Positions 1-64,000 of a DNA stretch of 64,000 nucleotides are shown here, one piece after another. Each line of letters opens with the position of its first letter. Position 1 is the first letter of the stretch. The DNA is taken from positions 62,001 to 126,000 of the forward strand of contig NZ_JASCXX010000007.1 of NCBI RefSeq assembly GCF_030012215.1. Direction: 5' to 3'. This DNA is from Anaerobaca lacustris. Lineage in GTDB: Bacteria; Planctomycetota; Phycisphaerae; Sedimentisphaerales; Anaerobacaceae. A model generated the notes under the pieces. That model was not told where the DNA came from, searched no databases, and saw nothing but the letters and a program-made list of their open reading frames with translations. Position numbers and translations under genes: made by a program.

Positions 1-141
1 CTGCTGGTCACCACGGACCTGTCCGTATCGCAGATCGCCTCGGCCCTGGGCTGCGCCGACGCGAAGAACCTGGCGCGCTACTTCAAACGGGCCACCGGCA
101 TGACGCCGCTGAGCTACCGCAACCTGCACGGACGACGGTAG
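1..141 (+). CDS. AraC-family transcriptional regulator, C-terminal end (partial)
   Basis: The first 46 codons are open from base 1 to a TAG stop at 139-141, so the gene begins outside the window. The residues VSQIASALGCADAKNLARYFKRAT followed in pattern by GMTPLSYR are the second helix-turn-helix of AraC/XylS regulators: the IA-x-x-LG-x-x-D helix and the closing F-x-R-x-x-G-x-TP-x-x-YR signature. In Planctomycetota such domains often end XylR-like sugar-responsive regulators, but the sensor part is missing here, so the ligand cannot be stated. It lies 294 bases upstream of the first LamG gene on the same strand, which makes it a possible but unproven local regulator. Confidence 0.85.
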   Translation: MLVTTDLSVSQIASALGCADAKNLARYFKRATGMTPLSYRNLHGRR

Positions 142-435
142 TTGACGTCGTGTCGTGCACAAAATGAGGATTTTTTGCGCGCCAATGAGGTTGTATCGAC
201 CCTGGTCCGGGAGCCACAATGGTGTACCGGAAGTGTATGAATCGGAGCATGGCAGATTCGCAAAGCTGCCCCAGGGAAGTGGCGATTGGACGAAGGTTCG
301 TCGGCGCGTTCTGCGGCTCGGGCTCAGCCGTCAAATGGGACCAGGGTCGCCGGAAATAAGGGTCAGACAGAGGAGTCCCGCTTTCGCCTGTAACCGGGAG
401 CGGATCCATGTCGAACTTCTCGAAGGAGGACGATC
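142..435. other. Intergenic region between the AraC-type gene and the first LamG gene
   Basis: This 294-base gap holds no convincing gene. Short open frames across it lack family motifs and ribosome binding sites. A clear Shine-Dalgarno sequence (AAGGAGG, 423-429) lies just before the LamG start. No near-consensus sigma-70 promoter was found, although the LamG promoter is expected to lie here. Confidence 0.5.
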
Positions 436-3345
436 ATGCGTAGAGAACTCATGCCTGTATTGACCGTCGCCATGGTGCTGGGAGCGTTTGGCCTGGGCGC
501 GGCGCGTGCGGCCGACCCGAGTCTCGTCGGCTGGTGGAAACTCGACGACGGCGCCGGAACGACGGCCCTCGATTCCAGCGGTCGCAGCATCGATGGAACG
601 TTGTTCGGCGAGCCGGAATGGCTGGCCAAGGCCGTCTATGGAGGCGGCCTGCTCTTCGACGGAGCGGACGACTACATCTTCATCGACGGCCACTTCCAAC
701 TGGCCGAGTATGCGATGACGGTCTGGTTCCGAGTGGACGCCGCGGGCCAGCGGGACATCCTGTCGGCCTACGCCGTCGGCGTGCTGCATGGCATTCTGCT
801 GGAGGTCCAGGCCGCCGGCACACTGCGGTATCTCCACCGGTATCCGCTCGGGACCGGTGGCGGCGTGAACGTCTACACCACCGCCTCGTATGCCGACGGC
901 GCCTGGTATCATGCCGCGATCGTCAAGTCGGCCGACCAGATCACGTTGTATGTCAACGGTGAGCAGGTCGGCTCCACGGCCGACGCGAGCGTGTTCGATC
1001 CGACCGATTCGTTTGGGCTGGCCGTGGGGGTCCTGGACAACGAGAGAGCGTTGGATCGCCTCTTCCTCGGTGCGATGGACGACATTCGCGTCTACGATCG
1101 CGCGCTGCCGCAAGCCGAGATCCAGAAGGCCATGGCCGGTCTCGGGCCCGACAGCGAGAAGGCCTCGGCGCCCGTGCCCGAAGACAACGCGACGGACGTG
1201 CCGCGCGACGTCATCCTGAGCTGGACGGCCGGCGAATTCGCCGCGACGCACGATGTCTACTTCGCAGCGGTGTTCGACGACGTCAATGCCGCCGGTCGAG
1301 CCAATCCGATGGGCGTGCTGGCGAGCCAGGGCCAGAGCGGTCTGTCGTATGATCTGCCGGATATTCTCGATTTCGAGACGACCTACTACTGGCGCGTCGA
1401 TGAAGTCAACGCCCCGCCGAGCGATGCGATCTTCAAAGGCAACGTCTGGAGCTTCACCACCGAGCCGTTCGCCTACGCCGTGGAGAATGTCGTCGCCACC
1501 AGCAACGGGACCAGCGAGCCGGACGCCGGACCCGAGAACACCGTCAACAGCTCGGGCATCGACGAGAACGACCAGCATTCGACCGCCGCGACCGACATGT
1601 GGCTGGCCAATCCACCCGATGATGAACCACTCTACATCCAGTATGAATTCGATCGCATCTACAAACTCCATGAGATGCACGTCTGGAACTACAACGTCAT
1701 GTTCGAGTTGATCCTCGGTTTCGGCCTCAAGGACGTGACCGTTGAGTATTCTGAGAACGGTGAGGACTGGATCACCCTCGGCGACGTGCCGTTCACCAAG
1801 GCCACCGCCCGGGCGAACTACGTCGCCAACACCGTGGTCGATTTCGGCGGTGTGGCCGCCAGATACGTCCGGCTGACCGTCCACAGCGGGCACGGCATGA
1901 TGGGCCAGTATGGCCTCAGCGAGATCCGCTTCCTGTCCATTCCCGCGCAGGCCCGCGACCCGCAGCCGGCCGACGGCGCGGCGGACGTGGCCGTCGGCAG
2001 CGCCCTGAGCTGGCGCGCCGGGCGCGACGCGGCCTCGCACGAAGTGTATCTTGGCGCAGACGCCGATGCGTTGGCCCTCGTTGCCACGGTCGCCGGCGCG
2101 ACGGTCACTCCGGGCAACCTCGAATTCGGCCGCACCTACTACTGGACGGTCGATGCGATCAATCCGGACGATGCCAACCCCGTCTGGGGCAGCCCCCTTT
2201 GGAGCTTCTCGACGCAGCAATACGCCTGGATCGACGGGTTCGAAGACTACACCGACGACATCGACGCCGGGGAGGCGATCTTCGACACGTGGCTCGACGG
2301 CTGGGTCAACAACACCGGCTCGACGGTCGGTTATCTCCAGGCCCCGTTCGCCGAACGAACGATCGTTCACGGCGGCCAGCAGTCCATGCCCCTGCTGTAC
2401 GACAATGCCGTCTCGCCGTTCTACTCCGAAACCGAGCGCGTCTTCGACTCGCCGCAGAACTGGACCGGCAACGGCGCCGACACGCTGGTGGTCCACGTCC
2501 GGGGCAACGCGCCCGACTTCAAGGAGACGGCCGATGGACAGATCATCATCAGCGCGATCGGCAGCGACATCTGGGGCACGGCCGATCAGTTCCGCTTCGC
2601 CTACAAGAACCTCAGCGGCAACGGGTCGATTGTGGTGCGCGTCGACAGCCTGGTTCGCAGCGACGAGTGGGCGAAGGCGGGCGTGATGATCCGCGAGACG
2701 CTCGAAGCCGGGTCGAAGCACGCCTTCGTGGCGGTGACGCCGGAGCCGAGTCACGGCGTGTCGTTCCAGCGTCGGCCGGTGGCCGGGCAGGACAGCGCCA
2801 ATACGGACGTGGCCGACATCGAGATGCCGCACTGGGTGAAGCTGACCCGGACGGGCAACGTCTTCACGGCCCAGCAGTCGGCCGACGGCGTCGCCTGGGT
2901 GGACATCACCGTCACCCCGGCACTCGAGATCGTGATGGCCAGCAACGTCTACGTCGGCTTGGCGGTGACCAGCCATAGCATTACGGCTACGACGGCGGCC
3001 GAGTTCTCGAACCTCTCGACGACCGGCAACGTGACGGGCGCCTGGCAGACCGCCGAAATCGGCGCGACGCAGCCGACTGGCAACTCGGCCGAGCCGATGT
3101 ACGTACGAATCGAGGACAGCGCGGGCATGGCCGCAACGGTTGTGAGTGCCGACGAGGCGATCACGCTGCGTCCGTCGTGGCAGGAGTGGAAAATCCCGTA
3201 CGCCGACCTGGTCGGTGTGAACCTCAGTCGGGTGCAGAAGATGGCGATCGGCGTCGGCAACAAGACCAGTCCCGCCGCCGGTGGCACCGGTACGGTCTAC
3301 ATCGACGACATCGGCTTCGGCCGCCCTGCTGCCACCGGCCAGTAG
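436..3345 (+). CDS. Secreted LamG / fibronectin-III-like / discoidin multidomain protein
   Basis: The 969-residue product starts at an ATG preceded by AAGGAGG. Residues 1-25 form a signal peptide ending A-R-A. Domains seen by eye are a LamG/concanavalin-like beta-sandwich (about 28-232, with WWKLDDGAG and the closing MDDIRVYDRAL motif), a fibronectin-III-like unit (about 245-345, YYWRVDEVN), an F5/8 type C discoidin-like domain (about 348-505, ending YVRLTVHSG..GLSEIRF), a second fibronectin-like unit (about 510-600), and a C-terminal carbohydrate-binding-like sandwich. That last sandwich is interrupted by a DUF1349-like segment (about 700-865). Such architecture is typical of planctomycete exported proteins that bind polysaccharide or matrix. 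No catalytic residues and no sorting signal were recognised. It is paralogous to the next gene. The substrate is unknown. Confidence 0.85.
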   Translation: MRRELMPVLTVAMVLGAFGLGAARAADPSLVGWWKLDDGAGTTALDSSGRSIDGTLFGEPEWLAKAVYGGGLLFDGADDYIFIDGHFQLAEYAMTVWFRVDAAGQRDILSAYAVGVLHGILLEVQAAGTLRYLHRYPLGTGGGVNVYTTASYADGAWYHAAIVKSADQITLYVNGEQVGSTADASVFDPTDSFGLAVGVLDNERALDRLFLGAMDDIRVYDRALPQAEIQKAMAGLGPDSEKASAPVPEDNATDVPRDVILSWTAGEFAATHDVYFAAVFDDVNAAGRANPMGVLASQGQSGLSYDLPDILDFETTYYWRVDEVNAPPSDAIFKGNVWSFTTEPFAYAVENVVATSNGTSEPDAGPENTVNSSGIDENDQHSTAATDMWLANPPDDEPLYIQYEFDRIYKLHEMHVWNYNVMFELILGFGLKDVTVEYSENGEDWITLGDVPFTKATARANYVANTVVDFGGVAARYVRLTVHSGHGMMGQYGLSEIRFLSIPAQARDPQPADGAADVAVGSALSWRAGRDAASHEVYLGADADALALVATVAGATVTPGNLEFGRTYYWTVDAINPDDANPVWGSPLWSFSTQQYAWIDGFEDYTDDIDAGEAIFDTWLDGWVNNTGSTVGYLQAPFAERTIVHGGQQSMPLLYDNAVSPFYSETERVFDSPQNWTGNGADTLVVHVRGNAPDFKETADGQIIISAIGSDIWGTADQFRFAYKNLSGNGSIVVRVDSLVRSDEWAKAGVMIRETLEAGSKHAFVAVTPEPSHGVSFQRRPVAGQDSANTDVADIEMPHWVKLTRTGNVFTAQQSADGVAWVDITVTPALEIVMASNVYVGLAVTSHSITATTAAEFSNLSTTGNVTGAWQTAEIGATQPTGNSAEPMYVRIEDSAGMAATVVSADEAITLRPSWQEWKIPYADLVGVNLSRVQKMAIGVGNKTSPAAGGTGTVYIDDIGFGRPAATGQ

Positions 3346-3744
3346 CTGCGGCAATCGAGCGTCCGAGGAGCGGATGTCTCCGTGCAAAACAGGATCGTGG
3401 CTCCGGCCGTCAAACGCCGGAGCCACGCTCATTTGGATCGATCCAGGGTACGGATGCGTCCCGGAGCAGGCGTTTCGTCCCAACTCTTCGCAAAATGGTT
3501 GAAAGAAAACGCGATCAGATCTTGCCGGAAGGGCCCCCACAATGGCACAATAGTGGATTGCTGGCAGTGTTGTTTGGGATAGAGGGTGTTGAATGCGCAT
3601 ATCCAGCACGGCTTTGCTGACAGACTCGTTGCAGGCGGAAGGCCCTCCGTAGCGTATCCCGGTTTGCGTCTCGGCGTACGTCGGAGCGGCGCGAACGGGA
3701 GCGGAGCGGCCCATCATTGTAGGTTTCGTAGACGGAGGAACATC
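3346..3744. other. 399-base intergenic region between the two LamG genes
   Basis: The gap contains the terminator-like hairpin at 3397-3426 and then about 300 bases without a convincing gene. An open frame runs in from 3586 in the frame of the downstream gene, but the SD-supported start is at 3745. A weak promoter candidate (TTGCCG, 18 bases, CACAAT near 3521-3550) exists. The spacing of TGGCAC and TTGC near 3543 does not fit sigma-54. Confidence 0.5.
3397..3426 (+). terminator. Hairpin downstream of first LamG gene
   Basis: A perfect 11-base inverted repeat (GTGGCTCCGGC and its complement) encloses an 8-base loop (3408-3415). It begins 51 bases after the LamG stop. There is no strong T run after it (GCTCATTTGG), so it is either a weak intrinsic terminator or an mRNA 3-prime stabilising stem. 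A nearly identical stem follows the paralogous gene. Confidence 0.6.
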
Positions 3745-6567
3745 ATGTCCAGGCAGTTTGTGTGTGCCATCTGTTCGATTCTGCTGAGCGCGGCGTTGGT
3801 CGGTGCGGCCGATGTCACGCCGGTGATTTTCGTGGACTTCGTGGGAACCCTGTCCGGCACGGACTACACCCTCGGACCCCGCGAGATCGACACGACCGGC
3901 ACGTTCGCCGCGCACAACGGGACCGAGGTCGTAGCCGCAGGGCTCGGAATCCTCGCCAACGCGGACGGCAGCAACCAGGAGAGCTTCGAGTTCGATGCGT
4001 CGGCGTTCAACAGGAACGCCACCGAGTTCACCGGGACCGCCTTCGTCGCCGAGGCCGTTTTCACCTCGAGCGGTCCCAGCGGAGCGATGGCCCCGATCAT
4101 GGACATCGGCGGCCAGTGCTTCATCCGGTTCCACGACGGGCTGTCGGCCGGCTGTTGGAACGGCAGCACCGAAGTGGTCAACAACAACATCGAGCCGATC
4201 CCCGCTGTGGGCCAGACCCACCATTACGCCATCGTGTACGACGGCGCCCAGACCATCACCTATTACAAAGACGGCGCCCCGATCTTCCAGAGCGACAACG
4301 GATCGCCCAAGGAGATCACCCGCCTGATCTCGTGGGGCAACATTCGGCACGCCTCGGTCAACGGCGGGCGTCAGCTCGTTGGGGAATACGAAGCGGTGGC
4401 GTTCTCGACGTTCACCGGCACGTTCGACCCCGAGAAGGACTTCATTCTCCCCGAAGGCCCAATGTCCCGCGCTCTGGCCTTCGCACCCGATCCGGCCGAG
4501 GAGGCCACCGATGTCCCGCGCGACACGGTCCTGCGCTGGATGCCGGGCGAATTCGCCGTCGCCCACGACGTGTATCTCGGCACGAACCGGGACGATGTCA
4601 ACGACGCCCAGAGAAGCGATCCGAGGGGCGTGCTCGTGAGCCAGGGCCAGGCCGGCGCCCTGTACGAGCCGGCCGATGCGTTCGAGTTCGGGCAGACCTA
4701 TTACTGGCGGATCGACGAGGTCAACGCCGCTCCCGACAACACGATCCACAAAGGCCTTCTCTGGAGCTTCACGGCCGAGCCGCTGGCCTATCCGATTCCC
4801 GGCGTGGTCGCCACGAGCAACGGCGTCTCGCAGGCCGAAGCCGGGCCGGAGAACACCGTTGATGGATCGGGACTCAACGACCTCGACCAGCATTCGACGG
4901 TCAGCGGCGACATGTGGCAGGCCGGGCCCCCTGCGGAAGGCCCGCTGTGGATTCAGTACGAATTCGACAGGGTCTATCTGCTTCACGAGCTGCTCGTCTG
5001 GAACCACAACACGCAGTTCGAACTGCTGCTCGGCTTCGGAACCAAGGATGTCACCGTCGAATACTCGCTCGACGGGATCGACTGGATGACGCATGGCGAC
5101 GTCCAGCTTGCTCAAGGCACGGCGGCGGCCACGTATACCTACAACACAACGGTCGATCTGAGCGGCGTTGTGGCGCAATACGTCCGGCTGATCGTCAACA
5201 GCGGTTACGGTGGGACGGGACAATACGGCCTGAGCGAAGTCCGGTTCACCTTCATTCCGGCGCACGCGCGGCAGCCGGAGCCGGCGGCCGGGACGGTCGA
5301 TGTGGACGTCGATGCGACCCTGAGCTGGCGCGCCGGTCGTGACGCGATCGCGCACAACGTCTATCTCGGCACCGACCCGGCGAACCTGCCCCTGGCGGCA
5401 ACCGTCGGCCAGCCGAGCTTCGTGCCCGACCTCGTCTTCGGCAACGTCTACTACTGGAAGGTCGACGCCGACGACGGCGACGCCGTCTGGGAAGGCGACC
5501 TGTGGAGCTTCACCACCGCCGAGTACGCCACCATCGACGATATGGAAAGCTACACCGACGACATCGACGCCGGTGAGACGATCTTCCAGACCTGGATTGA
5601 CGGCTGGACCAACGACACCGGCTCGGTCGTCGGCTACACCGAGTCGCCGTTCGCCGAGAAGACGATCGTCCACGGCGGACGCCAGTCGATGCCGCTGGCG
5701 TACGACAATGGTGTGGCTCCGTTCTACTCGGAGATCTCGCGGACCTGGAACACCGCACAGGATTGGACCATCAACGGCGCCAAGACGCTGCGGCTGTACT
5801 TCCGCGGCGCCGAGACCAACGCGGCCGATACGCTCTACGTGGCGGTCGAAGACAGCACGGGCCGCGTCGCGGTCGCAACGTATCCGAACCCTGACGCGCT
5901 GACGGTCGCCGCCTGGCAGGCCTGGACGATTCCCTACAGCCAACTGGCGGGCGTGAACATGGCCCGCATCGAAACGGTGACCATCGGCGTCGGCGATCGT
6001 GCGAATCCGACGGCCGCCGGCAGCGGCCTGCTGTTCCTCGACGACATCGGGTTCGGCACGCCTCTGGCGTATCACGTTCCAGCCGACGTCACCGGTCCGG
6101 GCGACGTGGTCCAGGGCGTCCCGAACGACGGCGATTGGCCCGGAGCCGAGACGCCGGAGCTGGCAATCGACAACAACGTCAACACCAAGTTCCTGCATTT
6201 CAAGGGCGATGAAGGGCCCAGCGGCATTCGCGTCACGCCGGCCGTCGGCCCGACTGCAGTTACGGCCCTGACCCTGACGACGGCCAACGATACGCCCGGA
6301 CGCGATCCCGTCAGCTTCGAGCTCTATGGCTCGAACGACGGGATCGACGGGTCGTACACGCTGATCGCCGCCGGCGAGATCGCGGACTTCGCCGCCGAGG
6401 CCGAATGGCCTCGCTTCACCGCAAACGCCACGCCGATCGCGTTCGACAACGACGTGGCGTACACCAGCTACCAGCTCCTGTTTCCGGACATTCGCGGTCC
6501 GGTCGGCGGCTCGGTCAACAGCATGCAGATCGCCGAGATCGAACTGATCGGCGTCATGGCCCCGTAA
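3745..6567 (+). CDS. Secreted LamG / discoidin multidomain protein (paralogue)
   Basis: The ATG at 3745 is chosen because ACGGAGGAACATC precedes it and a signal peptide (MSRQFVCAICSILLSAALVG, cut near A22-A23) follows. The frame itself is open from 3586. The 940-residue product has a LamG-like sandwich (about 24-235), a fibronectin-like unit with YYWRIDEVN, an F5/8 type C-like domain ending YVRLIVNSG..GLSEVRF, a second fibronectin-like unit, a carbohydrate-binding-like sandwich ending FLDDIGFG, and an extra C-terminal discoidin-like domain (about 785-940). The central domains align residue for residue with the upstream gene, so the pair arose by duplication. This copy lacks the DUF1349-like insertion and gains the terminal domain. 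It is probably a surface or secreted polysaccharide-binding protein with no visible catalytic site. Confidence 0.85.
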   Translation: MSRQFVCAICSILLSAALVGAADVTPVIFVDFVGTLSGTDYTLGPREIDTTGTFAAHNGTEVVAAGLGILANADGSNQESFEFDASAFNRNATEFTGTAFVAEAVFTSSGPSGAMAPIMDIGGQCFIRFHDGLSAGCWNGSTEVVNNNIEPIPAVGQTHHYAIVYDGAQTITYYKDGAPIFQSDNGSPKEITRLISWGNIRHASVNGGRQLVGEYEAVAFSTFTGTFDPEKDFILPEGPMSRALAFAPDPAEEATDVPRDTVLRWMPGEFAVAHDVYLGTNRDDVNDAQRSDPRGVLVSQGQAGALYEPADAFEFGQTYYWRIDEVNAAPDNTIHKGLLWSFTAEPLAYPIPGVVATSNGVSQAEAGPENTVDGSGLNDLDQHSTVSGDMWQAGPPAEGPLWIQYEFDRVYLLHELLVWNHNTQFELLLGFGTKDVTVEYSLDGIDWMTHGDVQLAQGTAAATYTYNTTVDLSGVVAQYVRLIVNSGYGGTGQYGLSEVRFTFIPAHARQPEPAAGTVDVDVDATLSWRAGRDAIAHNVYLGTDPANLPLAATVGQPSFVPDLVFGNVYYWKVDADDGDAVWEGDLWSFTTAEYATIDDMESYTDDIDAGETIFQTWIDGWTNDTGSVVGYTESPFAEKTIVHGGRQSMPLAYDNGVAPFYSEISRTWNTAQDWTINGAKTLRLYFRGAETNAADTLYVAVEDSTGRVAVATYPNPDALTVAAWQAWTIPYSQLAGVNMARIETVTIGVGDRANPTAAGSGLLFLDDIGFGTPLAYHVPADVTGPGDVVQGVPNDGDWPGAETPELAIDNNVNTKFLHFKGDEGPSGIRVTPAVGPTAVTALTLTTANDTPGRDPVSFELYGSNDGIDGSYTLIAAGEIADFAAEAEWPRFTANATPIAFDNDVAYTSYQLLFPDIRGPVGGSVNSMQIAEIELIGVMAP

Positions 6568-6604
6568 CCGTTTGGGGGCACACAGTTCTGCAAGAGCGCA
6601 TCCC

Positions 6605-6633
6605 GTGGCTCCGACGAAGACCGTCGGAGCCAC
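6605..6633 (+). terminator. Hairpin downstream of second LamG gene
   Basis: A perfect 11-base inverted repeat (GTGGCTCCGAC and complement) with a 7-base loop lies 37 bases after the stop. Its sequence and flanks closely match the hairpin at 3397-3426, including a following GGCTCGTTTGG. It therefore appears to have been duplicated with its gene. The T run is weak. Confidence 0.6.
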
Positions 6634-6698
6634 GGCTCGTTTGGGGAGCCCCCCACACCGCCGAAAGCGAAGGCGACGAAAGACCGGCACAAAGGGCT

Positions 6699-6727
6699 TT
6701 GACAGGTCGGTTCCAACTCTGTATACT
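6699..6727 (+). promoter_or_regulatory. Strong sigma-70 promoter for the aldose epimerase
   Basis: TTGACA at 6699-6704, a 17-base spacer and TATACT at 6722-6727 form a near-consensus promoter. Transcription would start near 6734 and leave a leader of about 165 bases before the GTG at 6903. The leader holds a short CAGGCA/TGCCTG inverted repeat but no riboswitch class that I recognise. Confidence 0.8.
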
Positions 6728-6902
6728 CCTCTCAGCTTGCAGGGCGATTCAGGCAACGACGGCTTTCCCGCCGAAACAAGAACAAGATGCCTGATGGCGG
6801 AAATGCCTCTGCCGCTCCCGTTGCCCAGGCAGCCCGGTCTACAAGGGACGCTGCAAGCACAATCGAACGATAATCGAAACCTGCATTGAAGGAGACATGC
6901 CT

Positions 6903-7946
6903 GTGAACGCGCATAAGGAACCGTTTGGACAAACCGCAGAGGGCCGCGAGGTCTTCGCCTACACGCTCGCCAGTTCGAAGGGGTTGCGGGCGCGCATCAC
7001 CGACTACGGGGCGACACTCGTTTCCTTATACGTACCGGATCGCAACGGCCACCTGGAAGACATCGTGCTGGGATTCGACGACCTGCAGGGCTACATCGAC
7101 CACACCGCCTACATGGGAGCCACCGTGGGGCGCTACGCCAATCGCATCGGCGGCGCCAGGTTCACACTGGACGGCGTCGAATACACGCTGGCGGCCAACA
7201 ACGGCCCGAACCACCTGCACGGCGGTATCAAGGGCTTCGACAAGGCCGTGTGGGATACGAACGAGGTCGTGGCCGCTGAAGATGAAGCCTGGGTCAAGAT
7301 GACCTATCTGAGCCCCGACGGTGAGGAAGGCTATCCGGGCAATCTCCAATGCACTGTGACCTACACGCTGACGAACGCCGACGAGCTGCGCATCACGTAC
7401 GAGGCCACGACCGATAAGAAGACCGTGGTCAACCTGACGAACCACAGCTACTGGAACCTGGCCGGGCAGGGCAGCGGCGATGTCCTGAGCCACGAACTGA
7501 TGCTCAACGCCGAGAAGTTCACGCTCATCGACAAGCATCTGATTCCGAACGGAATCATCGCCAGCGTTCTCGACATGCCGCTGGATTTCATTCGGGCCCG
7601 GACGATCGGCTCGCGGATTCGCCAGACCGGCAACGGGTACGACCACAACTACGTACTCAGCGGCACGCCGGGCGAGTTGAAGCTGTGCGCCCAGGTGCGC
7701 GAACCCAAGGCGGGCCGGGTCATGGAGATTCACACGACCGAGCCGGGCGTGCAACTCTACACCGGCAATTTCCTGGACGGGACCCCCGCAGGCAAGGGTG
7801 GCGCGACGTATGACAAACACGCGGGCTTCTGCCTGGAGACGCAGCACTACCCGGACTCGCCAAACAAACCCAATTTCCCGTCCACGGTCCTGGAGCCGGG
7901 CCGGACGTTCACCAGCCAGACCGTGCACAAATTCTCGACGAAGTAG
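6903..7946 (+). CDS. galM: Aldose 1-epimerase (galactose mutarotase)
   Basis: The enzyme interconverts alpha and beta anomers of galactose, glucose and related aldoses in the cytoplasm. The 347-residue product shows the family landmarks: N-terminal ITDYGATLVSLYVPDRNG, GRYANRIGGARF, the substrate-binding NHLHGG motif, the catalytic His region LTNHSYWNL, and the catalytic Glu in CLETQHYPDSPN near the C-terminus. GTG at 6903 is preferred because AAGGAG (6889-6894) lies 8 bases before it; the ATG at 6897 is only 2 bases from that site. It has its own near-consensus promoter. No signal peptide is present. Its position beside a UDP-sugar pyrophosphorylase fits hexose metabolism. Confidence 0.95.
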   Translation: MNAHKEPFGQTAEGREVFAYTLASSKGLRARITDYGATLVSLYVPDRNGHLEDIVLGFDDLQGYIDHTAYMGATVGRYANRIGGARFTLDGVEYTLAANNGPNHLHGGIKGFDKAVWDTNEVVAAEDEAWVKMTYLSPDGEEGYPGNLQCTVTYTLTNADELRITYEATTDKKTVVNLTNHSYWNLAGQGSGDVLSHELMLNAEKFTLIDKHLIPNGIIASVLDMPLDFIRARTIGSRIRQTGNGYDHNYVLSGTPGELKLCAQVREPKAGRVMEIHTTEPGVQLYTGNFLDGTPAGKGGATYDKHAGFCLETQHYPDSPNKPNFPSTVLEPGRTFTSQTVHKFSTK

Positions 7947-7961
7947 CCTCGCCGCCGCACG

Positions 7962-9398
7962 CTAAACGAGATCAACTCGATCCCCAGGGCGGATCGGCGG
8001 GATCTGATCTGCCCTGGCCGTGAGGTCCTCCGGTTCGAGGGCAAACGATGGGGCAATCTCAATCAGGCAGTCGGGCGAGCCGTCCGACCTCCTCGGCACG
8101 GCCACGCCGGCCGATTCGAGCCATCGGGCGGCCCGTTCGACCATCATCTGGCGGGTCGATTCGGCACTGTCGACGCCGGTAGCGTTCTTGACCGGGGCGA
8201 ACTGCTCGGCCCGGTCGATTTCGAGGATGATCGACCGCTCGGCGATAGGCAGTGCGTCGAAGATGAACGATTCGAGCTTGACGCCGTTGGGCTCGTCCGG
8301 CTCGACCGGATGGCCGTTCGCGTCGATGTGGGGGATCTTCTTGACGGCCCGGTGCAGGGGCAGGGTGAAACCCTCGGTGTTGAGCTTCTCGACGAAATCC
8401 GTGCTGATGATATGGATGGCGATACTGCCGAGCTGGAAGGCCAGCGAACCGTCGGGCCGGCGTTTCTCCGCCAGCTCGTCGGGCAGGTCGCTGTACTCAA
8501 TGACGCTGATCCTGCCGTCGATCCGGCAGAAGTTGCCCACCTTCTCCTTCGGATCGTTCTTAATCACTGCTTTGGACGACATTTGCGCGTCGTCGAGGGC
8601 GTGAAGGCCGACGAAGAGCGGGTCGAAGAGCTTCACCAGCGGGTTGTCCACCTGCCAGTAGCTGAGGTACTCGACGCCCCGGTCCTTCATGTCTTTGAGC
8701 GCCCCGCTGCGGGCCAGGGCCCGGATACAACCGCCGTGGCCGTCGGGCGAGCGGGCGATGGAGGCCTTGTCGGCCATCAGGATCCGCCCGTCAAACGCGA
8801 AATTCGGCAGGGTGCCCTGCTGAAAGATAAAGACATTGTCCCGGCCCAGGCCATAGAAATCGTTGGATTCGAAAATCCCCACCGTTTCGATATGATTCAT
8901 CGGACTGGTCATGATGTACCAGGGGCAGACGGCGCCGTATCGACGCGAAACCGCCCCGATGGTCTCGGCGAAAATCTGGAACAGGGTCTTGTTCCGGATC
9001 GGGCTGATAGGATAGTCCCCCTTGGGTCCGTCGAAGCCCAGCCGCGTTCCCTGGCCCCCGGCGACGACGAAGGCGGCCACCTTCCCGGCCGAAATCAGCT
9101 CTCTGCCCCGTCGCAGGGCATCGGCATACAGCGTCCGCTCCGCATCCGTCGTGGGCTCGATCCCATAGGACGGTGCGGGCTCGAAACCGTCGTGGTGGAC
9201 CGCGGCGTCCGGGGCGCGCTTGATGAGGGTCTCGACCCAGGCCGAGATCTTGTCCAGGTCCAGCTCCCCGATCTGTTCGAGCAGGCCGGTTCGTTCGGCC
9301 GCACCCAATTGGTCCCAAAAGCCCAGAAGATGGCTCTGGCCGCACGCCGCGAGCTGTTCCTTGACCTGCACGAGGCCCGCCGTTTCGTCGCCTTGCAT
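7962..9398 (-). CDS. UDPGP-type UTP--hexose-1-phosphate uridylyltransferase
   Basis: The product (478 residues) belongs to the UDPGP family, which makes UDP-sugars from UTP and a sugar 1-phosphate. The nucleotide-binding loop GGQGTRLGFDGPKG is at residues 114-127. Other family features are the NDPKEKVG and VEYSDLP-like stretches and the IFDALP motif. The overall pattern is closer to UDP-N-acetylglucosamine pyrophosphorylase (UAP1-like) than to bacterial GalU, so GlcNAc-1-P or hexose-1-P are both possible substrates. The ATG at 9398 has GGAG 7-8 bases upstream; the open frame extends only four further codons, to a TTG. It converges on galM with 15 bases between the stops. Confidence 0.88.
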   Translation of the reverse strand: MQGDETAGLVQVKEQLAACGQSHLLGFWDQLGAAERTGLLEQIGELDLDKISAWVETLIKRAPDAAVHHDGFEPAPSYGIEPTTDAERTLYADALRRGRELISAGKVAAFVVAGGQGTRLGFDGPKGDYPISPIRNKTLFQIFAETIGAVSRRYGAVCPWYIMTSPMNHIETVGIFESNDFYGLGRDNVFIFQQGTLPNFAFDGRILMADKASIARSPDGHGGCIRALARSGALKDMKDRGVEYLSYWQVDNPLVKLFDPLFVGLHALDDAQMSSKAVIKNDPKEKVGNFCRIDGRISVIEYSDLPDELAEKRRPDGSLAFQLGSIAIHIISTDFVEKLNTEGFTLPLHRAVKKIPHIDANGHPVEPDEPNGVKLESFIFDALPIAERSIILEIDRAEQFAPVKNATGVDSAESTRQMMVERAARWLESAGVAVPRRSDGSPDCLIEIAPSFALEPEDLTARADQIPPIRPGDRVDLV

Positions 9399-9871
9399 GG
9401 GTAACTCCAATACCAGAGAAATAGGCGAATCTTACGGGATGAAAGAAAAAATTCAAGCCGGCGGCCGAAAATTACGAAAAGACATTGACAGACCTCTTCG
9501 GGTCTGCTACGATTCGAGTGTAGACAGGTAGGTTTGCTTAAGGCGGCATTATCATAGTCCGAACTGTCATCATAATCTTGTCAGCATCTTCATATCAAAG
9601 CCTGCCTGCCGCGGAACGTTAGGAAAACACGGTTTTTCCTGTGTGAGGAGTGTTGGGTCGTTTGCACCCAAGGGTTTATGTTCCGATAACATCAGGCGTT
9701 TGAAACCACCCGGCCGCTTCTTCGTGCAGAAGACATTTGTGCTCTGGAGATTCGCGGTGTGACTATTTGCCGGTTGGGTGGCAAAAGGATTCATCAGTAC
9801 CATAGCCATAGTGGCTCATTGAAGATGCGGTCGGTCTGCGAATCTCCCAGGCAACGAAAGGAGAACACACA
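9399..9871. other. 473-base regulatory gap upstream of the pseudopilin pair
   Basis: The gap holds a promoter at 9485-9513 and then a leader of about 350 bases. The leader contains small stem candidates, for example GGAAAA/TTTTCC around 9612-9628, but no recognised riboswitch or small gene. The SD AAAGGAG lies just before the ATG at 9872. Confidence 0.55.
9485..9513 (+). promoter_or_regulatory. Sigma-70 promoter with inverted repeat in its spacer
   Basis: TTGACA (9485-9490), 17 bases, then TACGAT (9508-9513). A perfect CAGACC/GGTCTG inverted repeat (9489-9494 and 9501-9506) overlaps the -35 box and fills the spacer, where a repressor could act. It points towards the first pseudopilin gene. 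A degraded relative sits at 10867 ahead of the second copy. Confidence 0.7.
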
Positions 9872-10780
9872 ATGAAAAGAAAAGGTTTCACCCTCGTCGA
9901 GTTGCTGGTCGTGATCGCGATCATCGCTCTGCTGATGGGCATTCTGATGCCGGCGCTGGCCCGCGTTCGGCAATTGGCATTCAGAATGGTCTGCGGCACC
10001 AACCTGGCGGGCATCGGCAAGGCCATGCTGATCTACGCCAACGACTATGATGATGAGCTGCCTCGCGCCGGCGGTCGGCTGTCCCAGTGGGACGGCCCGG
10101 TCATCTGGAACGCCAACAACCGCTACACGGCCTATGGCGTCAGCCAGAGCGACGGCAGCGGCGGCAAGGCCACCATCACGTCGTGCTTCTTCCTGCTGGT
10201 CAAGTACGCTGAAGTGACCCCGAAGTCGTTCGTCTGTAAGGGCGACACCGGGACCAACGAGTGGCAACTGGCCCAGGAAACGACCGTCACCACCGGGTTC
10301 GAGATGATCGACGCCTGGGACTTCGGCGCCACGCCGCGCGACAACTGCAGCTACTCGTACCATCTGCCGTTCGGGCAGTACGCCCTGACAACGTCGAGCG
10401 AGCCCGGCCTGGCGGTTGCCTCCGAGAGGAACCCCTGGCTGCCGAGCCCGGCCGGCGCAGCCGGCGTCTTCGGCGACTTCATGCCGGACGTCCGTCCGTT
10501 CACCGGAACGACCGAAACGGCCCTCAAGGGCAATGCGGCCTCGCACCAGGGCGAAGGCCAGAACGTGCTGTTCCTCGACGCCCACGTCGAGTTCGCCAGG
10601 CGCGCCTTCTGCTCGCTCGAAGATGACAACATCTTCACGCGTTCGCGGAATGCCACCACGGGGGATCCGCTGGGTACAATGCCGGCGTATTCGACCACCT
10701 TCGCGCCGATGAACCGCAAGGACAGCCTGCTGGTCCACGACCCGGATGCGTTCACCACGTCGACGCGTACGGGGCGCTAA
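9872..10780 (+). CDS. Prepilin-type N-cleavage domain protein (pseudopilin-like), copy 1
   Basis: The 302-residue protein opens with [20 protein letters not shown], a type IV pilin-like leader cut after Gly5 with Phe then N-methylated and Glu at +5, followed by the hydrophobic helix. The rest resembles the large planctomycete family of pseudopilins with a C-terminal H-x9-DG motif. Here the motif is altered: His in SHQGEGQ, ten residues, then D-A in [10 protein letters not shown]. Members are thought to be exported and assembled by type II secretion-like machinery, which is not encoded in this window. AAAGGAG precedes the start and a strong intrinsic terminator follows. The next gene is a close paralogue. 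Confidence 0.88.
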   Translation: MKRKGFTLVELLVVIAIIALLMGILMPALARVRQLAFRMVCGTNLAGIGKAMLIYANDYDDELPRAGGRLSQWDGPVIWNANNRYTAYGVSQSDGSGGKATITSCFFLLVKYAEVTPKSFVCKGDTGTNEWQLAQETTVTTGFEMIDAWDFGATPRDNCSYSYHLPFGQYALTTSSEPGLAVASERNPWLPSPAGAAGVFGDFMPDVRPFTGTTETALKGNAASHQGEGQNVLFLDAHVEFARRAFCSLEDDNIFTRSRNATTGDPLGTMPAYSTTFAPMNRKDSLLVHDPDAFTTSTRTGR

Positions 10781-11338
10781 TCCGGGGTTTACATCTGAGT
10801 TCGTAGTTTGAATTCGATGGCGGCCCCGGAGAGCATCCGGGGCCGCCTTTTTTTGCGGCGTGCTCTTTGACAATCTCTTCGGAAACGCAATCGAACGGCC
10901 ATAGCGGCTGAAAGCCGTTGAGAGATCGTTGGTGTGCCGATTCGTGCCGCGTGCACGATGAGCTCGACGAATCCATATATCGATCCAAAGTCATCATTCA
11001 ATTCACATCGCCTTGCCTCCGGCGCCATCCGATCCGCCTCATTCGCTGCATTCTGCGCCCAAGGTCCGTCTTGCGCATTCCGATCGTGATGTCGATCTTC
11101 CTTTTGTCGTCAGTCTCTGAGACTCGGTAGCCGGCCGTCTGCGCTATTGACCCCCCTGTGACCTGGAAGATCGGCGGGCCAGAACTCTCCGAGTCCGGCA
11201 GTTGAGGGCCTCTGCGCGCCCTCGCCGCTGGTGCCGGCCCGTGCGCCGGCGCCCCGTTTGTACTCATCCATAGAACCAGCGCCATTGCTGAAAGACGGCC
11301 GGCCCGCCGATCGACGGTCTCGCGAAAGGAGAACGGAA
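10781..11338. other. 558-base gap between the duplicated pseudopilin genes
   Basis: The gap carries the intrinsic terminator at 10819-10854. At 10867 it has a TTGACA followed by CTCTTCGG, echoing the promoter at 9485, but it has no good -10 box (ATCGAA at 17 bases). An open frame enters from 11231 in frame with the downstream gene; the SD-supported ATG at 11339 is preferred. Nothing else convincing was seen. Confidence 0.5.
10819..10854 (+). terminator. Intrinsic terminator after pseudopilin copy 1
   Basis: GGCGGCCCCGGA (10819-10830) pairs perfectly with its complement at 10836-10847 around a 5-base loop, followed directly by seven T residues. This is a textbook rho-independent terminator 38 bases after the stop codon. 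Confidence 0.95.
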
Positions 11339-12241
11339 ATGAAGCGGAAAGGTTTCACACTGGTCGAGCTGTTGGTCGTGATTGCGATCATCGCTCTATT
11401 GATGGGCATCCTGATGCCCGCACTGTCAAGGGTCCGGCAGTTGGCCTTCCGGCTGACCTGCGGGACGAACCTGGCGGGGATCGGCAAGGCCATGCTGATC
11501 TACGCCAACGACTACGACGACGAGCTGCCCCGCGCCGGCGGCCGGCTGTCGCAGTGGAACGGCCCCGTCGTCTGGAACGCCACCAACCGCTACGATGCGT
11601 ACGGCGTCAATCGCACCGACGGCAGCGGCGGAAAGGCCAGCATCACATCGTGCTTCTATCTGCTGGTCAAGTACGCCGAGGTGACCCCGAAGTCGTTCGT
11701 CTGCAAGGGCGACAACGGGACCACCGACTGGCAACTGGCGCAGGAGATGAACGTCGCGCCCGGCTTCGAGATGATCGACGCCTGGGACTTCGGCGCCTCG
11801 CCCTGGGACAATTGCAGCTACTCGTATCACCTGCCGTTCGGGACGTACGCCCTGACGTCGTCGAGCGAGCCGGGCCTGGCGATTGCGGCCGACCGCAACC
11901 CGTGGATGAAGAGCCCGGCCGGCGAGCCCGGCGCCTTCGCCCAGTTCACCCCCGATGCCCGTCCGTTCAACGGAACGACGGAAACCGCGCTCAAGGGCAA
12001 CGCCATCTCGCACCAGGGCGAAGGCCAGAACGTGCTGTTCCTCGACGCCCACGTCGAGTTCACCCGACGGGCGTTCTGCTCGCTCGAAGACGACAACATC
12101 TACACCAAGTCGCGGAACGCCGCGACGGGCGATGCCCTGGGCACGGCGCCGGTCTATTCGACCAACTACGCGCCGATGAACCGCAAGGACAGCCTGCTCG
12201 TTCACGACCCGGAGACGTGGGGCGGCCGGCCGTTGCCGTAA
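11339..12241 (+). CDS. Prepilin-type N-cleavage domain protein (pseudopilin-like), copy 2
   Basis: This 300-residue protein is nearly colinear with the preceding gene along its whole length, including the [13 protein letters not shown] leader, the [16 protein letters not shown] block, the [10 protein letters not shown] block and the [18 protein letters not shown] motif. The differences are scattered substitutions, mostly conservative, so the pair is a tandem duplication under purifying selection. ATG 11339 follows AAAGGAGAACGGAA. The upstream in-frame extension to 11231 would place about 36 residues before a canonical leader and is rejected. It is probably exported as a minor or pseudo-pilin. 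Its own hairpin follows at 12288. Confidence 0.88.
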
Positions 12242-12287
12242 GGGTAACGCGACGTCGTTGCGTCAGGACGCCTCGTCTTCTCTGACA

Positions 12288-12319
12288 GGCGGCCCCGCGT
12301 TGCGGAGCGCGGGGCCGCC
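12288..12319 (+). terminator. Hairpin terminator after pseudopilin copy 2
   Basis: GGCGGCCCCGCG (12288-12299) pairs perfectly with 12308-12319 around an 8-base loop, 46 bases after the stop. The following CTTACC is a poor T tract, so termination may be partial and allow read-through into the third pseudopilin gene. Confidence 0.7.
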
Positions 12320-12386
12320 CTTACCGAAGACGCCGTCGCCACATTCTGGGATGATCGGTGGTGTCGTTGAAGTGAAGGGGACGAAG

Positions 12387-13280
12387 ATGAAGCGACACGG
12401 TTTTGCGCTCATCGAGCTGCTGGTGGTCGTCGCGGTCATCGCCCTGCTGATGGCACTGCTGGTTCCCGCGTTACGCTCTGCCCGCGAGCAGGCCCGCCGC
12501 GCCGTCTGCCTGAGCAACCTCAGACAGCTCACACTCGCCTGGCAGACCTATGCCCAGGAATACGATGGCTGCCTCGTCTACGGCGGCGCTTTCGGCGTGA
12601 AAGGGGCGAATGAACAGTGGCGCTGGGTGCGCGGCTGGCTAGGTCGGGCCTTCCTTGAGACGGACCGTTCGGCCATTGTAGAACATCCGGACAAAGGGAG
12701 CCTGTGGCCCTATATCAGCGACGTGGACTTCTACCGCTGTCCCAACGGCGCGCCAGGCCATCTGGCCACCTATGGCATCGGCTCCGGCGCCCACGGCACA
12801 CCTATGGAAGGAACCTATATACCGCAAACAAACGATCGCGGGACGCTGAGCCCTATGGGCAAACGTGTGGGTGGGACGGTCCTGTACCTGACGCGGTTGG
12901 AGCAGATCACTCGTCCCGGTCCCGCTCACCGGGCGGTCTTTTTCGATCTGGGACAGTCCCTCATAGGCGACTTCTATATCGATTACCTTCGTCCCCTTTG
13001 GCACACGGCCGATCTGCCTCCCATCCGCCATGCCGGCGGTACGACCTTGTCGTTTGCAGACGGTCACGCCGAGTATTGGAAATGGAAGGGCCGTGAAACC
13101 CTTGCCATCCCGCGCCAATTGTTCCCTCGTGGCGACGTGTTCATGGAGATATTGGCAGAAGAGGCGCGGGGCGACAACTCTGGCTATGAACCCCAGACCG
13201 AAGACGGCCTCTACGACTTGCAGCGCGTGCAAAGGGCCACCTGGGGCCGGCTCGGGTACTCAGATGTCTCCGATCGCTGA
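12387..13280 (+). CDS. Prepilin-type N-cleavage domain protein, third pseudopilin-like gene
   Basis: The 297-residue product begins [20 protein letters not shown], a slightly unusual pilin leader (G-FALIE instead of G-FTLVE). It has the downstream hydrophobic helix and the [25 protein letters not shown] pattern typical of planctomycete pseudopilins. A canonical H-x9-DG motif is seen in [18 protein letters not shown]. It is only distantly related to the two preceding copies. AAGGGGACGAAG precedes the ATG at 12387, and the longer frame from 12258 lacks an SD. It probably enters the same secretion or assembly pathway. Function beyond that is unknown. Confidence 0.85.
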
Positions 13281-13335
13281 CGAGGACGAAGGTCTCCGGC
13301 TTGGCGTGATGACGGCGTTGAATCGTGTGGAGGAT

Positions 13336-13364
13336 TTGTATCGGGTCGGGATTTCTGGTAGAGT
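13336..13364 (+). promoter_or_regulatory. Candidate promoter for the aconitase operon
   Basis: TTGTAT at 13336-13341, a 17-base spacer and TAGAGT at 13359-13364 lie just upstream of the aconitase SD (AGGAG, 13383-13387). The expected leader is about 25 bases. The -35 match is moderate. Confidence 0.45.
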
Positions 13365-13395
13365 ATCGGCTTTGGACCTATCAGGAGTACCGACG

Positions 13396-15369
13396 TTGGG
13401 CAAGACGCTAACCTACAAGATACTTGAATCACACTTGGTCGAGGGACGCTTGGCTCCGGGCGAGCCGATCGCCATCCGCATCGACCAGACGCTGACGCAG
13501 GACGCCACCGGCACGACGGCCTTTCTGCTGTTCGAGTCGATGGGCGTGCCGCGCGTGCGGACGGACCTTTCCGTCAGTTACATCGACCACAACATGGCCG
13601 GGTTCGGGCCGGAGAACCACAACGACCACCTGTATCTCCAGACCGTCGCGGCCAAGAGCGGCGTTTACCATTCCCGCGCCGGCAACGGGATCTGCCACCA
13701 GGTGCACCTGGAACGGTTCGGCAGGCCCGGCGCGACGCTGCTGGGCAGCGATTCGCACACCCCGACCGGCGGCGGGATCGGCATGGTCGCGATCGGCGCC
13801 GGCGGCCTCGACGTCGCGGTCGCCATGGCGGGCGGGCCGTTCTATCTGGCGTGTCCGAAGGTCCTCGGCGTCAAGCTGACGGGCCGGCTGAACGACTGGG
13901 TCGCCGCCAAAGACGTCATCCTCAAGCTGCTGAGCATCCTCTCGACGAAGGGCAACGTGGGCTGGGTGGTCGAATACTTCGGCCCGGGCGCCGAGACGCT
14001 CAGCGTGCCGCAGCGATCGACGATCACGAATATGGGCGCCGAATTGGGCGTGACCACCAGCCTGTTCGCCAGCGACGAGCAGACGCGGCGCTTCCTGGCC
14101 GCACAGAAACGCGAGCAGGACTACCGGCCCTTGCAGGGCGATGCAGACGCTGAATACGACCGTGTCATCGAGATCGACCTCTCGAAGCTCGAACCGCTGG
14201 CGGCCTGTCCCTCCTCGCCGGACAACGTCAAGACGGTTCGCGAGATCGCCGGGACCAAGGTGGGCCAGGTCGCAATCGGCAGTTGCACCAATTCGAGTTA
14301 CACCGATCTGATGATGGTCACCGGGGTCCTCAAGGGCCGCCGGACCGATCCGATGGTCGAACTCGGCATTTCGCCGGGCAGCCGGGAAGTGCTCGAGATG
14401 CTGGCCCGCAATGCGGCACTCGCCGATCTGATCGCCGCCGGAGCGAGGATTCTCGAATCGGGCTGTGGGCCGTGCATCGGCCAGGGCTTCTCGCCGGCCG
14501 ACGACGTGGTGAGCCTGCGGACGTTCAACCGCAATTTCGCCGGGCGGACCGGGAGCAAAAACGACCGGGCCTACCTGGTCAGTCCCGAGACGGCGGTGGC
14601 GGCCGCCCTGACGGGCGAGATCACCGATCCGCGAGACCTCTCCGAGCGGATGGGGATTGCGTTTCCCAGGATCGAGATGCCGTCGCAGTTCCACATCGAC
14701 GACAGCATGATCGAGCCGCCTTTGGACGAGGCAAAGGCCAAGCAGGCCGAGGTCGTGCGGGGCCGCACGATCGTGGTGCCCGAGACGCCGCCGGCGCTTC
14801 AGAAGAGGCTCGACGGGCAGGTCCTGCTCAAGTGCGGCGACAAGATCACGACGGACCACATCATGCCGGCCGGGACGTTCCTGAAGCTGCGTTCGAACGT
14901 GCCGGAATACGCCAAGGTGGTCTTCAACTGCTTCAACGAGCCGGGCTCGCCGACGTTTGCCGAGCGGGCCCTGGCGCTGAAGGCCAGGGGCGTCGGCGGG
15001 ATCATCGTCGCCGGCGAGAGCTATGGCCAGGGCTCGTCGCGCGAGCACGCGGCCCTGTGCCCGATGTACCTGGGCGTCCGCGTGGTGATCGCCAAGACGA
15101 TCGAGCGAATCCATCGGGCGAACCTGATCAACTTCTGCATCGTGCCGATCCGCTTCGCCGATCCAGCCGATTACGACAGGCTTGAAGCGGGCGACGAACT
15201 GACGATCGACGATCTGATCGGCGCTGTCAGGAATGCCGAGACCGTCACGATCGTGCGCAAACGCGACGGCCTCGAATTCGCCGGCCTGCTGGAGCTGTCG
15301 AGCCGCGACCGCGAGGTCCTGCTGGCCGCCGGCTTGCTGAGCTACACGCGAGAGAAGGCCCATGCGTGA
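13396..15369 (+). CDS. Aconitate hydratase
   Basis: This enzyme isomerises citrate to isocitrate through aconitate using a [4Fe-4S] cluster. The TTG at 13396 is chosen because AGGAG lies 8 bases upstream and the product then opens GKTLTYKILESHL, the usual start of compact (about 650-residue) bacterial aconitases; here it has 657 residues. The cluster cysteines are visible as C297 in GSCTNSS and C357/C360 in the CGPC motif. DSHTPTGGG and the swivel-domain GSSREHAAL loop (substrate-binding Ser/Arg) are also present. The gene overlaps the LOG-like gene by 8 bases and heads a four-gene cluster ending in hisD. The longer frame from 13030 overlaps the pseudopilin gene and is rejected. Confidence 0.93.
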   Translation: MGKTLTYKILESHLVEGRLAPGEPIAIRIDQTLTQDATGTTAFLLFESMGVPRVRTDLSVSYIDHNMAGFGPENHNDHLYLQTVAAKSGVYHSRAGNGICHQVHLERFGRPGATLLGSDSHTPTGGGIGMVAIGAGGLDVAVAMAGGPFYLACPKVLGVKLTGRLNDWVAAKDVILKLLSILSTKGNVGWVVEYFGPGAETLSVPQRSTITNMGAELGVTTSLFASDEQTRRFLAAQKREQDYRPLQGDADAEYDRVIEIDLSKLEPLAACPSSPDNVKTVREIAGTKVGQVAIGSCTNSSYTDLMMVTGVLKGRRTDPMVELGISPGSREVLEMLARNAALADLIAAGARILESGCGPCIGQGFSPADDVVSLRTFNRNFAGRTGSKNDRAYLVSPETAVAAALTGEITDPRDLSERMGIAFPRIEMPSQFHIDDSMIEPPLDEAKAKQAEVVRGRTIVVPETPPALQKRLDGQVLLKCGDKITTDHIMPAGTFLKLRSNVPEYAKVVFNCFNEPGSPTFAERALALKARGVGGIIVAGESYGQGSSREHAALCPMYLGVRVVIAKTIERIHRANLINFCIVPIRFADPADYDRLEAGDELTIDDLIGAVRNAETVTIVRKRDGLEFAGLLELSSRDREVLLAAGLLSYTREKAHA

Positions 15370-15892
15370 GAGAACAGTCAGCGTTTTCGGCACGGCGCGG
15401 GCCCGCGCGGGTGAGCCGATCTTCACTCTCGCCGAGCATCTGGGCCGGGAATTGGCGCTGGCAGGGTTTGCCGTGGCCAACGGTGGCTACGGCGGGACGA
15501 TGCGGGCGACGGCCAAGGGGGCCTGCAACGCCGGCGGGAAAGTGATCGGCGTGACTTGTTCGGCGTTCAGGAACAGCGTCGCCAACGAGTTCGTCAGTGA
15601 AGAAGTGACGACCGCCTCGCTGGACGAGCGGCTCGATAGGCTGATCCGCCTGGGTCAGGCGTACGTCGTCCTGCCGGGCGGGACCGGGACGCTGCTGGAG
15701 CTGGCCAAGGTCTGGGAACTGAAGAACAAGAAGTTCTTCGACCGGGCCAAGCCGATCGTGCTGTTGGGCGATTTCTGGAGGCCCCTGGTCGATCTGGTCT
15801 GCCACGACGACCCTCGCAGCGCCGAGCACGTAGTCTTTGCTGAGGAACCGGCCGACGCCGTCGGCCGGATCAAGGAGGTTCTTGGCAGATAG
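15362..15892 (+). CDS. LOG / TIGR00725-like nucleotide-binding Rossmann protein
   Basis: The 176-residue product has a Rossmann-type fold signature: GGYGGTMRA at 41-49 and PGGTGTLLE at 105-113. These match the GG-x-x-GxM and PGGxGTxxE motifs of the LOG (lysine decarboxylase-like) family. Characterised LOG proteins hydrolyse nucleoside 5-prime monophosphates, releasing ribose 5-phosphate; whether this member does so is inference. It starts inside the last codons of the aconitase gene, so translation is probably coupled, and it is 15 bases from the next gene. Confidence 0.85.
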   Translation: MRERTVSVFGTARARAGEPIFTLAEHLGRELALAGFAVANGGYGGTMRATAKGACNAGGKVIGVTCSAFRNSVANEFVSEEVTTASLDERLDRLIRLGQAYVVLPGGTGTLLELAKVWELKNKKFFDRAKPIVLLGDFWRPLVDLVCHDDPRSAEHVVFAEEPADAVGRIKEVLGR

Positions 15893-15907
15893 TCCGAGGA
15901 TATGAAG

Positions 15908-16735
15908 ATGAGAACGAGACGGACGAAATTCGCAACGATGGTTCTGTGCGTGGTGCTGCCGATCGCGGCCCTGGCAGATGAGGCGCCGCCCTCAACAGGC
16001 CCGGTCATACCCGATGGGACGGTGATCCAAGCCGTCGACGGCTCGCTGGTTCGTAGCGACAGCAACGATCTCTGGCTCTTCCAGTTCGCCCGCGATGTCG
16101 ATGGTGTCGGCGGCGCTCTGCCGGCGGGTTCTTCGCTCGAAGTGCTGCCCTCGTCGATCCTGGACAGCATGGTCGCAGATGCCAACGACCGTCTGCTGCC
16201 GCGCTACCGGCTCAGCGCCGTCGTGACGCAGTACCGGGGCGCGAACTACCTGTTTCCCACCTACTACCTGCCTCTGAGCAAGCTCAAGGGCGCCGACGAA
16301 TCCGAGACGACGGAGGAGCCTCTGGACAATATCGAGACGGTGTCCGACGGCGCGCTGGAGATTCCCGACGAGGTGCTCGAGAGGATGAGGACGCGGCGAC
16401 AGGCGCGCGGCCCCCAACGCAGGGAAGCCGACGAGACCCCCACGGAAACCGGACACAGGGCAAGGACGCACGTGCTCGTCGACCGGGTCGGCTTCATCGA
16501 GTTCAACGAGGGCTACCCGACGTTCGTCCCGGACGGCCTGGGCCGGAACGTCTCGCAGACCCGTTACGAGTTGCTGCCGTGCAACATGTTGGAGCAGGCC
16601 GAACGCAGGCTGGCCGCGTTTCCCCAGCCAATCCGCTTCAACGTCGCCGGACTGGTCACCGAACACCAGGGCCGGAAGTACCTGCTGCTGCAACGGGCAA
16701 TCCGTGTCTACCATTATGGCAACTTCGGTGGATAG
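15908..16735 (+). CDS. Secreted protein with two internal repeats, function unknown
   Basis: The product (275 residues) has a signal peptide ending A-L-A. ATG 15908 is preferred over ATG 15902 because CGAGGA ends 7 bases before it. The mature protein consists of two related halves joined by an acidic/arginine-rich linker (about 120-175). The first half contains SSLEVLPSSIL..RYRLSAVVTQYRGANYLFPTYY and the second YELLPCNMLEQ..IRFNVAGLVTEHQGRKYLLLQ, which align as LP-x(3)-L ... V-T-x-Y/H-x-G-x-x-YL. I do not recognise the family. It lies between the LOG-like gene and hisD with 6-base spacing to hisD, so it is part of the same transcript. It is probably periplasmic. Confidence 0.7.
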   Translation: MRTRRTKFATMVLCVVLPIAALADEAPPSTGPVIPDGTVIQAVDGSLVRSDSNDLWLFQFARDVDGVGGALPAGSSLEVLPSSILDSMVADANDRLLPRYRLSAVVTQYRGANYLFPTYYLPLSKLKGADESETTEEPLDNIETVSDGALEIPDEVLERMRTRRQARGPQRREADETPTETGHRARTHVLVDRVGFIEFNEGYPTFVPDGLGRNVSQTRYELLPCNMLEQAERRLAAFPQPIRFNVAGLVTEHQGRKYLLLQRAIRVYHYGNFGG

Positions 16736-16741
16736 AATCCA

Positions 16742-18067
16742 ATGAGCGAAGGGTTGGAAGAACTGCTGATCCTGGGGTCGGACCCGCAGGCGAAAGGGAA
16801 GATCGCGAAGCTGCGGCTCGACATGCTCGCCGCCGCACGGTCGGCCAGCGAGGACGATGCGCAGAACCGAACGGTGGTCGAGGTGTTGCGCGGCATCCGC
16901 CAACGGGGCGATGAGGCGGTGGCCGCGTATACGGAGAAATTCGACCGGGTCAGCCTTCGTCCCGATGAATTCCGCGTCAGCGGCGACGAGCTGGCCCGGG
17001 CCCATGCTTCGATGGATACCGGGCTTCTTGCGACGTTGCGCGAGGCCATCGAGAACGTCCGCGCCTATCAGGCGAAGATCTTCCTCGGTCACAACTCGTC
17101 CTTCTCCGACGGGACGGGCATTCGTTATACGCCGATCCGCCGGGCCGGCGTTTGCGTTCCAGGCGCCTCGGCGCCGTTGCCATCGACGGTCATCATGACG
17201 GTGGTTCCCGCCCAAGTGGCGGGTGTTCGGGAGATCGCGGTGGTCTCGCCGCCCCGCTTCGAGGGGAGCGTTCACCCGGTCATTCTCGCGGTCTGTCACG
17301 AGCTGGGGATCGACGAGGTCTATCGCATCGGTGGCGTGCAGGCGGTCGGCGCGCTGGCCTATGGGACACAGAGCGTTCGCAAGGTGGACATCATCGTCGG
17401 ACCGGGCAATTCGTGGGTGCAGGCGGCCAAGAAGCACGTGGCGGGCGACTACGTGGCGATCGATTCGATCGCCGGACCGAGCGAGGTGTTCATCATCGCC
17501 GGCGACGAGGCCGACCCCGCGTGGGTCGCGGCCGACATGCTCAGCCAGGCCGAGCACGCCGCCGACAGCAGCGCTATCGTCGCGACCGATTCCGAACCGC
17601 TGGCCCGCGCCATTCTCCAGCAGCTTGCCTCGCAGCTTGCGGAACTGCCTCGCGCGGGCGACGCGCGGGCGTCGCTGCAGCGTTTCAGCCGGGTCATCGT
17701 GGTGGCCGATATGGATGCCGCCGTGGAGCTGGCCAATGAATTCGCCTCCGAGCACCTGGAGATCCAGTGCGGCTCGCGCAGCAGACAAATCGCCGACCGA
17801 ATCAACAACGCCGGAGCGATTTTTATCGGCCCTCACACGCCCGTTGCGGTCGGCGACTACTGGGCCGGGCCGAGCCACACCCTGCCGACCGGGACGCGGG
17901 CCAGGTTCTCCAGCGCCCTGACCAGCAACGATTTTCTCAAGTCGATCAGCCTGATCGAATACAGCGCCGAGCAACTGGCTGCCTGCGCCGACGACATCAT
18001 CCGCCTGGCCCAGGTCGAAGGCCTCGACGCGCACGCCCGCAGCGTCAGCATCCGGCGCAACCGTTGA
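16742..18067 (+). CDS. hisD: Histidinol dehydrogenase
   Basis: HisD catalyses the last two steps of histidine synthesis, oxidising L-histidinol to histidine with NAD and a zinc ion. The 441-residue length is normal. Diagnostic motifs include PGASAPLPSTVIMTVVPAQVAGV, GGVQAVGALAYGT, VGPGNSWVQAAKKHVAG, the metal and substrate region DSIAGPSEVFIIAGDEADP and SQAEHAADS, and the C-terminal GDYWAGPSHTLPTG. No other his gene is in the window; here hisD is the last gene of the aconitase-led cluster. Its stop lies 3 bases from the stop of the convergent zinc-ribbon gene. Confidence 0.96.
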   Translation: MSEGLEELLILGSDPQAKGKIAKLRLDMLAAARSASEDDAQNRTVVEVLRGIRQRGDEAVAAYTEKFDRVSLRPDEFRVSGDELARAHASMDTGLLATLREAIENVRAYQAKIFLGHNSSFSDGTGIRYTPIRRAGVCVPGASAPLPSTVIMTVVPAQVAGVREIAVVSPPRFEGSVHPVILAVCHELGIDEVYRIGGVQAVGALAYGTQSVRKVDIIVGPGNSWVQAAKKHVAGDYVAIDSIAGPSEVFIIAGDEADPAWVAADMLSQAEHAADSSAIVATDSEPLARAILQQLASQLAELPRAGDARASLQRFSRVIVVADMDAAVELANEFASEHLEIQCGSRSRQIADRINNAGAIFIGPHTPVAVGDYWAGPSHTLPTGTRARFSSALTSNDFLKSISLIEYSAEQLAACADDIIRLAQVEGLDAHARSVSIRRNR

Positions 18068-18070
18068 TGC

Positions 18071-19009
18071 TCACACGCCCCAGTCGAGCCTCTCACGGTT
18101 TCGCCAGTAGAATCGTCCGACGCTGTTGGCCAGGGCCAAGAGTAGATAGAGTTGCGCGGCCGATCGGAGATACGACCAGGTGAATAGGTGAGGTATAACC
18201 ATGGTGGCAAGGCCGCCTATGGCCAGGAAGAACAGGACCAATCCGCAGTAGGGTACGAAGGCTCGCCATATTGACTGGACAATCAGCAGGGGATTCAATG
18301 CGTCGAATGAATCCAAGACCACTCCCGCCAGAAACGACATGGGCAGAAAGAAGACGCCGCAGGCCCCCAGCAGCCAGTACCACGCATCGGTCCGCTCGCT
18401 CAGCACGTAGTACACGGCGACAGGCCAGCAGGCAATCGCGACAGAGGCAACCAGGAGGATCGTCTGGGACAGAAGGTCACCGATGCTCAATGCGCCCGTT
18501 ATCTGAATGTCCGAGGCACGTCGATGCCCTCTCGAACTGTCGATGACGCAGTGCGCGACATAATAGCATACATAGCACGCGAAGATGATGTAGAACGGGG
18601 CTGTTAACAGGGTCGTCAGGTAACCGACACCGCCGCTGGGAAGGGTCGCTGCGATGAGCCGGGCCGCTCGACTGATCACGAACGCCACGAGTTGTGGGAC
18701 GATTACAAACACGGCGATGTTCACCGCGCCGGAACTGCTGACCGGATAGGCCAAGGCATCGAGGAACCAGGGAAACCGCGATTCCTCAATTACTTCAGCC
18801 GGAGGGTCGGCCGCAAGAGAGGTCAGCTGGTCTCGGTAGGTCTCTGATGTCATGACCTCGTCGGCTGGGTTTCCTGACGAACCTGCCTGAGCCGGTGCGG
18901 CAGGAACGGTGACCCGGCCCTTGCACTTGGGGCATCGGCCGGTCCGCCCGGCGGAGGACTCGGACACTTTGAGCTTTCGACCGCAATGCTCGCATGGGAA
19001 CTGGACCAT
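18071..19009 (-). CDS. Zinc-ribbon multi-pass membrane protein
   Basis: The 312-residue protein begins with a zinc ribbon: MVQFPCEHCGRKL..GRCPKCKGRV, with C6, C9, C26 and C29 as ligands. A low-complexity linker follows, then about six hydrophobic segments from residue 90 to the end. It closes with VGRFYWRNRERLDWGV. ATG 19009 is chosen because it aligns exactly with the paralogue's start; a GTG at 19030 would add seven residues. Domain order and closing motif match the upstream neighbour, so these are duplicated genes. N-terminal ribbons of this kind are common on planctomycete membrane proteins. The role is unknown. Confidence 0.78.
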   Translation of the reverse strand: MVQFPCEHCGRKLKVSESSAGRTGRCPKCKGRVTVPAAPAQAGSSGNPADEVMTSETYRDQLTSLAADPPAEVIEESRFPWFLDALAYPVSSSGAVNIAVFVIVPQLVAFVISRAARLIAATLPSGGVGYLTTLLTAPFYIIFACYVCYYVAHCVIDSSRGHRRASDIQITGALSIGDLLSQTILLVASVAIACWPVAVYYVLSERTDAWYWLLGACGVFFLPMSFLAGVVLDSFDALNPLLIVQSIWRAFVPYCGLVLFFLAIGGLATMVIPHLFTWSYLRSAAQLYLLLALANSVGRFYWRNRERLDWGV

Positions 19010-19184
19010 CCACACACCGCCAAAATGCACATCCCAGACCTATCCCACGCACCCGAACACGACGCTCTGAGAGAGAAGACGCACAACGCCTGCGATCGTT
19101 ATGGGTTTATCCGGGTTCTTCCGCACATCTCGAGAATCCAGACACGCCCGCATCGTCGCCATTCGCACGCACACGTAAACGCCC

Positions 19185-20186
19185 TCACAATCCCCAGTCG
19201 AGCTTGTCGGCGTTATGCCAGTAGAAGCGACCCAATACATGCGCCAGTACGAAGGTCACGTAGACTGACGTCGCCAGACCGACGGCCTCCAGCCAGAAGG
19301 GCCGCATCTGCTCTTCTTCCATTCCGGCCTGCGAGCCGAGCCACAACAGGGCCCCAACCGCCGCCAGGAGAATCAGCAGGCCCGTGTATTGAAAGAGCGT
19401 GCGGAAGATCGAGCCGAGCAGAAACAGAGGGTTCAGCGCACTGAGCGAATCGTTGACCACCATCGCCAGCAGGCCGATGGGGAAGAACACGAGGGTGTAG
19501 GCTGCAAGACCCCAGAAAATGGCGTCGCGCCCGGGAGCGAACATCGTGTAGAGAACGAACGGGACCAAGTAAACGATGCAGACCGCCAGCAGGTAGGAGA
19601 CGCGCGACCACATCTCGCTTTGTCCTGCTCCGACAAACTCCGGGGCGCGCGTGCCGCCCCGGGCGCTGTCGTGGATGCATTCCGCGAGATACCAGGCGGC
19701 GTAGAGACCCAGGATGAAAGAGAACACGAGGAATACCATGCCCATGTAACCCACCAGGGGGACGAAACGGCGGATGAACTCGAGCAGAAGTGGAGCGACG
19801 CTGAGAAGGACGAGCACGGTCAGGCCGGGACCGCTGGTCGGGTACAGCAGAACATCGATCGGCCAGATGAAACGGCGCTCGCCCGTATGCGAATCGCTCC
19901 GCCGAACACCAAGGGACGTCAGCAGCCGCTCTTCTTCGCGCTGCCGCTCGGCGACCCGTTCGAGCAGCTCCCGCTCATCGGGCAGGTTCAGCATCGCCCC
20001 GTCCAGCGGCTTGGCGGGCGTGATGAGCGTCAACTCATCGTCTTCGGTCTCCACAATCGGTTCCGGCGTGGACGCCTGTGGGATCGTGACCTCAGCCTTG
20101 CACCTCGGACACCGACTGACCCGCCCCGCGCGATCCTCCCGGACCACAAGTCTCTGCGAACAATTCGAACAACGAAACTCAATCAT
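19185..20186 (-). CDS. Zinc-ribbon multi-pass membrane protein (paralogue)
   Basis: This 333-residue product starts MIEFRCSNCSQRL with a four-cysteine zinc ribbon (C6, C9, C26, C29). An acidic linker and a short charged helix (ERVAERQREEERLL) follow, then about six membrane segments. It ends LGRFYWHNADKLDWGL, nearly the same terminal motif as the downstream paralogue, from which it is separated by 175 bases. The shared terminal GRFYW-x-N-x-x-x-LDWG suggests a conserved functional end rather than a random tail. No enzyme motif was found. They may form a paired membrane complex, but this is inference. Confidence 0.78.
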   Translation of the reverse strand: MIEFRCSNCSQRLVVREDRAGRVSRCPRCKAEVTIPQASTPEPIVETEDDELTLITPAKPLDGAMLNLPDERELLERVAERQREEERLLTSLGVRRSDSHTGERRFIWPIDVLLYPTSGPGLTVLVLLSVAPLLLEFIRRFVPLVGYMGMVFLVFSFILGLYAAWYLAECIHDSARGGTRAPEFVGAGQSEMWSRVSYLLAVCIVYLVPFVLYTMFAPGRDAIFWGLAAYTLVFFPIGLLAMVVNDSLSALNPLFLLGSIFRTLFQYTGLLILLAAVGALLWLGSQAGMEEEQMRPFWLEAVGLATSVYVTFVLAHVLGRFYWHNADKLDWGL

Positions 20187-20272
20187 GGGCGCATCATCTG
20201 CGACACGAGAACATGACGACGCGTGAAATCAGATCTCGCATACGCACATCACCATACGACGCGACGCAGAGC

Positions 20273-21010
20273 CTATTCGAACAACTTGTCTTCAACAACC
20301 TTGAGGTTTCTGTTGGCGTAGAACATATCGGGCTCGTGTTTCGTGGCGCGGACTCTGATCTGGTAGTCTGGCTCCTGGGGGTTCTCCGCATCGAAGAGGA
20401 TAAGCCCGAGTCCGAACACGCGACACAATGCATCAAGGCGGGCCAGATCGGATTCGGTGACTGAATTCGGTATGACCAGATAGACTTTGTGAGAAAACAG
20501 TCGATAAGAACACGCCTGGCCAAAGGCTGTGATCAAGGCGTTGGCGTCAGTCTTGATTTCTGCCGATACGATCTCAGCAGGGAATTGAAGGATATCGCTC
20601 TGGCGCGCGCGTAGCACACCTATCGCATCCGGCGTGCCCCATTTATCCTTGAAACAGTTGCCTCCGAGCGCGATCGCTTTGGTGCACTCCTCCAACTCGT
20701 CTACCAAGTAGGCCGCAAAGGAGTTGTAGAAGTGATCTTCTCCCTTCTTCTTGCACATCGCGCTTTCGGCAAGCTTGATGTCACTCTCCACCTCGATCTC
20801 TGTGAACTTGGCGTGGCGGAACAGCCCTCTCGCAGGCTTATTTACCGCTTCAGGCCGAAAGAGGTGCAGATAGGGAATGATCCGTCGTGCCGATTTGACG
20901 TCCGGTAGTTCCGCCTTGAGCCGAACCATCAACTCGGAGAACCGCAAGCCGCGGGGCTCACACGCAAGCAATTCCACCGCCTTGTCACAGATTCTCTCTT
21001 TCTGTGTCAT
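20273..21010 (-). CDS. Winged-helix protein with PD-(D/E)XK nuclease-like core
   Basis: The 245-residue product starts at the ATG at 21010, which has GAGGGGGAG just upstream. Residues 1-68 look like a small winged helix (AVELLACEPRGLRFSELMVRL..ARRIIPYLHLF). Residues 94-210 contain a pattern compatible with a PD-(D/E)XK core: P127-D128 in WGTPDAIGV, then E151-I-K153 in VSAEIKTD, then a helix with Q165 and strands KVYLVIP and GLGLILFD. This arrangement occurs in type II-like restriction endonucleases, Holliday resolvase-like and defence-linked nucleases, but no methyltransferase or other partner is adjacent. It is the last gene of the gltX-recA-alaS transcript, 30 bases after alaS. The function is inferred from fold-like motifs only. 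Confidence 0.65.
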   Translation of the reverse strand: MTQKERICDKAVELLACEPRGLRFSELMVRLKAELPDVKSARRIIPYLHLFRPEAVNKPARGLFRHAKFTEIEVESDIKLAESAMCKKKGEDHFYNSFAAYLVDELEECTKAIALGGNCFKDKWGTPDAIGVLRARQSDILQFPAEIVSAEIKTDANALITAFGQACSYRLFSHKVYLVIPNSVTESDLARLDALCRVFGLGLILFDAENPQEPDYQIRVRATKHEPDMFYANRNLKVVEDKLFE

Positions 21011-21040
21011 GACTGTCTCCCCCTCGCACACCTCTCGATC

Positions 21041-23806
21041 TTACGACAACTTCTGCCTTATCAACTCCCTGGCCTGGGCGAGCGCTTCGTCGAGTTTGGC
21101 GGGGTCTTTGCCGCCGGCCTGGGCCATCTGGGGTCGGCCGCCGCCGCCGCCACCGACGATGGGGGCGATCTCCTTGATGACGTCGCCGGCCTTGAGGCCC
21201 TTCTTGACGAGATCGTCCGTCACGCCGGCCAGCAGCACGACCTTGCCGTCGTCCTCGAAGCCCAGCACGATGGCGGCCGAGCCGGCCTTCTTCTTGAGCA
21301 TGTCCACGGCCTCGCGGGCCCGCTCTATGGAAGTAGACGCCAGACGGCCGACGATAATCGATGAATCTCCCGCTTTTTCGCAGGCGTCGAGCAAATCGCG
21401 GGCCTCGGCCAGCGTATCGGGGCCGGTGGCCTTCGAGGCGGTCTTGAGCTCCCTGCTCAGCTTCTTATTGTCTTCGAGAAGCTGGGCGACGCGGTCGGCG
21501 AGTTTCTCGGCCGGGATCTGGAGCAGAGCGGCGATGCGATCGACGATCTCGCCGGCCTGTTCGAGATAGCCCATCAGGGCCGCGCCGGTCATCGCGGTGA
21601 TGCGGCGTACGCCGGCCGAGATGCTCTCCTCTTTGACGATCTTGAAGCCGCCGATCGAGCCGAGCTGATCGACGTGCGTGCCGCCGCAGAACTCCCGGCT
21701 GAACGCCCTGTCGATCTCATTCTCGCTGCCAGCGCCGACGGCCACAACGCGGACCTCCTCACCATACTTCTCGCCGAACAGGGCCATCGCGCCGAGCTTC
21801 TGCGCGTCGTCCTTGGCCATCACTCTCCAGGTCACGGGCAGATCGGACGCGATCTTCTCGCGCACGAGGGCCTCCACCCTGGCCAGTTCGTCTTTCGTCG
21901 GCGCCTTGGGATACGTGAAGTCGAAGCGAAGGTAATCGGGCCCGACGTAACTGCCCTGCTGCGTGACGGACTTGCCAAGCACCTGCTGCAAGGCCCACTG
22001 GAGCAGGTGCGTGGCGGTGTGGTTCTTCTTGATGGCGTTGCGGTCCTTACTGACCGTCGCGGTGACCGCCTGGCCTGCACCGAGCGCCCCTTCGGCCAAC
22101 TTGCCCCGATGGACGACGCAGTTGGCGATCTTCGTGGTGTTCTCGACAACGAAGGAGGCTGGAGGCTGTAGGCCGTAGGCTGTAGGTTCTTCTCCCGTCT
22201 CCGGCCTGCGGCCTGCGGCCTGAATGACGCCGCAGTCACCCACTTGCCCGCCGGACTCGGCGTAGAAACACGTCTTGTCGAGAATCAGACCGACTTCAAC
22301 GCCCGCAGGTACCTGGCCCTGTTTCTTGAAGCCATCCGGATCGATCCAGCCGAGGAGCGTGCTCTCGCACCGATCGACCTCGTACTTCGGCTGATCGTCG
22401 GTCGTCGGCAGTTCGCTGTCGGTGAGGTTGGCCAGTAGAGCGTCGCTCTTCTTGGCGGCCCGGGCCCGCTGGCGCTGCTCGTCCATCAACTGGGCGAACC
22501 GGCCGGTGTCCACGGCCAGACCGCGCTCCTGGGCCATCAACTGCGTCAGATCGAGAGGAAAACCGTACGTGTCGTAGAGCTGGAAGGCATCGTCGCCGGG
22601 GATCGTCTTGTCGGGCGTCGTGGCGGCGCGATCGGCGGCGCCTCGGAAGATGTCCAGACCCCGGTCGAGCGTGCGACCGAAGCTTGCCTCTTCGGCCTCA
22701 ACGACCGTCGTAACGTGCTGAGCGCGTTCGGCGATTTCGGGGAAGGCCTCGCCCAGCATATCGACCACGACGGGGACCAGTTTGTGCAGGAACGGCTCGT
22801 GCAAGTCGAGTTCCCGGCCGAAGCGCGATGCCCGGCGAAGGATGCGCCGGATGACGTAACCGCGCCCGTCGTTCGAGGGGGTAGCACCGTCGGTGATGGC
22901 GAACACGAGCGTGCGAATGTGGTCGGCGATCACGCGAAACGCATTGTCCGTCTTGTTGCCCAGTCGCGCCGTGTAGGTATGGCCGCACAGCTCGCTCGTG
23001 CGTTCGATGATCGGCATGAACAGGTCGGTGTCGTAGTTGCTCCGTTTGTTCTGGAGCACGGCGACAATGCGTTCGAGCCCGGCGCCGGTGTCCACGCCGT
23101 GGGCAGCGAGCGGCACGAGGTTGCCTGAAGGCTGGCGGTTATACTGAATGAAGACCAGGTTCCACAGCTCGATGAAGCGAGCGCAATCGCCGTTGACCCC
23201 ACAGGTGTGGCCCGGCACACCCTTCATGTTGCACGCATCGGGCCCGAGGTCGATGTGGATCTCACTGCACGGGCCGCACGGACCGGTATCGCCCATCTCC
23301 CAGAAGTTGTCCTTCTTGCCGAACCCCAGCACGCGCTCCGGCGGGATCGGCGTGACCTTCGTCCAGAGTCGGGCGGCCTCTTCGTCTTTTGGCAGTCCGT
23401 CCTTCTCGTCGCCCGCGAAGACCGACGCCCAGAGCTGATCGGGGTTGATCTGCCAGACCTTGGTCAGAAGCTCCCAAGCCCATGCGATCGCCTCGGCTTT
23501 GAAGTAGTCGCCGAACGACCAGTTGCCGAGCATCTCGAAGAACGTGTGGTGATACGTGTCCTTGCCGACTTCTTCGAGGTCGTTGTGCTTGCCGCTGACG
23601 CGCAGGCACTTCTGGCTGTTGGCGGCCCGCGGCCACTGCGGCGCCGTCAGGCCCACGAAGATGTCCTTGAACTGGTTCATTCCCGCGTTCGTGAACAGCA
23701 ACGTCTCGTCGCCGTGCGGCACGATCGGGGAGCTGGGAACGAAGGTATGGCCTCTTTCGAGGAAGAAGTCGATGAAGCTCTTTCGGATTTCACGGGCGGT
23801 CAACAC
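21041..23806 (-). CDS. alaS: Alanine--tRNA ligase
   Basis: AlaS charges tRNA-Ala and edits mischarged Ser/Gly. The GTG at 23806 is selected (921 residues) because the product then starts VLTAREIRKSFIDFF, aligning with other AlaS starts, and AGAGG lies about 10 bases upstream. The class II core has RGHTFVPSSPIVP and NAGMNQFKD. The editing domain metal site is visible as HTATH (about 596-600) and CGGTH (C at about 707). The C-terminal glycine-rich GGGGGGRPQMAQAGG is typical of C-Ala. Just before the editing domain an in-frame repeat-derived segment (bases 22154-22224) adds about 17-20 residues relative to the usual sequence. It is part of the long minus-strand operon. Confidence 0.96.
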   Translation of the reverse strand: MLTAREIRKSFIDFFLERGHTFVPSSPIVPHGDETLLFTNAGMNQFKDIFVGLTAPQWPRAANSQKCLRVSGKHNDLEEVGKDTYHHTFFEMLGNWSFGDYFKAEAIAWAWELLTKVWQINPDQLWASVFAGDEKDGLPKDEEAARLWTKVTPIPPERVLGFGKKDNFWEMGDTGPCGPCSEIHIDLGPDACNMKGVPGHTCGVNGDCARFIELWNLVFIQYNRQPSGNLVPLAAHGVDTGAGLERIVAVLQNKRSNYDTDLFMPIIERTSELCGHTYTARLGNKTDNAFRVIADHIRTLVFAITDGATPSNDGRGYVIRRILRRASRFGRELDLHEPFLHKLVPVVVDMLGEAFPEIAERAQHVTTVVEAEEASFGRTLDRGLDIFRGAADRAATTPDKTIPGDDAFQLYDTYGFPLDLTQLMAQERGLAVDTGRFAQLMDEQRQRARAAKKSDALLANLTDSELPTTDDQPKYEVDRCESTLLGWIDPDGFKKQGQVPAGVEVGLILDKTCFYAESGGQVGDCGVIQAAGRRPETGEEPTAYGLQPPASFVVENTTKIANCVVHRGKLAEGALGAGQAVTATVSKDRNAIKKNHTATHLLQWALQQVLGKSVTQQGSYVGPDYLRFDFTYPKAPTKDELARVEALVREKIASDLPVTWRVMAKDDAQKLGAMALFGEKYGEEVRVVAVGAGSENEIDRAFSREFCGGTHVDQLGSIGGFKIVKEESISAGVRRITAMTGAALMGYLEQAGEIVDRIAALLQIPAEKLADRVAQLLEDNKKLSRELKTASKATGPDTLAEARDLLDACEKAGDSSIIVGRLASTSIERAREAVDMLKKKAGSAAIVLGFEDDGKVVLLAGVTDDLVKKGLKAGDVIKEIAPIVGGGGGGRPQMAQAGGKDPAKLDEALAQARELIRQKLS
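22154..22224. repeat. Heptanucleotide repeat patch inside alaS
   Basis: On the plus strand, four degenerate copies of GGCTGTA (about 22156-22186) and three exact copies of CGGCCTG (22202-22222) flank a short spacer. The patch is in frame in alaS and encodes an A/G/R/P/T-rich stretch (AAGRRPETGEEPTAYGLQ, then PPAS) between the GDCGVI and FVVENT motifs. Seven-base tandem repeats of this type are normally intergenic elements in bacterial genomes. Confidence 0.75.
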
Positions 23807-23890
23807 GTTGTTCGCACCTCTGGTCAGGTTGTTCTGCTGGTTCAATCCGTGGTCAACGCCAAATCATCCCTGCTCGACAAACGCTGTTCG

Positions 23891-25165
23891 CTACTGTTCG
23901 ATCACGACCGGCTGCACCCAGGCCGCCTCCCGCTCGCCGGCGACGTGAGACTTCTCATTGGCCCGCGAGGAAATCACCTTGGCACGGACGTAGATCTCAT
24001 CGCCTTGGAACTCGTATGATGCCGTAGTTCCCTGGACTTGGGCCAATACGGCGCCGACGTCCTTGCTGTAACGGCACGTCGTTCGAATCTCTTTGCCCTC
24101 GGCATCGGTCACCACCCGGCTCGCCGGGTCATACCCGCGTCGCGTGCCGATGAACTGCGTGGTGTACGTGACGCCCGGCTCGGCATCTATGTGAACGGTC
24201 AAGGTCTTGCCCCGGAACGCTACGTCTTTGAGCGACACGCCGGTCGAGCTGTAGAACTCGCCCGCGTCCATGGCGCGGATGATCGACTCCGGCGTCAGAT
24301 GCGTCGCCCGCACGGCGACCCAGGCCTGGCCCGGATTGGCGGCGCGGGCATCGAACTTGTGATAGTTGTGTGCATCGTCGGTCGCCACGCCGTACACGAC
24401 GCCTGCGCCCTGCTCGGCCAGCCGCCGAGTCAGCAGGATATCCCACATCCGTTCCGTGTTGGCCCGAAGATCATCGCCTTCATTGTTCACGTAGCCATGG
24501 GCGTTGTAGACCTCGAAGAACCGAAAGCCTTTGAGTCCCACCATGTCTTCGGCGGTCAGGGCCCACTGGAAATTCGGGTGATTCACGTGGACCAGCATGG
24601 TCTGACCCGTCTTTTTCTGCTGGGCCAGAACGGCATCGATGTTGTTCTGCAAGATGTCGGCCATCGTCGAGCCGCCTTGTGGCGGAATCAGATCGACCAG
24701 ATTGATCGCATTGAGGTGGGGCTTGTCGGTGATCTCCTCGGACTGGATCAGGAGGAAGCGTCCGGCTTGCTCGAAGAGGCCGCGGACTTCCGACAACGGC
24801 TTGAGCCGGACTTCGGTTTGGCCCTTGTCGTTCGTTCGCGTCTCGACCCATTCGTCTGCGAACCGGGCGAGGTACTTGTCGAAGGCCGCCCGTCGGGCGT
24901 CCGTCACCGGCATCCAGCGTTGACCCTGCGACAGAATGTTGTGATCCGACAGCGCCAGGAAGTGATAGCCGTGTTCCTTGTACCACTGGGTCACCATTTC
25001 GGGGAAATCGTCTCCGTCGCTCCAGAACGTGTGGCTGTGCAGATTGCCCTTCCACCAGCGCGGTCCGGCCTGTTCGTCGGCAAACGCAGCCTGTCCCACG
25101 ACCATGCAGATCAGCACGAGCGAGCAGAGAACGACTCTCTTCGATAGTCTGCCTGTGGTTGTCAC
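23891..25165 (-). CDS. Secreted PHP-domain metal-dependent hydrolase (CehA/McbA-like)
   Basis: The 424-residue protein has a signal peptide (1-29, ending A-F-A) and a PHP domain: GNLHSHTFWSDG with H43, H45 and D50, and LSDHN at 73-77, plus VHVNHPNF and a later DAHNYH site. These residues build the two- or three-metal centre of PHP phosphoesterases. Exported members resemble CehA/McbA hydrolases, so a phosphoester or other ester substrate outside the cytoplasm is likely. The start is GTG at 25165 with GGAGGA 8 bases upstream, inside the 3-prime end of recA. Only 3 bases separate the recA stop from this start, implying translational coupling. Confidence 0.85.
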   Translation of the reverse strand: MTTTGRLSKRVVLCSLVLICMVVGQAAFADEQAGPRWWKGNLHSHTFWSDGDDFPEMVTQWYKEHGYHFLALSDHNILSQGQRWMPVTDARRAAFDKYLARFADEWVETRTNDKGQTEVRLKPLSEVRGLFEQAGRFLLIQSEEITDKPHLNAINLVDLIPPQGGSTMADILQNNIDAVLAQQKKTGQTMLVHVNHPNFQWALTAEDMVGLKGFRFFEVYNAHGYVNNEGDDLRANTERMWDILLTRRLAEQGAGVVYGVATDDAHNYHKFDARAANPGQAWVAVRATHLTPESIIRAMDAGEFYSSTGVSLKDVAFRGKTLTVHIDAEPGVTYTTQFIGTRRGYDPASRVVTDAEGKEIRTTCRYSKDVGAVLAQVQGTTASYEFQGDEIYVRAKVISSRANEKSHVAGEREAAWVQPVVIEQ

Positions 25166-25168
25166 CGT

Positions 25169-26233
25169 CTATTCCTCCGATTCTGCGTCCTTGGTCTTGC
25201 CCTTCTCGGGCTCGATCAGCCCCTTGGCCACCAGGACCTTGTTCTTGATCTCACTTCTCAGATCGGGGTTCTCGATAAGGTAGGTCTTGGCGTTTTCCCG
25301 CCCCTGCCCGAGGCGAAGATCGCCAAAGTTGATCCACGCGCCGCTCTTCTGCACGATGTCGGACGCCAGGGCCATATCGAGCAGATCGCCCTCATAGCTG
25401 ATCCCGCTGTCGAACATGATGTCGAACTCGCTGTCGCGGAAGGGCGGAGCGATCTTGTTCTTGACGATCCGCGCCCGGACGCGCGATCCGATGGCGCCCT
25501 TGGCGTCTTTGAGCGTGGTGATCCGCCGCAGATCGATGCGGACGGAGCTGTAGAACTTCAGGGCCTTTCCGCCCGGCGTCGTCTCGGGGTTGCCGAACAT
25601 CACGCCGATCTTCATGCGGATCTGGTTGATAAAGATCAGGGCCGTCCGGCTCTTGCTGATGATGGCAGTGAGCTTCCGCATCGCCTGGCTCATCAGGCGG
25701 GCCTGGAGACCGACGTGCGTGTCACCCATCTCCCCTTCGATCTCGGCCTTCGGGGTCAGCGCGGCCACGGAGTCCACGATGATGATGTCCACGGAATTCG
25801 AGGCGATGAGCATCTGGGCGATGTCGAGCGCCTGCTCGCCCGTATCAGGCTGACTGACCAGCAGGCTGCTGACATCGACGCCCAGCCGCTTGGCCCACGT
25901 TGTATCGAGAGCGTGCTCGGCGTCGATGAACGCGGCTACTCCCCCGAGCTTCTGGGCCTCGGCGATGGCGTGCAGCGCCAGCGTCGTCTTGCCGGAGGAC
26001 TCGGGGCCGAACAGTTCCGTGATCCGGCCTCGCGGCAGTCCGGCACCGCCCAGCGCGATGTCCAGCGACAGCGACCCGGTGCCGATGCCTTCGATTCGGG
26101 CGTACGAGTGCTCGTCCATCTGCATGATGGAGCCTTGTCCGTACTGCTTCTCGATCTGCGCAATCACGCGATGCAGGGCCGCATCCTTGCCACTGGCCTC
26201 CGCCACCGGTGTTGCCTTCTTCGCTCTTGCCAT
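25169..26233 (-). CDS. recA: Recombinase RecA
   Basis: RecA forms ATP-dependent filaments on single-stranded DNA for strand exchange and SOS signalling. The 354-residue product has Walker A GPESSGKT at 76-83, the FIDAEHALD and Walker [13 protein letters not shown] segments, the L1/L2 region with [17 protein letters not shown], and an acidic C-terminus ending DAESEE. ATG 26233 is used; TTGGAG lies 9 bases upstream, and the in-frame TTG at 26251 is part of that SD. There is no obvious LexA-type operator in the 46 bases before it. It is the fourth gene of the minus-strand operon and is immediately followed by the coupled PHP hydrolase gene. Confidence 0.98.
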
Positions 26234-26279
26234 TTGCTTGATCTCCAACAAATCGTCTCGCGTATCGGTTCTGTACCTG

Positions 26280-26855
26280 CTATCGCAGTCTATACCTGCC
26301 CAGACACGTGTAAAGAGGTCCTTCCGGCCTCAATTCGCTCTGATACACACACGCCGAATCGCAGCGCATCGCGCCGAGATCGAAATCCTTGTATTGCTCG
26401 GCCATCTTGGCCAGCGCCACGCCGGCCTTGGTATTTCGTATGCGGCACAGCGTCAGATGCCCGGAGAACTTGCGGGCCTCTTTGGGCCAGCCGGCCGAGG
26501 CCAGCTCGTCCTCGAGGTCCTGCTGGAGTTCCAGCAGCTCGGGGCAGTCCAGTCCCGCGCCGACCCATAGCACGCGAGCGCTGTGGCCGCCGAAGCACCC
26601 AACCTCGTTGACGCCCAGGTCGAACGCCTTATGGCGGGCCGCCACGGTCTTGACCGCCTCACAGACGTTGACGACCTCGCGATCCCGAACCTCGCCCAGG
26701 AACTTGAGCGTCAGGTGCATCGCCTCCGGGTGGACCCATTTGACGTCGCTCTTGCGAATGTCCGCCCCGGCAACGATCTCCTGCTGCAAGTCGCCCAAAG
26801 CCGTCTGGATGTCCTCGTCAATCTCGATAGCGATGAAACACCGCATCGTTGGCAT
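26280..26855 (-). CDS. thpR: RNA 2-prime,3-prime-cyclic phosphodiesterase
   Basis: The 191-residue product belongs to the LigT/2H phosphoesterase family, which opens 2-prime,3-prime-cyclic phosphate ends of RNA. Both catalytic H-x-T-x motifs are present: HLTL at 47-50 followed by KFLGE, and HLTL at 133-136 followed by CRI. ATG 26855 is the first in-frame start after the preceding stop, with GAAGG 3 bases away; ATG 26846 (three residues later) is an alternative. It lies 8 bases after the PfkB-like kinase gene and 46 bases before recA. Confidence 0.92.
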
Positions 26856-26863
26856 TCGCCTTC

Positions 26864-27769
26864 TCAGAAACTCGTGAATCGCCGCAGCTCTTCCAGCCTG
26901 GCGTCGATCTCGCTGCGGCTGGTTCCGGTCAGCCCGCTCAGGGAGAAATCCGCGATTGTGAACGAGGCGACCACCGTCCCATACGCCAGCGCCGACTTCA
27001 GGGCCTCGAAGTCCGTTCGGCCCTGCTGGGCAACATGGCCGAGAAAGCCGCCGGCAAAACTGTCGCCGGCGCCCGTCGGGTCCACCACCTCGGCGGCCGG
27101 ATACGCCGGCAGCAGGAACGTCTGCCCGTCGGCGCTGCACATCAGCGAGCCGGACTCGCCCTTCTTGACGATGACCACTTTCATGCCCATCGCCAACACA
27201 TCGGCGGCGGCTTTGACGAGATTGGACCGGCCGGAAAGCTGTCTGGCCTCGTCGTCGTTGATAATCAGGCAGTCGATCCGCTTGAGGAGCTTCTTGAGAT
27301 CGCCGAGGTGCCCATCGATCCAGAGGTTCATCGTGTCGGCCGCGACGAACGCGGGCTGCGCGATCTGGTCGAGCAATTCGAGCTGAAGCGCCGGCGCCGT
27401 GTTGGCCAGGAACACGAAGCGGCTGTCCAGAAACACGTCCGGCAGCTTCGGCGGGGCCTCCTGCAAGACGTTGAGCTCGACGTAGTCCGTCGTTCGATCG
27501 TTCATGTTCTCCTGGTACGTTCCGTGCCAGACGAACGTCTTGCTGCCGGACCGCACCTCCAGACCCCGCAAGTCGACGTCACGGCCCTTGAAAACCTCCG
27601 CCAGATCGAACGGACAATCGTCGCCGACCACACCCACGAATCGCACGGGCGCAAAGAAGCTGGCCGCCATGCTGAAGTAGATCGACGAACCGCCGAGGCA
27701 TCGCTCGCTGACCCCGTGCGGCGTCTTGATCGTGTCAATCCCGATGGAACCGGTAACCAGTAGTGACAT
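26864..27769 (-). CDS. PfkB-family (ribokinase-like) carbohydrate kinase
   Basis: The 301-residue product begins MSLLVTGSIGIDTIKTP and carries the PfkB signatures: GGSSIYFSMAASFF near the N-terminus, a VGVVGDD strand, INDDEARQLSG, and DPTGAGDSFAGGF with the catalytic Asp at about 235. PfkB members phosphorylate sugars or nucleosides with ATP; the substrate cannot be read from the sequence. It sits 8 bases downstream of gltX and 8 bases upstream of thpR, so it is within the operon. The longer frame back to 27898 lies inside gltX and is rejected. Confidence 0.92.
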   Translation of the reverse strand: MSLLVTGSIGIDTIKTPHGVSERCLGGSSIYFSMAASFFAPVRFVGVVGDDCPFDLAEVFKGRDVDLRGLEVRSGSKTFVWHGTYQENMNDRTTDYVELNVLQEAPPKLPDVFLDSRFVFLANTAPALQLELLDQIAQPAFVAADTMNLWIDGHLGDLKKLLKRIDCLIINDDEARQLSGRSNLVKAAADVLAMGMKVVIVKKGESGSLMCSADGQTFLLPAYPAAEVVDPTGAGDSFAGGFLGHVAQQGRTDFEALKSALAYGTVVASFTIADFSLSGLTGTSRSEIDARLEELRRFTSF

Positions 27770-27777
27770 CGCAAACG

Positions 27778-29430
27778 TTACTCCGATTGGACTTGACTGT
27801 GGAATCTCTCCAGGGCAGCGTCGATGCGGGCCAGCGTCCGTTCTTTGCCGAGCAGATTGACCGAGTCGAAAATCGACAGGCTGATCGTGGTCCCACACAG
27901 CGCGACGCGTAAGGGCTGGGCCACCTTGCCCAGGCCGACCTGTTTCTCTTCGGCCAGGCCGCGCAGCATCTCTTCGAGGGCCTGCTCGGTGTACTCGTCC
28001 ATCGTCGCCAGACGGTCCCGCACGACGTGCAGCACATCCAGAGCACCGGCCTTGAGCAGGACCTTCTTGACGGCCTTCTCGTCGAACTCGATCTTGTCGT
28101 CGACGACGAAGAGGAACCGGCTCTTGTTGTCGATGTCTTCGAGCGTCCGCGCTCCTTCACAGAGCCGGATGATTCGCAGCAGGGTCTCGTCGTCGGCCTT
28201 GAGCAGGGGCGACTGGACCTCGGTCAGATAGGCCTTGAGATACCCCAGGACCTTCTCGCCCGGCAGCATGCGAAGGTGCTCGGTGTTGAAGGCGACGAGC
28301 TTCTGGCGGTCGAAGAGGCTGTTGCTCTTGGTCAATCGAGTCAGGTCGAACGACTCGATCAACTCCTCGACGGTCATGACCTCCCGCTGATCGCCGGGGT
28401 TCCAGCCCAGCAGCGCCAGGAAGTTGACCAGCGTCTCGGGCAGATAGCCGCTCTTGCAGAAATCCACGATGTTGATCTCGGGCAGATGGACACCGATGTG
28501 TTTGGCGATGGCATCGATCGCCGGCATGTCGGGCACACTCTCGCCGGCCAGAAACGTCTGGACCTCCTCTTCGCCGATTCCACCGACCTCGGCCAGCCTG
28601 GCTGTGTCAAGGTCCGGCAGAGCCTGGATCGCCGTGCGGAGGGCCTTGGGCCGCTCGCGCTTGGAGAGCTTGCCTCCGCTGTCGCTGACGGTCACGGACA
28701 TGTGGGCATACTGGGGCAGCGGCGCCTCGGGGAACATCGCCTGCCACAGGGCCTGCTGGCCCGGCGTGTTCATCAGGTGCTCCTGGCCGCGAATGACGTG
28801 GGTCACGTCCATCAGGCGGTCGTCCACCACGCAAGCGAAGTTGTACGTGGGGAAGCCGTCGCTCTTGAGGATGATGAAATCGCCCAGTTCGGCTGGGTTG
28901 AAACTGATCTGCCCGCGAACGATGTCGTTGACCACGATCGGGACGTCCTGCGGAATCGCGAACCGCACAGTCACCGGCCGGCCCTCAGCCCGGGCCTTCT
29001 GTGCGTCCTGCTCCGAGGGGGACCGCTCGGGCCGGCGAAAGATGAAGCCCGTCTTGCGGGTCTCGGCCTCCTGGCGCATCACGTCCAGGTCTTCCGACGT
29101 CTCGAAGCAGTAGTAGGCCTTGCCTTCGTCGAGGAGCTGGCGGATGTGCTTGTCGTAGAGGTCTCGCCGTTCGGATTGGCAGTACGGCCCGTTCGGCCCG
29201 CCCACGTCCGGGCCCTCATCCCACTCGATCCCCAGCCATCGCAGATCGGTCATCACCTGCTGGGCGGCCGTCGGGGTGTTGCGTTTCTGGTCCGTGTCCT
29301 CGATTCGCAGGATGAACCGACCGCCCGTCCGACGGGCCCACAGCCAGTTGAACAGCGCAGTCCGGGCCCCCCCGACGTGCAGATAGCCCGTCGGCGACGG
29401 GGCAAAACGTGTTACCACTGGCTCTGACAC
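27778..29430 (-). CDS. gltX: Glutamate--tRNA ligase
   Basis: GltX charges tRNA-Glu. The 550-residue class I synthetase shows the HIGH-type motif HVGG at 18-21 (SPTGYLHVGGART) and the KMSKS-type motif KLSKR at 254-258. Between KLSKR and the conserved GYLPETLVNFLALLGW there is an extra segment of about 55-60 residues, helical and acidic (IGEEEVQTFLAGES..IDAIAKHIGV), absent from the typical enzyme. GTG 29430 has GAGGAG 9 bases upstream and follows a clear promoter. It is the first gene of the seven-gene operon gltX, pfkB-like, thpR, recA, PHP, alaS, nuclease-like. Confidence 0.95.
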   Translation of the reverse strand: MSEPVVTRFAPSPTGYLHVGGARTALFNWLWARRTGGRFILRIEDTDQKRNTPTAAQQVMTDLRWLGIEWDEGPDVGGPNGPYCQSERRDLYDKHIRQLLDEGKAYYCFETSEDLDVMRQEAETRKTGFIFRRPERSPSEQDAQKARAEGRPVTVRFAIPQDVPIVVNDIVRGQISFNPAELGDFIILKSDGFPTYNFACVVDDRLMDVTHVIRGQEHLMNTPGQQALWQAMFPEAPLPQYAHMSVTVSDSGGKLSKRERPKALRTAIQALPDLDTARLAEVGGIGEEEVQTFLAGESVPDMPAIDAIAKHIGVHLPEINIVDFCKSGYLPETLVNFLALLGWNPGDQREVMTVEELIESFDLTRLTKSNSLFDRQKLVAFNTEHLRMLPGEKVLGYLKAYLTEVQSPLLKADDETLLRIIRLCEGARTLEDIDNKSRFLFVVDDKIEFDEKAVKKVLLKAGALDVLHVVRDRLATMDEYTEQALEEMLRGLAEEKQVGLGKVAQPLRVALCGTTISLSIFDSVNLLGKERTLARIDAALERFHSQVQSE

Positions 29431-29472
29431 TGCTTGAGACTCCTCGATAGCCGCAAAAGCATGGAAACTGGA

Positions 29473-29501
29473 AGCTTACGCCGTGCAACCCCCCTTGTCA
29501 A
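29473..29501 (-). promoter_or_regulatory. Sigma-70 promoter for the gltX-recA-alaS operon
   Basis: On the minus strand, TTGACA (29501-29496), a 17-base spacer and TAAGCT (29478-29473) form a good promoter. Transcription would start near 29466, about 36 bases before the gltX GTG. No other promoter of this quality was seen further down the operon. Confidence 0.75.
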
Positions 29502-29716
29502 GCTCCATAAGACCCGACCCATCCCCCGCCCCCATCGGGCCAATCGCCCTCGCGGCGTGGGTTATCGCCCTTCTTCCCTCCGCTGGAGCCGGACCGGAAG
29601 CAGCCGAGCGCATTACTCTGCTGAATCCTGTTCCGCTCGGAGGAAGACAGAGTTAACATCAGGCTCAGCGATACGTAGGGCCGAAAGACTGACATGAGAG
29701 AAATGAAAGGTTTTCG

Positions 29717-31051
29717 ATGAGCTGTCATAGCACCATCAAACGGTACGTCCATTCCGGGTTTGAGTGTTCGAGCGGTATGGTCCGCACCAAGCGCCACGAA
29801 GCTGGTCGACAAGAGGGATTCGCGAAGCGCTTCTTGGAGAAGGTATCGGTCTTGCTCATTGCGGCGGCGTGCTGCGTTGCGGCGCCGGCCGCTGACTCAA
29901 GCGAACCGGCGGTGTCTGTCCCGATCCTTGCTTGGCACAGCATTCCGGAAGATCAATTGTCCATCGATCGCTTCCGCCAATTGGCGGATATGGGGCTGAC
30001 GCATAGCCTGATGCATTACAGTCCCCCCGGCAATGCCCGAGCGCTGGACATGGCGGAGCAAGCCGGCGTCAAGCTGTTCGTGGGGGACGGACGTTTCGCG
30101 CGACCGGGGGAGGATCTGCGACAAGCGGGGCAGGCGTATCGCCATCATCCGGCACTCGCCGGCTATCTGCTGCGGGATGAGCCCTCGGTTAAGGATTTTG
30201 CGGCACTGGCGGCATCGCGCGACGCGCTCAAGGCCGTCGATCCGGCCCATTGGAGTTACGTCAATCTGTTTCCGACGTACGCCAGCGGCGCCCAACTTGG
30301 CTGCGAGACGTATCCCGGGCACGTGCGACGGTTCTTCCTGGAATTCCGTCCGGAAGTTCTGAGTTTCGATCACTACCCGATTCTGGAAGGAGACCAGCTC
30401 CGCGGGGATTTCTTCCAGAACCTCGAATGGATCCGGCAAATCTCGCTGGAGTTCGGAACCCCGTTCTGGGCCTTTGCGCTGACCTGCCCGCATCGGCCGT
30501 ACCCCATGCCGACGCTCGGGCATATCCGGTTTCAGACCTGGAGCAACTTCGCTTACGGGGCGAAAGGGCTTCAGTACTTCACCTATTGGACACCGACTCC
30601 GGGGACCTGGGATTTCCACGACGCGCCGATTCGGCTCGATGGCACGTGCAGCCCGACCTGGGACTTGCTGAAGGCCTTCAATCGGCAGGTGCAAGCGTGC
30701 GCGGACATTCTTCTGGAAAGCCGGGTCGTCGCCGTCTATCACACCGAGCCACTTCCAGCGGGAACCCGAGGTCTGGACGTCTCAAGCCCTTTCTCACGCA
30801 TCGACGGAGGTGAGGCCATCGTCGGGCTCCATCAACTGCCGGATGGCAAGCACTACGCTCTCGTGGTCAATCGGTCCTTCAACAAGGCGGTGACGCTTCG
30901 GCTGACGCTGCAGGACTGGGTCAGAGATGTGGACTGGACACAACGAGCCGGAGGCGCTGAGTTCCTCGGCGCTGTCGATCGCGATGCGACCCTACGCCTC
31001 GAACCGGGGGCTGCCGGGTTCTTACGCCTCAATACGGCACCAACGAAGTGA
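29717..31051 (+). CDS. Secreted TIM-barrel (glycosidase-like) protein
   Basis: The 444-residue protein starts at an ATG with GAAAGG 6 bases upstream and carries a hydrophobic export segment at about 46-60 after a long charged N-region. A start at 29777 would give a more normal signal peptide. The mature part reads as a TIM barrel: FRQLADMGLTHSLMH, HPALAGYLLRDEPS (an acidic residue at a strand end, as in GH-A folds), PEVLSFDHYPI, FWAFALTCPH and YGAKGLQYFTYWTP. A small beta domain follows (ALVVNRSFNKAVTLRL). It resembles beta-galactosidase-type exported proteins, but I cannot assign a GH family or a catalytic pair with confidence. Confidence 0.75.
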   Translation: MSCHSTIKRYVHSGFECSSGMVRTKRHEAGRQEGFAKRFLEKVSVLLIAAACCVAAPAADSSEPAVSVPILAWHSIPEDQLSIDRFRQLADMGLTHSLMHYSPPGNARALDMAEQAGVKLFVGDGRFARPGEDLRQAGQAYRHHPALAGYLLRDEPSVKDFAALAASRDALKAVDPAHWSYVNLFPTYASGAQLGCETYPGHVRRFFLEFRPEVLSFDHYPILEGDQLRGDFFQNLEWIRQISLEFGTPFWAFALTCPHRPYPMPTLGHIRFQTWSNFAYGAKGLQYFTYWTPTPGTWDFHDAPIRLDGTCSPTWDLLKAFNRQVQACADILLESRVVAVYHTEPLPAGTRGLDVSSPFSRIDGGEAIVGLHQLPDGKHYALVVNRSFNKAVTLRLTLQDWVRDVDWTQRAGGAEFLGAVDRDATLRLEPGAAGFLRLNTAPTK

Positions 31052-31089
31052 GTGATTATAAGCAGTTGCTGTCGCTGACCTTATGGCAA

Positions 31090-31163
31090 TGGGCGATACA
31101 GGACTCGAACCTGTGACCTCACGGGTGTGATCCGTGCGCTCTAGCCAACTGAGCTAATCGCCC
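31090..31163 (-). tRNA. tRNA-Val (anticodon CAC)
   Basis: The 74-base minus-strand sequence folds as a full cloverleaf. The acceptor is GGGCGAT/ATCGCCC with discriminator A, the D stem is GCTC/GAGC, the anticodon stem is CACGG/CCGTG around loop ATCACAC (anticodon CAC), the variable loop is AGGTC, and the T arm is ACAGG-TTCGAGT-CCTGT. The 3-prime CCA is not encoded (TTG follows). It has its own promoter. Confidence 0.96.
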
Positions 31164-31175
31164 GCGTAAGCCGGT

Positions 31176-31205
31176 ATTAGAGCCGATCGCACGGGTGGCT
31201 GTCAA
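31176..31205 (-). promoter_or_regulatory. Promoter for tRNA-Val
   Basis: On the minus strand, TTGACA (31205-31200), an 18-base spacer and TCTAAT (31181-31176) end 12 bases before the mature tRNA 5-prime end, a normal distance for a tRNA promoter. Confidence 0.7.
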
Positions 31206-31242
31206 GCCCTAATCGAGACCAATTGGCGTCGTTCGGCGGATT

Positions 31243-31647
31243 CTATACGGCGACGAGGTTGACGCGGCCGAGTTTGACGCCCTTCATGCTCAGGATGTTC
31301 TCGCCGACCCGATTGATCTCGGCGACCTGGCCGCGCAGGACGATGATTTCGAGGCAGTCATGCTCATCGAGGTGCACGTGCAGCGAACTGATCGCGTGCA
31401 GCAGGTGGGAGTGCTGCACGGCGATGAGCTTCTCGGTGAGATTGGCGGCGTGGTGGTCGTAGACGAGGAAGACGGCCGCCACAGCCTCGGCCTGCGGGTC
31501 AGCGATCCGCTCCCGGCTCAATTGCTGCCGCACCAGGTCGCGAACCGCCTCCGAACGACTCTGATAGCCCTGTCGAGCGATCAGGGCATCAAACTGCGAC
31601 AACAGGTCCTTGTCGAGCGAAATGCCTATGCGTTCCAGATCTGCCAT
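31243..31647 (-). CDS. nikR: Nickel-responsive regulator NikR
   Basis: NikR is a ribbon-helix-helix repressor that binds DNA when loaded with Ni(II), usually controlling nickel import. The 134-residue product has the RHH segment ERIGISLDKDLLSQFDALI and an ACT-like domain. The four nickel ligands of E. coli NikR (H76, H87, H89, C95) correspond exactly in spacing to H79, H90, H92 and C98 here. AAGG lies 6 bases before the ATG. It is 24 bases downstream of the metX-metW gene and likely shares its transcript. No nickel transporter is in the window, so its targets lie elsewhere. Confidence 0.93.
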   Translation of the reverse strand: MADLERIGISLDKDLLSQFDALIARQGYQSRSEAVRDLVRQQLSRERIADPQAEAVAAVFLVYDHHAANLTEKLIAVQHSHLLHAISSLHVHLDEHDCLEIIVLRGQVAEINRVGENILSMKGVKLGRVNLVAV

Positions 31648-31671
31648 CGAAGCCCTTCCTGCAATGCGCTG

Positions 31672-33474
31672 CTAATCCTTTCTCAGTACGTAGATCACCT
31701 GCTCGGCCAACAGGTTCGGCCAGAGGCGGACCGGGCTGGGACGGGTCTTGACAAGGGGAACCCGCCTCTCGATCGTAGCGCCGAGATGCCCGCAGAATTC
31801 GTCGAAATCCTTCAGCGACAGGCAGTGGATGTTGGGCGTATCGTGCCAGCCGAACGGCAACTGGCGCGTCACCGGCGCCTTGCCCCGGCACATCAACTGC
31901 ACCCGCGACCGCCAATGGGCGAAATTCGGGAAACTGACGACGACCTGGCGTCCGACGCGCAGAAGTTCGGTGAGCACCCGCTCGGGGTCTCGGATCGTCT
32001 GAACCGTCTGCGACAGGATGGCATAGTCGAAGCTCCTGTCGGCGTAGCTGCCGAGCCCGCGTTCGATATCGTATTGGATGATCGACAGCCTCTTGCATAC
32101 GCCATTAAGGACAAGATCCTGTTCGAGCTCGATGCCGCGTCCCTCGATTCGCTTGTCCTGGCGCAGGCGGGCCAGCAGCTCGCCGTCGCCGCAACCGACG
32201 TCCAGCACGGTGGCATCGGGTTCGATCAACGATTCGACGAGCTGATAGTCGACGCGCGCCCGGTGCGCTTGCTCGGCCCGGCTCGGCACTCTCGGATGCC
32301 TCGGGCAACAGACGCCCTCGACCTCGACGCCATTGCGACGGCGCGTGGCGGTCAGGAAGCAGTTGATGAATGCGCCGAGCGTGTCGTTCTCCAGCAGGAA
32401 GGCATCGTGTCCGTAGGATGAGTCGATGTTGCAGAAGCTGACGTCCCGGCCGTTGGCGACGAGGGCGTCGACGATCGCCTCCGACTGGGCCGGCGTGAAC
32501 AGCCAGTCGCTGCTGAAGCTGACCACCAGGAAGCGTGCCTTGGCGTTGGCAAAGGCCTGTTGGAGCGAGCCGTGGTCTCGGGCGAGGTCGAAGTAATCGG
32601 ACGCCTTCGTGATGTACAGGTAACTGTTGGCGTCGAATCGGTCGACGAAGGTCTGGCCCTGGTAGTCCAGATAGGTCTCGACCGAGAACTCCGAGTTGAA
32701 ATCGTAGCTGTACTTCTCGGTGCTGCGGAGTTGTCGGCCGAACTTCTGGCGCATGCCTTCCTCGGACAGATACGTAATGTGTCCGATCATCCGGGCGATC
32801 GCCAGACCGCGGGCGGGAACCGATTTGCCATGGTACTGCCCGTTGGCAAAACTGGCGTCGGCCAGAATGGCGTTTCGTCCGACGGCATCGAAGGCAATGG
32901 ACTGGGCGCCGAGGTGCGTCGTCGTGGCGACCGGGATCGCGGCGTCCATCATTTCCGGATAGGCGATGGACCATTGCAGGACCTGCATGCCGCCGATCGA
33001 TCCGCCGATCACGGCCAACAGGTGGTCGATCCCCAAGCGGTCGAGCAGCAGTTTCTGGACCCGCACCATGTCGGCGATGGTGATGATGGGAAAGCGCAGG
33101 CCGTAGGGCTGGCCCGTCTCCGGGTCGACCGACGAGGGGCCCGTGGTCCCGGAGCAGCCGCCGAGGACATTCGAACAGAGAACGAAGTACTTGTCGGTGT
33201 CGATGCCCTTTCCCGGGCCGATCATGTCCTCCCACCAACCCGGCTTCGCATCGTCAGGGCGGTGAACCCCGGCCGCGTGAGCGCTGCCGCTCAGCGCGTG
33301 GCAGACGAGAATGGCGTTGTCGCGGGCTTCGTTGAGCTGCCCGTAGGTCTCATACGCCACGTCGATCGGACCGAGCCTCTTGCCGCATTCCAGCAGCAAA
33401 GGGGCGTCCGCCTCAACGACGCGGAGGACCTTGGTCTCGACCAGACCCACGGAGTTTTCCCCAATAGCCGTCAT
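31672..33474 (-). CDS. Homoserine O-acetyltransferase MetX fused to MetW
   Basis: One 600-residue frame holds two methionine-pathway proteins. Residues 1 to about 385 are an alpha/beta-hydrolase homoserine acyltransferase: LSGSAHAAG, the long NVLGGCSGTTGPSS loop, nucleophile S159 in GGSIGGMQ, then SDWLFTP (Asp) and YGHDAFL (His). Residues from about 405 are MetW: a class I methyltransferase-like fold with VLDVGCGDGELLARL, LSQTVQTIRDP, VSFPNFAHWRSR and FGWHDTPNIHCLS. MetX and MetW usually are separate neighbours and MetW assists MetX, so the fusion fixes them one to one. A promoter lies so close that the mRNA may be nearly leaderless. nikR follows. Confidence 0.95.
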   Translation of the reverse strand: MTAIGENSVGLVETKVLRVVEADAPLLLECGKRLGPIDVAYETYGQLNEARDNAILVCHALSGSAHAAGVHRPDDAKPGWWEDMIGPGKGIDTDKYFVLCSNVLGGCSGTTGPSSVDPETGQPYGLRFPIITIADMVRVQKLLLDRLGIDHLLAVIGGSIGGMQVLQWSIAYPEMMDAAIPVATTTHLGAQSIAFDAVGRNAILADASFANGQYHGKSVPARGLAIARMIGHITYLSEEGMRQKFGRQLRSTEKYSYDFNSEFSVETYLDYQGQTFVDRFDANSYLYITKASDYFDLARDHGSLQQAFANAKARFLVVSFSSDWLFTPAQSEAIVDALVANGRDVSFCNIDSSYGHDAFLLENDTLGAFINCFLTATRRRNGVEVEGVCCPRHPRVPSRAEQAHRARVDYQLVESLIEPDATVLDVGCGDGELLARLRQDKRIEGRGIELEQDLVLNGVCKRLSIIQYDIERGLGSYADRSFDYAILSQTVQTIRDPERVLTELLRVGRQVVVSFPNFAHWRSRVQLMCRGKAPVTRQLPFGWHDTPNIHCLSLKDFDEFCGHLGATIERRVPLVKTRPSPVRLWPNLLAEQVIYVLRKD

Positions 33475-33484
33475 AAGTCAAATC

Positions 33485-33512
33485 AGTATAGAAAGAAACT
33501 CTCGCCTGTAAA
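33485..33512 (-). promoter_or_regulatory. Promoter abutting the metX-metW start
   Basis: On the minus strand, TTTACA (33512-33507), a 16-base spacer and TATACT (33490-33485) lie only 10 bases from the ATG. Predicted initiation near 33478 leaves about 4 bases of leader, and no Shine-Dalgarno sequence precedes the ATG. Confidence 0.65.
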
Positions 33513-33624
33513 GCAGCGTGCTCCATGAGGCGCCGTCGGAAGGGCAGAAAAGAAGCGTATGGAACGGGGACCGCCGACCTGCCGGCCTGCGGTCCTCTGC
33601 CAGCCATTCGAAGCAGCCGTGAGG

Positions 33625-34359
33625 TCAGATGATTTCGAGGCGACGCAGAATGGCCTTGGTCCACCGGGCGCTGCGAGCCTGGGACATGATCGCGAGGACC
33701 ACGACGAGGAACCAGTATCCGCCAAATCGCAGGTAATACAGGATCGTGTGCGTCAGGCCGGACCCCTTGTCGGAAACCCACTTGGCCAGCTCGGCCGGTG
33801 TGTAGGCGACGCCGATGACGCTGGAGCCGATCACCTCCTGCCAGGGCACGACGAGGACGAACATAATCAGCGACAGGAAGAAAGCCCGCGCGATGTGGTT
33901 GATGCCGCCCAGCCGGCCGATGAGCGAAACCATCAAGCTGAAGAACATGGCCAGACAAAACAGTCCCGCCGTGAGAATCAGGACGCCGTCAACCACTTCG
34001 ATGGTGCGCTTCACATGCTCCCAGGTCAGCTTCTCCACGAGGGGCAGCCGTATCTTGCTCTGGACCGCTGGCGCCGGTGCTTCGCCGGCTGCCGTCATCG
34101 CCTGTGCCGCCGCCGCCTGCACGACCTCGCTGTCGGTCAGCGGATCGACGGGGACCTGTGGGATTGCGACGAACCCGAGATTGACCAGCCAGAAAGACAC
34201 CTGGATCAACAGAAGACAGATCACCACGAGCAGGAAGAAGAAATTCTTCCATCCTCGGAAGACCCCCACCGCTTCCAGGCAGTCGGTTGTGTCGATCATA
34301 TGGCTCTGATTGACCGGGCCTTCGTTCATTTCAGCCATCTCCAATTCCTTGACCTTCAT
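33625..34359 (-). CDS. Multi-pass membrane protein, function unknown
   Basis: The 244-residue product has four clear hydrophobic helices: NFFFLLVVICLLLIQVSFWL, GVLILTAGLFCLAMFFSLMV, AFFLSLIMFVLVVPWQEVI and GYWFLVVVLAIMSQ. A soluble Ala/Pro-rich loop of about 65 residues lies between helices 1 and 2. The start at 34359 has GGGGA 5 bases away; ATG 34338 with AAGG is nearly as good. The frame upstream to 34473 has no SD. No family was recognised. It lies between metX-metW and the GAF-like gene, all on the minus strand but with gaps above 140 bases. Confidence 0.7.
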   Translation of the reverse strand: MKVKELEMAEMNEGPVNQSHMIDTTDCLEAVGVFRGWKNFFFLLVVICLLLIQVSFWLVNLGFVAIPQVPVDPLTDSEVVQAAAAQAMTAAGEAPAPAVQSKIRLPLVEKLTWEHVKRTIEVVDGVLILTAGLFCLAMFFSLMVSLIGRLGGINHIARAFFLSLIMFVLVVPWQEVIGSSVIGVAYTPAELAKWVSDKGSGLTHTILYYLRFGGYWFLVVVLAIMSQARSARWTKAILRRLEII

Positions 34360-34573
34360 CGATTCCCCGGAGACCGGAAACCCCACCTCTCCTCCCTCGC
34401 GTTCTCGCGGTGAGGCGGCCCACGCTGTACGATGGCCACACCATTCACTCACCTTACGAGCACCGGCGGTCATTATGGTTCATGCCGATGGGAAAAGCAA
34501 AGAAATTCCCACGGGCCAACATTTCCGGCCGGATCGCACGATCGCGCCCGAGGCGCGCCGCCTGGGCACCGGC

Positions 34574-35203
34574 TCAGTGGCCCGCATGAAGCGGCAGTCG
34601 GCAGCCCGCGATGGCGTGCGCCAAGCCGCACGTGACCAGGCCCACTTTGTGCAACTCCTCCGGCGCCAGCAACAACGGCATGGCGCGACTGATCAACAGG
34701 AATCCAAGCGGCCGCCCGAGATCGCTTAGCGGCAAGGTCGCCAACGAAACGTTGGCCAGTTCCCTGGGATTGCCTTGCAACCCCATACTGAGCAGGTCGG
34801 CGACGTTACACGGCTTGTTCGACTTGCAGATCCGGTCGGTCAATTCAGGATCGAAGTAGTCTTCAAGCGGCTGGTCGTCAATGCTCAAGGTCTCGCGGGC
34901 GCGGAACATCCCCACCCCCGAGCCTTCCGACTGACGCAGAAAGAACGTGACACCGGCGCCGGGCAACGCCTCCCGGATCAGCTCGTCCGTCCGCGTCAAC
35001 AGCTCCCGAAGGTCCGTGGTCCCCAGCAGGGACTTGTAGAACGTGGCGGCGAAACCCACGCTGCTGAGCCTCCGGACGAGGGCCCGCTGTGCACCGATCA
35101 GATCGTTGCAGAGAATATCGATCTGGCTGGCCTGCCGTTTCCGCTCCTGGTTGACCTTCTTGATGAGCAGGCGCAGTCGTTGTTGTCGTTCGGTCTGACT
35201 CAT
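34574..35203 (-). CDS. Coiled-coil / GAF-like domain protein
   Basis: The 209-residue product starts with a basic coiled coil (RQQRLRLLIKKVNQERKRQASQIDILCNDLIGAQRAL). The rest resembles a GAF-type sensor domain: FYKSLLGTTDLRELLTRTDELIREALPGAGVTFFL, a central strand pair, then LPLSDLGRPLGFLLISRAMP and a closing helix. GAF domains bind small molecules or act in signalling, but no output domain is attached. The ATG follows GTGGAGGCAT. Family recognition rests on pattern only. It could also be a flagellar/chemotaxis-type accessory protein. Confidence 0.65.
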   Translation of the reverse strand: MSQTERQQRLRLLIKKVNQERKRQASQIDILCNDLIGAQRALVRRLSSVGFAATFYKSLLGTTDLRELLTRTDELIREALPGAGVTFFLRQSEGSGVGMFRARETLSIDDQPLEDYFDPELTDRICKSNKPCNVADLLSMGLQGNPRELANVSLATLPLSDLGRPLGFLLISRAMPLLLAPEELHKVGLVTCGLAHAIAGCRLPLHAGH

Positions 35204-35477
35204 ATGCCTCCACGTTCAAACGGTCCTATCGATCAGGGAGAACCCCATGCCTACAATTCGGCTCGGCGCCGACGCCCCTTTAGCGGCAAAGCCGGATATC
35301 CTCGGTCCGTGTCCGCCGCCCCATAAACGGACCCCTATCACGGGTGGAGGTCGTCCGAGGCTGTGGTCTGTGCGCCGGGCCGGTCTCGCAGGTGGGAAAC
35401 ATCCGTCGCGGCAAGAGATGTTTTCGGACGTTGTCCTCGCCGCCGGCACTTCTCTCGCCACCCCTCCCTTTTACACC

Positions 35478-36725
35478 TCAATCCAGCAGGAGCGGGCGAA
35501 TGTGGCGGTCGTAGAGGTTCGCGGTCACGTGGACGGCAATCGCGTCTTCGTGTCGCTCCAGCGCCTCGATGAATCGCGGGCCCATCTCGGCCGCGATCTT
35601 ATAGGCGACGTGCAGCAGTTGGCGAAGGTGCGGGTTGTAGCAGGCGCAGAACGGGTCGTGCCGGAGGGCCTGCGCAAACAGCGGCCCGTCCCACCTGGCG
35701 ACGACCTGCGGATCGGGCAGCCTGGTCTTGTTGACCTCGATGACGGTGGCGTACGGCCCGCACAGCTCATCGATACGGGCCAAGGCCTGGCGGTAGATCT
35801 CTTTCGCAATCGCCAGACCGTCGTCGCCGGCCGAGGCCAGGCCGATCAGCTCCTCCAACCAGGTCGTTCCGGCGGTCTTCAAATGCAGTCCTGCGTCGAA
35901 CCTCCGCAACGCCTGCTGAATCGGTTCATAGATAGAGAACTTGTCGCTGCCTGAGTGGACGCTGAGCTTGAGGTCTTTCGGCAGGCCGAAGCGGCCGATC
36001 GCGTACGCGATCACAGCCATGTGTTGCTCGAACTCGCCGGCGAAGACGTCGCGGTCGCCCACGTAATCGACGCCCTTGTTGAAGCGACCGCTGAACTTCG
36101 GCGCCACGGTCTGGGCGGGAATGCCCTCGTCGGCCACCGCGGCCAGGATCACGAGCAGCTCAGCCGGCGTCTGCGGCGTATCCGTCTCATCCATCGACAC
36201 TTCCGTCACAAACCGCCCGGCGCCCTTATGCGACTCGATGTGGCGGTAGATCTTGCCCGCCTCCTTGACGGCGGCGAGATACTTCGAGGCGATCGCTTTC
36301 AGATCGGCGGCACCGACGTCAAGGTCCCTCTCAATCCCATCGATGCGGAGGGTACCGACCAGGGCCTCGTGCCGCGAGACAAAGGCATCGACATCAGCCT
36401 CCCTGGCTTGTTGTCCGATAACATCCGCCACATCGAGCGTGAAAAAATCGCTGGCCTCCATAAACCGATCCACGTTGCCCAGGCCGATGTGATCGGCATC
36501 GACAAAATACGGCCCGTCCCAGCCGCAAGCCGCCACCGCTGCGTCGGCCTCCCGCCGTACGTCGCCCGGCTCGGTCCCAATGATGGAGTGCTCCCGATAC
36601 GACTTGTTCCACACAGGCGTCACATCGATTCCAGCCTCTTTCGCTCTGACCAGTGCGGCGAGCTGGGCTTTGCCCTGACGACCGAACCGGTCTCCAATTC
36701 CGAATGAGTACTTTCCCAGCATCAT
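35478..36725 (-). CDS. uxaE: Tagaturonate epimerase family protein (UxaE-like)
   Basis: UxaE converts D-tagaturonate to D-fructuronate in a galacturonate pathway first described in Thermotoga. The 415-residue product carries the stretch VSMDETDTPQTPAELLVIL, then DEGIPAQTVAPKFSGRFNKGVDYVGD, the KLSVHSGSDKFSIY motif and FDAGLHLKTAGTTWLEE, which I recognise from this family. Conserved Asp, His and Glu residues there are likely metal ligands. ATG 36725 follows GAGGTGATCG; ATG 36722 is next to it. It is monocistronic by position. It fits a pectin- or uronate-degrading lifestyle, though no other uronate gene is in this window. Confidence 0.82.
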   Translation of the reverse strand: MMLGKYSFGIGDRFGRQGKAQLAALVRAKEAGIDVTPVWNKSYREHSIIGTEPGDVRREADAAVAACGWDGPYFVDADHIGLGNVDRFMEASDFFTLDVADVIGQQAREADVDAFVSRHEALVGTLRIDGIERDLDVGAADLKAIASKYLAAVKEAGKIYRHIESHKGAGRFVTEVSMDETDTPQTPAELLVILAAVADEGIPAQTVAPKFSGRFNKGVDYVGDRDVFAGEFEQHMAVIAYAIGRFGLPKDLKLSVHSGSDKFSIYEPIQQALRRFDAGLHLKTAGTTWLEELIGLASAGDDGLAIAKEIYRQALARIDELCGPYATVIEVNKTRLPDPQVVARWDGPLFAQALRHDPFCACYNPHLRQLLHVAYKIAAEMGPRFIEALERHEDAIAVHVTANLYDRHIRPLLLD

Positions 36726-36785
36726 CGATCACCTCACGGAAACTCTGTGCTCTTAACGGCAGGAATCCGGACGCCCCGCTGCAAC

Positions 36786-36820
36786 AAAAAAACCCCGCAG
36801 CGCATCCGTTCGCCACGGGG
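36786..36820 (-). terminator. Intrinsic terminator for the TPR lipoprotein gene
   Basis: On the minus strand a 10-base-pair stem (36811-36820 with 36793-36802, two G-U pairs) with an 8-base loop is followed by seven T residues (36792-36786). It lies 60 bases after the TPR gene stop and upstream of the uxaE start. Confidence 0.9.
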
Positions 36821-36880
36821 CAATGAAAAACGATTGGACCATCGCATTTCGTCGCACTTTACAGGATGTATTGGAAACCG

Positions 36881-37573
36881 TTACCTTCTCTCCATCGTCA
36901 TCGGCGGCGATTCGGGCGATTCGACAACGACCCCAAGCGTACCGAGCGCCCCGGCGACGTCGGGCTGCCTGGGGTTGATTTCGAAACTCCGACTCAAATA
37001 CTGCCTGGCCCTGGCCGTGTCGTTCTTTCCGAGGTAGTAGAAGCCCATTTGCTTGTTGGCTTCGAAGGAGTCCGGCGCGATCGCCAGCGCCTGCCTGAAG
37101 CACCGCAAAGCGTACTCATCCAAGCCGACTTTCTCGAATTCCCACGCCAGCCGCAACAACTCGCGCTCGTGGCGCGAAATCTCCAACGTTCGGATGTAAC
37201 TGGAAGCGAACTGCTCGGCCTTGGCGCTCTGACCCTGATCCACGAACAGCTTGACCAGCCCCGCCTGGGCCGCCCGCAACGCCGGATCGAACCCCAGCGC
37301 GTTGTTGTAGTGATACTCCGCTTTGCTCCACTGCCTGGACCGCGCGTACAACCGGCCCAATTCATAGTGCGCCTGGGGATTCTCGAACTTTCGTTCGATG
37401 TCGGCAAGAAGTTCCCGCTCGCCTTTTTCGGATGGGACCACACCGGTCGAATCAACCGTGCTCTGCGTCGTTGTGGCGCAACCGGCAAGGACAAGCGAAG
37501 CGACTGCGAAAAGCAAGAACGCGGGCATGCTTCCGGTCGCCGGCGTTTTCCTGCTCTTGCGTTCCCCCGTCAT
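36881..37573 (-). CDS. TPR-repeat lipoprotein
   Basis: The 230-residue product has a lipoprotein signal with lipobox VLAGC (C32) after a hydrophobic stretch. At least four tetratricopeptide-like helix pairs follow: QAHYELGRLYARSRQWSKAEYHYNNALGFDP, an AKAEQFASSYIRTLE pair, YALRCFRQALAIAPDSFEAN, and KQMGFYYLGKNDTARARQYLSRSFEINP. TPRs mediate protein contacts, so it is probably a membrane-anchored scaffold. The ATG at 37573 has GGAGG 6 bases upstream. It is divergent from the ECF sigma operon, with a direct-repeat element between them. Confidence 0.85.
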   Translation of the reverse strand: MTGERKSRKTPATGSMPAFLLFAVASLVLAGCATTTQSTVDSTGVVPSEKGERELLADIERKFENPQAHYELGRLYARSRQWSKAEYHYNNALGFDPALRAAQAGLVKLFVDQGQSAKAEQFASSYIRTLEISRHERELLRLAWEFEKVGLDEYALRCFRQALAIAPDSFEANKQMGFYYLGKNDTARARQYLSRSFEINPRQPDVAGALGTLGVVVESPESPPMTMERR

Positions 37574-37644
37574 CCATTGCCTCCCTATCCAAAGGTTGAC
37601 CACAACTCGGCGACAATCCCATCCTGTCCGTGACGGTGGTATTG

Positions 37645-37674
37645 TGCAAGCGAAGTTCTGAAATTGCAAGCGAA
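37645..37674. repeat. Direct repeat in the TPR / sigma-factor divergent region
   Basis: TGCAAGCGAA occurs at 37645-37654 and again at 37665-37674, exactly 20 bases (two helical turns) apart. On the minus strand the two copies overlap a possible TTGCAA-17-CACAAT promoter for the TPR gene. This geometry suits an operator, but no regulator is assigned. Confidence 0.5.
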
Positions 37675-37871
37675 AAAACAACGCGCTTCCAATAAAGTCG
37701 CGAATTTTTGCCAGACACCGTGACAATCGCCGTCGCCCATCGCGCGGCCGCGTGTTGCTGTAATAAAATAGACGCCCGGATCGACATACCTATAGTGGCA
37801 AGATAGGCGACCTGGCCTCTTGCCTCGCGCGAAACGCCCGAGCCAGCGTGCATGATTCGAAAGGTTGTCGT

Positions 37872-38405
37872 TTGCAGGGGTACGACTGGAAGAGAATCGC
37901 TGAGGAACACGCGTCGGCCGTGTGGCAGACCGCCTATCGTCTGCTTCGCAACCAGGCGGATGCGGCCGACTGCTTTCAGGAGACCTTCCTGGCCGCCTTT
38001 GAGCTTTCGCAGCGTCAGCCGGTGCACAACATTCGCGGCCTGTTACTGCGTCTGGCCACGACGCGATCGATCGACCAATTGCGCCGGCGCATGCGGGAGA
38101 CACGTCGGGAAGCGGATGACGACAATGGCCATCATGTGGCCAGCGCCCGCCCTGGGCCCGATGCAGAGGCCGAGAACGTGGAGTTGGCCGCTCGATTGCG
38201 CGCAGCGATCGGCCAGCTCCCGTCGCAGGAAGCGAAAGTGTTTTGCCTGCGGCACTTTAGCGATTTGAGCTACCGGGAGATCGCCAAGGAACTCCAAATC
38301 ACCACCAGCGCCGCCGGCGTGCTGCTGCATCGCGCAAAGGCCAGGTTGCGCGGTATTCTTGAACCCGTCGAGGCCGAAGAAACGAGGTTGCCTTATGAAG
38401 CCTGA
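37872..38405 (+). CDS. ECF-type RNA polymerase sigma factor
   Basis: The product (177 residues from TTG 37872, which has AAAGG 6 bases upstream; a GTG at 37848 would add eight residues but has no SD) shows sigma region 2 (AYRLLRNQADAADCFQETFLAAFEL, NIRGLLLRLATTRSIDQLRRR). Region 4 is also present (IGQLPSQEAKVFCLRHFSDLSYREIAKELQ, then SAAGVLLHRAKARLR). It lacks regions 1 and 3, as in ECF factors, and is expected to drive a small stress or envelope regulon. Its end overlaps the next gene by 11 bases, the usual arrangement for sigma and anti-sigma pairs. Confidence 0.88.
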   Translation: MQGYDWKRIAEEHASAVWQTAYRLLRNQADAADCFQETFLAAFELSQRQPVHNIRGLLLRLATTRSIDQLRRRMRETRREADDDNGHHVASARPGPDAEAENVELAARLRAAIGQLPSQEAKVFCLRHFSDLSYREIAKELQITTSAAGVLLHRAKARLRGILEPVEAEETRLPYEA

Positions 38406-39114
38406 AGATGACATCCTCAACGAAGCGATCGAGCAATTCCGGAACGAGCAGATCCCCTCGCATCCGCCGCAAGAGGTGTTCGACGCGACGGTTAAGAAGA
38501 TGACCGCAGCTGCCGAAGCGGCGGGGCCGGCGATGGAGGTGCAGAACGTACATCGCATCCGCCTGATAACGAAGCTCGCGGCGGCGGCTGCCGTGCTGGT
38601 CTTCGCAGGCTATGCTATCGGCAGGCTCTCAGCGCCTCGACCGCCCGATCTGCAGCAGTTGCAGAAGGCCCTGGAAACCTCACTGGCGGCGGCGATCGAG
38701 CCGTCCGTCCGTCAGAAGGTGGTCGAGGACTTGGGCCGGCAGTGGGAATCTACGCTCGAAGCCGGTTACCTGGCCCTGCGAGAGGACCTCACGGAGCAGT
38801 ACCACACCGATTTGCTTCAGGTCGCCGCCCAAACGCTGGCGGTCTCGAACGCAACAACCCACCGACTGCTCGAAGACCTCATCGCCTCGATTCGCGTAGC
38901 TCAAGTGCAGAACCGTCAATGGGTTGCGGCCGCTCTGGCGGAGATCGACTCGACCCGGCGCCAGGACAGTACGCAGTTCGCCACGGCCCTGCTCAGCCTG
39001 GCGGTCGCCACAGAGGACCAACTCGAACGCACCAGGAAAGACATGGTCAATATGCTCGCCGAGACCCGCGACCATTCCCCGCTTCTCGACCAGCATGACT
39101 CAACCACCAAGTAA
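38395..39114 (+). CDS. Single-pass membrane protein, possible anti-sigma partner
   Basis: The 239-residue product starts inside the sigma gene, with GAGG 7 bases before the ATG. It has a cytoplasmic N-terminal segment of about 58 residues (an acidic helix with DILNEAIEQFRNEQIPSHPPQEVF), one membrane helix (LAAAAAVLVFAGYAIGRL), and a long helical outer region predicted as coiled coil (LQKALETSL to ETRDHSP). That topology and the overlap with the sigma factor fit an anti-sigma factor, but no zinc-binding H-x3-C-x2-C motif is present, so the role is inference. Confidence 0.7.
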   Translation: MKPEDDILNEAIEQFRNEQIPSHPPQEVFDATVKKMTAAAEAAGPAMEVQNVHRIRLITKLAAAAAVLVFAGYAIGRLSAPRPPDLQQLQKALETSLAAAIEPSVRQKVVEDLGRQWESTLEAGYLALREDLTEQYHTDLLQVAAQTLAVSNATTHRLLEDLIASIRVAQVQNRQWVAAALAEIDSTRRQDSTQFATALLSLAVATEDQLERTRKDMVNMLAETRDHSPLLDQHDSTTK

Positions 39115-39127
39115 AAGGAGCAGAAAG

Positions 39128-40138
39128 ATGAAGCCGATCATGCGAATCTACGCAGTTGTTGCTGTAACCATCGTTCTCGCCGGCATCGTACGCGGCCAGG
39201 TAGACACCGACATTCCAGAGGCCCCCGTCGCCCCCACGGTTCCGCACGCCGTGAGTGCCCCTGCACCGGCCTTTGTGGACAAACTCCTTGCCAACCTGCC
39301 TTCTGCGCGCTTCGGTGCGGCGTCGCCGCCACCGCTCTTTGTCGTACCCGCCCGAGAGATGACCGTCGAGGAGCTGACGGAAATCTCCGAAGACATCACA
39401 GTAATGAGCCGCATCTTTGAGAACAGGCTCAGACAGGCGAATCTCTTGCCCGATGCCCAGGGGCTGGAAGTCTTCGTCACGCGGGGGTACCGCGCGGCGC
39501 TCGGACGCGACGGCAACCTGCCACCTCACATGTACTTGCAGGGTTACGGTGTTGTGTTTGTCATGAACGTCGATCTCCCGTTGGTGCCGGGCCCGCATGT
39601 CGAAACGGAAGAACTCGTAGAGCCGGCAGACGAGGGCGACCCCGTCTGGGTCAGAACCCGTGAGGAACTCTATCAGCCTCAGAGACCGAAACGTCGCAGC
39701 GCTGCCGAAGAGGCCGCGCCAAAATACAGTGCGGAGCGCTTGGAGACTCTCAAGACGACAATCATCAACGCGCTCGTCCACGCAGCGAATATGCGCCATC
39801 TGTCTGCTGATGAGGCCATCGTGGTCACGATCACGGGGCCGACGACCTTGCGCGGTGAACTCGCAAGGCGGAAGATCGTCGTCGGACCACAAGCCGGCCC
39901 GGAGGACTGGCTCAACCTCATCCAGGGAGAGATCGCGGGCATCCCTGTCATGGGTTCCTCGACCGCTTTGACCATCCGCGCCAAGAGCGCTGACATCAGC
40001 GCAGTGGCCAAAGGCGAGTTGACGCAAGACGAGTTCCGGCAACGGGTGCAGGTGCTCTCACATCCCGTGGTCGGCGAAGGGACCGCTCTCTCGACGTCAC
40101 CCTCCTCGACAGAGTTTGGGCGCCGGCAAACGAGGTAG
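39128..40138 (+). CDS. Exported protein of unknown function in the ECF sigma operon
   Basis: The 336-residue product begins MKPIMRIYAVVAVTIVLAGI with a signal peptide cut near R-G-Q. AAGGAG precedes the ATG by 7 bases. The mature protein has a Pro/Ala-rich start, a conserved-looking block EEL-TEISEDITVMSRIFENRL, an acidic linker, and AERLETLKTTIINALVHAANMRHL followed by EAIVVTITGP. No enzyme motif was recognised. It is 13 bases after the putative anti-sigma gene, so the three genes form one unit. It may be the envelope component sensed or produced by the system. Confidence 0.7.
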   Translation: MKPIMRIYAVVAVTIVLAGIVRGQVDTDIPEAPVAPTVPHAVSAPAPAFVDKLLANLPSARFGAASPPPLFVVPAREMTVEELTEISEDITVMSRIFENRLRQANLLPDAQGLEVFVTRGYRAALGRDGNLPPHMYLQGYGVVFVMNVDLPLVPGPHVETEELVEPADEGDPVWVRTREELYQPQRPKRRSAAEEAAPKYSAERLETLKTTIINALVHAANMRHLSADEAIVVTITGPTTLRGELARRKIVVGPQAGPEDWLNLIQGEIAGIPVMGSSTALTIRAKSADISAVAKGELTQDEFRQRVQVLSHPVVGEGTALSTSPSSTEFGRRQTR

Positions 40139-40279
40139 CCCGGCCCAGTGCAGAAAAAGACTCACACGAACTGTCCAGGGCCGGCGCCGGCGATAGGAGA
40201 AGCCAATAGGTCTCGGTCCAGCGCCTGTTCCACGCAAAGAAACACGAACCGTCACTTACACTGAAAGGAACGACTCCCC

Positions 40280-41380
40280 ATGAACGGCATTACCCGAATT
40301 CGGCATTCCCATATGGCTTTACCCTTGCTCATCGTATTCTCTGTTATCGCTTCGTGTCAGGCCGGTGTGCCCGACGGATCCCCTGTCCGAGAAGAGGAGA
40401 TGGACGTCTCGCGTGATGACGTTCGCTTGTCGGGAACGCTCACGCTCCCTGTCGGCGAGGGACCGTTCCCGGTTGTGGTACTCATCAGTGGATCGGGACC
40501 ACAGAATCGGGATTGGGATTTTGACTGGAACGGAGAGTATTTGATGGGCCGGATTTTCGCGAACGATCTGGCTCGCCATAGGATCGCCGTGTTTCGATAC
40601 GACGACCGTGGAACCGGCAAGTCCACAGGCCAAGGCGAGGACATTCGTGACTTGACCCAGGACGTTCTGAGCATCGTGGAATCTCTGCGGAAGAAGACGG
40701 TGATTGGGCCGGTGGGTCTTTGTGGTCACAGCCTGGGTGCGGCTGTCGCGCTGCACACCGCGGCGGCATGCGATGGAATCGACTTCCTGATCCTGCTTTC
40801 CCCCCCTTTGGTCACAGGCAAAGAAATCATGCTCGCCCAGGCCAGAGAAATGCCGGACATGTATCGTTCTTCAAAAGAACAGACGAACGAAGAGGCGAGC
40901 CTGGACGGCATGGAATTCGTGCGAAGCATTGCGGATGTCAGCGGAGATGACCAAACCCGGGAGAAGGCCATCTCCATCTTCGTGAAGATCTTTCGCTACC
41001 ACTCGGCCAACTCGACAGCCGACGACCAGAGCACGAGCAACGATGCCGAAGAGCGCCTCCGCAAAGACGCGCAGAACCTCGTCGAACACTTTCGCTCACC
41101 CGGCAATCAGTTCTTTCTGCACTACGATCCTGTTTCAGATTTGAAGGGCGTCGCGTGTCCGATTGCCGTTCTTTTTGGCGAAGGCGACCGGCACGTCAAA
41201 CTTGATGTGAACCTCAAACCGCTGCTCGATGGGGTGACACAGTCCACGATCTCCAATTTCACCTTGAAAGTCGTCCCGGAGATCAATCACTTTTACACTT
41301 GTCCGCCCCACCGTACGAAAGGACAAATGTATCCAGGAGTCACGGACTTCTTAGGGCGGTGGATTCTCAATTCCATCTGA
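40280..41380 (+). CDS. Alpha/beta-hydrolase lipoprotein
   Basis: The 366-residue product has a lipobox-like I-A-S-C (C26) at the end of its signal peptide. An alpha/beta-hydrolase fold follows: VVVLISGSGPQNRDWDF (oxyanion loop), FRYDDRGTGKSTG, the nucleophile elbow GHSLG with S151, the acid in LFGEGDRHV and the His in EINHFYT. It resembles planctomycete and Bacteroidota exported esterases of the dienelactone hydrolase type, substrate unknown. AAGGA is about 9-10 bases before the ATG. A hairpin at 41453 separates it from convergent gyrB. Confidence 0.85.
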   Translation: MNGITRIRHSHMALPLLIVFSVIASCQAGVPDGSPVREEEMDVSRDDVRLSGTLTLPVGEGPFPVVVLISGSGPQNRDWDFDWNGEYLMGRIFANDLARHRIAVFRYDDRGTGKSTGQGEDIRDLTQDVLSIVESLRKKTVIGPVGLCGHSLGAAVALHTAAACDGIDFLILLSPPLVTGKEIMLAQAREMPDMYRSSKEQTNEEASLDGMEFVRSIADVSGDDQTREKAISIFVKIFRYHSANSTADDQSTSNDAEERLRKDAQNLVEHFRSPGNQFFLHYDPVSDLKGVACPIAVLFGEGDRHVKLDVNLKPLLDGVTQSTISNFTLKVVPEINHFYTCPPHRTKGQMYPGVTDFLGRWILNSI

Positions 41381-41452
41381 CATCCGGGCCCCCGTGCGCT
41401 TTTGTGCCTGCCGAGGCCGCAGGCAGGCACACACCCACCGATACCCTTCGAG

Positions 41453-41476
41453 CCCTCGGCGCACAGACGCCGGGGG
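41453..41476 (+). terminator. Hairpin between the hydrolase and gyrB
   Basis: CCCTCGGCG (41453-41461) and CGCCGGGGG (41468-41476) form a 9-base-pair stem with one G-U pair and a 6-base loop. A T-rich stretch (CTCATCTTTCGTTCT) follows on the plus strand. A second stem, TGCCTGC/GCAGGCA, lies at 41405-41425. Either could end transcription between the converging genes. Confidence 0.55.
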
Positions 41477-41491
41477 CTCATCTTTCGTTCT

Positions 41492-44406
<2,915 letters not shown>

Positions 44407-44434
44407 AGGGCACTCCAGGTCGTCAACACGACGA

Positions 44435-45544
44435 TCAGCCGAGGTTGATGGGCATCAGAACGTACAGGAACTCCGAGCCACTCTTGATCAGCCCGGGTCG
44501 ATCCGCCTGCCCTAACGCAAGCTCGAACTCCGGCTCGCGTATCACCTTGAGGACATCGAGTAAAAACTGCGGATTGAACCCAATGTCGATCGCTTCCCCG
44601 CTATACTCAATGGGCATGCTGACCTCAGCAGCCCCGGCTTCCGGCGAACTGCCGGAGAAGACCAGCGTGTCGGCTTTCACCGACAGTTTGATGCCCTTGG
44701 ACTCGTCACTGGTCAATAGCGATGCACGACGCACCGCACTCAGCGCGACCTCGGTCGAAAGCTTCACGCTCTTGTCGTAATCTGTCGGGATGATGTCTTC
44801 GTATTTCGGGAAGTTCCCCTCGACCAGATTGGAACTGATAACAACATTAGAGCAACTTATCAATATTTGATTGTCAACCAGCTTCACCGCTACGATTTCG
44901 TTGTCATGGGAGGCGATCTTCTCAAGAAGCGCCATCGTCCTGGCCGGTACGATGATCTTCTGCTCTGCCTGACGTTCTTTTGGGGCCTTGTCGAGCGTAA
45001 CCCGGCAACGCGCCAGTCGCCGTCCGTCCGTCGCCACAAGGAGGAGCTTCTTACCTTTGACCTCCCACAACACACCATTGATCGCGTAGCGGCTACTCTC
45101 CTTGGCCGTGGCGAAGAGACACTGTTGGATCCCCAATTGCAGTTGTTCGAGTGTGATCGTCAAATCGACGTCGCCCTTTTCGAGCGATGGGACTTTGGGA
45201 TACTGGGCGGGGTCCTGACCGTAGATCGTGAAGCGGCTGTCCGCACCGCGAATTTCACAGGTGGTCTCCGTTGCCTCCAGGAGAAGCACATCCTCGGCGC
45301 TCGTACGCACGATGTCGGCGAGGTGGTTTGCCTCAACGACGACTTCGCCCTCGCGTGCGATCTCCACCTCAGAGACCAGGTAATTCAGCCCGACTTCAAG
45401 ATTCGTCGCACAGATCCTGACCTCCTTGCCCGAGGCAGCGATGCGAACGCACTTCAAGACAGGCTTCGGCGTCCGGCTTGGCACCACGGAAATCACCAGT
45501 CCGAGGGCTTCGGCCAGCGCGGCACGGTTGAAAGTGACTCTCAT
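44435..45544 (-). CDS. dnaN: DNA polymerase III subunit beta (sliding clamp)
   Basis: DnaN forms the ring clamp that holds DNA polymerase III on DNA. The 369-residue product begins MRVTFNRAALAEALGLVISVVPSRTPKPVLK and has LVATDGRRLARCR, LVEGNFPKYEDIIP and the C-terminal LYVLMPINLG, all diagnostic of the beta clamp. GAGG lies 7 bases before ATG 45544. It is the promoter-proximal gene of a dnaN, dciA-like, gyrB run reading away from the AT-rich gap. dnaA, the usual neighbour, is absent from this window. Confidence 0.97.
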   Translation of the reverse strand: MRVTFNRAALAEALGLVISVVPSRTPKPVLKCVRIAASGKEVRICATNLEVGLNYLVSEVEIAREGEVVVEANHLADIVRTSAEDVLLLEATETTCEIRGADSRFTIYGQDPAQYPKVPSLEKGDVDLTITLEQLQLGIQQCLFATAKESSRYAINGVLWEVKGKKLLLVATDGRRLARCRVTLDKAPKERQAEQKIIVPARTMALLEKIASHDNEIVAVKLVDNQILISCSNVVISSNLVEGNFPKYEDIIPTDYDKSVKLSTEVALSAVRRASLLTSDESKGIKLSVKADTLVFSGSSPEAGAAEVSMPIEYSGEAIDIGFNPQFLLDVLKVIREPEFELALGQADRPGLIKSGSEFLYVLMPINLG

Positions 45545-45613
45545 GGCAGACCTCTAAACAAAGGGTTCGTCATGCTGTAAACGCGCAGCAGGGTCTTGGT
45601 GAAACAGCCCCAT

Positions 45614-45642
45614 AGTGTAATGAGCGGCTTGATCTGGGGCAA
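45614..45642 (-). promoter_or_regulatory. Candidate dnaN promoter
   Basis: On the minus strand, TTGCCC (45642-45637), a 17-base spacer and TACACT (45619-45614) lie about 70 bases upstream of the dnaN start. Both boxes are four-of-six matches. TTTACA-17-TTTAGA closer to the gene is an alternative. Confidence 0.4.
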
Positions 45643-45765
45643 TCTTTTTCCTGCAAAAGCTCCCCCGGCGTCAAGTTTGCCGGAACCGGGGAATTCAGCA
45701 GCGACTATACAAGAACTGCCCGCTGGATGGGTATGGCGATCCCGGGACCCATCGGTCGATGGTTG

Positions 45766-45774
45766 TGTGAATAA
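45766..45774 (-). promoter_or_regulatory. DnaA box (TTATTCACA)
   Basis: Read on the minus strand this is TTATTCACA, an exact match to the TTATNCACA DnaA consensus, in the dnaN upstream gap. Confidence 0.7.
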
Positions 45775-45914
45775 GGCCGGGTATTGATAAAGATAGTAAG
45801 AGAAGATGGTAGTAGTATTAGTCATATAGCCAGGTATATTGTTAATACTGGCAGGGATGTTTTTATAAGGCCTTGCCACAGCGATAGATGGGTTCTCTTG
45901 TCGTTGTCTACACT

Positions 45915-45923
45915 TGTGGAAAA
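45915..45923 (-). promoter_or_regulatory. DnaA box (TTTTCCACA)
   Basis: Read on the minus strand this is TTTTCCACA, one mismatch from TTATCCACA and in the same orientation as the box at 45766. Confidence 0.6.
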
Positions 45924-46147
45924 ACTGTTAGGTTTGGTGTGCGTGGCCTTGACAAAATCGCCTTTTCCAGGTAACCGGTTGGGTTTGCTTATCTGTTTCT
46001 AACGGAAAGAATCGTGAGAATTAACAGCCAGCGCTCGGTCTCTGTACAGCTTGCCGACGTGCCCTGCGGATTGAGGCCGGCAGAGCGAGCTTGTGACCCG
46101 GATGGTATTGATCGAGTCGATCCAAGGGCATACGGACTTGTGGACGG

Positions 46148-49100
46148 ATGACGATGCAAATGACTGATACCACCGACGCGCAACGGGCAACCTCAAAGGA
46201 CGATCTGTTTGTCGGGATCGACATCGGCAGCAGTGCGCTGCATTACATTGTGCTGGACGCCGAGCGGTCCGTCGTGTATTCGCCGAAGCCGATCATGCAC
46301 TTCGCCAACCCGCTGGGCGCCTTGGCGGAGGCCTGGGGTGACCTGCGGGCTCGGTTCGGTCGCGAGGCGATTCGCAGCACGGCGTTGACCGGAAGTGCAG
46401 CGGAAAGCTTCCCTACGGTCATGGACGGGGCGATCTACGTCTACGACAGTGTCGCGATTCCCAAAGGGGCGGAGGTGATCGCACCGGCGGCGCGCCACAT
46501 CTTCCATATTGGGGCGAAAGACGCGTATTTCTTCCATATCGGGGCCACCAGCGGTCGCCAGGTCATTCGCGAGTGGAGAACGGGCACCAAGTGTGGCGGT
46601 GGTTCGGGCATGCTGATCGAGAAACAGTGCCGCCGGCTGTTCCAGGGTGAGGTTCCAGGCCCGGCTCTGGAGGATGCCGGGGTCGCTGCAGATGACGGGC
46701 AGAGGGCTGCGATCGCCATTCGGAACCGCCTGCGGCTTCAGGAACGCGTGGAGGAGATGTTTCAGCGCGCCGAGAACGAGGCGGGCCAATCGAAGGAGCC
46801 GAGTGAGTTTCTGGCGCGCTGCGGCGTCGTGGTCCAATCCGATCTGATCCACAAGCAGAACGAAGGCGCCACGCGCGTGGACAACCTTGCCGGTCTGTTT
46901 CGGACCGTGGCGCGCAACTACGTTATCGACGTCCTGGGTTCCAGCGAGTTCAGCAGCAACGGCGCGGGCGACGCCATTGCGACGGGCGGCGTGTTCAGCA
47001 ACGACCTCGTGCGCGCGAGCCTGGCGCAACTGCTTGGCACGGGAATCGCCAGGCCGCAGCACCACCATAACGTCGCCGCCGCCGGTGCAGCGCTCAAAGC
47101 GATGGAAGAAGGCAACACGTTCGTTCTCGAGCTTAAGCTGCTTGACACGGTCGCCGAGCACAGCCGGCAGAAGCGCGTGTTTGCCCCACCGCTGAGTGAC
47201 AGTCTGGCACGCGTCCGGGAGCGAACGGAAGAGCTGGCCGCCGAGATTCCGGCCGGCACCGAAGTGGTGCTGGGCATCGACGGAGGCAGCACAACGACGA
47301 AGGGGGCGCTGGTCGAGATTGCCACCGGCAAGCTGCTCGACAAGCTGTACATCAAGACGCACGGCAACCCCGAGGAATCGCTCAAGCGCGTCCTGCGGTA
47401 CCTCTCACGACACAAGGACAACGTGATCATCAGGGGTGTCGGCGCCACTGGTTCGGCCCGAAAGCTGTATGAGAAGATCCTGCTGAGCCAGAAGAAAGCG
47501 CAGCAACTGACCGAGCAGGGTGCGACCCTGACCGACCGTATCACCGACGAGATCACCTGTCACGCGTTGGGCGTCAAGCACTGCAACCCCGAGATCGATA
47601 CGATCTTCGAGGTGGGCGGCCAGGACATGAAGTTCACCTGCTTCTCGGCGGACGGGACCGTCAAAGAGGCGAAGATGAACTACAGTTGCCAGGCCGGCTC
47701 GGGCCAGACGCTGGAGAACATGGCCGACGTGATCAACCTGGACGTCGAGAGCACGCTTCAGGAGGCGGCGCTGCGGGCCAAGCGCGTGCCGATCATCGAC
47801 TCGACCTGTGGCGTGTTCATGGAGATGGACGAGAACCGCCTGATCGCCGAAGGGTTCGGTCGCGATGAGATCGCCGCCGCCATCCTCCGCGGCACCGCGG
47901 CCAGCTACTACTACAAATTCGTCGGCGGCGCCCAGCACGTCGGGTACAAATGCTCGGCCCAGGGCGGCCCGGCGCTCGGCAAGGCCTTCCTCGCCGCGCT
48001 GGCGCAGGTGACGGAGGGCGTCGTCGAGGCGTATCCCCACCGCGAGATGTTCGGTGCCTGGGGTCAGGCCCTCGACATCATTCAGCGCATTGCCGGGCTG
48101 GAAACGGAAGGGAAACGGCATGACACGGCGTTCCGTGGCTGGGAAATCGTCGATATGCCGTTCCAGAAACGCAAGGTCCCCTGTCGCGATCTGTTCGGAC
48201 AGCGCTCCTGTGGCATGCGCGATTGCCAGCTCGAAGTCTTCCACATCGAAGACGACGAGATCATCACGGGCGGCTTCTGCCCGCTCGGCAATTCCGAGGC
48301 CGTCAAGAAGCCCAAGACCAACTACGTCGATCGCTACCATCGCATCTATGAGAAGCATTTCAAGAAACAGGGTTGTCTCCAGAGCGAGCTGGCGTCAGCC
48401 ACGCCCAGCGGCCCGACGGTCGGGATCAAGCGCAGCATGGCCACGCTGGCCGAGAAGGGCATCTGGAGCGCGGCGCTGTTCCGCAAGCTGGGCTTCTGTC
48501 CCGTGGTCTCGCCGCGCAGCGACAGCGAGATCGCCAAGATCGGCGTAGACAACTCGCGGACGGAGTTCTGCATCGCCCGCAAGCTGGCCACGGGCCACGC
48601 CGCCGTTCTGAACGACGACCCGGCGATCGAATATCTGTTCAATCCGAGCTTCATCGAGCAGCGGCGGCCCGAGCGGCCCGACCTGAAGTACTGCATCTAC
48701 ACCGAGTCCGAGGGGTACGTCCTCAACGACGTGCTGTCGCTCGACAAGCACAAGCAGTTCAATCCGATCCTGCACTTTGGCGACCTGGCGCTGCTGGTCC
48801 GTGAGATTCGCAAGGAATTCGCGCGCGTAGGGTTCGCTTTCAGCGACCGCCGAATCAAAGAGGCCATTGCCTGCGCCGACCGCGCCGAGCAGCAATTCAA
48901 GAATGACCTCTACAGCGAAGGCGACCGCTTTCTTCAGCGCATCGAGCGCGACGGGGCCAAGGCCTACGTCGGAATCGGGCGCGACTACGTCCTGCTCGAC
49001 CCGGAGGCCAGTTCGAACTCCGGCTCCATGTTCTCCCAGGTGCGCGGACTGGACTATATTCCGCAGCAGTTCCTCGAACACAAGTTCATGCAGATCCCGA

Positions 49101-50842
49101 TCGACAGTTTCGTCGAGAATGAGTTCTGGGTCCAGAGCGTCAAGATTCTCAAGGCCAACGTCTTCGTGGCCAATCATCCGAACCTCTTCCCGATCCGCAT
49201 GATCAACTTCGCGTGTGGGCCGGACAGTCTGAAGATCTACCAGGAAGAGAAGATCTATCAGGCCGCCGCCAAGCCCCTGCTCGTCCTGGTTACTGATGCC
49301 CAGACGAACAATGCGCCGTTCGTAACGCGTACGGAAGCGCACGAGCGCGTTGTCAGCGAAAGCCATCCTGTGGCCGTGGACATGAAGAAGCTGGAGACCT
49401 ATTCGACAAACAACTACGACAAGCGCACGTGGCTGATCCCATACATGGGCGACGCCAGCTATATGGGGGCGGCCGGCCTGAACCACTTCGGCATCAGCAG
49501 TCAGGTGCTGCCCACGGATACCCCTCGCGGCTACGAGGTCGCGCGGAAGCACATCTACACCGAGGTCTGCTATCCGCTCAAGGGGGTCGTCGGAGACGCG
49601 ATCGGTTTCTTGCAGGAGCAGATCGAAAAGACCAGTCGCCGCGAGGTCGAGGAACGGTACCTCGTGATGCTGCCGACGACGAGCGGGCCGTGTCGGTTCG
49701 GCAAGTACACTGAATTGCTCCAGGAATTCATGCGGCTCGAGGGGCTGGAGAAGATCCCGGTTGTCGGGCCGTCTTCCGAGACCGACTACATCGACATTCC
49801 GCTGCCGCAGGGGCTTCGGCCGTCCGACCGGATGAAGATGCAGCAGATCCTCTTCAAAGGCATCAATGCCTCGGATCTGCTGGAGGACGTCTTGCGGCGA
49901 TTCCGCCCGTACGTCGAGGACAAGGCCGAGGCCGACGCGCTGAAGACGGAGCGGCTTGAAGCCGCCGGGGCCCTCGTCGGCGCGGGCGCCGACACCGCCG
50001 CGCTGGTCCAGTGGGGGCACGAAACGGTCGCGAAGTTCCAGGCCCTCAAGCGGCGACATCACGAACGCTTCCCGCTGGTGCTCTACATCGGCGAGATCTA
50101 CATGCGGCAACATGACGCGTACACCAACCAGGTCATTCGTCAGCTCGAAGACAACCAGTTGGAGGTCGTGCGCGACCCCATCACCGACTGGCTGCTCTAC
50201 GTCAATAAGATGAACGTGCGCAACAACAAGCGCGACGTCGGGTTGGGCCTGCGGTCGTTCGATCTCGGGCGCGCCTGGCGCGCCGCCGGGCAATTGGGCC
50301 AGTCCCTGCTCAAGTCACGGTACATGGACCACGTGGCCGAGAAGCTGGCTGCGCCCTTCCACGAGGTGCTCGAAGGCCGGCATGTCCTGCCGCACCCGAT
50401 GGAGATCATCGAGAAACTCGAACGCGAGCATGAAGGGCATGGCAACATCGAAGGGGAATCGCCTCTGAGCACGGGCATCGCCTATTACTTTATGCACGAC
50501 CTGATCGAGCCGCATAGCGATGCGCTGATCTCCGGCATCTTTCACGTCGGTCCGTTCACGTGCATGCAGGAGGGCGTCGCCACCGCCAAGATCGAGGCGA
50601 TGATGAAAGAGTTCCGCAAGACGAACCCGGACCTCGTGTTCCCGATCATCCACGCCTTCTTTGGTGATTCGCCCAACGCGAGCCTGCCGGCCGAGATCGC
50701 CGTGTTCCGCGAACAATGCTACCAGAAGCGCGAGCTGCTGCGCACCCGCCACGCGGGCACCGGGTCGCACCAGCCTGACATTCGCAGTTGCTCACCCCCG
50801 CGCGCCGGTGTCGGTGCGAGGACCTCAAGCGCTCAGCGCTAA
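46148..50842 (+). CDS. Acyl-CoA dehydratase activase-like giant protein (BadF/BcrA type)
   Basis: The 1,564-residue product joins several parts of the 2-hydroxyacyl-CoA dehydratase system. Two ASKHA ATPase domains of the BadF/HgdC type are present: about 20-335 (FVGIDIGSSALHY) and about 372-690 (VLGIDGGSTTTKGAL, EVGGQDMKF, NYSCQAGSGQTLENMA, DSTCGVFMEMDENRLIAEG). A DUF2229-like domain follows (from about 757, VGIKRSMATLAEKG, with FCPVVSPRSDSE), then a C-terminal region resembling dehydratase subunits (ISSQVLPTDTPRGYEVARKHIYTEVCYPLKGVVG). HgdC-like proteins use ATP and a [4Fe-4S] cluster for one-electron activation under anaerobic conditions. The role of these fused versions is not established. 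The last 30 residues look unconserved. The start has only a weak SD. Confidence 0.88.
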   Translation: MTMQMTDTTDAQRATSKDDLFVGIDIGSSALHYIVLDAERSVVYSPKPIMHFANPLGALAEAWGDLRARFGREAIRSTALTGSAAESFPTVMDGAIYVYDSVAIPKGAEVIAPAARHIFHIGAKDAYFFHIGATSGRQVIREWRTGTKCGGGSGMLIEKQCRRLFQGEVPGPALEDAGVAADDGQRAAIAIRNRLRLQERVEEMFQRAENEAGQSKEPSEFLARCGVVVQSDLIHKQNEGATRVDNLAGLFRTVARNYVIDVLGSSEFSSNGAGDAIATGGVFSNDLVRASLAQLLGTGIARPQHHHNVAAAGAALKAMEEGNTFVLELKLLDTVAEHSRQKRVFAPPLSDSLARVRERTEELAAEIPAGTEVVLGIDGGSTTTKGALVEIATGKLLDKLYIKTHGNPEESLKRVLRYLSRHKDNVIIRGVGATGSARKLYEKILLSQKKAQQLTEQGATLTDRITDEITCHALGVKHCNPEIDTIFEVGGQDMKFTCFSADGTVKEAKMNYSCQAGSGQTLENMADVINLDVESTLQEAALRAKRVPIIDSTCGVFMEMDENRLIAEGFGRDEIAAAILRGTAASYYYKFVGGAQHVGYKCSAQGGPALGKAFLAALAQVTEGVVEAYPHREMFGAWGQALDIIQRIAGLETEGKRHDTAFRGWEIVDMPFQKRKVPCRDLFGQRSCGMRDCQLEVFHIEDDEIITGGFCPLGNSEAVKKPKTNYVDRYHRIYEKHFKKQGCLQSELASATPSGPTVGIKRSMATLAEKGIWSAALFRKLGFCPVVSPRSDSEIAKIGVDNSRTEFCIARKLATGHAAVLNDDPAIEYLFNPSFIEQRRPERPDLKYCIYTESEGYVLNDVLSLDKHKQFNPILHFGDLALLVREIRKEFARVGFAFSDRRIKEAIACADRAEQQFKNDLYSEGDRFLQRIERDGAKAYVGIGRDYVLLDPEASSNSGSMFSQVRGLDYIPQQFLEHKFMQIPIDSFVENEFWVQSVKILKANVFVANHPNLFPIRMINFACGPDSLKIYQEEKIYQAAAKPLLVLVTDAQTNNAPFVTRTEAHERVVSESHPVAVDMKKLETYSTNNYDKRTWLIPYMGDASYMGAAGLNHFGISSQVLPTDTPRGYEVARKHIYTEVCYPLKGVVGDAIGFLQEQIEKTSRREVEERYLVMLPTTSGPCRFGKYTELLQEFMRLEGLEKIPVVGPSSETDYIDIPLPQGLRPSDRMKMQQILFKGINASDLLEDVLRRFRPYVEDKAEADALKTERLEAAGALVGAGADTAALVQWGHETVAKFQALKRRHHERFPLVLYIGEIYMRQHDAYTNQVIRQLEDNQLEVVRDPITDWLLYVNKMNVRNNKRDVGLGLRSFDLGRAWRAAGQLGQSLLKSRYMDHVAEKLAAPFHEVLEGRHVLPHPMEIIEKLEREHEGHGNIEGESPLSTGIAYYFMHDLIEPHSDALISGIFHVGPFTCMQEGVATAKIEAMMKEFRKTNPDLVFPIIHAFFGDSPNASLPAEIAVFREQCYQKRELLRTRHAGTGSHQPDIRSCSPPRAGVGARTSSAQR

Positions 50843-50920
50843 GTGCGGCGGGTGTGGCCATCGCAAGGGAATGGCAGGGACAGGCAATGTCCGGGATCGG
50901 ACAAGACCCACGCCGCTGAC

Positions 50921-51024
50921 CTTGTCATTCCGAGCGCAGTCGAGGAATCTGGTCGCGAATCAGGCAGGTGCCTGGTCTTTGGCCAGACCTTTCGACGTCG
51001 CTGCGCTTCGCTCAAGGTGACAGG
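50921..51024. repeat. Imperfect inverted-repeat element, REP/MITE-like
   Basis: The left arm (CTTGTCATTCCGAGCGCAG..CGAGGAATCTGGTC) and the complement of the right arm (CCTGTCACC..GAGCGAAGCGCAG..GTCGAAAGGTCTGGCC) align as an imperfect palindrome across about 104 bases between convergent genes. Elements with TTGTCATTCCGAGCGCAG ends occur in many bacterial genomes. No transposase is present. Confidence 0.65.
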
Positions 51025-51048
51025 AACAAGCGTCCTTCCGCTGCGCCA

Positions 51049-52344
51049 CTACGGTGTCGCCTTTGCGTTTGTGATCTTCAGCACGACGGGGTTGGGCCAC
51101 TTCGAGTCGTTGTAGATTCGCTGGGCCCGCATGACGGAAACGTGCAGGCCGTCGGCTTCCTGGCTCCAGCGCGTCTCGGGAATGACCTGGGTGTTGTATT
51201 CGAGCACGCGGCCGCTCTGGCCCAGCACGGAAACCACTGTCCGCTCGGTAGTCATGACGCTCTTGAGCGTGAACTCCTTTCGGTCGCCCCGTTTCCAGTC
51301 GGGAAGCTTCGTCAGGAAGGCGTAGACCGTGTCGGTGTCCTTGGCCTTGGTGAACCAGATCTCGCCTTCGCGAATGACGTGCCACGGGCGAATCTCATAG
51401 ATCGCCTCGCGGTTGATGAACATCCAGAGGGCGAGTTCGCGAATCCGCCGCTCTTGCTCGAAGGGGATAATGCCGTCGGGCTGCGGGCCGACGTTCAACA
51501 GGAAATTGCCGCCTTTGGCGCGGATCTCGATGAGCATCTCGATCAGTTGCGTGCCGGACTTGTAGTCTTCGTTCGTCGGCTTGAACTGCCATTGGGTGCC
51601 GAGCGTGTAGCACGCCTCCCACGGGCCGGGCATGGGCTCATCCGGCGTGTTCTGCTCGGGCGTCTCCATCTCGCCGCGCGTGATAACCAGATTGGGCTGA
51701 AGCTCCCATGCCAACTCTTTCAGCTCGTCCGGCTCGCCGTCGATGAACAGCACGTCGATCGGGCCGTACTTCGTCAGCAGCTCGCGAAGCTGCGCCTTGT
51801 TGTGCGCCATCAGTTCCGGATTGTTCTGCGGCAGCGCCTCAGGCCGCCGCCGGCTCACGTCCTTGCCCTGGGTGTGCAGCAGCCAGAAGTCGTCGGGCGA
51901 GAAGTACACCCCGACTGCGATCCCGTGCTTGCGGAGGCTCTGGAAGAGTTGTGCGGTGATGTCCTCGCGATACGGCGTATGGCGGATGTTGAAGCTCGTC
52001 GTCCGCGTGTGAAACATGCAGAACCCGCTGTGGTGCTTCGTCGTGAAGACCACGTACTTCATGCCCGCCCGCCTGGCCAGACGCGCCCATTCATCGGGAT
52101 TGAACCGCTCGGGATAGAACGTCCTGGGAAGCTCGAGGATGAACCGGTCGAGATAGTCCTGCGAAGCGCCCACCATCGAGTGGCTGATGACCGAGCCAAG
52201 CTGCGCGTCCACGCTCCAGTGGACGAACATCCCCAGCCCCTGGTCCATGAACCATTCCACCCGCTCGGGCTTGTTCCCTGTCCCGGCGCCGGCAGTTAGT
52301 GAAAGCGACACCAATACCACCGCAACGAATCGAAAAATCGTCAT
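51049..52344 (-). CDS. Alpha-L-fucosidase (GH29 family), secreted
   Basis: The enzyme removes alpha-L-fucose from glycans. The 431-residue protein has a signal peptide (about 1-20) and the GH29 barrel: ERVEWFMDQGLGMFVHWS, GMKYVVFTTKHHSGFCMF (KHH at 103-105), VGVYFSPDDFW, the nucleophile Asp202 in DVLFIDG, NFLLNVGPQPDG and the end of the barrel followed by a beta-sandwich. The length fits a two-domain GH29. The general acid is variable in this family and is not assigned. GGAGGAATCACT precedes the ATG. A palindromic repeat lies in the 37-base space between the upstream thioesterase stop and this start. Confidence 0.93.
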   Translation of the reverse strand: MTIFRFVAVVLVSLSLTAGAGTGNKPERVEWFMDQGLGMFVHWSVDAQLGSVISHSMVGASQDYLDRFILELPRTFYPERFNPDEWARLARRAGMKYVVFTTKHHSGFCMFHTRTTSFNIRHTPYREDITAQLFQSLRKHGIAVGVYFSPDDFWLLHTQGKDVSRRRPEALPQNNPELMAHNKAQLRELLTKYGPIDVLFIDGEPDELKELAWELQPNLVITRGEMETPEQNTPDEPMPGPWEACYTLGTQWQFKPTNEDYKSGTQLIEMLIEIRAKGGNFLLNVGPQPDGIIPFEQERRIRELALWMFINREAIYEIRPWHVIREGEIWFTKAKDTDTVYAFLTKLPDWKRGDRKEFTLKSVMTTERTVVSVLGQSGRVLEYNTQVIPETRWSQEADGLHVSVMRAQRIYNDSKWPNPVVLKITNAKATP

Positions 52345-52361
52345 AGTGATTCCTCCGGTAG

Positions 52362-52381
52362 GGGCGAGGCATGCCTCGCCC
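52362..52381. repeat. Perfect 20-base palindrome, copy A
   Basis: GGGCGAGGCATGCCTCGCCC is a perfect palindrome ending at the base next to the thioesterase stop codon and 17 bases before the fucosidase start. The same 20-mer recurs at 58878-58897. Confidence 0.85.
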
Positions 52382-52864
52382 TTACGCTTGTTGTCTGAGT
52401 CGTTCCTTACGCTGTTGTACGCGCCGCTTTGCGTTCTCGTACCGGCGCTTCTCTTCGTCTGTCTTGGGCACGAGGGCCGGGGCGGTCACAGGGTTCTTGT
52501 CCTTGTCCAGCGCGACGAGGGTCAGGTACGCGGTTGTGGCGAGCTGGCTTATGCCCGTGGCCGGGTCTTCACGCGTCACGCGGACGCCGACCTCCATCGA
52601 GGAGCGGCTGACGTAGTTGACCGCCGCTTCGAGCACGACGTGATCGCCGATGCGGATGGGGGCTTTGAACGACAACGAGTCGATGCCGGCTGTGACGACC
52701 TCGGTGCCGCAATGCCGCTCGGCCGCCATCGCCGCCACCATGTCGATCCACCCCATGATCGCCCCGCCGAACGCCGTCCCCTGCGGGTTCGCCTGCTGCG
52801 GCATCACCAGATACCGCGTCACCACGGCACTCTCACTGGGCGTCTTACCCTTCGCGTTTGTCAT
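52382..52864 (-). CDS. Acyl-CoA thioesterase, hotdog fold
   Basis: The 160-residue product is a single hotdog-domain acyl-CoA hydrolase of the YciA/BACH group. Seen are VMPQQANPQGTAFGGAIMGWIDMVAAMAAERHCG, a pattern with N-x-x-G-x-x-x-GG and the catalytic D in WID. VTAGIDSLSFKAPIRIGD (substrate tunnel strand) and a basic C-terminal helix (EEKRRYENAKRRVQQRKERLRQ) follow. It cleaves acyl-CoA to free acid and CoA in the cytoplasm. ATG 52864 is preferred because GGGGA lies 5 bases upstream; ATG 52876 is possible. It is upstream of the fucosidase gene on the same strand. Confidence 0.92.
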   Translation of the reverse strand: MTNAKGKTPSESAVVTRYLVMPQQANPQGTAFGGAIMGWIDMVAAMAAERHCGTEVVTAGIDSLSFKAPIRIGDHVVLEAAVNYVSRSSMEVGVRVTREDPATGISQLATTAYLTLVALDKDKNPVTAPALVPKTDEEKRRYENAKRRVQQRKERLRQQA

Positions 52865-52903
52865 AGCGATCCCCATGTTGTCTTGCCGCCGTCAATCCGT
52901 TGC

Positions 52904-52960
52904 GTAGGGCGAGCGTCCCCGCTCGCCTGACCCCACGTCGTGCGAGGCCGCACGACCTAC
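52904..52960. repeat. Composite double-hairpin repeat
   Basis: Two stems lie in tandem: GGCGAGCG/CGCTCGCC (52908-52927) and GTCGTGCG/CGCACGAC (52937-52956), bounded by GTAGG and CCTAC. This is the same style of intergenic palindrome as the copies at 52362, 58878 and 58921. Confidence 0.7.
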
Positions 52961-53006
52961 AATCATACCGCCCGTCCTCTTTGGTCATGGATATGCCCCG
53001 TACCGC

Positions 53007-54173
53007 TTATTGCGTGGCTTCGCGGAGGATGTCGAGGTAGAGGGGGCCGTAATCGACGTACTGCTGGCCGCCGGTGAAGGCGGTGCCGCTGTCCGAATCG
53101 TCCTTGCTGCTTACCGGCTGGGTGCCGGCGGTGGCCTCGATCTGGGTGTCCTCATACCACTCGTTGAAACTGGTGACCATCATGATCCGCCCACACTTCG
53201 GGTCGAGGTTCGGCAGGCCGACGTCGGCGATCATCGCGCGGAAGATGTCACCCTCTTTCGAGTCCTCGACGTCGGAGAAATACCGCGCCCGGCCGGGATG
53301 TCCCTTGCGCACGGCGGTGTCGTTGTAGCCCGGTGCGATGGTCGGCATGAACGCGACGCCCACGCTGTTGGCGGCCGCCTTGGCGGCGGCGTAGTTGGTC
53401 GCCAGCAGCCCCAGCGCGGCGCGCGTGCCGCCGTGCGGGCCCACGGACTGGCCGTAGACGTCGTATGCCGTGACGGCGTCGAAGTTCCTTGCCCATTCGG
53501 CCCTGTAGCCGGCGCCGAAGACATCGTCGCCAACGAGATACAGGTTCGGGAACTTCTCGCGCATTTCGCGCAGCGCCTCGTGGCCCTTGTTGCGGAAGTA
53601 CTCCCGCGTCAGATAGACGAAGATCACCGGCTTGCCGTCGATGTGCAGGTAGTGTGGATGGTCGAAGTAGGTCTTCTGCAAATACGTCAGGTCGTCGATC
53701 CACCGGCTGTAGTCGGGCCTGGCGAACGTCCCCAGCCGGCCGGTGGATTCGTACAGGATCGCATACTTGAGCTTGCCGGCGTCCGGGTGTTTGAGGATCA
53801 CGTCACGCAGGGTGGTGTCGGTATAATCGCCCGGCCGCCACCAGCTCGACGCCCAGAACGCGATCCCGCCGCGAACGCTCTGGGCGATGTGGTCGCCCAC
53901 GACGTCGGGATCGCTAGAATCGTAGCGGCCCAGCTTCGGCGCCTGGGGCGGGACCAGCCGCTGCCGCATCGCCTGCCGCCAGTTGCTCGCGCCCCGCTGC
54001 CCCTGCGCGCGATACCACGGATAGTAGTACACGCCGACCATCGGCTTGGCGTTGACGCTGGAGGCCTCATTTGCCAGCGCGGGCGCGGCGCATACGAGCG
54101 CCGCAAATGCGAGAACAACAACCTGCCAACCTGCCGTGCGCCGGCTCAAACGGCTTTCCACCCGTGCTCCCAT
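53007..54173 (-). CDS. Secreted GH99-like (WbsX-type) glycoside hydrolase
   Basis: The 388-residue protein has a signal peptide ending A-L-A (about 1-35) and a TIM-barrel pattern of the GH99-like/WbsX group: VGVYYYPWYRAQGQ at 46-59, GGIAFWASSWWRPGDYTD, GKPVIFVYLTREYF, AYDVYGQS, and TSFNEWYEDTQIEAT near residue 335. The two Glu of the N-E-W-x-E-x-x-x-IE motif are the likely active-site residues. GH99 enzymes are endo-acting on alpha-mannans, but this subgroup is broad, so substrate is uncertain. GGAG lies 8 bases before the ATG. It is preceded by a divergent small lipoprotein gene. Confidence 0.88.
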   Translation of the reverse strand: MGARVESRLSRRTAGWQVVVLAFAALVCAAPALANEASSVNAKPMVGVYYYPWYRAQGQRGASNWRQAMRQRLVPPQAPKLGRYDSSDPDVVGDHIAQSVRGGIAFWASSWWRPGDYTDTTLRDVILKHPDAGKLKYAILYESTGRLGTFARPDYSRWIDDLTYLQKTYFDHPHYLHIDGKPVIFVYLTREYFRNKGHEALREMREKFPNLYLVGDDVFGAGYRAEWARNFDAVTAYDVYGQSVGPHGGTRAALGLLATNYAAAKAAANSVGVAFMPTIAPGYNDTAVRKGHPGRARYFSDVEDSKEGDIFRAMIADVGLPNLDPKCGRIMMVTSFNEWYEDTQIEATAGTQPVSSKDDSDSGTAFTGGQQYVDYGPLYLDILREATQ

Positions 54174-54282
54174 GAGGGGATCTCCAAAAGTCTTTGCTTG
54201 TAGTTCTTCATGGCCCCATAGTGTCGCGTCTGGCTCGATACGTCAATACGCTGATGTGGAAAAGCCTTCTGCTGCCGGACCG

Positions 54283-54311
54283 TTGACGGAAGCATCCCGC
54301 GCCGGGACAAT
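54283..54311 (+). promoter_or_regulatory. Candidate promoter for the small lipoprotein gene
   Basis: TTGACG (54283-54288), a 17-base spacer and GACAAT (54306-54311) lie about 50 bases upstream of the SD (GGAAAGGAAG) of the next gene. Confidence 0.45.
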
Positions 54312-54369
54312 GTGAGCCGCCCAACGGGCGGCGCTGAAAGGAACCGAAGTTTCTGGAAAGGAAGACACG

Positions 54370-54696
54370 ATGTCGCTCTGCGTGAAAACCACCGGCCTCG
54401 TCGCAGTGAACGTGACGATCACGGCGATCCTTGTAGGCTTCATCATTCCCGGCTGCACCCAGAACCAGGACAATTCGCCGATCAGCATCACCAACTCACA
54501 GGGCCGACCGTCGCTCAGCGTCACGTGCAGCATGGACGGCTCCGTCGCCTACGTCACCGACGGCCGCAACGTCTACCGGTACGAACGACAAGCGCCCGAC
54601 TATGTCGAGACCTGGCGTTGTATCCTCTCTCACGTCGAACGCCTCGAACTGGCCAACCGCCACGACAGCCGAGAGGAACTGCCAAGCCCCCAGTGA
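54370..54696 (+). CDS. Small lipoprotein, function unknown
   Basis: The 108-residue product has a hydrophobic N-terminus ending I-I-P-G-C (C29), a plausible lipobox. The mature part is polar and about 80 residues long, with SLSVTCSMDGSVAYVTDGRNVYRYERQAPDYVETWRCIL, reminiscent of a single beta-propeller-like blade. GGAAAGGAAG precedes the ATG and a candidate promoter lies further up. No family was recognised. A competing frame at 54312-54716 lacks a signal and an SD. Confidence 0.65.
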   Translation: MSLCVKTTGLVAVNVTITAILVGFIIPGCTQNQDNSPISITNSQGRPSLSVTCSMDGSVAYVTDGRNVYRYERQAPDYVETWRCILSHVERLELANRHDSREELPSPQ

Positions 54697-55132
54697 GGTG
54701 CCGATCGGCGGCCTGATGTCTGTTGCGATCGTGACCTGCGAGCGATCCTTGTGGTCCTTGTCGCTATGCCGCGTCCAGGGAATCGCCCTGGATCTTGATG
54801 ACACCAAGGATATCGAGCCATTGTCTCTCGGAGACCCCTTGGCCCATCTGGTACCATCTTCGGAACGAACACGTCGATCTTCACCATCGTTTCCAGGTGG
54901 ATCTTTCTGAAGCTCCATGACCAACTCAACGCCATCCAATCCCATCCTGGTTCCTCCGCGTTTACGCAGATCGTTGCCGCGGCACGTCATGCTCACCGCC
55001 GCCCGCACGGGCAGTATCGCATCTGTGCCGCCCCAAGACAAGTCCTGGTTCGCCCGCAACGGCCGTTCGCGGCCGTCCACTGCCGAGCGGAGAGACTCGC
55101 CGCGTTGGATTTCTCCGGTGTCGTCAGCCCTG
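54697..55132. other. 436-base gap holding gene remnants
   Basis: No intact gene is present. The minus strand carries recognisable fragments of a decayed gene (54764-54945, listed separately). The rest (54946-55132) reads through in several frames without motifs, SD or signal peptides. The S9 peptidase stop lies at its right edge. Confidence 0.5.
54764..54945 (-). pseudogene. Decayed nucleotidyltransferase-like gene fragment
   Basis: An ATG at 54945 with a perfect GGAGG 7 bases upstream starts MGLDGVELVMELQK, which looks like the start of an acyl-carrier-protein-like frame. In the +1 frame the next bases encode KIHLETMVKIDVFVPK (54857-54904). In the third frame 54764 to about 54825 encodes WLDILGVIKIQGDSLDAA and a stop. 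The last two fragments resemble consecutive parts of small nucleotidyltransferases of the DUF6036 type, so a frameshift and truncation are implied. Confidence 0.5.
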
Positions 55133-57202
55133 TCAACCGGCGAGAGCGTCTTTGAGCGTGGGAATCTGTTCGGCGCCGGTCGGGACGGTGATGCTGGACC
55201 CTTTGAAGTCGTCGCCGATCGGCTCGCACCGCCCGCCGAGATGCTCGGCCAGAAACAGCTCTGCCACAGCGCTGAACGACAGGGCATTCTCCGGCCGGCC
55301 GAACCCGTGCCCCTCGTCCGGATACAGAACATAGGTCACGGGGATATTCTTCTCCTGCATCGCTTTGACGATCTGGTCCGATTCGCTCTGCTTGACCCGT
55401 GGGTCGTTGGCGCCCTGGCCGATCAGCAGGGGTTTGCTGATTCGATCCACGTACGTCAGGGGCGATCGCGAGGCGAGGAACTTGCGCCCCTCTTCGGTGC
55501 GGTGGTCGCCCACCCGCGAGGTGAACAGCGTCAGCGCCGGCGCCCAGTAGGGCGGAATGGTCTCCAGCAGCGTTTGCAGGTTGGACGGTCCCACGAGGTC
55601 GACGCCGCAGGCGAACACATCCGGCGTGAACGTCAGGCCGACCAGGGTGGCATAGCCGCCGTAACTGCCGCCGCTGATCGCAACACTATTCTTGTCGGCG
55701 ATCTTCGTTTCGATGGCCCAGTGGACCGCATCGATCAGATCGTCATGCATTTTGCCCGCCCACTCGAGATTGCCCGCGTTGGTGAACTGCTTGCCGAGGC
55801 CGGTCGAACCGCGGTAGTTGACGCTCAAGACCGCGTAGCCGCGATTGGACAGCCACTGATGGAACGGATCGTAGCCCCACGAGTCGCGCGCCCACGGGCC
55901 GCCATGGACCCACAGGACCATTGGCAACGCCTGCTGCGGGCGCCCATCCTGGTCGGGGTCCGTCCAATACGGAAGCGTCAGGTAGCAGATCAGGTTCAGG
56001 CCGTCGCGCGCCTCGATCGATACCGGATGCATCCGCGAAAGCGTCAGCCCCTCGAGTTCCTTGCGGTTGGTGAACAGGAAGCGGGCCCTCTTTGCGGAGC
56101 GGTCGTAGAGGTAGTACCGCACCGGGCCGTTGTCCATCACGAACTGGACCGCCCACGTCTTGTCGTCGAGTGAGCGGCCGATGACGTCCATGTCCCCGTC
56201 GGCCACGGTCTTGAGGTAGTCGAGGTCGGGCTGGACCGACGTATCCAGAATCTTCCAGTTGACCCGCATGTACTCGCTGGCGGCCGCCTCAATGGTTCGC
56301 TCCGTCGGATGGATCATGATGCGGCTGACGTCGGCGCGCGGGTCTGCGAAAAGCACTTTCTTGTGGCCTGCTTGCAGGTCGATCGCGGTCAGGGCGGCCG
56401 TATCGCGACCCCGGCTGTCGATCATGTACAGGACCTGGCCGGTCTTGTCGAACCCGACCGGACCGGTTGTCATCATGTCCTCCATCGGGATCTGGTCGAA
56501 CGACTTCCACTCGTCGCCTTCCGGCGTGAACAGTTCGCTGCCTCCGTCGGGGGTCATCTTCATCGCATATCGGATGCGATAGTCGTCGTCCGTCTGGAAG
56601 CCCATGAACTGGTCGTTTTTCTGAACGAGCTCCATGTCACCAGTGAGTATATTGAGCCGGTGGATGTCGTGATGTTGCGGATTGCGGTTGTTCAGCCCGA
56701 TGAGGATCTCGTTGCGGAACTTGTGACTGACCTCCTGGATCTCCGCCCGGGGCTTGAGCTTCTTGCCGTCTGGGCCCGTCATCGGCTCGCCATCCGGCCC
56801 GACGATCTCCTCGAAGGGCGTCAAGTTCCTGTCTTCTCTGCTGGCGACGTGGACCGCATGCACCTGCCAGTTCTCGTCGCCCCCGACGTCTTGCAGGTAG
56901 ATGATGTGCTCGCTGGTGTACGCCCAGAAGTAGATGCGAATGCCGCGCAGCCGGTCGTCCGTGACGCAGACGGCCGCATCGGGGTCGTCGGCCGGCCCGA
57001 CCCAGACGTTCATCACGCCGTCGCGCGGGGCCCGATAGCTGATCTTAGCACCGTCGGGACTGATCCGCAACGAGGCCTTGTCCGGGTTGCCGAACAGGAT
57101 CTCGCGCGCGATGATCGGTCCGGGCTCCGCCCCCTGCGCCTGGACGGGAATCACCCCCAACAACATACTTACGATGACTGCACTGAATACCGTTCGTCTC
57201 AT
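55133..57202 (-). CDS. S9-family (prolyl oligopeptidase-like) peptidase, secreted
   Basis: The 689-residue product has a signal peptide (MRRTVFSAVIVSMLLGVIPVQA-type, about 1-24), an N-terminal beta-propeller (LRISPDGAKISY and further repeats) and a C-terminal alpha/beta-hydrolase. The catalytic triad is visible as Ser in GGSYGGYAT (about 511), Asp in QGANDPRV (about 596) and His in YPDEGHGF (about 628). This is the S9C acylaminoacyl-peptidase/dipeptidyl-peptidase layout, cleaving short peptides. ATG 57202 has GGAGG 8 bases upstream and starts the signal peptide; the longer frame to 57286 does not. It is probably periplasmic or secreted. Confidence 0.92.
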   Translation of the reverse strand: MRRTVFSAVIVSMLLGVIPVQAQGAEPGPIIAREILFGNPDKASLRISPDGAKISYRAPRDGVMNVWVGPADDPDAAVCVTDDRLRGIRIYFWAYTSEHIIYLQDVGGDENWQVHAVHVASREDRNLTPFEEIVGPDGEPMTGPDGKKLKPRAEIQEVSHKFRNEILIGLNNRNPQHHDIHRLNILTGDMELVQKNDQFMGFQTDDDYRIRYAMKMTPDGGSELFTPEGDEWKSFDQIPMEDMMTTGPVGFDKTGQVLYMIDSRGRDTAALTAIDLQAGHKKVLFADPRADVSRIMIHPTERTIEAAASEYMRVNWKILDTSVQPDLDYLKTVADGDMDVIGRSLDDKTWAVQFVMDNGPVRYYLYDRSAKRARFLFTNRKELEGLTLSRMHPVSIEARDGLNLICYLTLPYWTDPDQDGRPQQALPMVLWVHGGPWARDSWGYDPFHQWLSNRGYAVLSVNYRGSTGLGKQFTNAGNLEWAGKMHDDLIDAVHWAIETKIADKNSVAISGGSYGGYATLVGLTFTPDVFACGVDLVGPSNLQTLLETIPPYWAPALTLFTSRVGDHRTEEGRKFLASRSPLTYVDRISKPLLIGQGANDPRVKQSESDQIVKAMQEKNIPVTYVLYPDEGHGFGRPENALSFSAVAELFLAEHLGGRCEPIGDDFKGSSITVPTGAEQIPTLKDALAG

Positions 57203-57459
57203 GGTTCTGTCCTCCCAAACCGCAAGCCAGTACACTCCATAGTCAAGACGGCAATACGATCTGTCGTCCGCAAGATGCGACCACACTACCCATGGTGCGT
57301 CGCCGACGTCAATCGGGAAAAGTCGCGCCCTTGTCGATACGCGCGTCGGGTCGCTGGGAGCATGCTGCTGATCTCTTCCTGTGGTCGTCAGAGACCCACC
57401 CGCTCACGGCGTGGCGTTGCCAGGCAGCTTCCAACAAAGGGAGTGCTTCGGGTCCCCTC

Positions 57460-58797
57460 CTACGGCTTGATTGCGTCGAGCAAATCCAGTGCGCCGGCGA
57501 TGAGGCGTTCGCCGGCGCCGGGGGCGAGGTGGGTTCCTCGGGTAGATTCGTAGCCGGCTTCAGTGTAGGCTTCGGCGTGGCAGACGTAGCCGATCGAGTC
57601 GTTGGTCATGCTCGTGACGAAGAGCTTGTCGATACCCGCCTTGTCCTTGATTGCCAGGCCGACTTCGACGAGGATCTCGCCCGGCAGGCCGAGGATGTAG
57701 ACGTCGCCCAGCCGCAGCACCTGGATCTCGGTGGTGATCTCCTGCGGCGGCGTGTCCTTCGTGGCCAGCGTCAGCGCGCAGCGGCGGGCGTCGAGCGTGA
57801 CGTCATCTGCCGTTGCGACGAGCTGGAGCCTTCGCAGGGCTTCAGCGCCCAGGGCTTTGCCGATTTGCTCGCAGGGGCCGACATCCCGCCGGATCGGAAC
57901 GACGTTGCCCGCCAGGCCCAGGGCGAAGAGACTGACGCCGCCCTCGGTCCGTTCGACCACACGCATGGCGTGCGCGGGATAGTCGGCGGAGATCGCCGTG
58001 CTGCGGAATGGATAGACGCTAACGGGATGACAGCCGAAAGCGAAGAGCGAGCCGACGATTCGCCCGTTGGGGTCCTCGACCCGCAGCACGGACACCGCCG
58101 GATCGATGGGGCCGAAGGTCAGGTCGGCCTGCTCGGGCGGCATCGAGAACGTCACGATGGTGCGGCCGTCGGAGCGAGTCTCTACTCTGCGCGTCGCCGT
58201 GATCTCGGCCGGCAATGTGAACGTGGTCTGCACCTGGCCATTGGGCCGCTTGGGCCTGCGGTTGTAGGCGACCTCGGGTAGCGTGCCGGTCGCGACGCCG
58301 ATCTTCGCGTCCTGCATGTCGCGATGGGCGATCTGCACGACACTGGCAAGCTTGCCGATCAATGTGCGAACGTAGGCCTGGTCGATGTCCTCCGGCGCGA
58401 TGCGGCTGGCGGGCGCGAGCTTGGCGTTGGTGAAGATGTCGGGACCCGAATGCGTGTGCGTGGCGCAGACCATGACGTTCTGCTCGGGGATGCCGACCCG
58501 CTCGGCCACCAGCGTGCGGACGGGATTGGTGATCTCCTCCAGCGGCGAATACAGCAGATCGACCGAGACGATCGCGACGGTGTTTGCACCATCGCTGAGG
58601 ACCAGGGCCCTGGCGTAGAGTTCATCCAGGACGGAATCGCTGGGCTGGCCCTGCGAGCCGATCAGCTTCAGGCCCAGGGGCGGCGTGATGTCCACCTTCG
58701 CACAGCCGGCCCGCAACGCCGCCCGGCTCGTTGAACACGCGCACAAGCCGACCGCCACGGCCAGTAACCATCGCGATACGAGATGCGCTCTCATCAT
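57460..58797 (-). CDS. Neutral/alkaline ceramidase-like protein, exported
   Basis: The 445-residue product has a hydrophobic leader (MMRAHLVSRWLLAVAVGLCA, a C-A-C that could be a lipid site) and the N-terminal catalytic-type domain of neutral ceramidases: AGCAKVDITPPLG, ALVLSDG..VAIVSVDLL, and the zinc-binding CATHTHSGPD. FGCHPVSVYP, SADYPAHAMRV and GLAGNV follow, and PGEILVEVGLAIK is present near the end. It lacks the C-terminal Ig-like domain of true ceramidases, as is common in planctomycete homologues, so the amide substrate is uncertain. GAGGAG lies 5-8 bases before the double ATG (58797/58794). Confidence 0.85.
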   Translation of the reverse strand: MMRAHLVSRWLLAVAVGLCACSTSRAALRAGCAKVDITPPLGLKLIGSQGQPSDSVLDELYARALVLSDGANTVAIVSVDLLYSPLEEITNPVRTLVAERVGIPEQNVMVCATHTHSGPDIFTNAKLAPASRIAPEDIDQAYVRTLIGKLASVVQIAHRDMQDAKIGVATGTLPEVAYNRRPKRPNGQVQTTFTLPAEITATRRVETRSDGRTIVTFSMPPEQADLTFGPIDPAVSVLRVEDPNGRIVGSLFAFGCHPVSVYPFRSTAISADYPAHAMRVVERTEGGVSLFALGLAGNVVPIRRDVGPCEQIGKALGAEALRRLQLVATADDVTLDARRCALTLATKDTPPQEITTEIQVLRLGDVYILGLPGEILVEVGLAIKDKAGIDKLFVTSMTNDSIGYVCHAEAYTEAGYESTRGTHLAPGAGERLIAGALDLLDAIKP

Positions 58798-58877
58798 GGC
58801 AACTCCTCTTTCCGATTGCGTACGCTGTCGATTCATTGTAACCAACAATTGTGGGCAAAGCCACTATTCGCCGAGGA

Positions 58878-58897
58878 GGGCGAGGCATGCCTCGCCC
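58878..58897. repeat. Perfect 20-base palindrome, copy B
   Basis: Identical in sequence to the palindrome at 52362-52381 and followed by CTACG. It lies between the divergent ceramidase-like and DegT-type genes. Confidence 0.85.
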
Positions 58898-58920
58898 CTA
58901 CGAGCGCGTTGAACCTGTAG

Positions 58921-58940
58921 GGGCGACGCACGCGTCGCCC
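58921..58940. repeat. Palindrome variant, copy C
   Basis: GGGCGACGC and GCGTCGCCC form a 9-base stem around AC, preceded by GTAG as in copy A. It is a diverged member of the same intergenic palindrome family, 23 bases from copy B. Confidence 0.8.
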
Positions 58941-59085
58941 TTGCCTGTGAGAGTCAGCATGGGCCCAAGCCCATCCCACTGCCTGCCACACACTGTTCGA
59001 GAAAACCGTTGCGAGCGGTGGGGGTGCAAGGGTATAAAGGGGCTGGACGAGCACGCGGACGATTCGGAATTGAAAGGGTCTGGCA

Positions 59086-60441
59086 ATGGCACGCAGCGAT
59101 CTGACGAGGCGACAATTCATCGCGGCCGCATCGGCCGGCTCCCTGGCGGCGGTGACGTCGGGGACGATTCCCGCCTATGGCAACCTCACGAACAAGGCGA
59201 GCAAGCTGGCCATCCTGGGCGGCGATCCGGTCCGCAAAAACAAGGCCTGGCCGGAGTGGCCCTATTGGGACGACGAGGTGCTCGACTCGTTGATGAAAAC
59301 CGCCAAGAGCCGGATCTGGTGCCGTATTCAGTCGCCCTCGGGCACCGTGCCCACGTTCGAAAAGGAATACGCCAAGCTGACGGGCGCGCGCTTCTGCGTT
59401 GCCACCGGCTCGGGTACCCAGGCGCTGCACACGTGCGTCGAGGCGATGGGCATCGGACCCGGCGACGAGGTCATCACGTCACCGTATACCGATCCCGGCA
59501 CGATCGCGTCGATCCTCTCGGCGCGAGCGCTGCCGGTCCTGGCGGACCTGGACCCGGCGTCGTACCAGCTCGACCCCGACGAGGTGGAGCGGCGTATCAC
59601 CGAGAACACCAGAGCGCTCATGCCGGTGCACATGATGGGCCAGCCGGCGGACATGCGACGGATCATGGCCATCGCCAGGACGCGCAATCTCAAGGTGATC
59701 GAGGACGCCTGCCAGGCGCATCTGGCCGAATTCGACGGCAAGCAGCTCGGCACCATCGGCGACGTGGGCTGCTTCAGCTTCCAGTCAAGCAAGGTCCTCG
59801 CGTGCGGCGAGGGCGGCGCGATCATCGGCGATGACGAGGCCCTGATGGACCGCTGCTACACCGTGCACAACCACGGCACGTCGCGTCGGGGCGTGACCGA
59901 GACGATCGGCCCGAAGTACCGGATGAACGAGTTCGAGGCCGCGGTCCTTCTGGGCCAGCTCTCCGGCGTGATCGAGCGATTCCGACGCCGCAACGAAAAC
60001 GCCGCGTACCTCACCACCCGCCTCAACGACATCCCGGGCCTGACGCCGCAGAAGCTCTACGAGGGCACGCAGAGCGGCTCCTTCTACCTCTACACCATGT
60101 CGTACCATAAGGAGCAGTTCAACAATGTGCCCCGCGCGACGTTCTTCAAGGCGCTTGCGGCCGAGGGCGTGAGCCTGAGCCCATACATCGCGCGGGGTCT
60201 GCACCGCGAACCCTGGATCGACCACATCCTCGATTCGAAGGTCTACAAGACAATGTATTCGGCCAAACGGCTGCGCGAGTATCGCGAGCAGTGTGCCTGC
60301 CCGAAGTGCGACCAGGTCTGTGAGGAGATGGCAATGCTCTGGGCGTCGGGCCCCCTGCTCGCCACGCGTCAGGACATGGCCGACATCGCCGACGCGATCG
60401 AGAAGGTCTGGGCCAATCGCGACCAGCTCACGCAGGTTTAG
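59086..60441 (+). CDS. DegT/DnrJ/EryC1/StrS aminotransferase-fold protein with Tat signal
   Basis: The 451-residue protein starts MARSDLTRRQFIAAASAGSL, a twin-arginine signal (R8-R9). A PLP fold-type I domain of the sugar aminotransferase family follows: GSGTQALHTCVEAMGIGPGDEVITSPYT, the PLP-contact VIEDACQAH, and the Schiff-base Lys236 in CFSFQSSKVLACGEGGAI. YRMNEFEAAVLLGQL and RGLHREPW follow. Family members transaminate keto-sugars in the cytoplasm, so a Tat leader suggests export of the folded cofactor-loaded protein. Such exported members are seen in Planctomycetota, with unknown substrate. The C-terminus has an unusual CACPKCDQVC cluster. It converges on the GT4 gene. Confidence 0.9.
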   Translation: MARSDLTRRQFIAAASAGSLAAVTSGTIPAYGNLTNKASKLAILGGDPVRKNKAWPEWPYWDDEVLDSLMKTAKSRIWCRIQSPSGTVPTFEKEYAKLTGARFCVATGSGTQALHTCVEAMGIGPGDEVITSPYTDPGTIASILSARALPVLADLDPASYQLDPDEVERRITENTRALMPVHMMGQPADMRRIMAIARTRNLKVIEDACQAHLAEFDGKQLGTIGDVGCFSFQSSKVLACGEGGAIIGDDEALMDRCYTVHNHGTSRRGVTETIGPKYRMNEFEAAVLLGQLSGVIERFRRRNENAAYLTTRLNDIPGLTPQKLYEGTQSGSFYLYTMSYHKEQFNNVPRATFFKALAAEGVSLSPYIARGLHREPWIDHILDSKVYKTMYSAKRLREYREQCACPKCDQVCEEMAMLWASGPLLATRQDMADIADAIEKVWANRDQLTQV

Positions 60442-60595
60442 CGGCCGGGGATTGCAGGTGCGGCACGCCCGGTGGTCGTGGCCCACATTGACGCCTTGAC
60501 GGGCCACCCCGTTCGGCCCATAGGGGGTGATCGCGCTGGCGATGTGGCGAGGCATTCAAACAAGGGAAGGTTGCCTTGGTGCTTGGGCGTGGCGC

Positions 60596-61861
60596 CTATT
60601 CCGCCTTCCTCAAGGTCTGGGTTGCCGCCTCAGCGATGTTTTTGATCAGTTCCCATTCGGCTTTGATCGCCTCGATGGCCCCGTCCCAGGTGCTGTCGTC
60701 CTTCGAGTCCCTTGCATCGCGGGCCAACACCTTCTCGTAGACCGCCGACAGCTTCTGTGCCGATGTTTCCATCGAGAGCTTCGCTGCCGTCGCCCGCGCA
60801 GCTCGGCGATACGCATGGACCTGCTCCGGTCTCGCCCGCGCCATCTCGCGGATGGCCTCGGCGAAGGCCGGGATGTCCTGCGACGGAAGGAGCCGGCCGT
60901 TGCGTCGATCCTCTACCACCTCGCGGACGCCGGGCGCATCGATCCCAACGACCGGCCTTCCCGACGCCATCGCTTCAGTCAGCACCATGCCCTGCGTTTC
61001 GGTGCATGAGGCGAAGACAAAGCAATCCATGGCATGGTACGCATCCACCAACGCCTGGCCTTCCAGTGAACCGACGAGGTGCAGTCGATCGGCGTGCCCC
61101 AGTCGGTGAAAGATGCGCCGGACCTCCTGCTCGGACGGACCGGACCCGACGACCAAAAGGCGTGCTTCTGGAGTCTGCGATACGAATCGGCCGACCGCCT
61201 CGGCAAGAAACGACAGGTTCTTTTCCGGAGCCAGACGCCCCACGTATCCAGCGACGAAGGCATTCTCCGCCATCTGGTGCGATCGGCGGAACGCGCATCC
61301 ATTGCCTTCTTTGAAGCGCTCGATATAGACCCCCGTCAGGACAACGTCGATGGGCGTCTCGACGCCCCGTTCTCGCAGAATCTCGACCACCGAACGACTC
61401 GGCGCGATGACGTGGTCGCACAGGTCACAGTATCCGGTCACGAGGTTGATGACGAACCGGCGCAATCGCTTGGCTTCGGTCGGGACGTAGTGCAGATAGT
61501 GTTCGTACATCGTGTGGTACGTGAAGACCAGCGGGCAGTCGAATCGACCGGCAATGCGGACGGCGGCGCCGCCGAGGAGGTGTGGATGGTGCGAATGGAC
61601 GATGTCCGGCTTGAATCGCTCCAGATGGGCGGAGAGATACCCCGGAATGGGCAGAACCAGTGCGAAATCGCTGCCGTTGAAATGCTGGATCGCCGGGATG
61701 CGAATCACGTCCCGCTCCGATTCGGGCATGTTCTCAAACTCCGGTGCGACGACCACGACACGATGGCCCATCTTCCGCAATTCGTCTGCAAACGCACTGA
61801 CCGATCGCGACACCCCCCCGACGAACGGCGTGAACGTATTGGTCATCATCAGAATGTTCAT
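60596..61861 (-). CDS. Glycosyltransferase family 4
   Basis: The 421-residue product is a GT-B fold retaining glycosyltransferase: MNILMMTNTFTPFVGGVSRSV at the start, VHSHHPHLLGGAAVRIA, VAGYVGRLAPEKNLSFLAEAV, LLVVGSGPSEQEVRRI, and the E-x7-E sugar-nucleotide motif in CTETQGMVLTEAMASGRPVVGIDAPGVREVV. It transfers a sugar from a nucleotide donor to a lipid or glycan; donor and acceptor are unknown. The overall pattern is like mannosyl- or glucosyl-diacylglycerol synthases. ATG 61861 has GGAGG 9 bases upstream; the open frame upstream to 62005 has no support. Confidence 0.92.
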   Translation of the reverse strand: MNILMMTNTFTPFVGGVSRSVSAFADELRKMGHRVVVVAPEFENMPESERDVIRIPAIQHFNGSDFALVLPIPGYLSAHLERFKPDIVHSHHPHLLGGAAVRIAGRFDCPLVFTYHTMYEHYLHYVPTEAKRLRRFVINLVTGYCDLCDHVIAPSRSVVEILRERGVETPIDVVLTGVYIERFKEGNGCAFRRSHQMAENAFVAGYVGRLAPEKNLSFLAEAVGRFVSQTPEARLLVVGSGPSEQEVRRIFHRLGHADRLHLVGSLEGQALVDAYHAMDCFVFASCTETQGMVLTEAMASGRPVVGIDAPGVREVVEDRRNGRLLPSQDIPAFAEAIREMARARPEQVHAYRRAARATAAKLSMETSAQKLSAVYEKVLARDARDSKDDSTWDGAIEAIKAEWELIKNIAEAATQTLRKAE

Positions 61862-62062
61862 GGCGATTGGCCTCCAACATCCTCGGCATCGAAGGATCCC
61901 GATTGAGAGCCGCATGCGGAAGCGTGGGCTTTTTCCGGCATTCCGCAGCGCAGCCAGCAAATACCCACACCAGATACGCAATTGCCGGGGCGCATGTTCC
62001 GGCATTTGCCTTGGGTCGCATTCTGTGTCATGCCGGGCCGCTGGCAGGCCGGCACCCGGGAG

Positions 62063-62091
62063 TTGACATCGTGCGGTGGGCCCAGTAGGAT
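62063..62091 (+). promoter_or_regulatory. Promoter for the response regulator gene
   Basis: TTGACA (62063-62068), a 17-base spacer and TAGGAT (62086-62091). The predicted leader is about 54 bases. Confidence 0.65.
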
Positions 62092-62151
62092 TACTTGCAA
62101 GGAAGTCCGGGTCGTAACAGGGGGTGCATCAAGCGCGAAAGCGAGTAAGGG

Positions 62152-62814
62152 ATGGCAGCCAAAGGCATTCGGATCGTATTGGCGGATGACCACGCGATCG
62201 TCCGCCAGGGACTCAGCAGAGCAATCCAGCAGGAAGACGACATCGAGGTCGTCGGCCAGACCTCCCGCGGCGGCGATGCCGTCGAATTGGTCCGCACCCT
62301 CCGTCCCGACATCCTGATTACGGATATCAGCATGCCCGACCTGAACGGCGTCGAAGCCACGCGTCGAATCATCGACGAGTCGCCCGAGATGAAGGTGATC
62401 GCGCTGTCGATGCACTCATCGAGGCAGTTCGTCATCGAGATGTTCCGAGCCGGAGCGAGGGGATATCTGCTGAAGGATTGCGACTACGACGAGCTGGTTG
62501 CGGCGATTCGCACCGTCGCCGCCGGCAGGACCTATGTGAGCCCGTCCATCGGGGATGTGATCGTCGAGGACCTCCTCGGCGGCGCGGCCGTCGGGGCGCC
62601 GACGGCGTCTTCCGTGTTGACCCAGCGCGAACGGGAGGTGCTCCAGCTCATGGCCGAGGGCAGGACGACCCGGCAGATCGCCCTTCAGTTGCATATCAGT
62701 CCCAAGACGGTCGAGGCCCATCGCCTGCGCATCATGAACAAGCTCGACATCGACAACGTGGCCCAACTGACCAAGTACGCCATCCAGGAAGGGCTCACCT
62801 CGCCGGACATCTGA
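62152..62814 (+). CDS. NarL/FixJ-family response regulator
   Basis: The 220-residue protein has a receiver domain (acidic D12-D13, phospho-acceptor D58 in LITDISMPD, the Thr/Ser position in ALSMHSS, and K108 in LLKD). A C-terminal LuxR-type helix-turn-helix follows (LTQREREVLQLMAEGRTTRQIALQLHISPKTVEAHRLRIMNKL). It would be phosphorylated by a histidine kinase and act as a transcription factor. No kinase gene is in the window, so it is an orphan here. TAAGGG directly touches the ATG, so the SD spacing is poor, but the family start (GIRIVLADDH) supports this ATG. It has a near-consensus promoter. Confidence 0.95.
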   Translation: MAAKGIRIVLADDHAIVRQGLSRAIQQEDDIEVVGQTSRGGDAVELVRTLRPDILITDISMPDLNGVEATRRIIDESPEMKVIALSMHSSRQFVIEMFRAGARGYLLKDCDYDELVAAIRTVAAGRTYVSPSIGDVIVEDLLGGAAVGAPTASSVLTQREREVLQLMAEGRTTRQIALQLHISPKTVEAHRLRIMNKLDIDNVAQLTKYAIQEGLTSPDI

Positions 62815-62885
62815 TTCAGCGCGCAGGGTGCTCGCAAGAGCAGAATCCGGGCCGGACCTGTAACGCTCCCCAACAGCAAGCGTCC

Positions 62886-62914
62886 TTGAAACAGCGGCAC
62901 CAACGGGATATAGT
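62886..62914 (+). promoter_or_regulatory. Promoter for tex
   Basis: TTGAAA (62886-62891), a 17-base spacer and TATAGT (62909-62914) make a strong sigma-70 candidate. The predicted leader is about 56 bases. Confidence 0.7.
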
Positions 62915-62976
62915 CTCGGAGCATCGGCGCCGTCGGGGCGCAGGGTATTTGAAATTCGCATGAGAAGGATCGATCG

Positions 62977-64000
62977 TTGAATCAGGCACATATCGCACGC
63001 ATTGCCTCGGAGTTGTCTCTGAGGCCGGGCCAGGTGGCCGCAACCGCCGGCCTGCTGGAGGAAGGGTCCACCGTTCCGTTCATCTCTCGCTATCGCAAGG
63101 AGGCCACGGGCAGCCTCGATGAGGTGGCCGTCACCGCGATTCGCGACCGGCTGGGCCAGTTGAAGGACCTCGACGACCGGCGCGACGCCATCCTCAAGTC
63201 GCTCACCGAGCGCGGGTTGCTGACCGAGGAGTTGAACAAAGACATCCTCGCAGCCGAGACCATGGCCTCGCTGGAAGACCTCTATCTGCCGTATAAGCCC
63301 AAGCGCAGGACGCGGGCGACGATTGCGCGTGAGAAGGGTCTCGAACCGTTGGCCCAGTTGATCTACGCACAAGACCCGGCGGTGGACCCGGCCGCCGAGG
63401 CCCAGGCGTTTGTCAATGCCGAAAAGGGTGTCGAGTCGGTCGAGGACGCCCTGGCCGGAGCGAGGGACATCATTGCCGAGTGGATCAACGAGGACCAGCA
63501 GGCGCGGGCGCAGATGCGCGCGCTGTTCAACACGAAAGGTCTGCTGAAGTCCCAGGTCATCACGGGCAAGGAGGAGGAAGGCCGCAAGTACGAGGACTAC
63601 TTCGAATGGGAAGAGCCCGTCGCCAAGGCGCCGTCGCACCGAATTCTCGCGATGCGAAGGGGCCGGCGGGAAGGCTTCCTTCGCCTCCAGGTCGTCGCTC
63701 CGGAGGAGCAGGCGCATCGCATTCTCGAAGGGCTGTTCGTCGAAGGGCACTCGAAGAGTTCGGCCGTCGTCACAGAGGCGCTGGCCGACAGTTACAAGAG
63801 GCTGCTGGCGCCGTCGATGGAGACGGAGATCCTCGCGTCCGCGAAGATGCGGGCGGATCAGGAGGCGATCCGCGTGTTCGCCGAGAATCTGCGGCAGTTG
63901 CTCCTGGCCTCGCCTCTGGGCCGCAAGAACGTCCTGGCGATCGATCCGGGCTTTCGCACCGGCTGCAAGGTCGTCTGTCTGGACCGCCAGGGGCAGTTGA
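62977..64000 (+). CDS. tex: Tex-family RNA-binding transcription accessory protein (partial)
   Basis: The frame from TTG 62977 (AAGGA 7 bases upstream) stays open to the end of the window, giving the first 341 residues of a protein usually near 750. The N-terminal Tex core is clear: GSTVPFISRYRKEATGSLDEVAVTAIRDRL, LEDLYLPYKPKRRTRATIAREKGLEPLA, and the start of the YqgF/RNase H-like domain LAIDPGFRTGCKV. The S1 domain lies outside the window. Tex is a cytoplasmic nucleic-acid-binding factor linked to transcription. The start codon choice agrees with the family start. Confidence 0.95.
   Translation, partial: MNQAHIARIASELSLRPGQVAATAGLLEEGSTVPFISRYRKEATGSLDEVAVTAIRDRLGQLKDLDDRRDAILKSLTERGLLTEELNKDILAAETMASLEDLYLPYKPKRRTRATIAREKGLEPLAQLIYAQDPAVDPAAEAQAFVNAEKGVESVEDALAGARDIIAEWINEDQQARAQMRALFNTKGLLKSQVITGKEEEGRKYEDYFEWEEPVAKAPSHRILAMRRGRREGFLRLQVVAPEEQAHRILEGLFVEGHSKSSAVVTEALADSYKRLLAPSMETEILASAKMRADQEAIRVFAENLRQLLLASPLGRKNVLAIDPGFRTGCKVVCLDRQGQL

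Follow-up and report, generated by a model that had tools for sequence, protein, structure and literature searches.

The intergenic region between dnaN and an activase gene

The stretch of DNA analysed here (the window, 64,000 nucleotides) corresponds to positions 62001-126000 of contig C7 in a 5.73-Mb draft genome of 117 contigs, whose named relatives by dnaN belong to the Sedimentisphaerales/Phycisphaerae, Planctomycetota. As a preliminary description of this DNA had stated, the window contains a gene-free, AT-rich gap (49.4% AT versus 37.5% in the window) with divergent flanking genes, and the order dnaN, dciA and gyrB leftward of it was confirmed by profile matches (Table 1). Homology to gyrB starts near residue 106 of the listed ORF, and the true start of this gene is probably further inside the ORF. 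In the gap (45545-46147), no known RNA family was matched in Rfam.

Table 1. Features of the locus and the two dnaA genes of the same genome (window positions unless a contig is given; G000, source genome)
Feature	Position	Strand	Remarks
gyrB	41492..44296	minus	ORF coordinates as listed
dciA, helicase operator	44089..44406	minus	PF05258
dnaN, sliding clamp	44435..45544	minus	TIGR00663
Intergenic region, very probably origin-bearing	45545..46147	no strand	between divergent dnaN and activase gene
Exact DnaA box TTATTCACA	45766..45774	minus	window sequence
Putative duplex-unwinding segment including trio block	45780..45829	no strand	least stable 50-mer of the 64-kb window
DnaA-trio-like run TAGTAGTATTAG	45810..45821	plus	conserved in relatives; single match in own genome
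Trio block TAGTAGTATTAG-TCATATAG	45810-45829		part of ~130-bp module
Whole E1-E2 module	45810..45938	plus	model R1 E 1.6e-17; leave-genus-out profile E 1.6e-9
Conserved 10-bp spacer TCATATAGCC	45822..45831	plus	between trios and adjacent weak box site
Degenerate box region (order consensus TGTGAAATTGTTAG)	45832..45844	minus	genus keeps only TTGTTA half
E2 composite site TGTGGAAAAACTGTTAG (order consensus TGTGGATAACCTGTTAG)	45915..45931	minus	DnaA box 45915-45923 plus CTGTTAG half-site
One-mismatch DnaA box TTTTCCACA	45915-45923	minus	box half of E2
TTGACAAAAT, probable -35 element	45949-45958		conserved where activase adjoins module
E3 remnant TTAACAG	46021..46027	plus	106 bp from E2
Acyl-CoA dehydratase activase gene (BadF/BcrAD; BcrAD_BadFG and DUF2229)	46148..50842	plus	module neighbour in part of family
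dnaA1 (L001)	G000:C24:68554-69789		canonical; beside ftsY-like gene
dnaA2 (L002)	G000:C16:27151-28488		altered box-recognition residues; beside rplI-like gene

Sequence elements within the gap

The gap holds exactly one exact DnaA box and one box with a single mismatch, both already noted in the preliminary description, which had also proposed a scan for such boxes. Their number is not above chance, given that the 64 kb contain seven matches with at most one mismatch versus 12.5 expected. Box matches alone are not significant; the significance of the site lies in conservation. In a comparison of six genomes of the genus with one sister genus, the trio block and the 45915 box were strongly conserved and the remainder of the gap was not. 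Both elements were present in every genus member examined and recur throughout the order. The TAG run had been described together with a GC cluster on its left; both are there and the run is conserved, but the cluster is not conserved in relatives.

At the exact box, the genus and the sister genus have only TGTGnA in common, and this box may play an auxiliary role at most. As the unwinding box it was rejected: it is only partly conserved and stands on the wrong side of the TAG run, 35 bp away in the 5' direction, given that the polarity of the trio strand (PMC8287927) puts boxes 3' of the run.

An easily melted segment, as is sought in an oriC, is present at the site: the 50-mer at 45780-45829 has a stability of -54.0 kcal/mol, compared with a mean of -76.7 (sd 4.5) over all 63,951 50-mers of the window. 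The start of the trios (E1) and E2 are separated by 105 bp, and E2 and the E3 remnant by 106 bp. This arrangement of three elements at a spacing of about 105 bp, corresponding to ten helical turns, is new.

Conservation of the module across the order

A sequence-only model (R1), built from 44 loci and searched against 61 whole genomes, identified the module of about 130 bp in 58 of these Sedimentisphaerales genomes, usually as one strong match per genome, with one to three weaker additional matches in a few of them. In the own genome its sole match is C7:107810-107938, that is, window 45810-45938. The same segment was matched by a leave-out profile of 19 loci from which the own genus and the nearest sister genus had been excluded (E 1.6e-9), with no other match in the 372 kb of C7, C24 and C16. 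Across the 3.69 Mb searched, nearly all profile matches with E<0.04 lie directly upstream of dnaN, the exception being L187, a locus with 5.3 kb between the module and this gene.

The order consensus runs from an AT-rich stretch through TAGTAGTAGTCATATAG and CCTGTGAAATTGTTAG to E2 and, in many genomes, to E3. Order-wide, E2 is found about 107-110 bp past the trio block. E3, whose box half has been lost in the own genus, occurs in many other genera as a complete inverted copy (CTAACAGGTTATCCACA). Overall, E3 showed 4.5 mismatches versus 7.6 in shuffles (p 5e-9). The E2-E3 distance elsewhere is mostly 104-105 or 115-117 bp, which defines two classes one helical turn apart. Throughout the order the trios have a weak box next to them, and in the own genus this box is degenerate.

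Three shorter extra matches to the origin model were also observed (G028:C21:12937-13045, G028:C77:23397-23504 and G018:C92:12828-12934). They span model positions of approximately 21-129, with the trio part absent, and two of the three lie about 5 kb from a full module on the same contig.

GC skew at the module

The preliminary description had proposed GC skew as a check of the locus. For the own genome this check gave no information, as the genus has almost no replicative skew: contigs C7, C24 and C16 are nearly flat, both raw and after correction for gene strand, and strand-corrected GC3 skew is close to zero left and right of the site. In relatives, however, the skew flips at the module. 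We compared order members only, with one locus per genome and duplicates removed by hand, and strand-corrected GC3 skew rose from negative to positive at the site in 29 of the 34 genomes that carry the module beside dnaN (mean rise +0.092; Wilcoxon p 3.7e-6), compared with 3 of the 9 order members whose dnaN lacks the module (mean -0.048; p 0.012 for the difference). The clearest single case is a 207-kb contig of G056, a clean V with the skew minimum at the dnaN start, where the 80 kb to the left are negative on both gene strands and the 127 kb to the right mostly positive; in G033 and G043 the inflection is likewise at the dnaN start. The skew switch by which an oriC is recognized is thus found in the relatives and the profile is flat in the own genus. 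No clusters of exact DnaA boxes were found near dnaN in the single-contig relatives listed.

The sampled whole-chromosome skew is multi-peaked in G006, G016 and G058, with no single minimum that can be read, and this alternation prevented a global-minimum test. In G058 (L119-L144), G016 (L065-L084) and G006 (L145-L164), strand-corrected skew reaches up to 0.45 locally and its sign changes many times.

Such alternation, locally strong on both gene strands, fits either frequent inversions or several origins, and the latter would make the dnaN gap one of a number of start sites, as in some polyploid cyanobacteria, where irregular skew accompanies multiple origins (PMC7198777). We regard this as improbable, given that the module is essentially single-copy, that G056 has one clean V over 207 kb and that inversions explain the alternating skew equally well.

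Position of the module relative to dnaN, parS and parB

In four closed genomes the module is found away from dnaN, at 755 kb in G022, about 794 kb in G044, 303 kb in G048 and 14 kb in G039, and in G044 and G048 the displaced module lies about 1.3-2.5 kb from parB/parS. This displacement indicates that the module exists independently of dnaN and is not the promoter of that gene.

The activase gene on the right flank had been taken as a newcomer in the preliminary description. This does not hold, as the linkage is old: within the genus and in a number of further genera the gene has the module as its neighbour (62-89% identity), diverged homologues (about 25%) occupy the same module flank in other genera, and the module still adjoins the activase in G022 despite the distance to dnaN in that genome. 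The sequence TTGACAAAAT probably serves as the -35 element in the promoter of the activase gene.

The conserved block could alternatively be the promoter or DnaA operator region of dnaN or of the activase and not an origin. It lies between two divergent promoters, the motif TTGACA at 45949-45954 is conserved in genomes with an adjacent activase, and promoters are also regulated by DnaA boxes. Against this, the module is separated from dnaN in the four genomes mentioned above and stands by parB in two of them, it is also found in genomes that lack the activase or have a distant homologue in its place, and the skew inflection at the module would be left unexplained, all of which makes a purely regulatory block very improbable.

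An oriC usually lies within about 100 kb of parS/parB. Within the window, only one parS match with three mismatches was found near the gap; the only good parS pair of the own genome (C7:157848 and 158119) and parB (C7:158432) lie outside the window, 50 kb to the right of the module on the same contig. Module and parB are 1-111 kb apart in 9 of 13 genomes, and in the single-contig genomes G003, G006, G016 and G022 parS or parB is 0.6-1.3 Mb from the module. The own parS pair is inverted and sits immediately upstream of parB (G000:C7:157848-158962).

Two DnaA paralogues encoded away from the module

The window contains no dnaA, and the source genome encodes two full-length copies, dnaA1 on contig C24 and dnaA2 on contig C16. 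Both recur in nearly all relatives checked, and in none of 16 genomes checked (0/16) is dnaA adjacent to dnaN or the proposed origin. The earlier statement that dnaA has moved away therefore stands in the sense that neither gene is at this site in any genome checked, and in no further sense.

Copies of dnaA1 mostly retain the canonical GGRDHTTV motif, and those of dnaA2 carry GNKNHATV or GGKNHATV/GGKNHSTV. In most dnaA2 copies the changes are D433N, T435A and those at the equivalents of L422/P423 (E. coli numbering), at residues that contact the DnaA box in E. coli DnaA. A second DnaA with altered box-reading residues is new.

Upstream of dnaA2, all of the seven genomes compared (7/7) have composite-like sites with 3-5 mismatches at a distance of 86-313 bp, against a background of 0.13 per 660 bp; the same comparison gave only two 5-mismatch matches upstream of dnaA1, both box-less. 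This pattern of sites suggests that DnaA2 may be tied to the composite-site system. A doubtful extension, which we rate as unlikely, is that two DnaA paralogues read the origin, with DnaA1 recognizing the TTATCCACA half of the composites and DnaA2 their TAACAG half. Two hints point to it: the genus that lacks the box half of E3 has kept the TAACAG half at the exact phase, and the composite-like sites stand upstream of dnaA2 and not of dnaA1. That TAACAG is purely a DnaA2 site was rejected, since a weak tandem DnaA box separated by 2 bp from the strong one (e.g. TTATTAACA) would also account for this half.

A skew signal beside a remote dnaA, which the preliminary description had named as evidence against an origin at the gap, did not appear: across seven genomes there was no consistent rise at dnaA1 or dnaA2, with dnaA1 of G048 as the single exception. 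That the origin is at dnaA1 or dnaA2 and the dnaN block a relic or DnaA-titration site is hardly tenable, for although both genes are unlinked from dnaN, a composite site is also present upstream of dnaA2 and the own-genome skew does not point to the dnaN gap, these skew profiles speak against it, R1 has no match at the dnaA loci of the genomes searched, and a relic is not expected to be conserved and almost single-copy in 58/61 genomes.

Interpretation as a chromosomal origin

We consider it very probable (about 0.92) that the gap next to dnaN serves as oriC, the origin of chromosome replication, as the preliminary description had inferred. This reading is based on the order-wide, essentially single-copy module, on the GC-skew inflection found in relatives at the module but not at dnaA, on the co-location with parS/parB and on the unstable trio region. 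Counting against it are the flat skew of the own genus, the presence of a single exact box, the degenerate box on the trio side, the multi-peaked chromosome skew and the distant parS/parB in four genomes.

For this organism we infer DnaA binding, looping, unwinding and firing as follows. DnaA would dock on the E2 composite box (45915-45931), on the E3 partner site near 46021 and on the weak site at 45832-45844, which would be placed on one helical face in steps of about 105 bp (ten turns). DnaA bound at these sites would loop the DNA and would spread from the weak site onto the TAG strand at 45810-45821, and the unstable segment at 45780-45829 would then open and have the helicase loaded there, DciA being encoded next door. 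The phased loop in this model is proposed after the distal box of B. subtilis, which acts via a loop in helical phase (EMBO J 2019, PMC6669920).

With the model, which places the origin in 58/61 genomes, drafts included, it becomes locatable in an order where base-composition maps alone fail. This would allow the correct rotation of genomes and peak-to-trough estimates of growth rate in uncultured planctomycetes, as well as a direct test of how an origin works that has two DnaA proteins and a weak box next to its trios.

Comparison with known origins

In the basal unwinding system (BUS), the trios, with the reading 3'-GAT-5', make up the 5' tail of the strand that carries them, and a DnaA box is found some 10-13 bp away (Pelliciari 2021, PMC8287927). 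The published search rule for this system asks for at least three DnaA-trios (3'-NAN-5') and for a DnaA box with at most two mismatches within 16 bp of the trios (PMC8287927). The trios are provided by TAGTAGTATTAG at 45810-45821; the box is not, as the trio-proximal site is degenerate in the genus and its order consensus, TGTGAAATT, has about three mismatches. The weakness of this box across the order and its degeneration in the genus are the reason why the rule failed, and the site would be BUS-like in its working even so, with strand opening presumed to follow the same course.

As in BUS and B. subtilis, the TAG strand reads 5'-unstable segment-trios-TCATATAGCC-weak box-3', with the same polarity and a spacer of about 10 bp, and a further box stands about 100 bp off, which matches the helically phased distal box of B. 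subtilis. In contrast to both, the spacer (TCATATAG) itself shows strong conservation, the box nearest the trios is a weak one that has degenerated in the genus, inverted composite 17-mers at least 105 bp away (E2 and E3) act as the strong boxes in the proposed scheme, and neither dnaA is located at the origin. The conserved spacer, the weak trio-proximal box, the inverted composites at ten-turn spacing and the paired DnaAs define the site as a variant. Part of this picture is already known, since trio origins are widespread and an origin near dnaN with dnaA elsewhere has been described (PMC7198777). In the part of the literature covered by our search, no mapped or described Sedimentisphaerales/Phycisphaerae origin was found.

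With the dnaA-dnaN type origins of most bacteria, the site has in common that dnaN and gyrB adjoin it, but dnaA is absent from it in 16/16 genomes checked. The origin of Synechococcus elongatus PCC 7942 is near dnaN, at the GC-skew shift, with dnaA elsewhere (PMC7198777). The origin proposed here resembles it in being near dnaN at a skew shift with dnaA encoded separately, and differs from it in the three-element module, the ten-turn spacing and the two DnaA paralogues, and also in that the module can be separated from dnaN and located next to parB.
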